A DNA stretch of 64,000 bases, taken from NCBI GenBank assembly GCA_933228675.1, contig OW121744.1, positions 58,299,775 to 58,363,774 of the forward strand, in the 5' to 3' direction. The DNA is from Stomorhina lunata (taxonomy: Eukaryota; Arthropoda; Insecta; Diptera; Rhiniidae). The notes beneath the pieces are model-generated. The model was not told where the DNA came from. It searched no databases and worked only from the letters and a program-made list of their open reading frames with translations. Position numbers and translations under genes: made by a program. Below, in pieces: positions 1 through 64,000 of this stretch (position 1 is the first letter of the stretch; the number at the start of each line of letters is the position of its first letter).

Positions 1-578
1 CGAATATTAAAGCTTTCGTTTTGGTTTTGGTTATTATATTAAACTTTTGTTGACAAAATTTCAATAATAAAAGCTTACCTATAAATGTTTTCTTTTTTCG
101 AAAGATTTCTTACATAAAATATTTGCCATCAAATTAATTCAGGTATAAAACTTTCCGATATAAAAATATTAATATCAACACCTTACCTATAGATAACTTT
201 AATTAAGCTTTCTAAAAAACAGTTTATAACAAAAATTCCTATATAAAACACTCGATGTCGAAAGGATTCCTATAATAAACATTCAATATCGAAAGATTTC
301 TTATCTAAAACTTTTCTAAAGAAAACTTTTGATATAAAAAGCTTTCAATTAAAAACATTCCATATTGAAAGTTTTCCGAAATAAAACAATTTCCTATATA
401 CAACTTTCGATGTTAAAAGCTGTTCTATAATAAACTTTTGATATTAAAAGATTTTCTATAAAAAATCTTTCTTTATCAAAAGATTTCTTATATAAAACTT
501 TTGTCGTCAAAATATTTCGGATAGAAAAATCTGTTGATATAGATTTTCTATAGAAAAAAAAAAAACTTTCGTATCGAA
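1..578. repeat. Degenerate flank of first 31-bp tandem array
   Basis: Irregular, diverged copies of the motif that becomes a regular array from about position 580. Phrases such as AAAACTTTCGATATCGAAAG and TTTCCTATA recur at roughly 30-base steps with many substitutions and indels. The array probably began to the left of the window. No gene is visible; the short open frame on the minus strand here is a by-product of AT-rich repeats. Confidence 0.75.
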
Positions 579-3500
579 AGAAAACTTTCAATATTGAAAG
601 ATTTCCTATAGAAAACTTTCAATATTGAAAGATTTCCTATAGAAAACTTTCAATATTGAAAGATTTCCTATAGAAAACTTTCAATATTGAAAGATTTCCT
701 ATAGAAAACTTTCAATATTGAAAGATTTCCTATAGAAAACTTTCAATATTGAAAGATTTCCTATACAAAAAACTTTCAATATTGAAAGATTTCCTATAGA
801 AAACTTTCAATATAGAAAGATTTCCTATAGAAAACTTTCAATATTGAAAGATTTCCTATACAAAAAACTTTCAATATTGAAAGATTTCCTATAGAAAACT
901 TTCATTATTGAAAGATTTCCTATAGAAAACTTTCATTATTGAAAGATTTCCTATAGAAAACTTTCAATATTGAAAGATTTCCTATAGAAAACTTTCAATA
1001 TTGAAAGATTTCCTATAGAAAACTTTCAATATTGAAAGATTTCCTATATAAAACTTTCAATATTGAAAGATTTCCTATAGAAAACTTTCAATATTGAAAG
1101 ATTTCCTATAGAAAACTTTCAATATTGAAAGATTTCCTATAGAAAACTTTCAATATTGAAAGATTTCCTATAGAAAACTTTCAATATTGAAAGATTTCCT
1201 ATAGAAAACTTTCAATATTGAAAGATTTCCTATAGAAAACTTTCAATATTGAAAGATTTCCTATAGAAAACTTTCAATATTGAAAGATTTCCTATAGAAA
1301 ACTTTCAATATTGAAAGATTTCCTATAGAAAACTTTCAATATTGAAAGATTTCCTATAGAAAACTTTCAATATTGAAAGATTTCCTATAGAAAACTTTCA
1401 ATATTGAAAGATTTCCTATAGAAAACTTTCAAAATTGAAAGATTTCCTATAGAAAACTTTCAATATTGAAAGATTTCCTATAGAAAACTTTCAATATTGA
1501 AAGATTTCCTATAGAAAACTTTCAATATTGAAAGATTTCCTATAGAAAACTTTCAATATTCAAAGATTTCCTATAGAAAACTTTCAATATTCAAAGATTT
1601 CCTATAGAAAACTTTCAATATTGAAAGATTTCCTATAGAAAACTTTCAATATTGAAAGATTTCCTATAGAAAACTTTCAATATTGAAAGATTTCCTATAG
1701 AAAACTTTCAATATTGAAAGATTTCCTATAGAAAACTTTCAATATTGAAAGATTTCCTATAGAAAGCTTTCAATATTGAAAGACTTCCTATAGAAAACTT
1801 TCAATATTGAAAGATTTCCTATAGAAAACTTTCAGTATTGAAAGATTTCCTATAGAAAACTTTCAATATTGAAAGATTTCCTATAGAAAACTTTCAATAT
1901 TGAAAGATTTCCTATAGAAAACTTTCAATATTGAAAGATTTCCTATAGAAAACTTTCAATATTGAAAGATTTCCTATAGAAAACTTTCAATATTGAAAGA
2001 TTTCCTATAGAAAACTTTCAATATTGAAAGATTTCCTATACAAAAAACTTTCAATATTGAAAGATTTCCTATACAAAAAACTTTCAATATTGAAAGATTT
2101 CCTATACAAAAAACTTTCAATATTGAAAGATTTCCTATAGAAAACTTTCAATATTGAAAGATTTCCTACAGAAAACTTTCAATATTGAAAGATTTCCTAT
2201 AGAAAACTTTCAATATTGAAAGATTTCCTATAGAAAACTTTCAATATTGAAAGATTTCCTATAGAAAACTTTCAATATTGAAAGATTTCCTATAGAAAAC
2301 TTTCAATATTGAAAGATTTCCTATAGAAAACTTTCAATATTGAAAGATTTCCTATAGAAAACTTTCAATATTGAAAGATTTCCTATACAAAAAACTTTCA
2401 ATATTGAAAGATTTCCTATAGAAAACTTACAATATTGAAAGATTTCCTACAGAAAACTTTCAATATTGAAAGATTTCCTACAGAAAACTTTCAATATTGA
2501 AAGATTTCCTATAGAAAACTTTCAATATTGAAAGATTTCCTATAGAAAACTTTCAATATTGAAAGACTTCCTATACAAAAAACTTTCAATATTGAAAGAT
2601 TTCCTATAGAAAACTTTCAATATTGAAAGATTTCCTATAGAAAACTTTCAATATTGAAAGATTTCCTATAGAAAACTTTCAATATTGAAAGATTTCCTAT
2701 AGAAAACTTTCAATATTGAAAGATTTCCTATACAAAAAACTTTCAATATTGAAAGATTTCCTATAGAAAACTTTCAATATTGAAAGATTTCCTATAGAAA
2801 ACTTTCAATATTGAAAGATTTCCTATAGAAAGCTTTCAATATTGAAAGACTTCCTATAGAAAACTTTCAATATTGAAAGATTTCCTATAGAAAACTTTCA
2901 GTATTGAAAGATTTCCTATAGAAAACTTTCAATATTGAAAGATTTCCTATAGAAAACTTTCAATATTGAAAGATTTCCTATAGAAAACTTTCAATATTGA
3001 AAGATTTCCTATAGAAAACTTTCAGTATTGAAAGATTTCCTATAGAAAACTTTCAATATTGAAAGATTTCCTATAGAAAACTTTCAATATTGAAAGATTT
3101 CCTATAGAAAACTTTCAATATTGAAAGATTTCCTATAGAAAACTTTCAATATTGAAAGATTTCCTATAGAAAACTTTCAATATTGAAAGATTTCCTATAG
3201 AAAACTTTCAATATTGAAAGATTTCCTATAGAAAACTTTCAATATTGAAAGATTTCCTATATAAAACTTTCAATATTGAAAGATTTCCTATAGAAAACTT
3301 TCAATATTGAAAGATTTCCTATAGAAAACTTTCAATATTGAAAGATTTCCTATAGAAAACTTTCAATATTGAAAGATTTCCTATAGAAAACTTTCAATAT
3401 TGAAAGATTTCCTATAGAAAACTTTCAATATTGAAAGATTTCCTATAGAAAACTTTCAATATTGAAAGATTTCCTATAGAAAACTTTCAATATTGAAAGA

Positions 3501-4625
3501 TTTCCTATAGAAAACTTTCAATATTGAAAGATTTCCTATAGAAAACTTTCAATATTGAAAGATTTCCTATAGAAAACTTTCGATATTGAAAGATTTCCTA
3601 TAGAAAACTTTCAATATTGAAAGATTTCCTATAGAAAACTTTCAATATTGAAAGATTTCCTATAGAAAACTTTCAATATTGAAAGATTTCCTATAGAAAA
3701 CTTTCAATATTGAAAGATTTCCTATAGAAAACTTTCAATATTGAAAGATTTCCTATAGAAAACTTTCAATATTGAAAGATTTCCTATAGAAAACTTTCAA
3801 TATTGAAAGATTTCCTATAGAAAACTTTCAATATTGAAAGATTTCCTATAGAAAACTTTCAATATTGAAAGAATTCCTATAGAAAACTTTCAATATTGAA
3901 AGATTTCCTATAGAAAACTTTCAATATTGAAAGATTTCCTATAGAAAACTTTCAATATTGAAAGATTTCCTATACAAAAAACTTTCAATATTGAAAGATT
4001 TCCTATAGAAAACTTTCAATATTGAAAGATTTCCTATAGAAAACTTTCAATATTGAAAGATTTCCTATAGAAAACTTTCAATATTGAAAGATTTCCTATA
4101 GAAAACTTTCAACATTGAAAGATTTCCTATACAAAAAACTTTCAATATTGAAAGATTTCCTATAGAAAACTTTCATTATTGAAAGATTTCCTATAGAAAA
4201 CTTTCAATATTGAAAGATTTCCTATAGAAAACTTTCAATATTGAAAGATTTCCTATAGAAAACTTTCAATATTGAAAGATTTCCTATAGAAAACTTTCAA
4301 TATTGAAAGATTTCCTATAGAAAACTTTCAATATTGAAAGATTTCCTATAGAAAACTTTCAATATTGAAAGATTTCCTATAGAAAACTTTCAATATTGAA
4401 AGATTTCCTATAGAAAACTTTCAATATTGAAAGATTTCCTATAGAAAACTTTCAATATTGAAAGATTTCCTATAGAAAACTTTCAATATTGAAAGATTTC
4501 CTATAGAAAACTTTCAATATTGAAAGATTTCCTATAGAAAACATTCGATATTGAAAGATTCCCTATAGAAAACATTCGCTATCAAAAGCTTTCCAATAAA
4601 AAACATTTGCTATCGAAAGTTTTCC
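579..4625. repeat. Tandem array 1, 31-bp unit, about 128 copies
   Basis: Head-to-tail copies of a 31-bp unit formed by the perfect 16-bp palindrome CTTTCAATATTGAAAG followed by ATTTCCTATAGAAAA. A recurrent 33-bp variant carries CTATACAAAAAACTTTC in place of CTATAGAAAACTTTC. Copies are nearly identical over about 4 kb and become irregular in the last 100 bases. A distinctive run of variants (AGAAAGCTTTC, GACTTCC, TTTCAGTATTG) occurs near 1761 and again near 2827, showing an internal duplication of about 1066 bp. It has satellite character and no coding capacity. Confidence 0.95.
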
Positions 4626-4760
4626 CAATTTTTTTTTTGTTTTGATCGCATTGTCATTATTATTAAAACTATACGCATTTACATTTTAACTTGTTTATAC
4701 AAAACCTTTATATCTTTAAGACAAAGCCATTATTTATTGCCACAGATATGTATTAAAAAA
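4626..4760. other. Spacer with no recognisable feature
   Basis: AT-rich sequence between tandem array 1 and dispersed repeat family A. I see no gene, RNA or repeat in it. Confidence 0.5.
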
Positions 4761-5494
4761 GTATGTAAGAAAGTGGTATAGTCGGTCAAGCCCGGCCATA
4801 CGATATTCTTCACCACTAAGGGAAAGGTGTTCTTTTTCCTGTATCAAGACAAATATTTTCTAAATTTTGCTCATACAAACATTTTCTCAAAACTTATATA
4901 TTTAAGCTGTTTCCGCCATTTGGACTTATATGAGAGTTAGGGTCAAATGCGGACCGAAAATTTGGCAAATTGATTACAGTTGTTTGTTATGTATGCAAAA
5001 AATCAACTCAAAATTCTCATTATCTTTAGATTTACGAGCGTTTTAGTGATTTTTGTCTCATTTAGTGCATTTTAACACAAGAGTTTGTATGGGAGCTATG
5101 GTCAAATGTGGACCGATTTCGAAATTTGGTGCAGTTATTTAGTTTTACATAAGCAGTATTTGTTGAAAATTTCACGAAAAAATATTGATATTTGTGGCTA
5201 ATATACCAATTCCGGGAAGTTGGACCTATGGGAGGTACCATAAATAATGGACCGATTTCAACGAATTTCAATAGCCATGGTCCCACTAACAAAAAAATGA
5301 TCTGGGCCAAATTTCATCAAATTATCTTTAGAATTGCGACCTGTACTTTGAATACATGGTTTACATGGGGGTCCAGCCAGCCAGACAGCCGTCCAGCCAG
5401 ACGGACGGACGGACATCGCTAAATCGACTCAGAAAGTGATTCTAAGCATATTGGTATACTAAATTAGCACCTATGGTTGTGAAGGGTATAAAAA
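4761..5494 (+). repeat. Dispersed repeat family A, copy 1
   Basis: Begins GTATGTAAGAAAGTGGTATA, followed by GTCGGTCAAGC and a TTCACCAC block, and ends near TGGTTGTGAAGGGTATAAAA. It contains the GGACGGACGGACATCGCTAA block followed by TCGACTCAGAAAGTGATTCTAAG. A longer relative lies at 40425-42738. The 5' ATACCCTTCACCAC and 3' GTGGTGAAGGGTAT blocks, best seen in copy 2, are inverted with respect to each other. Short open frames inside are repeat translations, not genes. I cannot assign it to a named superfamily from sequence alone. Confidence 0.8.
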
Positions 5495-5773
5495 GAGTTT
5501 TAAAAACCAAATTAGTCCCTTTTAAACAATAATCTGCATTTAAAAAAGTAAAATTTTGTCAAATAAAGTTTTAAATCAGCTAACCCCTTGGGTTAGCAAA
5601 ATACAAAATCAGGGAGACTTTGCTCTACATTGGTTTGGAGGCTTGACAAACCGGTATATAATAGTAAAATGAATACTGAGCTCGACTGCAACATCGTTCG
5701 ATCTGTTCTTCTAAAACTAATACCTAACCTGAGGCTTGTGTTTTATGATAAAACTTTTATCTCGAAAACTGGT
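5495..5773. other. Spacer with no recognisable feature
   Basis: Unremarkable AT-rich sequence between family A and the heptamer-ended element. No convincing open frame, RNA or repeat was seen. Confidence 0.4.
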
Positions 5774-6325
5774 CGACGTACAGTGGGTTGAAACAAAAAA
5801 TTAGTGAAAAAATTCAAGAATTTTTAAATGTCAAGCTCGATTATCATGAAATTTCGCATGGCTATTGAGGAAAAGCATTCGAGCACTCGTTTTTTTTTTC
5901 GAAAATTAAAAACGATCCAGATGTCACATTTTTGATCCGATAGTAAAGATTTTTATGTGAAATCTTCTCACTGAGATCTACAAAAAACATTGCTACACGA
6001 ATGGTTTATCTCCTTTAATTTATGAGATTTTCGACTAATATCGGATCCAAATTTTCACCGATTTTTCTGAAATTTGTTTTATTTCATTTCTAAGGAACTC
6101 ACACAAAATTAAATTTATGGAAAATCTTTAGCCGATCAAAAATTTTATTTATATTTTCAAAAAAGGGATAAAATTCTTTTTGAGATATAAAGAAAACTTG
6201 CTAAGAAACATAACGTGGGTTTATATTCAAAAAGTGCTATCTACAAATTCACAATTTTACAGGAGAGGAAAAAACTGTTTTTCTCATTAACTATAAGAGA
6301 AATAAATAAACTTTGTTTTACAATA

Positions 6326-7605
6326 AAGAGTGTTCTAAAAAAAATATGCATTTACTATTTTAGACAAAATTTATCCATAGTGCAAGAAATAATTTATTTT
6401 TTGATCAAGTTAGTTTCTATAGATATGTCAGATACTATTATTTTACAAATTATTAATTTTCAATAGTTATTTCAATCAAAATGGACTGCGAAAAAAAAGT
6501 TCGTGAAAATATAATTAAAACTTTTCAAAAAAATCCGTCATGGACTTTTAAAAAAATAGCTAAAAATTTGAAAGTTGACCCTCGAACGGTTTCTAATGCC
6601 ATCAGACGGTATAAGGAAAACCTGAGCATTAAAAGAAAACCTGGATCAGGGAGGAGAAAAGGTCCTACAGATATTGGTAAGGCAAAAGAAGTCGAGCGAC
6701 TCTTTCGAAGAGCGCCTAACACTTCTTTAAGAAAAGCAGCTCGTACGGTGAAATGTTCTACGAATTTTGCACATAGAGTCAAAGCTTATGCTGGACTGAA
6801 GACATACAAAGTCCAAAAGGTTCCAGATCGCAATGCTATAAAGAACTTAGAAGCAAAAAAACGAGCGAAGAAATTGAAGTCTGATTTTATAAAAAAATAC
6901 ACCAGTTGTGTGATGGATGATGAAACATACGTACTGGCAGACTTTTCTCAACTTCCTGGTCAAGATTTTTATGTTGCTGATAAACGGGGCAATGTTCGGC
7001 AAGATTTTCGCACAAAAAAACAAACAAAATTCCCTAAGAAGTTTCTCGTGTGGCAAGCTATTTGCAGTTGTGGCAAAAGAAGTAAAGTATTTGTGGCATC
7101 TGGCACAATAAACACAGAAATTTATATAAAGGAGTGCCTACAAAAACGGTTGTTACCCTTTTTAAGAGAGCACAGAGTGACTACATTTTTTTGGCCCGAT
7201 TTGGCATCATGCCATTATGGAAAAAAGGCACTTGAGTGGTACTCAAAGAATAATGTCATTTTTGTACCACGAGAGGCAAATCCACCTAACTTTCCAGAAC
7301 TTCGGCCTGTGGAAAGGTATTGTTTTGAAGAACACAGGAAAGATTTCCAAGAACATGTCCGATTTTAAGCGCAGGTGGAACACATGCTCCAAAAAGGTAT
7401 TAGAAGCAACTGTAAAATCTTTAATGGGAGGGTTTCCGAAAAAAGTCGATAATTTTGCAAAACCCGAGTACTAAGTAAACATTTTAATTCTAAATGATTT
7501 TGTATAATATGTCATTATATTTGCGTATTTTGTAGAGTTTTTATATTAAAAGGTTTGATTTTTATTTAAGAAAATCCAACTACAAATTTTATTTAGAGCA
7601 CTCTT
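6326..7605 (+). mobile_element. Tc1/mariner DD37E-type element, copy 1
   Basis: Inverted termini AAGAGTGTTCTAAA and TTTAGAGCACTCTT are flanked by TA at 6324-6325 and 7606-7607, the normal target duplication of the Tc1/mariner superfamily. The element is 1280 bp and carries one transposase gene. Copy 2 lies at 41147-42643 on the other strand. Confidence 0.9.
6481..7474 (+). pseudogene. DD37E Tc1/mariner transposase, broken
   Basis: The first 295 codons (6481-7368) are open. An N-terminal helix-turn-helix region (WTFKKIAKNLKVDPRTVSNAI, then a basic GSGRRKGP linker) precedes the catalytic domain. The catalytic acids are the Asp in MDDETYV, the Asp in WPDLASCHYG and the Glu in RPVERY. There are 37 residues between the second Asp and the Glu, matching the ITmD37E group known from mosquitoes and other Diptera. 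Compared with copy 2, about 20 bases are missing just after RPVERY, near 7320. The reading frame shifts there, and the C-terminal part (ending FAKPEY) continues in another frame to 7474. The copy is therefore probably inactive, although all three catalytic residues remain. Confidence 0.85.
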
Positions 7606-8749
7606 TACCATACAAATTGGGGCTAAGATCTTGTACAAAGTAAGTTTTTTTATTATTAAGTTTTTTTATTAACTCCTTATATTTTCGGTTCTATAGTAGA
7701 TAGCACTTTTTACGAGATAAAATTTGATCGTTTCAAGTACTAAAGCAAGTAGATAGCATTATTTAAACAAGAAAAAAATAAAATATAACGAAAATTGAAG
7801 CTTTTATCAAAATATCACGAATTTTAAATAAAATAACAAGTTTTTTTAATAAAACAAGATTTATTATAAATATGTCAATAGAATTCAGGGTACTCTCTTT
7901 CTTATATGACGTTTATTTACAATCTGTTAAGGTCAAAGGCCGAGTATATCTTAGAAATCCATGATTACAGTAAGTTGCAGGGAATTGTGGTTCATTTTGT
8001 TGGTTTATCACAAATTACAATGTATATTTTATAACAATTGTTATTATTTCCACAAATATTTTTAATGTAGATAGCACTATTTTTTGATTATGTGTAGATA
8101 GCACAAACACAATTTATATAAAAAAAATGTTTTGAAATTATTTTTCTTCCTTAAAATTTATATAACATATGACAAATAAGCCAAGGAACACGTTTCCATT
8201 AAAAACCATTTTGGTCAAAAATGTAGATAGCACTTTTTGAATATAAAGCGTCGATAAATAGTATTTATAGTTTTAGAAAAGGAAACTTTAAGTGGAACTA
8301 TAGTCCAAAATTCTACTTCGTTTTGAAGCTAAATCCTCACAAAAATTACCAATATTTACACCAATAGGTGAAAGGGTATTATAAGTTTGTGATTGCGTTT
8401 GTAATTTTTTTATGACTAATTTTCTCAAATGGCAAAGCTAGAATCCAAAATTTAAATAACATGTTTTTATCTTTATATGTTATTTTTATAGTGTGAAATT
8501 ACCCAGTAAAACTTTTCATTACCAAATAATGAGTTAAACAGTTAAACTATTGAACACGAACTACTTACTCATTCGCTGTTTAAGTCATTACATTAACATG
8601 GGGATGTCATTGGAGGCAAGTACTTACCAATTGCAGAAAAGTAATGACTTGGGTAAGCAATTTGAAAGCAACAACAACAACATCAACAACTTTTTTGTTG
8701 TTGTTTTATTAAAAACATATATTTTTAAACGAAACACAATTTTTTTTTA

Positions 8750-8825
8750 TGATCCCATGGGGGCTCGAACTCAGACCCTCCGACTGCTAGGCAGAGACTC
8801 TTCCACTGAGCTACTTCATATGTTG
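8750..8825 (-). pseudogene. tRNA-like sequence, degenerate
   Basis: On the minus strand this reads TAGCTCAGTGGAAGAG (A-box-like), then GCCTAGCAGTCGGAGG, then GAGTTCGAGCCCC (B-box-like), in the order and spacing of a tRNA gene. The T-stem and acceptor stem do not pair well (CTGAG against CCCCA), so it is probably a tRNA pseudogene or the head of a tRNA-derived SINE, not a working tRNA. Confidence 0.55.
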
Positions 8826-9616
8826 AAAACTTAGCAGCTTATAATTAATATAAACAATTTTTATTTTAAGATCCAAAATCATGTGAAAATAACTTTGTTT
8901 TTCCCTGCTTTTTTTGCTTTGTTGTATTTTTTTGAAAAATATTTTTATACGATTTTTTTGTAATTATTTTAAAACTTTTTTAAAATTATTTTAAAACTTA
9001 AACAATTTAAATCTTCTTTTTTGTATAAGTTTTTACATAAGATTGACTCTTACTTACTTAAATGTTACAACCTGTTAAGGTCAAAGTCCGAGCATATTTT
9101 AGAATTCCATGGATTTCGATCTTGTGCGAATATTCTCCAATTTTATAGGCCAAGCTTTGAAAAATGTTCCTCTACTTGGTCTTTCTATCGAAGTTTCGGA
9201 CATCCTCCTCTAACATTAGGTAGTGGGACATTTCAATTCTAATTTTATCCTCTTCATTCCCATAATCCTAACCCATTTTTATCGATCTTATGGGACAACT
9301 CTCGGAACATGTTAACTCACAATATTAATGGGTGTTAAACTAGCTCCCCGGGTGATACCATGAGGAGGTGTGTGTCCACAGTTGAGATGAAGGATGACCC
9401 AGATGCTTACCAAGTTAAGACCAATTAGAATCGTGTTTGGTATTCAACATCCCCTAGATAATCAAAATTGACTCATGATGGTATTTTTTCATTAACGTGA
9501 GTTAGTTTTACAATTTTTTTTTTACAGAAGATAATATTGAAGTTCTTAAAATTCAAAAATCATTTAAAAAGACTCTTTTAATAAAAAAAAAAAAAAAACT
9601 AAAAAAAATTGTTGCC

Positions 9617-9645
9617 CTTGGTGGGATTTGAACCGGGGCCATTCA
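9617..9645 (-). pseudogene. Isolated tRNA B-box-like sequence
   Basis: The minus strand reads CCCCGGTTCAAATCCCACC, a good match to the RNA polymerase III B-box. No clear A-box is seen upstream, so this is at most a fragment. Confidence 0.4.
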
Positions 9646-9971
9646 GTTTAAATTACCATCTTAATTACAAATAAGTACTTCTGTAATAACTTATAATTTA
9701 TTCGGATGGTATGTTGTAGTCGTTACAAGGTAACCAGTTATCAGAGTACTTGCCATTACCAAAGTTTTGCTGGGTAATTTTTGAAATCCAGATTTATTAA
9801 AACAAATATTCATCAAAATAAACAAAAAAAATTATTTTTTGGAGATTTTCAAAAAATTTTTGGAATTATAGGATTGCTTTTTTAATTTTTGTATTTTTTT
9901 CATCAAAAAATCTCTTCAAATACTAAATTTTATTAAAAAAAAAATTAACAAACGAATTTATTATTCAATTA

Positions 9972-10129
9972 GGGTCTGTTCACATATTACGTAACGCTCT
10001 TAGGGGGGGAAGGGGTATGACTTTTGCTACGCTGGAGGAATTTTGTATGCGTATTTCTATTAAAATGTGTTACAAAGTGGGGGAGGTAAAAATCTGCGAA
10101 AATAACGTTACGTAATATGTAAACAGCCC
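9972..10129. mobile_element. Short MITE, CATATTACGTAACG inverted ends
   Basis: The outer ends are GGGTCTGTTCACATATTACG and, read inward from the right, GGGCTGTTTACATATTACG, both continuing into TAACG. The element is 158 bp with near-perfect inverted termini of about 25 bp and no coding capacity. Confidence 0.75.
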
Positions 10130-10441
10130 ATTATGAAAGCTTAATGGAAAAATTTTCTTTTTTTGGGATTTAAAAAAAGTTTTGGGAATTCCCCGATACC
10201 TGTCATTATTTAAAATCGTATTCACATATAATGTGACTTCTGGAACGTTTTTATTTCTCGAAAAATCCCAGGTGCCCTACTTTGAGGCATATAGCTCCCC
10301 TACGCTGATAAGTCTACAGACACCAAATTCTAAACTTAAAATCGAATACTCCTCCACAATAGCCATGTGAAATTTCATGATAATCGTTTAAAAGTTCCTA
10401 AATTTTTTTCAAACCACTGTGCGATGTGAGGGTTATTAATA

Positions 10442-11717
10442 TCGGGTGTTTTTTATTGAGGTATAGAACTTTAAGTTGGCATCACTTTTTTAACTGGCGG
10501 CCATTTTGTCAGCTGTCAAGTGATTAATATCTAGTTTGGTTTGCCATTTCATTATGAACAGGTTGACAAATGAACAACGCTTGCAAATCGTGCAAATTTA
10601 TTTCGAAAATAATGGTTCAGTTCGCGAAGTTTACCGCAAGCTCCGTCCATTTTATGGTCGACATAATCGTCCATCAGAGCAATTAATTCGGTTAACCATG
10701 GATCGTTTTCGCACTACGTTTACTCTATGTGATAATACGCATCCGCAGCGACGTCGAACAGTGCGCACCGAAGAAACAATTGCCGCTGTAAAGCAAAGTG
10801 TTGAAGAGGACCCGAATGAATCGATTCGCCACCGTGCACAGCAATTGGAGCTTTGTCCATCAACTTTATGGAAGATTTTGCGCAAAGATCTTGGCTTGCG
10901 ACCTTACAAGATCCAGCTTGTGCAAGAATTAAAGCCGCGAGACCATGCAATGCGTCGTGATTTTGGTGTATGGGCCGAAAATGAGATTGATCTCGATGCT
11001 GATTTTCATCGCAAAATTTTGTTCAGTGATGAGGCTCATTTTTGGTTGAATGGCTACGTCACAAGTAAAATTGCCGCATTTGGAGTGAAGAGAATCCACA
11101 TGAGACCCTTGAGACGCCATTACATCCACAAAAACTGACTGTTTGGTGTGCTCTATGGGCTGGTGGAGTCATTGGGCCATACTTCTTCCGAAATAATGCT
11201 GGAGAGTCAGTTACCATAAATGGAGACCGGTATAGAGCCATGATAACCGACTATTTTGTTCCCCAATTGGATGGCATGAATGTGGATGAGTTGTGGTCCA
11301 ACAAGACGACGCTACATGCCATACAGCGCACGTCACAATTGATTTATTGAAGGAAACATTCGATGAGCGCATAATTTCGCGGAATGGACCTGTCAATTGG
11401 CCACCAAGATCGTGCGATTTGACACCACTGGATTATTTTCTTTGGGGATATGTGAAGTCGCTCGTCTACGTCAACAAACCAGAAAGCCAACATTCGTGGC
11501 GTTATTGCCACGTATATGCTCGAAAAAGTAGTTGAAAATTGGACCTGTAGAATTGGCTTTATTCGAGCCAGCCGCGGCGGCCACATGCCCGAAATCATAT
11601 TTAAACATTAATGGCATAAAATTATCCTTCCAATAAAGCCAAATTGATGGACATTAAAACGATTTTCTTGTGTTTTATTTCAATTCGAAGTTCTATACCT
11701 CTAAAAAAAACACCCAT
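10442..11717 (+). mobile_element. mariner DD41D-type element, copy 1
   Basis: The ends GGGTGTTTTTTATTGAGGTA and TACCTCTAAAAAAAACACCC are inverted, and TA lies outside both ends (10440-10441 and 11718-11719). The left end also carries TATAGAACTT and the right end AAGTTCTATA. Copy 2, lacking its 3' end, is at 51043. The element lies directly beside the right end of the heptamer-ended element at 10421. Confidence 0.85.
10554..11610 (+). pseudogene. mariner DD41D transposase, frameshifted
   Basis: The start at 10554 (MNRLTNEQRLQIVQIYFE) is preferred over the upstream in-frame ATG because relatives begin there. An N-terminal helix-turn-helix domain is followed by a catalytic domain with SDEAHF, QQDDATCH and LTPLDYFLWGY. 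Counting from the first Asp of QDDA to the Asp of PLDY leaves 41 residues, as in the rosa-type basal mariners described from tephritid flies. Breaks: a lost base near 11060 (CGTCACAAG against CGTCAACAAG in copy 2), a lost T near 11296 inside the codon before QQDDA, and a deletion of about 20 bases near 11484. The T loss is shared with copy 2. Confidence 0.85.
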
Positions 11718-12180
11718 TATTATATAGGTTTTAGTAGCGAAGATATCATGCTACCATTTGAGATAAATTACAGCTAAATTACTAAAAATGTTAATAAATC
11801 TGTTTTTATTTTTCGAAAGGGGCTAAGTTGAAGTCTCATGTTTACTAAAATTCACTTGTACTTTTTGTTAAACTTTAGTACATTTCATACCTATAAAATC
11901 TAAGAAATGTTCATTTGTAATGTATTCATCCCAAGTCAAACACTTTATTTTTGATTTCCAAAGAAAAACCCACCTCGAACCTCTATGAGGTCTTTTAAAA
12001 TGTTTGAGAAACACGTTGTGACAACTTGTCACAATATTGTTAATGTCTTCTTTGCAACCAGTTAAACCTTTAAACTTTTAAAGTAAACGACTGTTAATGT
12101 CAACACATTTTGGCATCATGAGTTTTGAGGTGATGGGTGGCAGTGTCTTTTCTACATTTATTTAACATTTGGCGAACTCG
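11718..12180. other. Spacer with no recognisable feature
   Basis: Low-complexity AT-rich sequence between the mariner and the target duplication of the RAG1/Transib-like element. No gene or repeat was seen. It is probably Camta intron. Confidence 0.4.
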
Positions 12181-12185
12181 CATCG
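12181..12185. other. Target-site duplication CATCG, left
   Basis: The five bases CATCG directly precede CACAGTGG and recur directly after CCACTGTG at 17691-17695. A GC-containing 5-bp duplication is what RAG and Transib transposases leave. Confidence 0.85.
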
Positions 12186-12192
12186 CACAGTG
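12186..12192 (+). promoter_or_regulatory. RSS-like heptamer CACAGTG, left end
   Basis: Exact match to the consensus recombination signal heptamer at the extreme left terminus. The next bases are GTTTACGGACGC and an A/T-rich stretch. I did not identify a nonamer at a fixed 12- or 23-base distance. Confidence 0.8.
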
Positions 12193-13595
12193 GTTTACGG
12201 ACGCTTTTTTTTGGAAATAATTCTTTAACTTTTGAACGACTGGAGATATTTGAATGAAATTTGACATGGTGATAGTCAAGGAGTATTCGAGTTGGTTTTT
12301 AAAAGCACTGGTCCATGAGGGGTCGGGAGAGTGATTGATGGACCTTCAAAGTTGGTCACCTCGGGTGTTCGACTTTTTTAAAAATTCGCCAAAAATCCAT
12401 TTATGTATGGATTGAAAAGAAATTTTAAACTTAAGTTGTCCTTGAGAAGATCTACAAAAAATACGCTTAAATGTGTAGGTTATCTCCTTTGGATTTCGAG
12501 ATATTTGGGTAAAAAGGAATTTTTAGGTTGATTTTTTACCTCTTTTTTTAAGCTTTTTTTGATCTGGTGGACGCATCTGAGGACCAAAAATTTTTTAAGA
12601 ATATTCTTTAAATTTGTAATAAAATTCTGAATAATTTTTGTGCAAGTTAGTTATAGAAATCTTCTTTTGTTTAAAAGTTAAAAATATTCAAAGTTGAAAC
12701 TTACAAAAAATTTCGCTTTTTTTTTAGTTTTTCCCCAAAAGATAGCTATATTTTTTCACTAATAAAAAAATATTTTCTTAAGAAACATAAAAAGATTTTT
12801 AAAGTTTTTAAAAGAAAACATAATGAGAATGCGTATAAAACAAATTTCTTGCTAATTGGACTTTTGGTCCTCGCACATGTCCTCTCCAAAAAATGGCAAT
12901 TTGTAAAAAAAAAAAATAGTTTAAACAAAAATTTCTCAAAAGGCAAAGCACCGATTTGAAAAAAATTATAATGTTCATATTTTCCAATATATCTGTTATT
13001 GATTAGAAAAGTTTTTTCTGAAACGCGCTGCAAATAGAGACAGTGTTGCCATATTTGTAAAAAAACTCATTTTTTGAAACACCTTTTTCCCCAGTTGGGA
13101 ATTGGGGAATTTTTAAGTTAAAATTGGGAATTTTTTTTAGTCTATTGCTTTTACATCTTATTGGTCTACATTACTACAAAATTTCATTGTAATATCTTTA
13201 TCCATGTCATTTCCACAGAATATCAAAGATTAAAAATATTTTCCTTAAAAAAGCAGAAAAACAATTTTTTTTTGTTTTACGATACAAAGTGTAAAAAAAG
13301 TAACGCACTTAAAAAAAACTTTTACTTAGTGCTAATCTCCTAGTCTTTCCCGATCTAATGATACTAAACATGTATATAAAGCATTAATACCGAGTCTTAA
13401 AAAACTCTGAAAACTTTGGCCCCCGTAGCATTTTTACACTGTTTATTTAAATATAAGTGATGAATTTGTGCATATAAAGTTAATTATCATACTCAAATAT
13501 TTCACTATTTTTAAGATGACAATGATCCTTCGCTAATAAACAAATATTTTCTTCAAAAAGATATAAATAGTTTTTTATTTTTTTAAAGAAAACAT
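12186..13595 (+). repeat. Left long inverted arm of the RAG1/Transib-like element
   Basis: Matches the reverse complement of 16305-17690 with only scattered differences. A 95-codon open frame in each arm differs by a single residue, and a 60-codon frame is identical in both. Homology ends around TTTTTTTAAAGAAAA near 13590. Within this arm and just inside it, a block around 12750-12970 is echoed in degenerate form at 13530-13720 (AAAGAAAACAT, GAATG, GGCACCGATTTG), indicating an older internal duplication. Confidence 0.85.
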
Positions 13596-14154
13596 TATAA
13601 GAATGACTTAAAAAAATTTTATTCGATTTTGCCTTTTGTTCCAAGCTAAAAAATAAAATTTTAGTAAAAGATTCTAAATAAGTAAGTACGAGTAAGGCAC
13701 CGATTTTGATAACAGTGTAAAGGTAATATATCCATAATTTGTAGCAAAAGTTTAATTAGAAGAGTACTTTTATAGTAACAGTGTGACAATTTATTTAAAA
13801 TAAGATTTAAAGGCATTTTTCCGGTATTTAAAATTGGTGTATTTGAAAAAATTGCAAAATTATGTTAAGGTTAAATGTTTTTTAATGTGAAAGTTAATGC
13901 AATAGGTAAAAATTGTTACAACTTGGGTTTTTCATAATGGTCAGAAAGGATATGGTTACTCACCTCCATACAGGTAGGTTTTACGAGACGCACATATTGG
14001 TTGAGTTATATATGCACCTATTTTTAGAGGTAAAAAATACATTAATTCATTGATTTCTTTATTATTCTTTGGATACAGGTATATATAAAAAATGTTTTTT
14101 TTTAATATAAAAAAGAAAGTTTTAAATGTAACTGCTATTAACAGTTAAAACATC

Positions 14155-16169
14155 ATGGCTATAACATTGGAATTTAAAGTGTTGTGCGATATTCTTTTTG
14201 AACAACCAAGCAGTTCGAGAGCAGAAAAAATTAAAATAATCATGCGATATGCTAAAAGTCAAACTAACTCCATGATTCTCAATAGTGAGGAAGACAAAGT
14301 CGTAAAATTTGTAAAGTTATTTGAACTTAAAATTAAGTCGGTTAATTACTGTTTAAAAAGATTTGAATCTAAATTTAAAGACTGGCTGAAGGACTCAATT
14401 GAGCTTAAAACTTCTGGTGCTGGAGCCCCTCTAAAAAACTATGATGATCTCGGAGAAAGATCTAAAAAGATGCGATTATCCGAAGTTCTTTCTACTCATT
14501 CGGATACTGAAATCAAAGATTCCTTTAAGGAAGTGCTCAAACGAAATAATCAACCAGCTGAAGCTAAACAAATAGCAGATATTCTCCCAGAGGCTTCTCC
14601 TAAACGTCTTAAGCGAATTATTAAGAGTATACCAACTCCTTCTTCTCAATCAGAATTTTCGGAGGAAGAAGCACTTGCTCTTATGCTCGAGTTGAAATTG
14701 AGTAAAAATAAATATATTAAACTCTGTAAGGCATTACGAGACAAAGGACACTCAATTTTACCAGGATATAATGCGTTATTAAAAACCAAAAAAAACTTAA
14801 TACCAACAAACGTGATAGGAGACGAAAGTGCATCTGTGGATTTATCAAAATTATTGGAAAATACGGCATCAAGGAAGAAGAAGCCAAGAAACTTGACAAC
14901 AAGGACTTAACTTTAATATGTAAATGGGGATGTGACGGTTTATCTGGATTACCGGAATACAAACAATCAACATCTCATCAGAACACAAATGACTACAGAA
15001 GCGTTTTTATGGCATCCCTAGTACCACTAAGATTAAGAAAGAATCGTTCTGAACCATCCACATCAAAAGAGCGTACTGAATATGTGTGGGTTAACACATC
15101 TCCAGGATCAAAGGCATTTTGCAGACCGATCAGATTCGAATATTTAAAAGAAAATGCAGCAAGCACAAAAAATTGGGTTGATGATATCAAATATTCAATA
15201 GACAATTTGAGTCCAGTCTGCATAGACATACATGGATATTTGATTAATGTAAATTTTGAGCTTCAATTGACAATGATAGATGGAAAAGTAAGCAACGCTA
15301 TAACGGAAACCCATTCAACTTGGAAATGCTCATTATGCGGAAAGAAGAAATCGGAATTTCTACAAACTTCAGAAGATGCATCAGCTAGTACTGCAATTAA
15401 TCAAGAGGTTCTGGAATTTGGTATATCGCCCCTACATGCACGTATCCGATTTTTAGAATTTATGCTACATATAGCATATGATCTGAAATATAGGAATATA
15501 CCTGATAATCAGCTAAAATCCGTGAGAAATAATAAGGAACTGATTGAAATGAGATCCAGTGAAAAAAAAAGGATTCAGGAAGAATTCAAAACTATGACGG
15601 GTCTAAACATAGACAAACCACTTGTAGGATATGGCAGTACAAACGATGGTAATACGGCCAGGCGATTCTTTGAAAATTATGAAACAACTTCAAAGATTAC
15701 TGGAATTGATGAGGAAGTTCTTCGTAAATGTTACGTAATATTATCGGCAATAAATAGCAAATATCAAATAAATGCTGAAAAATTTCATTGCTATGCCCTC
15801 AACGCGTTAACTCGTATACGACATTTGTATCACTGGAAAGAAATTACACCAACAGTTCATAAAGTCCTTCAACATGGTCGTGAAATAATTGAATCAAATC
15901 TTCTCCCACTTGGTGAACTGACAGAAGAGGCCCAGGAAGCGCGGAATTCAGATTTCAAGTATATCCAACTATTTAATACCAGAAAATGCTCAAGAAAATC
16001 GCAAAATCAGGATCTAATAAATTATCTCTTGTTGTCTTCTGATCCTGCTCTATCAACGATAAGAAAGAAATGGTGGAGCAGTTATACAAAAACTTCTGAA
16101 AACGAACACCTGGAAGAGGTTCTTGATATAATAGATTGTACTGATTATTTTACTGAAAATAAAAATTAA
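14155..16169 (+). CDS. RAG1/Transib-like DDE transposase with one frameshift
   Basis: Two frames, 14155-14910 and 15009-16169 (the second opens further upstream, through 14865), join into about 671 residues if one A is restored in the A-run at 14847-14850. The catalytic core follows RAG1 order. The first Asp is in CDGLSG (14934). The second Asp is in TMIDGKV (15279), 16 residues before the first Cys of CSLC, the zinc pair of RAG1. LHARIRFLEF and GNTARRFF correspond to the RAG1 LHCDIGNA and GNFARKLM segments. VHKVLQH gives the H-x4-H zinc pair, and EIIE then precedes AQEARN, whose Glu (15936) is the third catalytic residue. Spacings of about 115 and 219 residues compare with 108 and 254 in RAG1. 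The N-terminal 250 residues are lysine-rich and unassigned. All metal-binding residues are present, so one base separates this copy from an intact gene. Confidence 0.85.
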
Positions 16170-16304
16170 GTAAATAACTACTTTTATATAAATATGTAAT
16201 AAAAACTGTAAGTTTAAACTTTAACTACAAATACTTCAATAAAATGTATTTCACCTTTTAATATAAGTACAAATTATTTACATTTTGATATTTCATAAAT
16301 CCTC

Positions 16305-17690
16305 ATGATATTTTCTTTAAAAAAATAAAAAAATATTTGTTTGTTATCGAAGGATCATTGTCATCTTATAGTGAAATATTTGAGTATGATTATTAATTTT
16401 ATATGCACAAATTCATCACTTATATTTAAATAAACAGTGTAAAAATGCTACGGGGGCCAAAGTTTTCAGAGTTTTTTAAGACTCGGTATTAATGCTTTAT
16501 ATACATGTTTAGTATCATTAGATCGGGAAAGACTAGGAGATTAGCACTAAGTAAAAGTTTTTTTTAAGTGCGTTACTTTTTTTACACTTTGTATCGTAAA
16601 ACAAAAAAAAATTGTTTTTCTGCTTTTTTAAGGAAAATATTTTTAATCTTTGATATTCTGTGGAAATGACATGGATAAAGATATTACAATGAAATTTTGT
16701 AGTAATGTAGACCAATAAGATGTAAAAGCAATAGACTAAAAAAAATTCCCAATTTTAACTTAAAAATTCCCCAATTCCCAACTGGGGAAAAAGGTGTTTC
16801 AAAAAATGAGTTTTTTTACAAATATGGCAACACTGTCTCTATTTGCAGCGCGTTTCAGAAAAAACTTTTCTAATCAATAACAGATATATTGGAAAATATG
16901 AACATTATAATTTTTTTCAAATCGGTGCTTTGCCTTTTGAGAAATTTTTGTTTAAACTAATTTTTTTTTTTACAAATTGCCATTTTTTGGAGAGGACATG
17001 TGCGAGGACCAAAAGTCCAATTAGCAAGAAATTTGTTTTATACGCATTCTCATTATGTTTTCTTTTAAAAACTTTAAAAATCTTTTTATGTTTCTTAAGA
17101 AAATATTTTTTTATTAGTGAAAAAATATAGCTATCTTTTGGGGAAAAACTAAAAAAAAAGCGAAATTTTTTGTAAGTTTCAACTTTGAATATTTTTAACT
17201 TTTAAACAAAAGAAGATTTCTATAACTAACTTGCACAAAAATTATTCAGAATCTTATTACAAATTTAAAGAATATTCTTAAAAAATTTTTGGTCCTCAGA
17301 TGCGTCCACCAGATCAAAAAAAGCTTAAAAAAAGAGGTAAAAAATCAACCTAAAAATTCCTTTTTACCCAAATATCTCGAAATCCAAAGGAGATAACCTA
17401 CACATTTAAGCATATTTTTTGTAGATCTTCTCAAGGACAACTTAAGTTTAAAATTTCTTTTCAATCCATACATAAATGGATTTTTGGCGAATTTTTAAAA
17501 AAATCGAACACCCGAGGTGACCAACTTTGAAGGTCCATCAATCACTCTCCCGACCCCTCATGGACCAGTGCTTTTAAAAACCAACTCAAATACTCCTTGA
17601 CTACCACCATGTCAAATTTCATTCAAATATCTCCAGTCGTTCAAAAGTTACAGAATTATTTCCAAAAAAAAGCGTCCGTAAACCACTGTG
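16305..17690 (-). repeat. Right long inverted arm of the RAG1/Transib-like element
   Basis: Reverse complement of the left arm, ending CCACTGTG at 17690. It carries mirror copies of the short open frames in the left arm; these are not regarded as genes. Confidence 0.85.
17684..17690 (-). promoter_or_regulatory. RSS-like heptamer CACAGTG, right end (inverted)
   Basis: CACTGTG on the plus strand is CACAGTG read inward from the right terminus, mirroring the left end. Confidence 0.8.
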
Positions 17691-17695
17691 CATCG
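17691..17695. other. Target-site duplication CATCG, right
   Basis: Second copy of the pentamer at 12181-12185, directly abutting the right terminus. Confidence 0.85.
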
Positions 17696-18031
17696 TCAAT
17701 GCCATCAAAAGTAAACAAAACTTGACTTCAAGTCAAACAAACGAACGAAAACAACAAAACAAGACATTAAATTTAAATAAAATAAGAAATAATATAATTC
17801 TTTTCCGAAATAGAATAGATGGATAGATGATGGATTCTTGTATTTAAATGCAAGTAAAATTTTCGAATAAAAATGATTTTAAACTTTGAATAATCTACAT
17901 TTTTCTCCAAAAGTTTTCTGCCAAAATTTGTATGATGGGGTGAATGTAAAAAATGTAAAATATGCAACTACACACTTGAGTGATAAACTTTTAAGTATGA
18001 AAGAAACAAAAAAAAAAAAACAAAAACTGAC

Positions 18032-18123
18032 CTCATTTGTATTCCAACGATGACGTTGTGACGGGAAATTGTCAGCTCTTGGCAAGCTTTCCAAATTGTC
18101 TGGTAGTTTGATGGGATCACCAT
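18032..18123 (-). CDS. Camta: Camta exon: start of CG-1 DNA-binding domain
   Basis: A 92-base minus-strand exon. It is preceded by a pyrimidine-rich tract ending TTTATTTTCAG and followed by the donor GTCAGT after AATGAG. It enters with two bases of a split codon and then reads 30 full codons. The peptide includes IKLPDNLESLPRAD and QRHRWNTNE. In animal CAMTA proteins the segment ERHRWNTNEEIA or QRHRWNTNEEIA opens the CG-1 domain, and the fly protein carries the LPDNLESLPRAD segment just before it. CAMTA is a nuclear calmodulin-responsive transcription factor with CG-1, TIG, ankyrin and IQ regions; in Drosophila it tunes photoresponse termination. The next exon (EIAA onwards) should lie at lower coordinates on this strand, and upstream exons at higher ones; neither was found here. 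Confidence 0.87.
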
Positions 18124-19300
18124 CTGAAAATAAAAGTTAAAAGTAGAAAAACAATAAATAAATAGACATTAGAATATAATAAATATTTCATTTTCTTTTT
18201 GTTGTTCAACTCCTTGATAAAGGACATTTTAAAGCAAATAAAAACTATATAGGCAACAACAAAATACTCATCAGGAAAATCAATTTGTTTTCGAAGAGCT
18301 TTGCTAGAAATTATATAAAAATACATAAACATCGGAAGAATGAACACTTGAATATTTAAACGAACGAATCCATTTGATATTTAAAGATAGAAAAACTGTT
18401 GAACTAAAAAAGTGAAATTAAATTGTATATTAAAGTTAATATTTGAAAGAAAGTATTAAGTATCAAACATTTTTTTCTAATTCACTCCTATCGACTTATC
18501 ACCTTATGATTATAACTCAAAATTTCTCTTTTTCTTTAAAATCTTCTTTTTTTAAAGCATGATTTTTGAGATAATAATTTAGATTTTTCCCTTTTTTCTA
18601 TTTTGACTTATCCCATTTTGAATATAACTCAAAATTGCTCTATTTAATTAAATTTTTTTTTGTTTCTAAAACAATACTACCGATTTTCCCTTTTTCACAT
18701 ATTTTTCCTCTTTGTTTATTGTCTTTAGTCATAATTATTAAATTGAGTTCACACTCTTAAATGTCGACGTTTACATAATCAAAATCATACTTAAGGGTCC
18801 TTTTGGCAAAATCCAATATTCAACAAATTATTCAAATTTATGATAATTGACTCTTTGACATTTTCATTTCGAGTAGTAAATTGATACATAAACAAAACAC
18901 ATGCCTACTACACATATAACAAGTCACTTTACACTGGATGTTCTTAACACAAAGTCGAACAGTTTTGGGTATTGAAATATATAAAGGAACAATATTCAAA
19001 TATAGATTTTTACGAAATCTTTAATGTAACGATGTTGCGTGAGGTCGTTTTGAAAAGTCCCATTAAAAAAAGAGAGCTTACCACTTTTACTCTAATTCGG
19101 AAACAACAAATGGAGAATACTATCCAATGAGAGGAAGCTAAGGCACACACACGGGTTAAAAAAATGTATTTTTGTTTGTGCGTTCATGTGTTTTTTATTC
19201 TTCTTTATCCATTTTAATTTCATTTTCGACAGAAAAAAAATGTATGGAGTGCAATACAATTATATTATAGAGTCTTTGTTTAAATGTTAAATAGAAAAAC
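18124..19300 (-). other. Probable Camta intron upstream of the exon
   Basis: No further exon was recognised. The stretch includes a degenerate direct repeat near 18493-18720, where GACTTATCACCTTATGATTA and GACTTATCCCATTTTGAATA each precede TAACTCAAAATT. The rest is AT-rich. The assignment to intron is inferred from the exon at 18032-18123. Confidence 0.5.
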
Positions 19301-20076
19301 CAGAGACCGGATTTTAATACTTTTAGAACAATATTTTCATGTTTTAATCCATAAAAAAACAATAATTGAAGTTTAAAAAAATATTAAAAATCCCTCATGA
19401 TTTTTATTTGTTCAAAAATTTTGTTCCTTTTTTCAATCCGATGAAAATAAAATATAAAAAAATCGTTTGGGATATTTATCAGTACAGTTCAAAATTATTT
19501 TCATCTTTTTTCATCCGATGAAAATAAATTTTGATAGAAAAAATTCAAATTTTATTTCTGAATTTGTCCGTGTATAAAACATCTTTAGGACGTTTAAATA
19601 GCAATAAATTCAATTATTGTTGCAAATTTTATATTGAAATGTGTTTGGGCAACAAATGGTCGTTGTCTAAGTGCGTTTAAAACGTTAAAAAGTTATTTTG
19701 TTTTTGGAAATAGCGACACGAATCAAAGAAACCACCAATAGTTCCCATTAGAACTATTATCTTTAACTTCGATGTCCTAAAAAATTGCAATAAACTGTAA
19801 ACATTCATACATTCATTGTTGAAAATTTTAAAATTTCATAAACATTTTATTTTTTCAAAGTCAAAACAGAAGTTCAAAAATAAAACAATCAATAAAATAT
19901 TTTTCTGTTCGGATATTTATCGTTATAGATATTTAAAATTTTCATCATGAGGGACATTTATATTTCAAATATAAATCCATCTTTTTTTATTTTTCGATCG
20001 AAATGAAAATAAATTTTCATCGGCAATGATATTTATACTTGATGGATTTAAAAAATAAAACGATCTCCGGTCTCTG
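19301..20076. mobile_element. hAT-type non-autonomous element with perfect 8-bp TSD
   Basis: Ends CAGAGACCGG and CCGGTCTCTG are perfect 10-bp inverted repeats. The eight bases AGAAAAAC occur immediately outside both ends (19293-19300 and 20077-20084). An 8-bp duplication with CAG...CTG termini is diagnostic of the hAT superfamily. The 776-bp interior has no open frame and repeats blocks such as ATCCGATGAAAATAAA. Confidence 0.92.
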
Positions 20077-20148
20077 AGAAAAACATATAGTGTAAAGATG
20101 CCCTAAACGAAGCACACATGTTTATGAGTGGCAACCATTTGTCACTTG

Positions 20149-20173
20149 TATGTGTGTGTGTGTTTGTGTGTTA
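20149..20173. repeat. (GT)n microsatellite
   Basis: A short, interrupted run of GT dinucleotides. Confidence 0.7.
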
Positions 20174-20339
20174 GTCTAATCGTTTGCGATGAAAAGGAAC
20201 TCAAACCTTTTAAGAATATCATTGGTTTGATTTGTGTATTAATATGATACAGATGATTTATATCTTTTTAAATACATAAAATACAAAATATTTATACAGT
20301 ATAAGTTTTGTCATAAATTCCCAAATAGATTACCTTCTC

Positions 20340-20708
20340 ATACCTCGACACTTAGACTTTTTATAACCTTTAGACTTTTTATAACCTTTATTACCATAGA
20401 TAGAAAGTGTATATTGGGTTTATGCTGACGTTTGTAACTCATAAAAATATTGGTCAGAGCCCCACCTTTTGTTATGCGGGTCGACTCAGAATGTCCGTAA
20501 GGCTGGCTGGTTATCCATGTAGGCTTGTTATCAAAGAACACGTCGTAGCTTTAAAGATAATTTGATGAAATTTGCCACAGTCTCAATTTTGGTCCAAGGA
20601 GCCTTATAGTTTTTGGGCAAAATCAGATTACTATTTCGGGTACTTTCCGGAATAGATTTTTTACATTTTGGAATGAGCTTGAAGAAACAAACGAAACCAC
20701 TGTGCGGT
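20340..20708 (-). repeat. Dispersed repeat family A remnant, reversed
   Basis: On the minus strand the order AAATTTCATCAAATTATCTTTA, then a CATTCTGAGTCGACC block, then ACCAATATTTTTATGAGTTA and CAAACGTCAGCATAAA matches the 3' half of family A, especially its copy at 40425-42738. It is strongly diverged, and abuts the MITE that starts at 20709. Confidence 0.65.
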
Positions 20709-21530
20709 CCCAGTAAGAACAGTGTCAAACGTTTGAAATATGATAACTTTTACATTTGATATCAAACGTTTTTTTCAAACTTTTTTCAAACCTGAACAGA
20801 TGTTTGAGATTCACATTCATTTTCAAATGAGGGTTCATTTGAGAATAAACGTTTGAAAAATGATAGTTTCTCAAATTGAGCATAAAGGTTATTCTCAAAT
20901 CATCATCAAACCCTAAGATGATTTGAGAATAATTTGAAAAATGGTGTTATAAAAATTTGATATCAAACCTTATTTCAAATTTTTTCAAACATAAAAAAAA
21001 TAATTTTATGTTAAAAAAATAATGTTTAAGATATTTTAATGGAATGGCATTGCATTTCAAAGAAATTCGTTATTTCTTTCGGATTTTTTTAAAATTGATC
21101 CATATTTGAATATAAAACCTTGCTTAAAAAATGTCAACATTAAAAATTCAATAATATTCATATGCATAAGTAAATTTTCTTTGTTTCTTGAATTTTTTTT
21201 TACCTAACAATAAAAAATATATTTTAAGCAAAAGAATTCAAATATGATGCACCGTTTTCAAAAACAAAATAAACAAACTCAAAAATACAACGCCATTTTA
21301 TTTACGTTCCACATGTAGATGATATCCACATTTGAAAAACCTTTGAGAATGAGGTTTGATAATGATTTGAGAATAAAGGCATTTCTCAATTTGAGAATAA
21401 AGTCCCCTTTTTGTTGAGAACGCTATTATTCTCAAATCAGTATCAAATCAGTATCAAACGTTTGACCTTTGAAAAAAGATTTATTTTCAAATCATCCTCA
21501 ATTTGAGAATAAACCTTTTTTCTTACTGGG
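20709..21530. mobile_element. MITE CCCAGTAAGAA, copy 1
   Basis: Ends CCCAGTAAGAA and TTCTTACTGGG are inverted. The 822-bp interior is full of TTTGAGAATA and CAAACGTTTGA blocks in both orientations, so it could fold extensively. It has no open frame. A truncated second copy lies at 56224-56836. No clear target duplication was identified. Confidence 0.75.
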
Positions 21531-21719
21531 GTAGTCCAATAAGAAAACCGAATTCTGAGTATAATACGAGGGCGGTTCGGAAACTTCTTAGCCTACCAAT
21601 GAAAGAGAATAGTTAGTTTTTCAAAAATATTTTTATTTTTCAATATAGTCTCCTTAAACTTCAATACACTTAGTCCAACGCTTTTCTAGCAATTCTATCC
21701 CTTGATTAAAATAGTTTTC

Positions 21720-22654
21720 CTCAAGGTCTTCAAAATAGTGGCTTACAGCTGTAATTGCATCTTCATTTGAGGTAAAACGCTTGCCAGCAAGGAATTTTTT
21801 TTAGATTTGGGAACAGGTAAAAGTCACTGGGAGCTAAATCAGGATAATAAGCTGATTTTAGCCATCGTTGAAACACTCTTGTGCGCTGGTGCGTTAGCTT
21901 GATGAAAAATTATTTTTTTGTGTTGTAAGCCAGGACGTTTTTCTCGAATTTGTACATTTAATTGATCCAAAAGGTTGCACTAGTACTCTGAATTTATTGT
22001 TTTACCCTTTTGCAGATAGTCAACCAATAAAATACCTTTGAAGTCCCAAAAAACCGTTGCCATAACCTTACCAGCCGATTAAATTGCTTTTGCCTTCTTT
22101 GGGGCACTTCCTTCAGCTTCAGTCCATTGTTTGGATTGTTGTTCCTTTGTCTCTGGAGTATAGTGGTGGATCCATGTCTCATCAACAGTTATGAAACGAC
22201 GCTTAAAATCCATTTTATTTCGCTTAAAACGATCCAAAGAAGCTTGAGAAATGTTCATTCTTATGCGTTTTTGGTCGACTGTTGGCAAATGCGGCACCCA
22301 TCATGCAGAAAGCTTTTTCATCTGTAGTTCTTCATGCAAAATGAAATGGACTCGATCATTTGAGATGCCTATGATATTAGCTATTTCACGCACTTTTATT
22401 CGTCGTTCATTTAATGCCACATCATGCACTTTGGCTACAATTTCTGTTGTTGTTGCTGTTTTTGGACGTCCACTACGTAGTTCATTTTCAATGCTTGTAC
22501 GACCACGCTTAAATTCAGCAACCCAATTTTTTACTGTTGCATATGAAGGAGCACTTTCACCTAACACATTCACCATATCATTATGAATTTCTTGTCCCGA
22601 TAAACCTTTTTTATGTAAATATTTAATGACACCACGTATTTCTAATTTTTCCAT
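21720..22654 (-). pseudogene. mariner DD34D transposase, broken
   Basis: The start (MEKLEIRGVIKYLHKKGLSG) and the helix-turn-helix region with the linker RSGRPKT are intact to about residue 117. The catalytic part continues in other frames: TVDETWIHHYTPETKEQ supplies the first Asp, FHQANAPAHKS has Ala where the second Asp should be, and YPDLAPSDFYLF carries the third Asp. Frame changes lie near 22300, 22080 and 21870. The Asp-to-Ala change alone would abolish catalysis. The motifs are those of canonical DD34D mariners. Confidence 0.85.
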
Positions 22655-22754
22655 TGTAAAAAAATAGAGGATGCGTCTTTTGTGAACATCTGTTTTTATA
22701 TGAAGGAGTTACCAGATCGAAACAAAATTTAACATGTGTTTATAGCAGAGATGG

Positions 22755-24697
22755 AAGTTTCCAAATGTGTGTGAAGTTAAATTTGAAATTTAAAACCCTA
22801 GACACAAACCAATGTTTTTAACAGAGCTCTGTTATGTAGTTAACATAGCTCTGATAAGAACCAAAAATAAAGGGAATACACAAGGAATTCGAATTACCAG
22901 TGAACCAGGCAACTTGAGCGGACAAATGTGGCATCATATTGTAGGAGAGGATGTTATCTATGGATACCCATAGTCAGAATCTATAACAGAGTGAGTTGGT
23001 AGGCGCTGTTAACAGTTTTTTAAAATATCAAATGTGAGATCATGCTAAGGGAGGATCGCCAGTTCCCAGGAAACAAGGCAACGTGGGCGGACAAATGTAG
23101 TATCCGGTTGTAGCTAAGGATGTTTCCTATGAGCTCCTGTAGTCAGAACCTTTAACAGAGCGAGCTGCTAGGAGTTATTAGCATTAAAAAAAAATTTCAT
23201 ATGTGGGACTATGTTAAGGGAGGATTCCAGATTCCTTGGAAACAAGGCAACGTGGGCGGACAAATGAGGTATCGGGGAGTAGCTGAGGATGTTTTCTATA
23301 GGGTTCCATTGTCAGAATATCTAACAGAGCGAGTTGGTAGGAGTTATTGAGATTTTTCAAAAATTTCATATGTGGGACCATGTTAAGGGAGGATTCCAGA
23401 TTCCTTGGAAACAAGGCAACGTGGGCGGACAAATGATGTATCGGGGAGTAGCTGAGGATGTTTTCTATAGGGTTCCATTGTCAGAATATCTAACAGATCG
23501 AGTTGGTAGGAGTTATTGAGATTTTTCAAAAATTTCATATGTGGGACTATGTTAAGGGAGGATTCCTGATTCCTTGGAAACAAGGCAACGTGGGCGGACA
23601 AATGAGGTATCGGGGAGTAGCTGAGGATGTTTTCTATAGGGCTCCATTGTCAGAATATCTTACAGAGCGAGTTGGTAGCAGTTATTGAGATTTTTCAAAA
23701 ATTCCATATGTGGGACTATGTTAAGGGAGGATTCCAGATTCCTTGGAAACAAGGCAACGTGGGCGGACAAATGAGGTATCGGGGAGTAGCTGAGGATGTT
23801 TTCTATAGGGCTCCATTGTCAGAATATCTAACAGAGCGAGTTGGTAGGAGTTATTGAGATTTTTCAAAAATTTCATATGTGGGACTATGTTAAGGGGGGA
23901 TTCCAGATTCCTTGGAAACAAGGCAACGTGGGGGGACAAATGAGGTATCGAGGAGTAGCTCAGGATGTTTTCTATAGGGTTCCGTTGTCAGAACATCTAA
24001 CAGAGCGAGTTGGTAGGAGTTATTGAGAATTTTCAAAAATATCATATGTGGGACTATGTTAAGGGAGGATTCCAGATTCCTTGGAAACAAGGCAACGTAG
24101 GCTACTCCCCGATACCTCATTTGTCCCCCCACGTTGCCTTGTTTCCTATAGAAAACATCCTCAGCTACTCCCCGATACCTCATTTGTCCGCCCACGTTGC
24201 CTTGTTTCCAAGGAATCTGGAATCCTCCCTTAACATAGTCCCACATATGAAATTTTTGTTTAAAATGCTAATAACTCCTAGCAACTCGCTCTGTTAAAGG
24301 TTCTGACTACAGGAGCTCATAGGAAACATCCTTAGCTACAACCTGATACTACATTTGTCCGCCCACGTTGCCTTGTTTCCTGGGAACTGGCGATCCTCCC
24401 TTAGCATGATCTCACATTTGATATTTTAAAAAACTGTTAACAGCGCCTACCAACTCACTCTGTTATAGATTCTGACTATGGGTATCCATAGATAACATCC
24501 TCTCCTACAATCTGATGCCCCATTTGTCCGCCCAAGTTGCCTGGTTCACTGGTAATTCGAATTCCTTGTGTATTCCCTTTATTTTTGGTTCTTAACAGAG
24601 CTATGTTAACTACATAACAGAGCTCTGTTAAAAACATTGGTTTGTATCTAGGGTTTTAAATTTCAAATTTAACTTCACACACATAGTTTCCAAAACA
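22755..24697. mobile_element. Foldback element with 169-bp internal tandem repeats
   Basis: The left arm begins TGTGTGTGAAGTTAAATTTG and its reverse complement ends the right arm. The arms stay paired through AACAGAGCTCTG, GGAATTCGAATTACCAGTGA, AACAAGGCAACGTGGGCGGA and other blocks for at least 500 bases each. Between them the left-arm sequence is amplified in a tandem series of 169 bp. Long inverted arms built of repeats with no gene fit the foldback class. It sits inside the mariner at 21567-24762. Confidence 0.8.
23215..24100. repeat. 169-bp tandem repeats, about five copies
   Basis: The block AAGGGAGGATTCCAGATTCC starts at about 23215 and recurs every 169 bases, ending in a partial copy near 24062. 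Each unit includes CAAGGCAACGTGGGCGGACA and TATCGGGGAGTAGCTGAGGA. Because 169 is not a multiple of three, the serial open frames seen on both strands are artefacts. Confidence 0.85.
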
Positions 24698-24764
24698 CTT
24701 AACTTTTTTCTGTTTGTACCACGCTTTTTGTGCTAGGCTAAGGAGTTTCCGAACCGTTCTCGTA

Positions 24765-24965
24765 TGATGGTCTAAGTATAAGACTAAAGTCTGAATTTAA
24801 GACTGAAGTATTAAAGCCTGTTGTTTTGTAGTCTAATAATAAGTCGGTAGTCCGAGCATAAGTCTACAGATTAAGTATAAGGCCGTAGTCTGGTTATAAG
24901 ATCAAATTCTGGTTATAGGGCGTAAACCCAAAGTAGACGACTGTGATCTAAGTGTAGGATGTTTG
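24765..24965. repeat. Degenerate GTCTAAGTATAAG repeat tract
   Basis: Loose repetition of blocks such as GTCTAAGTATAAGACTAAAG, AGTCTAATAATAAG, CATAAGTCTACAG and AAGTATAAGGCC. It may be an old minisatellite. Confidence 0.5.
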
Positions 24966-26027
24966 TCCGATGCTATGTCGTAGCTTGTATTTATTAGTGG
25001 TTTACCACTAATTGGAGGAGAACTATAGTAAAGTGCAAATTGTATGTGTGCCACTGAAAAATGTACAAAAAGTTTCACCACAGAGTTTGGCAATAAAATT
25101 GATTTGTTAATATATTGGCTACAAATAAAAAAGCAAATAAATTTACAACTTATAAACAAAATAACAACTACATTATTATACACTTGCAATTGTATTTATA
25201 ACTCACTTCCAATTCATACCAAATTCGCAAAAACTGAAAACGAAACCAAAACTTTTTTAAGAATATTTTTTACTAAATTACACTTTTTGAAAAGTTTTCA
25301 AGCAATTTTTATTTATTCACATAAATTTTGTTCCCAAAAAGATAGTTTTATGGCCAAATCTTTTTTTGCCAGAGGTAAAGAAAGCGTAATTTTGTATCCC
25401 TTAAGTGCAATTTGTAATTATTCAAAATCATCGTTAAGAAATTTTATAAAAAGCTGCTAGTCTTCTAGAGGATAAGTAAATACGTTATAAATGTATGTGA
25501 ATCTTTTATGTATTAAGCAAAAAATATTTATGTTCTTTTTGTAAAACTCAAATGCTCTATCTAATGTTTCAACATTTTAAGTTTAAGGGATATTTATGTC
25601 TCTGTTTGAGAATTGATGACATTTTCCAAAACAATTACATTCAAATTCCCAACCAACAAAAAACATTCGTTTGTTCATATGTTGAAATACGCATATATTA
25701 GATAGAATTCACTTACGCACTCGTGTGTTGAATCCAAATAAAACAGCCTTTGAAATATTGGACTCACTGTGAGTGGTTGTAAATCACCCAAGGTTTAAAT
25801 ACAAGTTACATCAATTTAAGAGGATGAGATAAATTAAATGCATGTGAGAACGTGAGATTTGAAAAAGAAATAATTGTTTGTACTTATTGTTTATTTTGGT
25901 AGTTAAGATTTCTGGAATTATATAAAATTTTGAGATTTTTATATACAGGTAATTATCGAAACATATATATTTTCTTATTTAACAAAAATATAAAAAAACT
26001 ACTAAATGACAGATGGGCAAATCCTGC
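24966..26027. other. Spacer with no recognisable gene
   Basis: AT-rich sequence. A 138-codon open frame at 25044-25460 has no recognisable motif and runs through AT-rich DNA, so it is not annotated. Probable intron. Confidence 0.4.
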
Positions 26028-27032
26028 GTGACGGACGATACATTTGTACGGATTTTGTTGTACTTAAATGAAACCCATTGTCGTTTTACATGATATATCT
26101 TTGCACAGATTTCAGAGAATATTAACCCATCGATTGTATCACCGAATGGCATTTGTTAATTTACATATTTATTTTCGAGAAAAAAGATATCCGCTTTTAA
26201 AGTGCTGTGACGGACGCTACAAAAAATGGAAGTGACTTCTTTTCAACACGTGTTTCTGTATTTTTCATCAAATCGGTCATAGTAATAAAAAAAATGCAAA
26301 TACATTGAAGATAGAGGAAAATCAGAGGATTACAAAATAGCTTTTATGAAATATTTTAAAGTTTCCAGTTTCACCAAAAATCCATAAATTAACTGTTGCG
26401 GACGCTACGTGACAGACGATACAGTTTTTACTTGAATGTTTTTTATTAGGAAAAATTCATATTTCATATTTTTTTAATTATGAAATAAATCAGTGAAAAT
26501 AATGTTGTTATTTGTTCTCGAATTTCAACTCCTCTTTATTTTCGGTTAAAAATGTGATTTTTGCACACAAGATAACATTTCACAAAACGGCAACATAAAT
26601 ATATTTATTAAAAGTTTTACACTTTTTACATCTTATTTTTTGTCCCAAAAATGCAGCGGCTGTTAGAGTGTCCCAAAAATCAAAAAAAAAATTCAAAAGC
26701 ATCAAATTTGCCCCACTGTATGTTTTTTTAACACCGAATTCCTTAAATTTAATTTGTGTATATAGACAGTGTTAATGCTTTATGAACAAGACATACATGT
26801 GTTCGTAAATTTTGTATTTAATAAATATAATTTTGAAAAAATATATACTGTGACGGACGCTACACACTTTCCTTCACATATTATTTTGTAAAATGCTATA
26901 TAAACATCTTTATATTATTTAATGATAGGCATACTATAAGTTCTCTTTACGAACCAAGTTCAGTTGGAGAAAAAAGAAAAATTACACTAGCCAAACTAAA
27001 AAAAAAAACGTTATTTCTGTGACGGACGCTAC
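26028..27032 (+). repeat. Scattered GTGACGGACGCTAC motif copies
   Basis: The 14-mer GTGACGGACGCTAC, or a one- to two-base variant, occurs near 26029, 26207, 26398-26420 (two variants back to back), 26850 and 27019, all in the same orientation, in otherwise unrelated AT-rich sequence. The arrangement resembles transposase- or regulator-binding repeats inside a non-autonomous element. Clear termini were not found. Confidence 0.55.
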
Positions 27033-27648
27033 ACACTGTGAGCACTTTTTTACTTGACGTTATTTATGTAACTCCAATTGCTTTTGATGGGGTCTTTTAC
27101 ATCTAATTGTATAAAATTAAGCAGACTTTGGGCCCCTACTAAAATTTGATACCTAAATGAATGTTTTTGCGATTGTTATGAAATTTTAAAAAACCAATTA
27201 AAAAAAAAAAGTATAAAAATTCGAGATGGGTGCAAATAAAGACCTGCCATTCACGAAGAGAGCAATCAAAAATTGTATCCATTATATATTCTAAAGGAAC
27301 AATATATGGTAAATTTTCCCATAAGTACAAACACGCGATTTTGACAGTTTTAAAATTTTGTCTTGGTTTAAAGTTTTTTCGGATTTGCCCATATACAAAA
27401 ATTTTTCATTTGAATTATACACAGAAAATTGCAACTTTTAAAAGGCGATAACTTCAAAATTCCACCTACCAGCGCCAAACGCTTTTGGGGTTTCAACAAA
27501 CAAGTCTAGTGCTTTCATTTGGAATAGGACTTTTTTTTTTGATCCCAGACCATCACCCTCAAAATGTGTCAAGTGTAATTAGTGAAAAGTTATGATTATA
27601 CCTTTTCTAAATATTTAATATTAATCTTATATTCTTAAACGAGCAATA

Positions 27649-27652
<4 letters not shown>
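27033..27652. other. Spacer with no recognisable feature
   Basis: AT-rich sequence between the GACGGACGCTAC region and the Helitron-like element. No credible gene or RNA was seen. Confidence 0.35.

Positions 27653-27724
<72 letters not shown>
27653..27724. repeat. (TA)n microsatellite
   Basis: About 70 bases of uninterrupted TA at the 5' side of the Helitron-like element. It may be an expansion within that element's 5' end. Confidence 0.9.
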
Positions 27725-27729
<5 letters not shown>

Positions 27730-28339
27730 GCTATCTCGAAAACGGCTCTAACGATTTTGATAAAATTTGGACAGTAGGTATTTTTTTGATGTATAGGTCG
27801 AAGAAGAAGGGACTTTTGGAACTTTTACCTCTAAGAGGGTAAAAACGGGTAAAAAGGGGAAAAAATCGAAAACGCTATGTCTCCTAAAGTAATAGGTATA
27901 GAAACAAAATTAAAATTACGTTTTAAACAGCTTTGAAAATAAGCGGACAGGTGTTTGGTACTTTTTTGAAACTATGTCCGATAGGGGGTAAAAATAGTTT
28001 TTTTTGGCACCTCTTTAACCCACTCTTATATTTTAAACTAAAGAATATAGAAAGAAACTTGGTACTGCAATCAATAGATGTAAAAAAAACATGAAACACG
28101 TATTTGGTACTTTTTTGATTTTGGAGCCAAAATGGGTAAAAAAGGGATAAAATGATAACTTAACATCTCCAAATTATACATTATGTTAAATGCGTTTTAA
28201 AAAAATGTACCGAATTCAATTGGCACCAAAAAAGTACCAAATATACATATGGAACTTTTAGAAATTAGGGAATAAAAAGGGGGAAAAATTAGTATTATTT
28301 TAAACAAATGAATGTTTGTCTGTATGTATGTTCTTTATA

Positions 28340-28990
28340 GAATAGTAAACTGTGAATTTGATTGTGTTATGCTCTTTAGCGAAGATGTTGCGGATAAGCC
28401 GGCGAAGGTTTTAAAGTTGATAAGACTAATTTCCAACAGATGGCGCCACTGAAAATTACTAAAAATTAATTAAATCGTAAACTGTACATTTGATCATGCT
28501 ATGATCTTTAGCAAAGTTGTAGCGCATGAGCCGACGAAGGCTTTTTAGTTGGTATGAATAATTTCCGACAGGTGGCGCTACAGAAACTTACTCAAAGTCA
28601 ATTTAATCGTAATCTGTACATTTAATCATGCTACAATCTTTAGCAAAGTTGTTGCACATGAGCCGACGAAGGTTTCTTAGTTGGTATGAAGAAATTTCGA
28701 CAGGTGGCGCTACTGAAATTTACTCAAAGTCAATTTAATCGTATGCTGTACATTTAATCATGCTATAATCTTCAGCAAAGTTGTTACGGATAAGCCGAAG
28801 AAGGTTTATGAATAAGCAAAGTCCGAAAGGTGGCGCCACAGAAAACTACTCAAAATGAATTAAATCGTAAACTGTGCATTTGATCAGACTATAATCTTTA
28901 GCAAAGTTGTTGCGCATGAGTCGACAGAGGTTTCTGTTGATATGAATAATTTCCAAAATTATTCAAAATGAGTTAAACTGTAAACTATGC
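28340..28990 (+). repeat. Approximately 130-bp tandem units inside Helitron-like copy A
   Basis: Units begin AATCGTAAACTGTACATTTG (with variants) near 28345, 28472, 28606, 28736 and 28862. Each contains ATGAGCCGACGAAGG and GGTGGCGC blocks. Confidence 0.75.
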
Positions 28991-29170
28991 AAACTATGTG
29001 TTGGTCGGACAAAATAAATCAAATAATTCAAAATTAACTGAATATTTCTACAATGTCTTTCCTCTAAATTTATTTTAGCACTTTATAATATAAAATATAT
29101 AAAAACTTTAAAATTTTCCTCAAAATGCTTATCATAAAGCTCCGAGCAAGGCTCGGTCTACCAGGTACTA

Positions 29171-30320
29171 TTTCTAATAACAAATTTTTCTGATACTTTT
29201 AAGAATCTGAAGAATGTAAAATGTATTTATTTAATACTTTTATACCGATACTTTTACATTAATATTTAAAAATATAAACAATTGTTCATTTTCAATCTTT
29301 ATTAGTGGAACATATTGATAATATTTGCCAAAGAATATCCCAATATTTTTATATCCTGTATCGTAATTCAGTTTAAACGAGTACATTTGTATGAATGAGT
29401 AAATGTATGAATGATACATGTTCCATAAAGATACGTTCGCCACTTTTTTTATGTCATACAATTCATTCCCATTTACTCGTACATAAAAACAAAAACAACT
29501 ACAAAAACGAACAACAAAAGTTTACAATAAAAGACCAACCAATTGACTTTTGTACAAGTTACGAGCTTTTAAAACAACAAAAACAGAAAAAAGTTGAATA
29601 AAAAAAGAAGAAAAATTGGTTTAAAATCATTGCCAACGTGTAGTTTATGATCCTTAAAGTGTGTATGAGTTGGAATGAATGAATGAGTTTGTGGGTTTGG
29701 TTAGTTGTTCGTTTGCGACCGACAGATAAAAATGAATGTATGGTCGGACGGATGGATGGATGGGAAGGAAAGGATATATGAAATTGTCGCGTGTTTTATT
29801 ACTTTTGGCTTGTAATCATTGAAATTAAACGCTTATTACAAAGTGTACAACAACATTTTTGTATCAACTTTTTACATATATTTTTTATAAATATTTTTTA
29901 TATTTTTTATTCTATTTGTTGTAGTTGGTTTTTGTGTTTTTAACTTAATATTTAATAGTGATTTTTTCTAGGATATTTCTGTCTGAAGTGAAATAGAGAG
30001 AGAATTTCTTGCTTATTGTCATAATAAAATATTGTTATTTTTAAGTTTTATTACCAAACTAATTTGTCATGTCCCCTTTTGTAGAAAAATAACTTATAAG
30101 TTATTTATATACTCATCTAAATGTTAATGAATCGTTATATCGTTATTATATTCCTAATGGTTATTTTGGAAAAAGAAATTATTTTAAAGAAAAAGTTTTA
30201 AGAGTCAATTACCAAAAAATAAAAAAGAAAATTATTAAAATATGCGTAGAACTAGAACGAGTGTGGCTTTTTATATTTAGGGAAAAAGTTTAAGGAAAAC
30301 AAATAAATATTAAAACTTTT
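29171..30320. other. Spacer, probable intron, with small microsatellites
   Basis: Short GAAT and GGAT runs occur near 29675-29770. No exon, RNA or transposon was recognised. Confidence 0.4.
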
Positions 30321-33300
30321 TAATCGAAATATTTTCTATAGAAAAATATTTCTAACGAAAATTTTTCTATAGAAAAATATTTCTATAGAAATATATTTCT
30401 AACGAAAATTTTTCTATAGAAAAATATTTCTAACGAAAATTTTTCTATAGAAAAATATTTCTATCGAAAATTTTTCTATAGAAAAATATTTCTAACGAAA
30501 ATTTTTCTATAGAAAAATATTTCTAACAAAAATTTTTCTATAGAAAAATATTTCTAACGAAAATTTTTCTATAGAAAAATATTTCTAACGAAAATTTTTC
30601 TATAGAAAAATATTTCTAACGGAAAATTTTTCTATAGAAAAATATTTCTAACGAAAATTTTTCTATAGAAAAATATTTCTAACGAAAATTTTTCTATAGA
30701 AAAATATTTCTAACGAAAATTTTTCTATAGAAAAATATTTCTAACGAAAATTTTTCTATAGAAAAATATTTCTAACGAAAATTTTTCTATAGAAAAATAT
30801 TTCTAACGAAAATTTTTCTATAGAAAAATATTTCTAACGAAAATTTTTCTATAGAAAAATATTTCTAACGAAAATTTTTCTATAGAAAAATATTTCTAAC
30901 GAAAATTTTTCTATAGAAAAATATTTCTAACGAAAATTTTTCTATAGAAAAATATTTCTAACGAAAATTTTTCTATAGAAAAATATTTCTAACGAAAATT
31001 TTTCTATAGAAAAATATTTCTAACGAAAATTTTTCTATAGAAAAATATTTCTAACGAAAATTTTTCTATAGAAAAATATTTCTAACGAAAATTTTTCTAT
31101 AGAAAAATATTTCTAACGAAAATTTTTCTATAGAAAAATATTTCTAACGAAAATTTTTCTATAGAAAAATATTTCTAACGAAAATTTTTCTATAGAAAAA
31201 TATTTCTAACGAAAATTTTTCTATAGAAAAATATTTCTAACGAAAATTTTTCTATAGAAAAATATTTCTAACGAAAATTTTTCTATAGAAAAATATTTCT
31301 AACAAAAATTTTTCTATAGAAAAATATTTCTAACGAAAATTTTTCTATAGAAAAATATTTCTAACGAAAATTTTTCTATAGAAAAATATTTCTAACGAAA
31401 ATTTTTCTATAGAAAAATATTTCTAACGAAAATTTTTCTATAGAAAAATATTTCTATCGAAAATTTTTCTATAGAAAAATTTTTCTATAGAAAAATATTT
31501 CTAACGAAAATTTTTCTATAGAAAAATATTTCTTACGAAAATTTTTCTATAGAAAAATATTTCTAACGAAAATTTTTCTATAGAAAAATATTTCTAACGA
31601 AAATTTTTCTATAGAAAAATATTTCTAACGAAAATTTTTCTATAGAAAAATATTTCTAACGAAAATTTTTCTATAGAAAAATATTTCTAACGAAAATTTT
31701 TCTATAGAAAAATATTTCTAACGAAAATTTTTCTATAGAAAAATATTTCTAACGAAAATTTTTCTATAGAAAAATATTTCTAACGAAAATTTTTCTATAG
31801 AAAAATATTTCTAACGAAAATTTTTCTATAGAAAAATATTTCTAACGAAAATTTTTCTATAGAAAAATATTTCTAACGAAAATTTTTCTATAGAAAAATA
31901 TTTCTAACGAAAATTTTTCTATAGAAAAATATTTCTAACGAAAATTTTTCTATAGAAAAATATTTCTAACGAAAATTTTTCTATAGAAAAATATTTCTAA
32001 CGAAAATTTTTCTATAGAAAAATATTTCTAACGAAAATTTTTCTATAGAAAAATATTTCTAACGAAAATTTTTCTATAGAAAAATATTTCTAACGAAAAT
32101 TTTTCTATAGAAAAATATTTCTAACGAAAATTTTTCTATAGAAAAATATTTCTAACGAAAATTTTTCTATAGAAAAATATTTCTAACGAAAATTTTTCTA
32201 TAGAAAAATATTTCTAACGAAAATTTTTCTATAGAAAAATATTTCTAACGAAAATTTTTCTATAGAAAAATATTTCTAACGAAAATTTTTCTATAGAAAA
32301 ATATTTCTAACGAAAATTTTTCTATAGAAAAATATTTCTAACGAAAATTTTTCTATAGAAAAATATTTCTAACGAAAATTTTTCTATAGAAAAATATTTC
32401 TAACGAAAATTTTTCTATAGAAAAATATTTCTAACGAAAATTTTTCTATAGAAAAATATTTCTAACGAAAATTTTTCTATAGAAAAATATTTCTAACGAA
32501 AATTTTTCTATAGAAAAATATTTCTAACGAAAATTTTTCTATAGAAAAATATTTCTAACAAAAATTTTTCTATAGAAAAATATTTCTAACGAAAATTTTT
32601 CTATAGAAAAATATTTCTAACGAAAATTTTTCTATAGAAAAATATTTCTAACGAAAATTTTTCTATAGAAAAATATTTCTAACGAAAATTTTTCTATAGA
32701 AAAATATTTCTATCGAAAATTTTTCTATAGAAAAATTTTTCTATAGAAAAATATTTCTAACGAAAATTTTTCTATAGAAAAATATTTCTTACGAAAATTT
32801 TTCTATAGAAAAATATTTCTAACGAAAATTTTTCTATAGAAAAATATTTCTAACGAAAATTTTTCTATAGAAAAATATTTCTAACGAAAATTTTTCTATA
32901 GAAAAATATTTCTAACGAAAATTTTTCTATAGAAAAATATTTCTAACGAAAATTTTTCTATAGAAAAATATTTCTAACGAAAATTTTTCTATAGAAAAAT
33001 ATTTCTAACGAAAATTTTTCTATAGAAAAATATTTCTAACGAAAATTTTTCTATAGAAAAATATTTCTAACGAAAATTTTTCTATAGAAAAATATTTCTA
33101 ACGAAAATTTTTCTATAGAAAAATATTTCTAACGAAAATTTTTCTATAGAAAAATATTTCTAACGAAAATTTTTCTATAGAAAAATATTTCTAACGAAAA
33201 TTTTTCTATAGAAAAATATTTCTAACGAAAATTTTTCTATAGAAAAATATTTCTAACGAAAATTTTTCTATAGAAAAATATTTCTAACGAAAATTTTTCT

Positions 33301-34487
33301 ATAGAAAAATATTTCTAACGAAAATTTTTCTATAGAAAAATATTTCTAACGAAAATTTTTCTATAGAAAAATATTTCTAACGAAAATTTTTCTATAGAAA
33401 AATATTTCTAACGAAAATTTTTCTATAGAAAAATATTTCTAACGAAAATTTTTCTATAGAAAAATATTTCTAACGAAAATTTTTCTATAGAAAAATATTT
33501 CTAACAAAAATTTTTCTATAGAAAAATATTTCTAACGAAAATTTTTCTATAGAAAAATATTTCTAACGAAAATTTTTCTATAGAAAAATATTTCTAACGA
33601 AAATTTTTCTATAGAAAAATATTTCTATCGAAAATTTTTCTATAGAAAAATATTTCTAACGAAAATTTTTCTATAGAAAAATATTTCTAACGAAAATTTT
33701 TCTATAGAAAAATATTTCTAACGAAAATTTTTCTATAGAAAAATATTTCTAACGAAAATTTTTCTATAGAAAAATATTTCTAACGAAAATTTTTCTATAG
33801 AAAAATATTTCTAACGAAAATTTTTCTATAGAAAAATATTTCTAACGAAAATTTTTCTATAGAAAAATATTTCTTACGAAAATTTTTCTATAGAAAAATA
33901 TTTCTTACGAAAATTTTTCTATAGAAAAATATTTCTAACGAAAATTTTTCTATAGAAAAATATTTCTAACGAAAATTTTTCTATAGAAAAATATTTCTAA
34001 CGAAAATTTTTCTATAGAAAAATATTTCTAACGAAAATTTTTCTATAGAAAAATATTTCTAACGAAAATTTTTCTATAGAAAAATATTTCTAACGAAAAT
34101 TTTTCTATAGAAAAATATTTCTAACGAAAATTTTTCTATAGAAAAATATTTCTAACGAAAATTTTTCTATAGAAAAATATTTCTAACGAAAATTTTTCTA
34201 TAGAAAAATATTTCTAACGAAAATTTTTCTATAGAAAAATATTTCTAACGAAAATTTTTCTATAGAAAAATATTTCTAACGAAAATTTTTCTATAGAAAA
34301 ATATTTCTAACGAAAATTTTTCTATAGAAAAATATTTCTAACGAAAATTTTTCTTTAGAAAAATATTTCTAACGAAAATTTTTCTATAGAAAAATATTTC
34401 TAACGAAAATTTTTCTATAGAAAAATATTTCTAACGAAAATTTTTCTATAGAAAAATTTTTCTATAGAAAAATATTTCTATCTATTG
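30321..34487. repeat. Tandem array 2, 31-bp unit, about 134 copies
   Basis: Near-perfect copies of a 31-bp unit made of ATTTCTAACGAAAATTTTTC followed by TATAGAAAAAT. Rare variants (AACAAAAAT, TCTATCG, TCTTACG, and a shortened unit TAGAAAAATTTTTCTATAG) mark a duplicated block: the run AACAAAAAT to TATCG occurs at 31301-31455 and again at 32557-32711, a shift of 1256 bp. It has no coding capacity. Confidence 0.95.
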
Positions 34488-35085
34488 AGAAAAAAAGCCG
34501 AAACTTTTCGAATTTAATTCTTGAAATGATTTTTTTAATTTTAAAATAAATAATAACCTGACACGAAAAATATTACACTTAAATAACTAACAACGAAAAG
34601 AAACATCAATTAAAACCATAATTTTACATAGTAAACATCATGTCAAACTCAACTAAAAACAATAATTAACCAAAAGAAATACTATTTAATCCTCTTTTTT
34701 ACAATAAATAAAAAGAATTAACGAAAAAAGGAACTTGTGGCAACCGAACCGGATTTAGTGCTACAGAAGTAAGCAAACAGGAAAGGGAAGTGAAGTAAAA
34801 GAAAAATTAATGAACTTTTAGACTAAAATTTATAAAAATGCATTTTACTATGAAATACGATTAAAGCCAGAAAATGACAGTAAAATAAAGAAAAACGTTT
34901 AAGAATACCAGAGAAAATTTACATACAAAAGAACAAAATCGTTATAGAAATTCTGTTGATATTTAAAAGTAAGGAAAGCCCAATTGGAAATTGAGAAATG
35001 GAAGGCAATTTTATCAAGATTCGCGGTTATTTAAGTAATTTTCTAAAAAGCCCTAACTTATGCCTAAAAAATATATTTATCAATT
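34488..35085. other. Spacer between tandem arrays 2 and 3
   Basis: AT-rich, non-repetitive sequence with no recognisable exon or RNA. Confidence 0.4.
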
Positions 35086-38000
35086 GGAAAGCTTTTGATG
35101 TTGTAATTTTTTTATATAAAAAGTTTTCTATCTGAAATATTTTGAAGACGATATTTCGATATGAAAAATTTACATCGAAAATTTTATATAGGCAAACTTT
35201 TGATATTAAAAGATTTTCTATAGAAAACTTTCGATGTCTCTCGCCAAATTATGTGTCGCTACATCGACAAATAATAGAAAACTTTCGAATCTTAAAGCTT
35301 TCGGTTGGATGTATAATGATCAGGCGTAGGCAGCCCAAAAGCCGATATCTTTTTGTAATTTTCGTAAATAATATTATTTTTCATTATTCATGAAATTAAT
35401 GAATTAAACTTTTCTCGACATTTTTGGGATAGAAAAATTTCCATATCAAAAGCTTTCCTATTGGTAACTTTTAATATGTAAATTTGTCTACTAAAAACAT
35501 TCTACCATCAAAAGCGATATCGAAAGATTTCTTATATAAAATTTTCCTATAGGAAACTTTCAATATCAAAAACATTCCTATAGGTAACTTTTGATATAAA
35601 AAGCTTTCAACTAAAAACATTATATATCGAAAGCTTTAAAAAACGATTTCCTATATAAAACTTTCGATACCGAAAGGTTAACTATTTATAATAAACTTTT
35701 CATATTGAAAGCTTTTCTATAGAAAACCTTTGATATCAAAAAATTTCTTATATTAAACTTTTGTTATCAAAGTATTTCAGAGTGAAAACCTTTTATATCA
35801 ACGGATTTCGTAAAGGTAACTTTTAATATCAACCACTTTCTACTAAAAACATTCCATATCAAGAGCTTTCCAATACAAAACTGCCAATATCTAAAGATTT
35901 CTTATATAAGTCGATGTTGGAAAACTTCCTATAATAAACTTTCGGTATCGAAAGATTTTCTATAGAAAACTTTTGATTTCCTTAATAAGACTTTGAATAT
36001 CGAAAGATTTCATATAGAAAACTTTCGAATCTTAAAGCTTTCGGTTGGATGTATAATGATCAGGCGTAGGCAGTCCAAAAGCCGATATCTTTTTGTAATT
36101 TTCGTAAATATCATTACTTTTCATTATTAATGATTTCTTATATTAAACTTTTCTCGACATTTTTTGAATAGAAAACTTTCAATATCAAAAGCTTTCCTAT
36201 TGGTAACTTTTAATATGTAAATTTTTCTACTAAAAACATTCCACATCAAAAGCTTTCCAATAAAATATACCGTTATTTATCTAAAGTTTTCTTATATAAA
36301 ACTTTCGATATCGAAAGGGATTCTATAATAAATGTTCCATATCGAAATATCGTCGTCAAAATATTTTAGATAGAAAACTTTTAATATAAAAAATTTCAAT
36401 ATTAAAATGTTTATATTAAAAATTCCTATATAAAACTTTCGACAACGAAAGAATTCCTATAATAAACATTCGATATCGAAAGATTTCTTATATAAAATTT
36501 TCCTATAGGAAACTTTCAATATCAAAAACATTCCTATATAATATATTGATATAAAAAGCTTTTAACTAAAAACATTATATATCGAAAGCTTTAAAAAACG
36601 ATTTCCTATATAAAACTTTCGATACCGAAAGGTTAACTATTTATAATAAACCTTTCATATTGAAAGATTTTCTATAGAAAACCTTCGATATCAAAAAAAT
36701 CTCTTATATTAAACTTTTGTTGTCAAAATATTTCAGAGTAAAAACCTTTTATATCAACAGATTTCGTAAAGGTAGCTTTTAATATCAACAACTTTCTACT
36801 AAAAACATTCCATATCAAGAGCTTTCCAATACAAAACTGCCAATATCTAAAGATTTCTTATATAAGTCGATGTTGGAAAACTTCCTATAATAAACTTTCG
36901 GTATCGAAAGATTTTCTATAGAAAACTTTTGATTTCCTTAATAAGACTTTGAATATCGAAAGATTTCATATAGAAAACTTTCGAATCTTAAAGCTATCGG
37001 TTGGATGTATAATGATCAGGCGTAGGCAGTCCAAAAGCCGATATCGTTTTGTAATTTTCGTAAATATCATTACTTTTCATTATTAATGATTTCTTATATT
37101 AAACTTTTCTCGACATTTTTTGAATAGAAAACTTTCAATATCAAAAGCTTTCCTATTGGTAACTTTTAATATGTAAATTTTTCTACTAAAAACATTCCAC
37201 ATCAAAAGCTTTCCAATAAAATATACCGTTATTTATCTAAAGTTTTCTTATATAAAACTTTCGATATCGAAAGGGATTCTATAATAAATGTTCCATATCG
37301 AAATATCGTCGTCAAAATATTTTAGATAGAAAACTTTTTATATAAAAAATTTCAATATTAAAATGTTTATAATTAAAATTCCTATATAAAACTTTCGACA
37401 ACGAAAGAATTATTATAATAAACATTCGATATCGAATGATTTCTTATATAAAATTTTCCTATAGGAAACTTTCAATATCAGAAACATTCCTATAGATAAC
37501 TTTTGATATAAAAAGCTTTTTACTAAAAACATTATATATCGAAAGCTTTAAAAAACGATTTCCTATATAAAACTTTCGATACCGAAAGGTTAACTATTTA
37601 TAATAAACTTTTCATATTGAAAGATTTTCTATAAAAAACCTTCGATATCAAAAAAAATCTCTTATATTAAACTTTTGTTGTCAAAGTATTTCAGAGTGAA
37701 AACCTTTTATATCAACAGATTTCGTAAAGGTAGCTTTTAATATCAACAACTTTCTACTAAAAACATTCCATATCAAGAGCTTTCCAATACAAAACTGCCA
37801 ATATCTAAAGATTTCTTATATAAGTCGATGTTGGAAAACTTCCTATAATAAACTTTCGGTATCGAAAGATTTTCTAAAGAAAACTTTTGATTTCCTTAAT
37901 AAGACTTTGAATATCGAAAGATTTCATATAGAAAACTTTCGAATCTTAAAGCTTTCGGTTGGATGTATAATGATCAGGCGTAGGCAGTCCAAAAGCCGAT

Positions 38001-39175
38001 ATCGTTTTGTAATTTTCGTAAATATCATTACTTTTCATTATTAATGATTTCTTATATTAAACTTTTCTCGACATTTTTTGAATAGAAAACTTTCAATATC
38101 AAAAGCTTTCCTATTGGTAACTTTTAATATGTAAATTTTTATACTAAAAACATTCCACATCAAAAGCTTTCCAATAAAATATACCGTTATTTATCTAAAG
38201 TTTTCTTATATAAAACTTTCGATATCGAAAGGGATTCTATAATAAATGTTCCATATCGAAATATCGTCGTCAAAATATTTTAGATAGAAAACTTTTTATA
38301 TAAAAAATTTCAATATTAAAATGTTTATAATAAAAATTCCTATATAAAACTTTCGACAACGAAAGAATTATTATAATAAACATTCGATATCGAATGATTT
38401 CTTATATAAAATTTTCCTATAAGAAACTTTCAATATCAGAAACATTCCTATAGATAACTTTTGATATAAAAAGCTTTTTACTAAAAACATTATATATCGA
38501 AAGCTTTAAAAAATGATTTCCTATATAAATATATTTTTACTAAAAACATTATATATCGAAAGCTTTAAAAAACGATTTCCTATATAAAACTTTCGATACC
38601 GAAAGGTTAACTATTTATAATAAACTTTTTATATTGAAAGATTTTCTATAGAAAACCTTCGATATCAAAAAAATCTCTTATATTAAACTTTTGTTGTCAA
38701 AATATTTCAGAGTAAAAACCTTTTATATCAACAGATTTCGTAATGGTAGCTTTTAATATCAACAACTTTCTACTAAAAACATTCCATATCAAGAGCTTTC
38801 CAATACAAAACTGCCAATATCTAAAGAATTCTTATATAAGTCGATGTCAAAAAACTTTCTATAATAAACTTTCGATATCGAAAGAAATTCTATGGAAAAC
38901 TTTTGATTTCCATAATAAGACTTTGAATATCGAAAGATTTCATATAGAAAACATTCGAAGTCAAACTTTCAATATCGAAAGCTTTTCTATAGAAAGAAAA
39001 CTTTTGTATCGAAAGATTTGCTATAGAAAACTGTTAATATCGAAAGATATCCTGTAGAAAGCGTTCGCTATCGAAAGATTTCCTTTAGAATACATTCGCT
39101 ATTAAAAGCTTTTCTACAGAAAACTTTGCTATAGAAAATATTCGCTATGTAAAGTTTTCCTTAATATGAGTTTTT
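35086..39175. repeat. Tandem array 3, diverged ~31-bp units in ~960-bp higher-order repeats
   Basis: The basic phrases are AAAACTTTCGATATCGAAAG and ATTTCCTATATAAAAC, diverged from unit to unit. A non-repetitive marker, GGTTGGATGTATAATGATCA followed by GGCGTAGGCAG and AAAAGCCGATATC, occurs near 35308, 36044, 37004 and 37962. The last three are about 960 bp apart and the whole block between markers is closely repeated. The 83- and 104-codon frames here are repeat translations. Confidence 0.9.
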
Positions 39176-39221
39176 TGAATTTTCTTGAACTTAAAAAAAA
39201 CCTTGTTTTATATACCGATAT

Positions 39222-39435
39222 GTGCTGGAAATCGAGCGTTTTCATATCGTTCGATTTCTGATATGTTTTTGAGATAACTATCGGTTATTTTCCCTAAAAA
39301 TGAAAATTTGGGATTTAGTCCTTTTGACTGATATCTTATCTTTCATTTGGTTTGAGTTTTTTTGTGGAAATAGGGGAAATTATCTCAAAAATATATTAGA
39401 AATCGAACGATTTGAAAACGCTCGATTTCCAGCAC
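39222..39435. mobile_element. Palindromic MITE with ~57-bp arms
   Basis: The left arm GTGCTGGAAATCGAGCGTTT and the right arm AAACGCTCGATTTCCAGCAC are inverted, and pairing continues through CGTTCGATTTCT and TTTTTGAGATAA blocks. Total span is 214 bp with about 100 bases of loop. Confidence 0.85.
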
Positions 39436-40424
39436 AACCCGGATAATATAGAGCTAGTGCGAGTAATGTGATATATTAATAAATTTTAGGTTGTCGATAT
39501 GAAAAATCATCAAACCAATATTTCCTACCGAGAACTTTTAGTTGTTATTATTTATTCGGATACTATTTTTATTTTCTCATACAGTTAGTAATATTTGTAC
39601 TAGAATATTTGGTTGATTATTTTATGTCCTCAGCCTTTTTCTTTAGCCTTAACGTCAAAAGCCACAAAAGGCAAAGCTTTAATATTTATGCATATTTTTA
39701 TTTTCGTATTTGTTGCTGTTCATATATTTTTCCATATAAAACTTAATGATTGTCTCAAGGAAATGCAATTATTATTGTGTTATTGTTGTTTCGAGGAGAA
39801 AATGAAAAAATACGTTTTTCTATTTTTTGCTATTTTTCATTTGTTAAACGAAAAAAATGCAAAAAAAAATGTAAAAATATAAAAATTTTTACAAATAAAA
39901 TGAAATTTATTTTAATGTATTTTTAGAAAAAATTATTATAGTACGAAGAAGACACGGAAGAATAGGTAATATTTCTGGTCTGTTATTGTATTAAATGACG
40001 TACATTTGAAATGCAATGAAATGATGATAAAGATGACGAGACGTCTGAAAATATTACAGGGCAGAGTCGAACAAACAACTAGGACTCAACATGTAAAACA
40101 TTCCTATAGGTATTCTCAAAGAATGCGAATGTGTGTGTTTTAAATGTGAGAAAATTTTAAACATATGAATGGACTTTCGGAAATAAGAAGAAAAAGTAAA
40201 AGGTGGTATTTGTTGGTAACGAAAGACAAAAAAAATGGTGAAAAAATACAATAATATAAAAATGTACTATATTAAATTAATAACTTATAGTAAGGGTATT
40301 CAGAGTTTAAACTATTTCAAGTATAAAAATCTGTAGTTGCCGGTAAAACAGGCAATTGTTATTAAGAAACTTTAAAAGCTCTGGACAATTAGAAAATGGC
40401 ATACTACTCGTAAATAAGATGAAC
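39436..40424. other. Spacer with no recognisable gene
   Basis: AT-rich sequence. An 89-codon plus-strand frame at 39613-39882 is hydrophobic only because of T-rich codons and has no family motif, so it is not called. Confidence 0.4.
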
Positions 40425-41284
40425 AAGTAAGAAAGCGCTATAGTCGGTCAAGCCGACCATACGATACCCTTCACCACTAAGGTCAAAGGTGTTATTTTTC
40501 CTGTATAAAGACAAATATTTGCTAAATTTTGCCATCATAAAAACATTTTCTCAAAACTTATATATTCAACCTGTTTCCGTCATTTGGACTTATATGAGAG
40601 CTAGGGTCAAATGTGGACCGATTATCTCGAAATTTGGCAAATTGATTACAGTTGTTACAAAAATTATGCATGCAAAAAATAAACTCAAAATTTTCATTAT
40701 CTTTAGATTTACGAGCGTTTTAGTGATTTTTTGTCTCATTTAGTGCGTTTTTGAAGAAGAGTTTGTATGGGAGCTATGGTCAAATGTGGACCGATTTCAA
40801 CGAAATTTGGTAGAGTGATTTAAGTTTACATAATCAGTATCTGTTTTAAATTTCATGAAAAAATATTGATATTTGTGGCCAATATAGCAATTCCGGGAAG
40901 CGGGACCTATAGGAGGTACCATAAATAATGGACCGATTTTGACCAATTTCAATAGCCATGGTCCCATTATCAAAAAAATTATCTGTGCCAAATTTCATCA
41001 AATTATCTTTAGAATTGCGACCTGTAGTTTGATTACAAGGTTTACATGGGGGTCCAGCCAGTCAGCCAGCCAGCCAGCCAGACGGACGGACGGACGGACA
41101 TCGCTAAATCGACTCAGAAAGTGATTCTAAGTCTATTGGTATACTATAGAGTGCTCTAAATAAAATTTGTAGTTGGATTTTCTTAAATAAAAATCAAACC
41201 TTTTAATATAAAAACTCTACAAAATACGCAAATATAATGACATATTATACAAAATCATTTAGCATTAAAATGTTTACTTAGTAC

Positions 41285-42489
41285 TCGGGTTTTGCAAAAT
41301 TATCGACTTTTTTCGGAAACCCTTCCATTAAAGATTTTCATTTGCTTCTGATACCTTTTTGGAGCATGTGTTCCACCTGCGCTTAAAATCGGACATGTTC
41401 TTGGAAATCTTTCCTGTGTTCTTCAATTCCTTTTTTACCAGAGCCCAATACCTTTCCACAGGCCGAAGTTCTGGACAGTTAGGTGGATTTGCCTCTCATG
41501 GTACAAAAATGACATTATTCTTTGAATACCACTCAAGTGCCTTTTTTCCATAATGGCATGATGCCAAATCGGGCCAAAAAAATGTAGTCACTCTGTGCTC
41601 TCTTAAAAAGGGTAACAACCGTTTTTGTAGGCACTCCTTTATATAAATTTCTGTGTTTATTGTGCCAGATGCCACAAATACTTTACTTCTTTTGCCACAA
41701 CTGCAAATAGCTTGTCACACGAGAAACTTCTTAGGGAATTTTGTTTGTTTTTTTTGTGCGAAACTCTTGCCGAACATTGCCCCGTTTATCAGCAACATAA
41801 AAATCTTGACCAGGAAGTTGAGAAAAGTCTGCCAGTACGTATGTTTCATCATCCATCACACAACAGGTGTATTTTTTTTATAAAATCAGACTTCAATTTT
41901 TTTGCTCGTTTTTTTGCTTCTAAGTTCTTTATAGCATTGCGATCTGGAACCTTTTGGACTTTGTATGTCTTCAGTCCAGCATAAGCTTTGACTCTATGTG
42001 CAAAATTCGTAGAACATTTGAGAAAAGTCTGCCAGTACGTATGTTTCATCATCCATCACACAACAGGTGTATTTTTTTTATAAAATCAGACTTCAATTTT
42101 TTTGCTCGTTTTTTTGCTTCTAAGTTCTTTATAGCATTGCGATCTGGAACCTTTTGGACTTTGTATGTCTTCAGTCCAGCATAAGCTTTGACTCTATGTG
42201 CAAAATTCGTAGAACATTTCACCGTACGAGCTGCTTTTCTTAAAGAAGTGTTAGGCGCTCTTCGAAAGAGTCGCTCGACTTCTTTTGCCTTACCAATATC
42301 TGTAGGACCTTTTTTCCTCCCTGATCCAGGTTTTCTTTCAATGCTCAGGTTTTCCTTATACCGTCTGATGTCATTAGAAACCGTTCGAGGGTCAACTTTC
42401 AAATTTTTAGCTATTTTTTTAAAAGTCCATGACGGATGTTTTTGAAAAGTTTTAATTATATTTTCACGAACTTTTGTTTCGCAGTCCAT
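41285..42489 (-). pseudogene. DD37E Tc1/mariner transposase, copy 2, broken
   Basis: It opens at 42489 with MDCETKVRENIIKTFQKHPS and runs 146 codons. The 200-bp segment 41820-42019 is then repeated directly as 42020-42219, so the middle of the protein, around the first catalytic Asp, is encoded twice and out of register. Further frameshifts follow. Unlike copy 1 it keeps the sequence after the RPVERY Glu (GGGCTCTGGTAAAAAAGGAA on the minus strand), which shows what copy 1 lost. Confidence 0.85.
41820..42219. repeat. 200-bp direct duplication inside the DD37E element
   Basis: GAGAAAAGTCTGCCAGTACG begins at 41820 and again at 42020, and both copies then match for 200 bases up to GTAGAACATTT. 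Confidence 0.9.
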
Positions 42490-42738
42490 TTTGATTGAAA
42501 TAACTATTGAAAATTAATAATTTCTAAAATAATAGTATCTGACATATCTATAGAAACTAACTTGATCAAAAAATAAATTATTTCTTGCAATATGGATAAA
42601 TTTTGTCTAAAATAGTAAATGCATATTTTTTTAGAACACTCTTTAAAAGGTGGGTCTAAGACAAATATTTCTATGCATTACAAACATCAGCACAAACTTA
42701 TAATACCCTTTCCACCTATGGTGGTGAAGGGTATAAAA

Positions 42739-43036
42739 ATCATCGCTTGCGACCATAAAAATTATTTAATTTTTATGATAACATATGAAAAATGGATCTA
42801 TCCGAGATACGTTTTGTAAAAATTAATGCTACTGTTTTTTTAATGCTACTAACTAATTTACAAAAAAAAAAAAAATCATAACATCCAATAGAGGAGATGT
42901 GGGTAATGTGGTATACCTATTTTTTCTTGATTTTAAATGTTTACCTTTTGTACGATTAAAATATGATTTAACCATACATATGCTACATATGTTGGGATCC
43001 ATTTGAGAATAAAACTAAACGCACAATTTCACAAAA
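42739..43036. other. Spacer with no recognisable feature
   Basis: AT-rich sequence between families A and C with nothing identifiable. Confidence 0.4.
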
Positions 43037-44567
43037 AAAAAACAAGTAAGAGTGTTATATTCGGCTGTGCCGAATTTTATATACCCACCATCAAGTTATG
43101 TTACATTCAGAAATATATCTCATATATCTACGAGGGTGCAGCAAATTTAAAACGTGGACCAAATTGGAAAAAAAAATTGTTACGCTAGTTGGTATTATTG
43201 GTAAAATATTTGGAATAACTTTGGTTGCAATAGCTTTATAGTTCAACATTCAAAAGTGTGTAAGTGGTTTCCTAGTATTTATTTACTTTGAAAAAAATTC
43301 GTTATCGTAACCGGGTATGGTTTTACATTAATAAGTTGCTAAATACTTTTCGTTTAGCTTAATATTTAGTTAGGATAAAGAAGTTGATAGTAGTACGATA
43401 GGTCCATATATTTTCCTAGGAGTTCCTAATACATCTACCATACACATAATCTTAAAATGCTGCTTGTACCTCCGAATCTTTTTGATTGTAGATATAAAAA
43501 AGGAGATGTAATATATATACATATATGTATGTATATATAAGAATTAAAGCCAAATGTTGACCGATTGTAACAAAATTTCACACACTGGCTGCTATTTATA
43601 TAAAGCTTTTCATATTATATTTGCAAAATTTAGTGGCAATAGCTGTCACAGTTTCTAATTTAATAGCTTTTAACTGGTCCTTGCTAAATATTGTTTAGTT
43701 TCCGGGAGTGTTGTTTATATGAAGGCTATAGTCAAATATCTACCGATTCCTATAAAATTTGATATACTGACCAATAGTTGCAAAAAACTTCTGTATTCTA
43801 AATTTAGTCGTCATAGCTATTACAATTGTACTCAATTTATCAGCATTCATGTGTTTCCCGGGCGGGGTTATGTAAACCGATTTCGCCCATTTTCAGTACA
43901 CAACTTTTGTTAAATATCAGAAATACTTTTGTAAAATTTTGTCTCTCTAGCTTTTGTAGTTAAGGAGCTGTCGCGCTTTTATCTGACGGACATAAACCCC
44001 CTTTTCTTTTTGTATTTTTGTGTTTCCGAAAGTTTTTTTATATGGGAGCTATGGTCAAATGGTGACCGATTGTGACAAAATTTTGCAAAATTTGGCTCGC
44101 ATTCACATAAGACTTCCTTGTGCAAAATTAAGTGGCCAAAGCTATTACAGTTTATCATTTATTGGCACTTAGTTGAATTTCAGGTGGAATTTAGGCTGTT
44201 TGCGTAAGTTTTTTATATGGTAACTATGGTTAAATGTGAACCGATTTCGATGAAATTTTATATGCTGCCTAGTGCTTATGTAAAACTCCTAGATACCAAA
44301 TTTTGTCATCATAGCTGTTACAATTTGTCATTTATTAACAAATAAGCGATTAGTCTAGGCGAGGTTATACGGGAGCCATGGTCAAATGTTAATCGAATGT
44401 TAGCCCAATTTCAATACCAAAATTTTTTCATAGATGAAGTATGTTCCTACTAAGTTTCAGTGAGCTAGCTCCTTTCGTTTAGGCGTTATCGTGATTTCAA
44501 CAGACAGACGGACAGACAGACGGACATCGCTCAATCGTCTTAGAATTTCATAAGGCTTCAGAAGATA

Positions 44568-45847
44568 AAGGGTGGTTAAATTGTAAGGGCCGATGTTGAA
44601 TGTGAACCACACCTAAACGCCAAGTTTTTTTTCCAAATTTTATTTGACATTTCTCTATTTCAGACTTACTCAATTTGAACCATGGAGAGATACACAATCC
44701 AACAACGTGTTAAAGTTATCCAGACTTATTATGAAAATGGGCGTTCAAATCAAAATGCATATCGTGCATTTCGTGATTTTTTGGTCAATTTGATCGTCCA
44801 AATGTGCGTACAATCGCAAAAATCGTGGAAAAATTCGAGCAAACCGGGTCTGTAGAAGATGTGAGAACACCAGTGCATGCTCGTACAGCTCGTACTGCAG
44901 AAAATATTGCTGCTGTTCGCGATAGTGTGGCTGAAGAGCCGTCCACCTCAACTCGTCGTCGTGCCCAACAATTGCACCTCTCACGCTTGTCGTTGATGAA
45001 CATTATGCATAAAGACTTGCATTTACACGCTTACAAGGTGCAATTGGCTCAAGAACTAAAGCCTCTTGACCATTCCAAACGTCGTGAATTGGCAGAATGG
45101 TGGCAAGAAATGACAACAGTGGATGATCAATTTTCGAAGAAATCATCTTCAGTGATGAGGCACGTTTTCACCTCAGTGGATTCGTCAATAAACAGAATTG
45201 CCGCATTTGGGCGAATGAGAATCCAAGAGTGATTGTCGAAAAACCAATGCACCCACAAAGAGTGACTGTTTGGTGCGGTTTATGGGCTGGCGGCATCATC
45301 GGGCCGTATTTTTTCCAAAATGAGGCCGGTCAGGCAGTTACTGTGAATGGTGTTCGCTATAGTGAGATGATAACGAACTTTTTATGGCCCGAATCGGAAG
45401 ATATGGATGTGGACGATATGTGGTTTCAGCAGGACGGTGCCACTTGCTCTTTTGCGCAACAAATTCAACGGCCGTGTTATCTCACGTAATGGCGACGCCA
45501 ATTGGCCGCCAAGATCATGTAATTTGACACCGTTGGACTTTTTTCTTTGGGGTTATTTGAATGAAAAGGTGTACGTCGATAAGCTAGCAACAATTCAAGA
45601 GCTAAAGGATGAGATAATTCGGTACATTAACGGCATATAACCTCCATTATGCCTCAGGGTCATCGAAAATTTGGACCATCGGATGGAGGTGTGCCGCCGT
45701 GGTCGCGGCGCCCATTTTGCCGATATTTTGTTCCATACATAATTGAGTAATACCAATATATCATAATAAAATAAAATTACTATAATTTCCCAAATAGTTT
45801 GTGTTTTATTCAAAATCAACATCGGCCCTTGAAATTTAACCACCCGA
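44568..45847 (+). mobile_element. mariner DD41D-type element, distinct subfamily
   Basis: Ends AAGGGTGGTTAAATTGTAAG with GGCCGATGTTGA, and TCAACATCGGCC with TTGAAATTTAACCACCCGA, are inverted. TA flanks both (44566-44567 and 45848-45849). The element is 1280 bp and lies in family C. Confidence 0.87.
44682..45640 (+). pseudogene. mariner DD41D-type transposase, multiply frameshifted
   Basis: It starts MERYTIQQRVKVIQTYYENG near 44682. A T is missing from the T-run near 44778, ending the first frame. The middle frame (44804-45232) has the second helix-turn-helix part and AQELKPLDHSKRRELAEW. An A is missing near 45140, so SDEARF is read in a third frame, followed by HPQRVTVWCGLWAGGIIGPY and FQQDGATC. 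About 30 bases are missing after GATC, near 45450. The last frame holds the Asp in LTPLDFFLWGY. Two of the breaks are single-base losses in homopolymers. Confidence 0.82.
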
Positions 45848-45966
45848 TATATAGGTTTTGATTTTTGAGCCAATATTAAGGAAATTACAAATGGAATGAC
45901 AATCTTAATATAGCCCTCATTCTTTTTGATGGTGGGTATTAAAAAACGTGTAAAGGCGCCTTTTAT

Positions 45967-46064
45967 TACATTTTTATACAAACTCACCCTTGCTTACCCA
46001 TGAGGTAAGGATTTAGCTATTTCAAACCTATGGGTACGCAAGGGTTGATTTGTATAAAAATGTA
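45967..46064. mobile_element. Hairpin MITE, ~38-bp arms
   Basis: TACATTTTTATACAAACTCA then CCCTTGCTTACCCAT pairs with ATGGGTACGCAAGGGT then TGATTTGTATAAAAATGTA. The whole element is 98 bp and abuts the TTAA of the next element. Confidence 0.75.
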
Positions 46065-46069
46065 TTTAA

Positions 46070-46764
46070 CCCTAACCGTACTGATAACATTTTTATACGT
46101 AGACTCCTGATAAGGGTACCCGGGTACCCGTGAATACTAATTTTTCAGTTACGATTAAAATATTCCGCGAAATATATTTAGACTAACTGCAGAGGATAAT
46201 TTGAATAGTTCTTTACAGAAAATGGAATTAACATTAAATGTATATTAGAAGAATTCAGAAGATATAACAGCTTTGAAATTGTTACCTTTGCATGGCTATT
46301 AATCTGAAATCAAATCTCAAAACACATAAAGTGCATGATGGTTGCCAAAGGCCAATATGTAATACACACAACCAAATTATTGCTTCACCTTAACAGAATT
46401 TAGTTTTCTGAAGTTTATCTATTATAAAAGTGCAAAGTTAAGTTGTCAAATTATTAATTAAATGCACACATTTTAAACTAAAATAAAAAATAGAATCATA
46501 TCCATTACTTTTTTATATATATAATGCCTTAATTTTCTTACTGGTACCCGGGTACCCTTATCAGGAGGGTTAGGAATATTTGACTTTCGGTGAATCCACA
46601 GCCTAAGCCAAAAACTTTGGAAAGCTTAGAGAAACAAAAATCTTTAGAAAATAAATAGTTTTAGGAACTTACAAAACCTCAACTTTGTATCATTTATCGT
46701 TAAAGAGATATTTGACTTTAAAGGTTGTTCGGGTACCCAGGTACCCGTGTCAGGAGTGTTAGGG
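46070..46764. mobile_element. piggyBac-type MITE with TTAA duplication
   Basis: Ends CCCTAACCGTACTGA and TCAGGAGTGTTAGGG are inverted and lie between TTAA at 46066-46069 and TTAA at 46765-46768, the piggyBac signature. Near the left end, and twice on the right side, the palindromic GGGTACCCGGGTACC (one copy has AGG) occurs next to CTCCTGATAAG or its inverse. It is 695 bp with no transposase. Confidence 0.8.
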
Positions 46765-46789
46765 TTAAAGGCGTTTTCGAACAATTTTT

Positions 46790-47565
46790 TGAATTTTCAT
46801 GGAAATAAAACAGATGGCCGCCGCGGCTTTGCTGGCACACACGCGATCTTTTAATGAAATTTTCAATGACCTTTTTGCATAAATGCTGCGGTATTTCATT
46901 AATGCAGCGTCCATTTTTATTAATGGAGTCGTCGTCGGCTTATTCGCGTAAACCATCGACTTCAAAAAACCCGAAAGAAAAAATATAAAGGTGTTAAATC
47001 GCACGATCTAGGCGGCCAATTCTGGTCTCCAAAACGCGAAATAACACGACCGGGAAATGACTGATGTAGCAATTGAATTGTTTCTCTGGCTTATGATATT
47101 TGGCGCCGTCTTGTTGAAACCACATACCCTCCACAATCATTTCTTCAATTATAGGAGAGAAAAAACTGGTTATAACTGCACGATACCAAACACCATTGAC
47201 TGTTTGCGCCTGACCTGCCTTATTTTCATAAAAAAAGGTCCAATGATTCCTCCTCCTCCAAAAACCACACCACAGAGTGACACGTTGAGGATGCATTTGC
47301 TTCTCGTGAATCACTTGAGGAGTTTTCTTAATCAAAATGCGACAATTCTGCCTATTGACGAAGCCATCAAGTTGCAAATGGGACTCGTCACTAAAGATGA
47401 TTTTATCGGCAAAATTAGCATTTTCATGTTGTCTCTCCAATACCCAATTAACGAACACGATATCTTGTTCCATACATAACCTCATTCTGTCTACTTTACG
47501 ATATAATAAAGTTTCACGATTTTGTTTTTAATATCTGTGTTTTATTTAAAAATTGCGTTCTAGTT
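46790..47565 (-). pseudogene. mariner DD41D-type remnant, truncated
   Basis: On the minus strand, ADKIIFSDESHLQLDG (first Asp), HPQRVTLWCGFW, and MWFQQDGAKYHK (second Asp) are recognisable between 46994 and 47485. C-terminal pieces (FLSGFLKSMVYANKP, then RVCASKAAAAICF) lie in another frame down to 46790. The N-terminal DNA-binding domain is largely missing. The right side ends in a possible terminus reading GGGTGTCCCAACTAGAACGC on the minus strand; no left terminus was found. It is older than the other DD41D copies. Confidence 0.7.
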
Positions 47566-47964
47566 GGGACACCCCGGCGGGACCGGGCGGTTGCCAAAGT
47601 ATATATAGGCTAAAAGAAAACATTTTTGCCTATCTTTGGATGGTTTCGATTTTTGTACCTTGTTTGTCCTTTAAAAGTTATACACTATTAAAATTCAAAT
47701 TTTATGAATATATGGTGGTGTCAAATTTATTACATAGCACCCTTACTACAAATTATACAGGGTGCACAGATACCTTTTGTTAAAAACAACAGTCCATCTA
47801 ACATAACACAAACAAATCGCAGTCCATTACCAATAATAGTTTTTAAGAAATCGTAAGCCTTTATCACCATACCACGCCTACTGTTGCTACTATTTTGACG
47901 GCTACCTTAGTTTTGATACACTAGATAGGGATTTTCGGCGACCACTCGGATGACCAAGTGGCCG
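47566..47964. other. Spacer with no recognisable feature
   Basis: Mixed AT-rich sequence ahead of Helitron-like copy B. No gene, RNA or terminal repeats were seen. Confidence 0.35.
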
Positions 47965-49510
47965 ATATTTGTATAGGTCGAAAAAGAAGGGACTTTTGGA
48001 ACTTTTGCCTCTAAGAGGGTAAAAACGGGTAAAAAGGGGAAAAAATCGAAAACGCTATATCTCCTAAAGTAATAGGTATAGAAACAAAATTAAAATTACG
48101 TTTTAAACAGCTATGAAAATAAGCGGACAGGTATTTGGTACTTTTTTGAAACTATGTCCGATGGGGGGTAAAAAAGGGTGAAAATAGTTTTTTTGGCACC
48201 TTTTTAACCCACTCTTATATTTTAAACTAAAGAATATAGAAAGAAACTTGGTACTGCAATCAATAGATATAAAAGAAACATGAAACACGTATTTGGTACT
48301 TTTTTGATTTTGGACCCAAAATGGGTAAAAAAGGGATAAAATGATAACTTAACATCTCCAAAGTAATATGAATAGGAACATTATACATTATGTTAAATGC
48401 GTTTGAAAAAAATGTACCGAATTCAATTGGCACCAAAAAAGTAACATATATGCATATGGAACTTTTAGAAATTAGGGAACAAAAAGGGGGAAAATTAGTA
48501 TTATTTTAAACAAGTGAATGTTTGTCTGTATGTATGTTCTTTATAGAATAGTAAACTGTGAATTTGATCATGTTATGCTCTTTAGCGAAGATGTTGCGGA
48601 TAAGCCGGCGAAGGTTTTAAAGTTGATAAGACTAATTTCCGACAGATGGCGCTACTGACAATTACTAAAAATTAAATTAATCGTAAACTGTACATTTGAT
48701 CATGCTATGATCTTTAGCAAATTTGTAGCGCATGAGCCGACGAAGGCTTTTTAGTTGGTATGAATAATTTCCGACAGGTGGCGCTACAGAAATTTACTCA
48801 AAGTCAATTTAATCGTAATCTGTACATTTAATCATGCTACAATCTTTAGCAAAGTTGTTGCACATGAGCCGACGAAGGTTTCTTAGTTGGTATGAAGAAA
48901 TTTCGACAGGTGGCGCCACTGAAATTTACTCAAAGTCAATTTAATCGTATGCTGTACATTTAATCATGCTATAATCTTCAGCAAAGTTGTTACGGATAAG
49001 CCGAAGAAGGTTTATGAATTGGAATGAGCAAAGTCCGACAGGTGGCGCCACAGAGAATTACTCAAAGTGAATTAAATCGTAAACTGTGCATTTGATCATG
49101 TTATAATCATAAGCAAAGTTGTTACGAATAAGCAGACAAAGGTTTCTTATATGGTATGAACAACTTCAGGTGGCGCCACTGCAAACTACTCAAAATGAAT
49201 TAAATCGTAAACTGTGCATTTGATCAGACTATAATCTTTAGCAAAGTTGTTGCGCATGAGTCGACAGAGGTTTCTGTTGATATGAATAATTTCCAAAATT
49301 ATTCAAAATGAGTTAAACTGTAAACTATGCAAACTATGTGTTGGTCGTACAAAATAAATCAAATAATTCAAAATTAACTGAATATTTGTACAATGTCTTT
49401 CCTCTAAATTTATTTTAGCACTTTATAATATAAAATATATAAAAACTTCAAAATATGCCTCAAAATGCTTATCATAAAGCTCCGGGCAAGGCTCGGTCAA
49501 CCAGGTACTA
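47965..49510 (+). mobile_element. Helitron-like element, copy B (5' truncated)
   Basis: Starts at TTTGTATAGGTCGAAAAAGA, which corresponds to an internal point of copy A, so the 5' end is missing. The rest matches copy A closely, including the 130-bp tandem units (one more unit than copy A). The end is CCGGGCAAGGCTCGGTCAAC then CAGGTACTA, followed here by G to give CTAG. Confidence 0.7.
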
Positions 49511-51040
49511 GAATACTGAAAAGACCAGGGAGCTTGAAACAGATTTCTTTCCCTTATAAAAGGAATAAAAATAATATTTTACATTTGTCAAAATCACTTG
49601 AATACCCCAACTATGCAACCGGTTATTATGAAAAGTTATGGGTTACAACTTTGTAATTTTTTCTATTTTACATTTTCTTGCATTTAAAAATTCAAATTCC
49701 GCTAAAAGTAAATATGTGAAACGTTTTGGCTTAACTTTATGATTTTTTTTTTTGTTGGTTGGATTTTAGTGGTGGCAAACATGCAACAGTATTTAAAGAA
49801 AGAAGACAGAAAAGACAGATTTGCTTTAAGCCATTTTTTATATTTTTATAACATTACACATATGTTTATTTAAATATAAGCTTGATTTAGGGTCAGGGTA
49901 AATCCCTTTTAACAAAAATACAAAAAACAAAGAAGTCCTTAAAACTCGCATACAAACACACAGCCCAGCTCACACTACCACACAACCAAAAGGGCTATAA
50001 TGTAAAGAAGTAAAAGTAGTTGTTACCAACATTTGTTTTCTGGCCAAAAATCAAAAAATATAAGAATTTTCTTTTTTTTTATTCATATTAGCATTTTTTC
50101 CTACTTAATAACAAGACACAAAACTGGCTGGCAAAAAAGGAAAAAATAAAGACAAAAAAAGTTGTCAGAAACCAAAAAGAAAAAAACATTTGGAAAAGGT
50201 ATAATTTGGTTTAATGTGAATATTTATCATCTTTAGTAGAGGATGTTTTTTTGCTAGGAAAAAACTAAATATATGGAATTTTATGTTTTACGTGTATTAA
50301 CATTTATTTCATGTAATTTTCAATTAATTTAAATGGATTTTTAAATTCTTAATATCATACAAAACGAGTACAATAAATGAAGGGGCAGTCGCTTAAATTT
50401 ATCGTTCAAAAAAATAATAAATCTCTATTTAAATGTGGAGTAATTTAAAAATCCATTATAGGACATTGATAATAAATGTTTAAGGGTAAACGCATTAATC
50501 TAAACTAAAACTAATATTTATCTAACAAATTAATATACACAGGCAATTCATGCTTATTTTAACATCTGCATACCCATCTCTGTTTCATGTTATATCTATA
50601 AAGTTTTAAATACGAGTATCATCCAACCCACAATGACCATCTAAATATCGATAAGCCTTTGAATAAATATCAACAAATCGTTTGTGGTAGTCGGTTTATC
50701 CAAAAAACATACATTATGTTATTATTTCACCTTTGCACCCACCTTTTACATATTTTGTCCTATTCGATTTTTGAAACTAATTTTAACATTGTTTTAGGCC
50801 ACAGGCCAAAAATATCCAAATATGTATAACCGAAGGGCAACAGTGTAACGAGTTTAAAGTCACAAAAAATGTCACAATTATATAAAAGTCACAAACTATA
50901 TAAATAAAACCGAAACTCAGAATCAGATGTCAATAATACTTCTCCACAAAATTCAACTTTTAGAGTGCTTTTGAAGTTTTGCGATATTTTGACTTGACAT
51001 TTTTCTGTATGATTTTTAGTTTATTCTAACCTTCAAAAGA
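49511..51040. other. Long spacer, probable Camta intron
   Basis: AT-rich, non-repetitive sequence. I looked for exons on the minus strand and found no conserved peptide with plausible splice sites. Confidence 0.4.
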
Positions 51041-51042
51041 TA

Positions 51043-52147
51043 TAGGGTGTTTTTTATTGAGGTATAGAACTTTAAGTTGGCATTACTTTTTTAACTGGCG
51101 GCCATTTTGTCAGCTGTCAAGTGATTAATATTTAGTTTGGTTTGCCATTTCATCATGAACAGGTTGACAAAAGAACAACGCTTGCAAATCGTGCAAATTT
51201 ATTTCGAAAATAAAGGTTCAGTTCGCGAAGTTTACCGCAAGCTCCGTCCATTTTATGGTCGACATAATCGTCCATCAGAGCAATTAATTCGGTTAACCAT
51301 GGATCGTTTTCGCACTACGTTTACTCTATGTGATAATACGCATCCGCAGCGACGTCGAACAGTGCGCACCGAAGAAACAATTGCCGCTGTAGAGCAAAGT
51401 GTTGAAGAGGAACCGAATGAATCAATTCGCCACCGTGCACAGCAATTGGAGCTTTGTCCATCAACTTTATGGAAGATTTTGCGCAAAGATCTTGGCTTGC
51501 GACCTTACAAGATCCAGCTTGTGCAAGAATTAAAGCCGCGAGACCATGCAATGCGTCGTGATTTTGGTGTATGGGCCGAAAATGAGATTGATCTCGATGC
51601 TGATTTTCATCGCAAAATTTTGTTCAGTGATGAGGCTCATTTTTGGTTGAATGGCTACGTCAACAAGCAAAATTGCCGCATTTGGAGTGAAGAGAATCCA
51701 CATGAGACCCTTGAGACGCCATTACATCCACAAAAACTGACTGTTTGGTGTGCTCTATGGGCTGGTGGAGTCATTGGGCCATACTTCTTCCGAAATAATG
51801 CTGGAGAGTCAGTTACCATAAATGGAGACCGGTATAGAGCCATGATAAACGACTATTTTGTTCCCCAATTGGATGGCATGAATGTGGATGAGTTGTGGTC
51901 CAACAAGACGACGCTGCATGCCACACAGCACACGTCACAATTGATTTATAGAAGGAAACATTCGATGAGCGCATAATTTCGCGAAATGGACCTGTCAATT
52001 GGTAACCAAGATCGTGCGATTTGACACCACTGGATTATTTTCTTTGGGGATATGTGAAGTCGCTCGTCTACGCCAACAAACCAGAAACGTCGTTAGGGGA
52101 CTTGGAAGCCAACATTCGTGGCGTTATTGCCAACATACGGCCTCATA
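51043..52147 (+). mobile_element. mariner DD41D-type element, copy 2, 3' truncated
   Basis: The left end TAGGGTGTTTTTTATTGAGG follows TA at 51041-51042 and matches copy 1 at 10442. The match stops near 52147, within the C-terminal coding region, so the right terminus is absent. Confidence 0.82.
51155..52147 (+). pseudogene. mariner DD41D transposase, copy 2
   Basis: From MNRLTKEQRLQIVQIYFE at 51155 the frame is open to the codons NVDELW near 51898. It includes both helix-turn-helix motifs, SDEAHF, and HPQKLTVWCALWAGGVIGPY. One T is then missing immediately before CAACAAGACGACGC, exactly as in copy 1, and the frame runs to a stop at 51976. The QQDDATCH and LTPLDYFLWGY motifs lie in the shifted frame; an additional TTATAG and a TGGTAACC change are private to this copy. 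It keeps the segment CGTCGTTAGGGGACTTGG that copy 1 has lost. Confidence 0.85.
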
Positions 52148-52336
52148 ATTACATGTAAAATATGACAGATGTCGGTTTATTAGTTTGTGAGATATAGTAA
52201 TTTGAGAGATCACTCATAAAAGCACTAGTAAAATCAACCGTTTTAAGTGGTTTGCTAAGTTTAACCCTAAAGCCGATAATGTCGAGCATACTCTTCATGA
52301 ATACAAAAAAAAAAATACACTTATTAATTAAATGAC
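52148..52336. other. Spacer
   Basis: Short AT-rich sequence after the truncated mariner; nothing identified. Confidence 0.35.
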
Positions 52337-52381
52337 CAAATTCGAAAAGATCACATCTCCACTGTAGATGTGACCTTTTCG
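52337..52381. repeat. 19-bp hairpin with 7-base loop
   Basis: ATTCGAAAAGATCACATCT and AGATGTGACCTTTTCGAAT are inverted with one mismatch around a CCACTGT loop. Taken alone it could be a very small MITE core or a structured RNA; no promoter or U-tract supports the latter. Confidence 0.65.
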
Positions 52382-52698
52382 AATTTTACCATTCAATTAA
52401 AATTCGTAGCAAAACAAGAAAATATCAATTTGTGCAATACAGGACCGACCGCTATTCGTTGCTTTTCCGTCTCTGTACCGGGAACATATTTATCTGATGT
52501 TAAAACGTACGTTTTGTCTGATAAAAGCTTTTAGAATAAACCAGACTCAAAGAGAACAGAACAAAAAAAAATAGTCGGCAGCGGCCACTCTTAAACTTTT
52601 AACTTAAATGTGTAATTTTTTGTCAAAAATAGGTAATTTTTTTAACGTTTTAAAAGGAAAAACTTTTCTACTTCATTTTTTTTAATATTTGTTGATAC
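52382..52698. other. Spacer before tandem array 4
   Basis: No gene or repeat recognised. Confidence 0.35.
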
Positions 52699-54425
52699 AA
52701 ATTTTTCTATAGAAAATTTTTTTCATTCAAAATTTTTCTATAGAACATTTTTTTATTATAAATTTTTTTTTATCAAAAATTTTTCTATAGGAAATGTTTT
52801 TATCAAAAAAATTTTCTATAGAAAATGTTTTTATCAAAAATTTTTCTATAGAAAATTTTTTATCAAAAATTTTTCTATAGAAAATTTTTTATCAAAAATT
52901 TTTCTAGAGAAAATTTTTTTATCAAAAATATTTCTATAGAAAATTTTTTTATCAAAAATTTTTCTATAGAAAATTTTTTATCAAAAATTTTTCTATAGAA
53001 AATTTTTTTATCAAAAATTTTTCTATAGAAAATTTTTTTATCAAAAATTTTTCTATAGAAAATTTTTTGATCATAAATTATTCTATAGACAATTTTTTTA
53101 TCAAAAATTTTTCTATAGAAAATTTTTGTATCAAAAATTTTTCTATATAAAATTTTTTTATAGAAAATTTTTCTATAGAAAATTTTTTTATCAAAAATTT
53201 TTCTATATAAAATTTTTTTATGAAAAATTTTTCTATAGAAAATTTTTTTATCAAAAATTTTTCTATAGAAAATTTTGGTAAAAAATTTTTCTATAAAAAA
53301 TTTTTTTATCAAAAATTTTTCTATAGAAAATTTTTTATCAAAAATTTTTCTATAGAAATTTTTTTTATCAAAAACTTTTCTATACAATATTTTTTTTAAC
53401 AAAAATTTTTCTATAGAAAATTTTGGTATAAAAACTTTTTCTATAAAAAATTTTTTTATCAAAAATTTTTCTATAGAAAATTTTTTTATCAAAAATTTTT
53501 CTATAGAAACTTTTTGTATCAAAAATTTTTCTATAGAAATTTTTTGTATCAAAAATTTGTCTATAGAAAATTTTTTTATCAAAAATTTTTCTATCGAAAA
53601 TTTTTTTATCAAAAATTTTTCTATAGAAAATTTTTTTATCAAAAATTTTTCTATGAAAAATTTTTTTATCAAAAATTTTTCTATAGAAAATTTTTTTATC
53701 AAAAAGTTTTCTATAGAAAATTTTTTATCAAAAATTTTTTTATAGAAAATTTTTTTATCAAAAATTTTTCTATAAAAAATTTTTTTATCAAAAATTTTTC
53801 TATAGAAATTTTTTATCAAAAATTCTTCTATAGAAAATTATTTTATCAAAAATTTTTCTATAGAAAATGTTTTTATCAAAAATTTTTCTATTGCAAATTT
53901 TTTTTATTAAAAATTTTTTAATAGAAAATTTTGTTATCAAAAACTTTTCTATAGAAAATTTTTTTATCAAAAATTTTTCTATAGAAAATTATTTTATCAA
54001 AAATTCTTCTATAGAAAATGTTTTTATCAAAAATTTTTCTATTGCAAATTTTTTTTTATTAAAAATTTTTTAATAGAAAATTTTTTTATCAAAATTTTTT
54101 CTATAGAAAAGTTTTTTATCAAAAATTTTTCTATACAAAATTTTTTTATCAAAAATTTTTTTATAGAAGATTTTTTTATCAAAAATTTTTCCATATAAAT
54201 TTGTTTTACCAAAAATTTTTCTATATAAAATTTTTTTATCAAAAATTTTTCTATAGAAAATTTTTTTATCAAAAATTTTTCTATAGAAAATTTTTTTATC
54301 AAAAATTTTTCTGTAGAAAATTTTTTTAGAAAATTTTTTTATCAAAAATTTTTCTATAGAAAATTTTTTATCAAAAATTTTTCTATAGAAAATTTTTTTA
54401 TCAAAAATTTTTCTATAAAAATTGT
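52699..54425. repeat. Tandem array 4, ~30-bp unit
   Basis: Copies of AAAAATTTTTCTATAGAAAA followed by TTTTTTTATC, mostly 29-30 bases. It is less homogeneous than arrays 1 and 2. The 30-base period is a multiple of three, so long open frames appear on both strands (up to 314 codons of alternating FLIKKF and SIEKF); these are not genes. Confidence 0.92.
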
Positions 54426-54540
54426 TTTTTTGTTAACATCCAAATTCTAACTGAATGATTTTCACGAGTATTTACGAAAATTAAAAATATTCATCGGCTA
54501 CTGGTGGTATGGGCTGCCTACTCCTGCTCATAAGCTTTAT
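54426..54540 (-). repeat. Segment shared with the marker of tandem array 3
   Basis: On the minus strand GAGTAGGCAGCCCAT, then AGTAGCCGATGAATA and AATTTTCGTAAATA matches the array-3 marker GGCGTAGGCAGCCCAAAAG, CCGATATC and AATTTTCGTAAATA. A non-repetitive piece is therefore associated with two separate CTATAG-type arrays. Confidence 0.7.
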
Positions 54541-56223
54541 AAAGTTGGTCGTTTATTCTGACCCATTTTTAATTTCCTAGATACCTTTTGTGGTGAAAAA
54601 CACAAATGAGATGCATAAAAGGGAATTCCCCTTTTTGCACGCAAGGTGAAATATTCATAACGCAAATCGAAATCTAAAGCAAATTGGAATCAAAACGACG
54701 CAAATCGAATCGAAGTAAATCAGGGTCGAAGCAACACAAAACGAATTCTGCCAGTTTTTAAAAAGCGACGCAAATCGGACCGACTTTAGTAGTTTAAAAA
54801 TTAAAGATTAAAATGAAAGATTTAAAATAACAAACAGGAAACTAAGGAGAAGGAGCAGTCAAAACGGTCATTTTTGAGTCATAAACAATAATCTGTTTTT
54901 GGTTCATCAGTCTTTGGAAAATTGGCCAAATTTAACACGAGGCTCTTAGATCCTGAAGTTGAAAAATGCGTTTACAGGGAAAAAACGAGTATTTTTCGGG
55001 TTTTGCAAGATTAAATTTATTTTTTATAAAAAATATAATTTGTAATGTAGTCTTAACAAGCTTTCTTTTGAAGTAGATGTCGAAAATTCATGTTCCTGAA
55101 AACGCGTCTAAGGATATGTTTTTTGTAAATAAAGAAATTCCAAACATCATTTTTTAATTTTTTGAAAATTTTGTACAGCAAATATTACAAATTTAGAAAT
55201 TTCTCACAAGTGTGTTAAAACAGACAAATTAGAAAATAAAACTCCAAAAAGCTTAGGTCGATATCCTTAACCGTTTTACAGTACCTGTGATTTGAAATTG
55301 TCGAATTTCGCGAAAACTACAATTTTCGGTCATAATTTGAGTAGGAACAAAACCTAAGTAAATTCGATTAAATTTAACAAAATTGAACTATTAAATACTT
55401 ATAATCCATCAAATGATAAATCATGTCCAACTTTCTAATTTCTTTATTTACAAAAAAAAAAAAAAAAATGTTGGTGCATATCCTTAGGCGCGTTTTCAGG
55501 GGGAAATTGCAATAACTCCAAAAATACATCATGGATTTTTGTCTTTGACTATTTAAAGCTTTAATATTCCATTATTTTTATCTAATTCTTTATCGCGGAA
55601 ACAAAAAATATCCCATTTTCCCCATACAAATGTTCTCTTAAACTTTGAACCCGATGAGCGCCCATAGAATGTTGTTCGATTTGACTCAAATTTTCAGAAC
55701 TGAACTCTTGGACCTAGTGTCATAATATTCCGTTGAAAAAGCCAAACAATTTGGACAAAAATGTTTATACATACAAAAATTGTCACCCTAATGCCCATGT
55801 ATGTCCTACACTACTTCCCAGATGCCTTTGCTTTCCACCATTTGGTCGATAAATCAATTCCTTAACTCTTCAATACTTAACGATGCCTTAAGGCACTTAT
55901 TTCAGTAATCAGTTAAGTTTACTAAATACTGGAAAATAAATACTGGAAAAATCAGTAAATTTGACTTGTTTTTTACTGCTTATCAGCAATCAGTAAAATT
56001 TACTGATAACTAATACTATTCGCATTAATCATTAAAATTTACTAAACACTGATTTTTTTCAGTATTCAAAAAATATAATGGTAATGAAAATTAAAGTGCA
56101 GTACCAGTAAAAAACATACATATACTGAAAAAGTACTAGAGCTGCAAAATGCCCATCTATGGTATAGGCGCATACTTAATGTTATACATTCTTTAAACTT
56201 GTGAGAATATTTTAAAACAGTAA
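54541..56223. other. Spacer with a long-spaced inverted repeat
   Basis: No gene. CCTGAAAACGCGTCTAAGGA and AAATAAAGAAATT (55093-55139) are the inverse of AATTTCTTTATTTACAAAA and TCCTTAGGCGCGTTTTCAGG (55436-55500), around a loop of about 300 bases. This may be a degenerate TIR element. AGTAAATTTGACT/TACTGA words repeat loosely at 55890-56060. Confidence 0.45.
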
Positions 56224-56836
56224 CCCAGCAAGAAATAAGGTTAATACTCAAATTGAGGATGATTTGAAAATAAATGTTTTTTCAAAGGTCAAACGTTTGA
56301 TACTGATTTGAGAATAATAACGCTCTCAACAAAAAGGGGAATTTATTCTCAAATTGAGAAATGTCTTTATTCTCAAATCATTATCAAACCTCATTCTCAA
56401 AGGTTTTTCAAATGTAGATATCAAAAATATTTTTGATATTTTTAAGTTTGTTTATTTTGTTTGTGAAATGAGTGCATTATATGTAATCCCTTTTGCTTAA
56501 AATATATTATTTAATGTAAAGTAAAAAAAAAACGAAAATTTACTTATGCATATGAATATTATTGAATTTTTTACCCTTCTCCCCAATAGGTGGGTGGATG
56601 GATGGTTGTCCATGTGAACTTTAATCAAAATAAATTTATGAATTTTGGTACAGACATTTGCTTCGGTAGAGGGTCTATCATTAAAAAATCCGAAAAATGC
56701 AATGCCATTCCATTAAAATGTCTTTAACATTAAATTTTTTTAACATAAATACATTTTTGTAATGTTTGAAAAAAATTTAAAATAAGGTTTGATATCAAAT
56801 TTATATAACACCATTTTTCAAATCATTCTCAAATCA
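56224..56836. mobile_element. MITE CCCAGCAAGAA, copy 2, truncated
   Basis: Starts CCCAGCAAGAA and carries the same TTTGAGAATA, GTCAAACGTTTGA and CAACAAAAAGGGGA blocks as the MITE at 20709-21530, in reverse. The far end is missing where Helitron-like copy C begins. Confidence 0.7.
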
Positions 56837-57905
56837 GCTGGTAGACCGAGCTTTATGATAAGCATTTTGAGGAAAATTTTAAAGTTTTTATATATTTTAT
56901 ATTATAAAGTGCTAAAATAAATTTAGAGGAAAGACATTGTAGAAATATTCAGTTAATTTTGCATTATTTGATTTATTTTGTCCGACCAACACATAGTTTG
57001 CATAGTTTACAGTTTAACTCATTTTGAATAATTTTGGAAATTATTCATATCAACAGAAACCTCTGTCGACTCATGCGCAACAACTTTGCTAAAGATTATA
57101 GTCTGATCAAATGCACAGTTTACGATTTAATTCATTTTGAGTAGTTTTCTGTGGCGCCACCTGTCGGACTTTGCTTATTCATAAACCTTCTTCGGCTTAT
57201 CCGTAACAACTTTGCTGAAGATTATAGCATGATTAAATGTACAGCATACGATTAAATTGACTTTGAGTAAATTTCAGTAGCGCCACCTGTCGAAATTTCT
57301 TCATACCAACTAAGAAACCTTCGTCGGCTCATGTGCAACAACTTTGCTAAAGATTGTAGCATGATCAAATGTACAGTTTTCGATTTAATTAATTTTTAGT
57401 AATTTTCAGTGACGCCATCTATCGGAAATTAGTATTATCAACTTTAAAACCTTCGCCGGCTTATCCGCAACATCTTCGCTAAAGAGCATAACATGATCAA
57501 ATGCACAGTTTACTATTCTATAAAGAACATACATACAGACAAACATTCATTTGTTTAAAAGGTATAACATTACTAATTTTTTCCCCTTTTTATCCCCTAA
57601 TTTCAAAAAAGTTCCACATGCATATTTGGTACTTCTGTGGTAACAATTGAATTCGGTACATTTTATTAAAACGCAGATGTTTTTGAGATGTTAAGTTATC
57701 ATTTTATCCCTTTTTTACCCATTTTGGCCCCAAAATCAAAAAAGCACCAAATACGTGTTTAAAGTTTCTTTCACATCTATTGATTGCAGTACAAAGTTTC
57801 TTTCTATATTCCTTAGTTTAAAATATAAGAGTGGGTTAAAAAGGTACCAAAAAATTATTTTCACCCTTTTTTACCCCTTATCGGACATAGTTTCAAAAAA
57901 GTACC
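56837..57905 (-). mobile_element. Helitron-like element, copy C
   Basis: The reverse complement matches copies A and B from the TACCCATTTTGG region through the 130-bp units to a 3' end reading GCTCGGTCTACCAG. The left half of the terminal hairpin is deleted. The 5' part is missing beyond about 57905. Confidence 0.7.
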
Positions 57906-59087
57906 AAATTATTTTTAGATTTTCTTCAGTATTGAAGTATTTCAATTTACAAAAATTTCGTCTCAATACCTGAGTTAAAACTTTAAACTAATTAATTCAG
58001 TAGTTAAATTCCTTTTCCACATCAAAGTTCAATGTAATAATCAAATGGTTAAATGCTTTCGAAATTAATTACCTTAACGTAACACTGTGTACTTGGTATG
58101 TGTGTGTGAGAGAGAGACAGAGAAAAGTATTTGTCAATATGTAGTAGCAAATGACACAACATTCATCTCCTCTACAATTTCCTACAAAACAGACCCCATC
58201 CCTCTTTTTCAATTGGTTTCTCATACACTTAACCCATTTATAAACATAAAATGAAAGACTATTATCACAGGTCGTATACAATGCAACTGGCTAATAAATC
58301 TATTTTAGATTTACCTCTAATCGTATGTGTTGTACGACAAATAAAACATACAAATCGAACGGATAAACCGACACAGACACTCTTAACAAAAAGTAGAAAT
58401 TTAGATAAATATATACAAAATCTAATGGATACGCACAATATTGTAGTAACTACAAGATACATTTTGTATTCGAATTTGTATCGTATTGGAAATATACCAA
58501 ACTTGTACAGTAGTTAGTATTAGACTCTTTAAAAAGCCCTTAATAAAATGAGTTTGTTTCTATTTTTTTTTGGTATTTGTTTCTGCCAGGCAAAACTAAT
58601 TGTTCGTATGGCTAAAATGGACAACACAATATTAATCCAAATTACCATCAAAGTGATTTAATTGCTTGGAATTGTTATTGTTTTGTATCTTCGTCGACAT
58701 CGTCTCGAACCTAATATTTGTATATTAGAGTCTATAGGTCTATAGGGAAAATAGATATAGAACCGAGGCCTGCTAACAAATATTGGCAGGCCTCTCATAT
58801 CTCAATTTCTTTATAATTTTATAAAAAAAAGATCACTAAGTAAGATCGAGGTAAAAGCTTCTGCAAAATTTATCTTTTTTTCGGACCAATTAGTCTCCAT
58901 GTCTGTTAAGGGTTAATATATATTTTTTAATCAAAAGTCTTAATGTTAATAAAATAAATATATTTTTGCATTGTGAACAAAATTTGGTAATAAATTCTTA
59001 ATATTCTGGCACTTTCTTAAAGAAAATGAAAAAAACTCCATATTCTGACTTTCGACCCCGGTGAAGAAAGGGTTAAGCTTTTCCAAT
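57906..59087. other. Spacer, probable intron
   Basis: Non-repetitive AT-rich sequence with a small (GT/GA) tract near 58098-58130 and a hairpin GAGGCCTGC/GCAGGCCTC at 58765-58794. Short open frames (58069-58517) have no recognised motif or splice context. Confidence 0.4.
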
Positions 59088-59232
59088 TTAACCTTTATGT
59101 TTACAACCAAAAAAAATATGTTATATATACAACCAGCATACCCGGGTATGTCATACAGTTTATAAGGAAATTTTTGTAGACTGAACAACTTTTTTGTGTT
59201 TATATCAATAAATAAAAGCCCTTGCATCCCAT

Positions 59233-60323
59233 TTCATAAAAAAGAAAGCCGTTTGATGCATCGGAATACTTTTATTACTATTCTTCTTGGAACACTTTTA
59301 CTAGCTGACGTCAGACATTCAAATTTCGTCCATGCAATTGACTTATGTTAAACTAATTGACATCCCTTGCATTGTGTATCGACGGGTATTTAACGATTTT
59401 TTTGCTATAAGCCGTTTTATAAGATTAGATAATGACAATAGGCGGAAATATCGCAAGGAATGTGATAAATTAACAGCCGTATTCCAGGTGGCAAACAGAA
59501 ACCTTCAAAATAACTATATAGCAGGATCTAACATCACTGTTGATGAACACAGTCCGGACCGTGGTAAAACTAGATTCACGCAATATATTCCTTCAAAGCT
59601 GACAAAATATGGGATAAAGGTATAGTGGGCTTTTGATTCTCTTACATCTTATCCACTAAGGGGACAGCTAAATACTGAGTTGGTGCTTTCTGCAGAAAGG
59701 GAAAAGCAGGGTGAACAAGTCGTTTAAGGTGGAAGAAGCATTGGGTACCGTCAACAAAAGGCAAACATTTCTTTTGGCTAAATTTTATTATCCAAAAGAA
59801 AAAGAAGTAGAATCTTTAGTCTTTGGATTTAGTAATTATATATTTCCAAAAAAAAAAAAACAAGTCCGTTGAGCTTTTATCCACATCTCATTACAACATT
59901 AAAGTTGAAGGTGCAAACCGAAAGCCAGTTATGTAAACTAGCATTTACAATAATTTTAAAGATGGTCTTAAATTCTCTACAAAAAGTAGAAGAATTATAC
60001 TTCAAAAACTTAGTGAACAATTACCTATGAAGGAAATACAGATCCGTCCATAAGATCCTTAAATAATGAGGCATTTTTCATTACGCTGTATAGTTGAGTG
60101 TATTTTAGTAAAATCAAATAATGATTCGGTATTTGTTCCAGAAGAAGTTGATGACACCGGAAGCACAAACGAAATTGCTATGCGTATAACAAAAGGAGAT
60201 CTACAAAAAATGCTTGCAAAGGATGTCAAAGATCAGTATGTGCGGAACACTCGCAGAATGTCAGCATTTGCCATACATGCTCAAATAAAAAAAAATGGAA
60301 AAAACTACTTAACATTTTCGTAG
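59233..60323 (+). pseudogene. piggyBac transposase remnant
   Basis: The frame 59332-59625 contains ISRFIRLDNDNRRKY, then a spacer, then NITVDEHSPDRGKTRFTQYI and PSKLTKYGIKV. This is the piggyBac catalytic segment, where the VDE Asp is the first of three catalytic Asp residues and the RGR/F-QYIPSKP-KYGIK block follows. Upstream (from about 59233) and downstream (GQLNTELVLSAEREKQGEQ near 59660; LQKLSEQLPMKEIQIRP near 60005; a lysine-rich tail in 60066-60323) are pieces in other frames with stops. The gene is dead. Confidence 0.8.
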
Positions 60324-60365
60324 GTATCTCTATTTTTTTTTAAAGAGAAGTTATTTTGAACGATA

Positions 60366-60754
60366 CCCTGCAGTAAATGCCGTCAGAGAAACAATACTGT
60401 TTTGCTATTGACAATGTCTCCAGTACTACTTGCCTATTTGGCCCCATCCAATGTTATCTACTATTGACATTTAACATTTAGAGTTCCTACGAAATCTACC
60501 AGTAGACATTACAACTATTTACTTAGTATTGACTTTGTAGTTCTTTTGGTCCAAATGGAGACATTGGGATCAAATCGGGGCCTATTGATATACATATATG
60601 TTGACACATTCGTTGACAATGTCACCAGATATATACTAGAATAGTTGTCTCTATATATTCACTATTTCAATACTGAACTAAAATTGGGGACATTTGAATT
60701 GATGTTACACAAAGTGTTGACATGGAGACATATGATCCCAGTTTTACTACAGGG
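60366..60754. mobile_element. MITE CCCTGCAGTAAA with TA duplication
   Basis: Ends CCCTGCAGTAAA and TTTACTACAGGG are inverted, with TA at 60364-60365 and 60755-60756. It is 389 bp, has no coding sequence, and is inserted in the piggyBac remnant. Confidence 0.78.
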
Positions 60755-61133
60755 TATATATGTAAATAACATATGTATTGAGCATTTTGTATACATTTTT
60801 TCATTTTCGCTCCAAAAATTGTTTGATTTGTTTTGTGCATACGCGGGTATGCCGGTTGTATGGTAAAGGGGTAAATCTCAAAAACTACTCGTAGATTTAT
60901 TCCAAAAAAATAAAATAAATAATTTTTTTTTTTTAAACATTTAAAAACTAACTATAGGAGCATATTTAAAATTTCAAGTCGATAGCTCATTCGGTGACCA
61001 AAATATATCAAATTGAAAATGAAAAACATACCCGGGTAGGTGGTTGTAGACATAAGGGTTAAACAAATAATTACGTGTACATTAGAGCGGTTCGCCTTCC
61101 ATATAAAAAAAGTTGTATCAGCCACCCCCTAGG

Positions 61134-61379
61134 ATAACATTTTATATATCGGTGTTTGAGGCTCTGTAAGGGCTACATTTCTTTCTTTGATAGTTTTTGA
61201 CTACCACGTCAATTTATAGTCATAACTTTTAAAAACTAGATTTGTACTTGATTCGATTAGGGTGGGTACGAATCGAATTTTAAAAAATTATGACTAGAAA
61301 TTGTCGTGGTAGTAAAAAACTATGAAAGAGAGAAATGTAGCCCTTACAGAGCCGTGAACACCGATATATAAAGTGTTAT
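61134..61379. mobile_element. Palindromic MITE, ~100-bp arms
   Basis: The left arm (ATAACATTTTATATATCGGT, GGCTCTGTAAGGGCTACATT, ACTACCACG) is the inverse of the right arm (AATGTAGCCCTTACAGAGCC, ACACCGATATATAAAGTG) with few differences. The 246-bp element can form a long stem with a short loop. Confidence 0.85.
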
Positions 61380-61409
61380 AGTCGGACTCATGATGACGAC
61401 ACAGTTAAG

Positions 61410-62140
61410 GGACTTTTGGATCCTTTGCCTCTAAGAGGGTAAAAACGGGTAAAAAGTGGAAAAAATCGAAAATGCTATATCTACTAAAGTAATAGGCATA
61501 GAAACAAAATTAAAATTATGTTTTGAATAGTTTTTAAAATAAGCGGACATGTGTTTGGTACTTTTTTCAATCTATGCCCAATAGGGGGTAAAAAGGGTGA
61601 AAATAGTTTTTTTTGTACCATTTTTAGGCCACTCTTATCTCTTGAACCAAACAATATAGAAAATTAATTTTGTAATGCAATCAATTAATGTAAGAAAAAT
61701 ATTGCATACGTGTTTGGTACTTTTATGATTTCTGGGACCAAAATGGGTAAAAAAGGGATAAAATGATAACTCAACACCTCATGAAGTAATATGAATAGGA
61801 ACAATATGTTAACTGAGTTTTTATAAGAAGTACAGAATTCAATTGGTACCAAGTACCAAATATGCATATGTAACTTTTTAGAAATTAGGGGATGGCGGAC
61901 AAATTGTTAAAGATATAACTTTTTAACAAATTAATGTTTTTCTGTCTGTATGTCCTTTATAGAATAGTAAACTATGCATTTTACCATGTTATGCTCATGC
62001 ACGATCTTTAGCTAAAGTTGTTGCGCATGAGACGTCAAAGGTTTTTAAGTTGGTAACACTATCCGACAGGCGGCGCCAATGAAAATTACTCAAAATGAAT
62101 TTAATCGTAAACTGTGCATTTGTATCTTTAGCGAAGTTGT
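61410..62140 (+). mobile_element. Helitron-like element, copy D, fragment
   Basis: Matches copies A and B from GGGACTTTTGGATCCTTTGC through the CTAAGAGGGTAAAAACGGGT block to the first 130-bp unit (CGTAAACTGTGCATTTG). It is more diverged than copies A-C and lacks the 3' hairpin. Confidence 0.65.
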
Positions 62141-63170
62141 CTGAAAGATATAAAAGACTTGTAGAAGAATATGCTGATGTTTCAGACCGAAATTCTGTTT
62201 CAGAATACTTAAACAAGGAAAACATAGGTCTGTACATATCGACATTTATAAACCCTGTTTTCATAAGTAGGCCCCATAACAACAGGCCTAAAAATATTTC
62301 CCTTTCCATCTAAGTTAACTAAAAGTTGGAGTTTAAACAAATATTGAATAATAGTCCAGGTATCACTAAAAGTTTAAACGAAATTTAAACTTATTTACAA
62401 ACAAACACAAATTATATTCTATTACGAAGCTAAAATTATAATACCGGATGGCATTGGCTGCAAAAACCTCTAAATGTAGTGTTTGTACGAGTAAACGTTT
62501 GATTACTCCCTTCCACCATTGGGGGTTTTGAAATGAAATTGCCAACGTTTATATGAAATTAAATATCAGCCAAAGCTAAAAAGGTGTTATTTTTCATGTT
62601 GAAGAAAAGGTTTATTGGTTTTCTAGTTCACTTCGATACAGAAATACGAATGGTCTGTAATTGACTTGTATTTTAGGAATGTTAGGTAAATATTTTAAAG
62701 TATCTATTTTCTGTTTTTATAGTACATTTAACGTTTGGGGTACACATTAAGGTTGTAAGATACATAGAATCAGCTATCGATCACTAGATTTAATCATTTT
62801 GTCAGAAATAATGCTTGAATGTTCGATTCTGTAAAACTTGTATGCTCCAACAGGAACACCGGAGAATGTAAATATAAAGCAAAACCAAGAAAATTTTAAT
62901 AGAGGCTGAACTATTTAAGTTAAAAAAACTTCCGTAAAAGTGTGGAAGTGAAGTGAACCAGATATAGAATTACTCTTAAAGGTGTTAAGAAAGATTATGT
63001 GAAATAACATTTCGGGGAAAAGAACGATAAATTACACTCTGTTACACTGAAAAAAAAAACTCGGGAAGCGACCTAGGTTGTGTTGTAGGCCTTATTGAGT
63101 ACATGGCAAATTGTGCAAAAAAAATTCTGAAATACGTACGAGATTAAGAGTTATACGCAAAAAAAAAAAG
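62141..63170. other. Spacer with no recognisable feature
   Basis: AT-rich sequence; no gene, RNA or transposon end was identified. Confidence 0.35.
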
Positions 63171-64000
63171 ATTTTAACAAGGTTCGTCAACTTGTCGAAC
63201 CATAGCTCAGCCAAAATTTATTCCGATCGACTCAGAATCGGCAGGAGAATCGATTAAGCGATGTCCGTCTGTCTGTCCGTCTGTCTGTCTGTTGAAATTA
63301 AGTTTGTAAATCTGCTAGAGAATGCATCGAAATAAATTATATATCAGAATTTATGAAATTTTTGAGAAAACTTCATGTGTGTATTGCGGAAATACGTCCT
63401 GAAATCTGATATGTAATTCATGTCGGTGTATTTTCTAGGAGTTTACAAAACTGATTTCAGCAGACTGAGATATTTTATACTCGTATATCTTAAATAAATG
63501 GTCTGAGCTTTTGAGCATTGTAAAGAAAATATATTGATGTATAATTACATATCAGATTTTAGGAAACCGGTCCACAAACACCTGAAATATCTCCAAAACA
63601 CTAAAACCGATGTATTACAAATTTCCGAATTTTTAATTTATTTTTTTTTACTTTTTTAACTAAGTTGGTTTTTTCTTGAAATCGGATTTATAATTCATGT
63701 AGATTATGGTGCGTAGGGAAATTTCCTAAAATGAGGCAATTTTCAGAACATTAAGTCTAGTGTTTTGACGAGTTCAAAAACATTATATATAATTTCATGT
63801 CAGATGCTCTACAAACCGATTTCAGACGAACAACTGCATATGACATGAATTTGTGGTCTGACATTCGAACATTGTGAAACCATTATATGTATGATGTTAA
63901 AGTATTATATATCAAATTGTAGGTAATCTCGCAGAATTTGCATTAAATACACCTCAGTTCTGATATAACTCATTACAATAGAGATACGACAAGAGACCAG
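63171..64000 (-). repeat. Dispersed repeat with GACAGACGG end and degenerate internal units
   Basis: On the minus strand, GACAGACAGACGGACAGACA, then GGACATCGCTTAATCGATTC and TCGACAAGTTGACGAACC form an end like those of families A and C. From 63300 to the window edge, loosely repeated phrases (ACATATCAGATTT, AATTCATGT, GGTCTGA, AACATTGTGAAA) suggest more of the same element, which continues beyond the window. Confidence 0.5.

Follow-up and report, generated by a model that had tools for sequence, protein, structure and literature searches.

A Transib-type transposon with kilobase inverted arms and apparently recent spread in the genome of the fly Stomorhina lunata

The 64,000-nucleotide stretch of Stomorhina lunata DNA analysed here (the window; contig OW121744.1 of assembly GCA_933228675.1) contains an element bounded by inverted CACAGTG heptamers, which raises the question of what kind of transposon it is, how it has spread and what became of its ends meanwhile. 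With a probability of about 0.95, it is a DDE cut-and-paste transposon of the Transib superfamily, which is regarded as ancestral to RAG1, and it spread recently from an apparent single founder while its 1.37-kb arms recombined.

Both the inverted CACAGTG ends and the 5-bp duplication CATCG on either side, as reported in a preliminary description of this DNA, are present (Table 1), the heptamer being identical to the RSS consensus listed in PMC8289069. The inward reading of both element ends is CACAGTGGTTTACGGACGC, and the two ends share their first 39 bases without a difference. The left and right arms are 98.8% identical over 1,368 aligned positions, and an ungapped comparison gave 1,324 nt at 99%. 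These 1,368-bp inverted arms are far longer than was described earlier, and the copy number was missed there. The 19-base end, with up to three mismatches allowed, occurs twice in the window vs 0.01 occurrences expected from shuffles. Elsewhere in the window, the CACTGTG at 10421 gives a good alignment with the element's end, that at 20704 matches it clearly in the first 11 bases only, and those at 25771, 27040 and 58089 have only the heptamer in common with it.

Table 1. Features of the element and its flanks, in window positions
Feature	Position	Strand	Remark
Complete element	12186-17690		CATCG flanks on either side
Left target site duplication CATCG	12181..12185	+	
Right target site duplication CATCG	17691..17695	+	
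Left terminal heptamer CACAGTG	12186..12192	+	identical to consensus RSS heptamer
Right terminal heptamer CACAGTG	17684..17690	-	
Left terminal inverted repeat	12186..13553	+	1,368 bp
Right terminal inverted repeat	16327..17690	-	
Transposase gene, first part (N-terminal region)	14155..14873	+	ATG to deletion point
Transposase gene, second part (catalytic core, C-terminus)	14874..16169	+	third frame, stop included
First catalytic D codon (KWGCDG)	14934..14936	+	opposite HzTransib D126; 45/45 proteins
Second catalytic D codon (MIDGK)	15279..15281	+	opposite HzTransib D225; 43/45 proteins (N in 2)
C-x2-C zinc-type pair	15327..15338	+	both C in 45/45 proteins
H-x4-H zinc-type pair	15858..15875	+	both H in 45/45 proteins
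Catalytic E codon (AQEARN)	15936..15938	+	opposite HzTransib E436; 45/45 proteins

The transposase is intact in other copies, where it has 678 aa, and broken in the window copy, where comparison with another copy traces the split into two frames to a 22-bp deletion after 14873. The first frame of the window copy reads on as far as a stop codon at 14908-14910, giving 251 aa, and tblastn placed residues 1-241 of the relative P0001 onto 14155-14874 at 56% identity. The second part matched HzTransib with an E value of 1.9e-77 in a sequence search. Its DDE triad aligns with the HzTransib catalytic triad D126/D225/E436 (PMC6941560), one constant numbering shift of 17 fitting all three residues. The motifs earlier noted in the central gene lie where they had been placed, and the catalytic and zinc-type residues are conserved in an alignment of 45 proteins that includes the window piece. 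A structural comparison, which the preliminary description had proposed, agreed: the fold predicted for the second part (model m25f586f04e2f) matches HzTransib best (34.7), with RAG1 and RAG1L among the next best. The Pfam search also proposed there turned out otherwise, since the RAG1 model (PF12940) matched neither protein piece of the window at E up to 1; among four relatives scanned, P0065 alone passed the curated cut-off (1.6e-9), P0023 fell just below it (1.2e-5), and P0001 and P0110 were missed. No profile placed the protein in another DDE superfamily.

The exact 19-bp end was found 1,859 times in the 728-Mb genome (942 forward, 917 reverse), and its reversed control 0 times. Among the first 100 of these ends, 76 formed 38 inward-facing pairs and 24 were unpaired; the partners were 5.3-5.7 kb apart in 30 of the 38 pairs. 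Because 60 of the 100 sampled ends belong to such pairs, about 560 full-length copies can be extrapolated (0.60 x 1,859 / 2), if the stretch holding these 100 ends is typical. With 315 bases of the left end as query, 1,262 first-look candidates came up and 40 of them were scored; each of the 41 listed matches was 100% identical throughout the 315 bases, and all lay on one contig. With 601 bases of the transposase as query there were 561 candidates, and the 40 that were scored were likewise 100% identical.

The check for other genomic copies was thus positive, and 40 loci were read (the window, 20 from the end search and 19 from the transposase search). A complete element was found in 33 of them, the exceptions being L010, L022, L024, L028, L039, L040 and L043; apart from the window, all complete copies read lie on one contig (C1). 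CACAGTG stands at both ends in 33/33 complete copies. An open 678-aa frame was found in 17 of the 33, not including the window copy, a share that is biased because copies were picked for being 100% identical throughout 315 or 601 bases. By set, the open frame is present in 5 of 16 copies found through the end search and in 12 of 16 found through the transposase search, the latter share being biased by the selection for identity in the 601 bases. Pairwise difference among 32 elements (the 33 complete ones without L032, of 6.8 kb) averages 0.28% and reaches at most 0.55%, values subject to the same bias of selection.

Perfect 5-bp duplications flank 31 of the 33 complete copies, which is more than chance would give. 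The exceptions are L034 and L049, whose mismatched duplications were considered as the two ends of one inversion, and the expected complements do not fit. A further element, in L028, has TGCTG at its left and CGATG at its right border, without a matching duplication. Empty sites, suggested earlier as a check, were recovered as paralogous sites of other copies. Spanning paralogous matches exist for 12 of the 31 copies; five were inspected and four counted (L036, L013, L016 and L027), in each of which a related repeat in the window holds the 5-bp target once, and the site of L009 was excluded from the count, a local repeat making it ambiguous. L036 is inserted in a mariner gene, and the window contains two relatives of that gene that are uninterrupted and 97-98% identical. 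For a mariner in the window, the best database match stands at 94%, and the matches in named species, at about 77%, are in the spider Trichonephila clavipes and in Musca autumnalis.

The duplications are 66% G+C, more than the 10 flanking bases on each side (40%) or the window as a whole (29%); PMC8289069 describes such a G+C bias in the duplications made by ProtoRAG, Transib and RAG. Read in both orientations, the targets fit the palindromic pattern C[G/A]N[C/T]G, preceded by A or C and followed by G or T. The form C-x3-G was seen in 14/31 duplications vs 1.8% of 20,000 random window 5-mers. A search for back-to-back heptamers with 0-25 bases between the ends gave two places, with spacers of 5 and 20, and no reintegrated signal joint, that is, no such pair at spacer 0.

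Variants were compared along both arms of 32 copies, 64 arms in all. Close to the end (alignment columns 40-280), five linked variants define two outer haplotypes, A and B, and inner marks at columns 1317 and 1323 separate the left from the right arm in 62 of the 64 arms, the exceptions being L011 and L036, which have the left mark in both arms. All four combinations of outer and inner marks were seen (22, 17, 13 and 12). By copy, the left/right outer haplotypes are B/A in 9, A/B in 6, B/B in 4 and A/A in 3, and the other 10 of the 32 copies have a mixed outer haplotype in one arm. The arms have therefore recombined, with outer variants shuffled against inner marks, because the same mutations are unlikely to have arisen repeatedly at five linked places. 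On the one hand, crossing-over between the arms of one element may have swapped its ends; on the other hand, exchange with other copies may have given the A/A and B/B arms. The arms differ by 0.64% within a copy vs 0.61% between copies, and only 4 of 97 copy-private variants are present in both arms. This argues against frequent conversion within copies. A more tentative proposal, possible and in our judgement rather doubtful, is that the family is a kilobase-armed, foldback-like element of the RAG1 clade whose outer ends are freely reshuffled relative to the interior during its spread, so that the RSS-like ends are exchangeable modules. If so, such ends would be a natural transposon counterpart of signals moving between partners, and would provide a route for Transib ends to turn unequal or to travel separately from the gene.

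The interior presents a different picture from the arms, with 1 shared and 33 singleton variants in the transposase frame vs 19 shared and 95 singleton variants in the arms. With a single shared variant among those of the frame, the interior looks like the descendant of one founder. The frame singletons comprise 26 replacing and 7 silent changes; since their silent share of 0.21 equals that among all possible changes (0.21), they behave as unselected changes that arose after insertion. In total, the 32 copies, each of about 5.5 kb, carry 144 singletons, which corresponds to 0.08% per copy. If flies mutate at about 3e-9 per generation, this roughly suggests an age of a few hundred thousand generations, an estimate that the sampling biases towards youth. 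It could be argued that the family is instead a fossil, with an old high copy number and a likeness kept by gene conversion without recent transposition, and the recombined arm variants would agree with that. However, the perfect duplications in nearly all complete copies, the silent share expected of unselected changes since insertion and the lone shared variant in the frame all speak for recent insertion, and we regard a fossil family as very unlikely.

The class of the element can be questioned in two further ways. It might be a RAG1L-RAG2L (ProtoRAG-type) transposon, or the remnant of one after RAG2L loss, as RAG1 and RAG1L follow HzTransib among the top fold matches and the ends start with CAC next to a 5-bp duplication. 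However, amphioxus RAG1L is a marginal sequence match (E 0.019) compared with HzTransib, identity to the window's protein in fold alignments is 16-18% for RAG1 and RAG1L vs 36-38% for HzTransib, and the element is without a second large frame: besides the two transposase pieces, no frame of at least 110 aa was found in it, in agreement with the earlier statement that no RAG2-like partner is present inside. This makes such an origin extremely improbable. A genome-wide search with a RAG2 model gave no match; its control matched 0/14 genomes, so that this result does not speak for the absence of RAG2. The kilobase arms, in turn, prompt the thought of a foldback-like or P-superfamily (Galileo-like) element whose DDE enzyme is only distantly RAG1-like. 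Against this, the P element scored only 12.2 in the fold comparison, well below HzTransib, and did not appear in the sequence search at E values up to 1, ends of CAC type together with 5-bp duplications agree with Transib, and the long-armed architecture may be common to unrelated elements, so that this reading is scarcely credible.

The element is thus Transib proper and not of the RAG1L-RAG2L type, combining a homologous transposase, a matching DDE triad, CAC-starting RSS-like ends and a 5-bp duplication. Membership of the RAG1/Transib clade, as first proposed, is supported by transposase sequence, fold, 5-bp duplications and empty sites. The intron in which the element was said to reside is a different matter, no host exon having been identified within the window. 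On sequence grounds, the family appears to be a new and probably recently active one of a known type. Pattern searches for relatives gave 31 stretches in viral contigs and 30 in contigs of prokaryote genomes, 0 of which were confirmed in either set.

The 678-aa transposase would be expected to bind the CACAGTG ends, to nick 5' of the heptamer and then to close the flanks as hairpins, a chemistry reported for HzTransib and RAG (PMC6941560). The freed element would be joined into a CG-rich palindromic target by cuts staggered by 5 bp, giving the 5-bp duplication. The long arms are probably recombination-prone baggage or regulatory DNA and not required for cleavage; if transcribed, they would form a hairpin RNA.

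Among known systems, HzTransib of Helicoverpa zea (PDB 6pqn, 6pqx and others) is like the present element in transposase sequence, fold and catalytic triad. It also makes a 5-bp duplication (GCTCG in the described copy) and has a single gene without RAG2 (PMC1852546, PMC7204232). It differs in size, with 3,518 bp and a 489-aa product vs 5.5 kb and 678 aa here. Drosophila Transib1 is likewise a fly Transib that has spread recently (PMC12230796), with 3,030 bp vs 5.5 kb. Galileo, of the P superfamily, shares the kilobase inverted repeats on a self-coding element (PMC3688188), whereas its transposase belongs to a different superfamily; its arms contain repeated enzyme-binding sites according to the same source. 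No earlier kilobase-armed Transib was met in the literature consulted, in which HzTransib is described as having 'long TIRs'. According to PMC4411706, an animal genome typically contains autonomous Transibs in a single copy or a few copies at most, and the present high-copy family departs from this. What sets the element apart is the great length of its ends and its high copy number. Its exact identity with the RSS heptamer, by comparison, holds as first noted, but is no novelty among Transibs, since some Transib ends with the canonical heptamer have been published (PMC8355894, PMC6941560).

The likeness to V(D)J signals ends at the heptamer: the RSS nonamer is absent at spacer 12 (0/9 matches) and weak at spacers 22-23 (5/9 and 4/9), and the element has no 12/23 asymmetry, because its two ends are identical for 39 bases. 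This family leaves the accepted connection of Transib with V(D)J recombination as it was. With some 1,860 exact ends, most of those in the positional sample belonging to full-length pairs, many open frames and the exact RSS heptamer, it would nevertheless form a rich record of target choice and end handling in the RAG1 clade, in which the target palindrome and the recombined arms are testable statements, and it would be a likely source of an active transposase to set beside RAG and HzTransib.

Two Transib elements of the family (L028 and L031) lie head to head with a single common 5-bp CGATG between their ends, and the left outer flank of the pair reads TGCTG, the right one CGATG. On one reading of this arrangement, the later element was inserted into the duplication of the first. 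At another locus, L030, two family ends were found head to head with 20 bp between them.

A short derivative of 1,445 bp (L051) retained both ends and was bounded by the duplication CAGTG; one of its arms spans ~1,300 bp (90% identity), and the other has been reduced to ~40 bp. Within the left arm of the window copy, a 116-bp stretch recurs at 78% identity at and past the inner end of the arm, and this repeat is a remnant of an older duplication. The window carries two mariner-type frames, the relatives of which are named DD41D transposase; one mariner copy located elsewhere was hit by the Transib insertion L036.

Coordinates of the Transib loci and of the features in the window
Feature	Position	Strand
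L028/L031 pair	G000:C1:32263932-32274985	
L030	G000:C2:140030703-140030748	
L051	G000:C1:35832842-35834786	
116-bp stretch	12755-12870	
Its recurrence	13529-13642	
Mariner-type frames	10524-11138; 51125-51976	
Inverted and tandem repeats	2736-4624	
IEKFLIKKF-type frames	52875-54432	both
Diverged Transib-like end	10161-10421	
CACAGTGGTTT	20698-20708	minus

The window also holds overlapping, densely arrayed inverted and tandem repeats with a step of ~31 bp, as well as AT-rich repeats that produce long IEKFLIKKF-type open frames, which probably do not represent a gene. The motif CACAGTGGTTT lies in a segment that otherwise bears little similarity to the Transib element. A diverged Transib-like end reads CACTGTG followed by CGATG. 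Compared with the end of the element, it could be aligned across ~200 bases, sharing the heptamer, GTTT and several inner blocks, and it probably belongs to an older family related to the Transib element.
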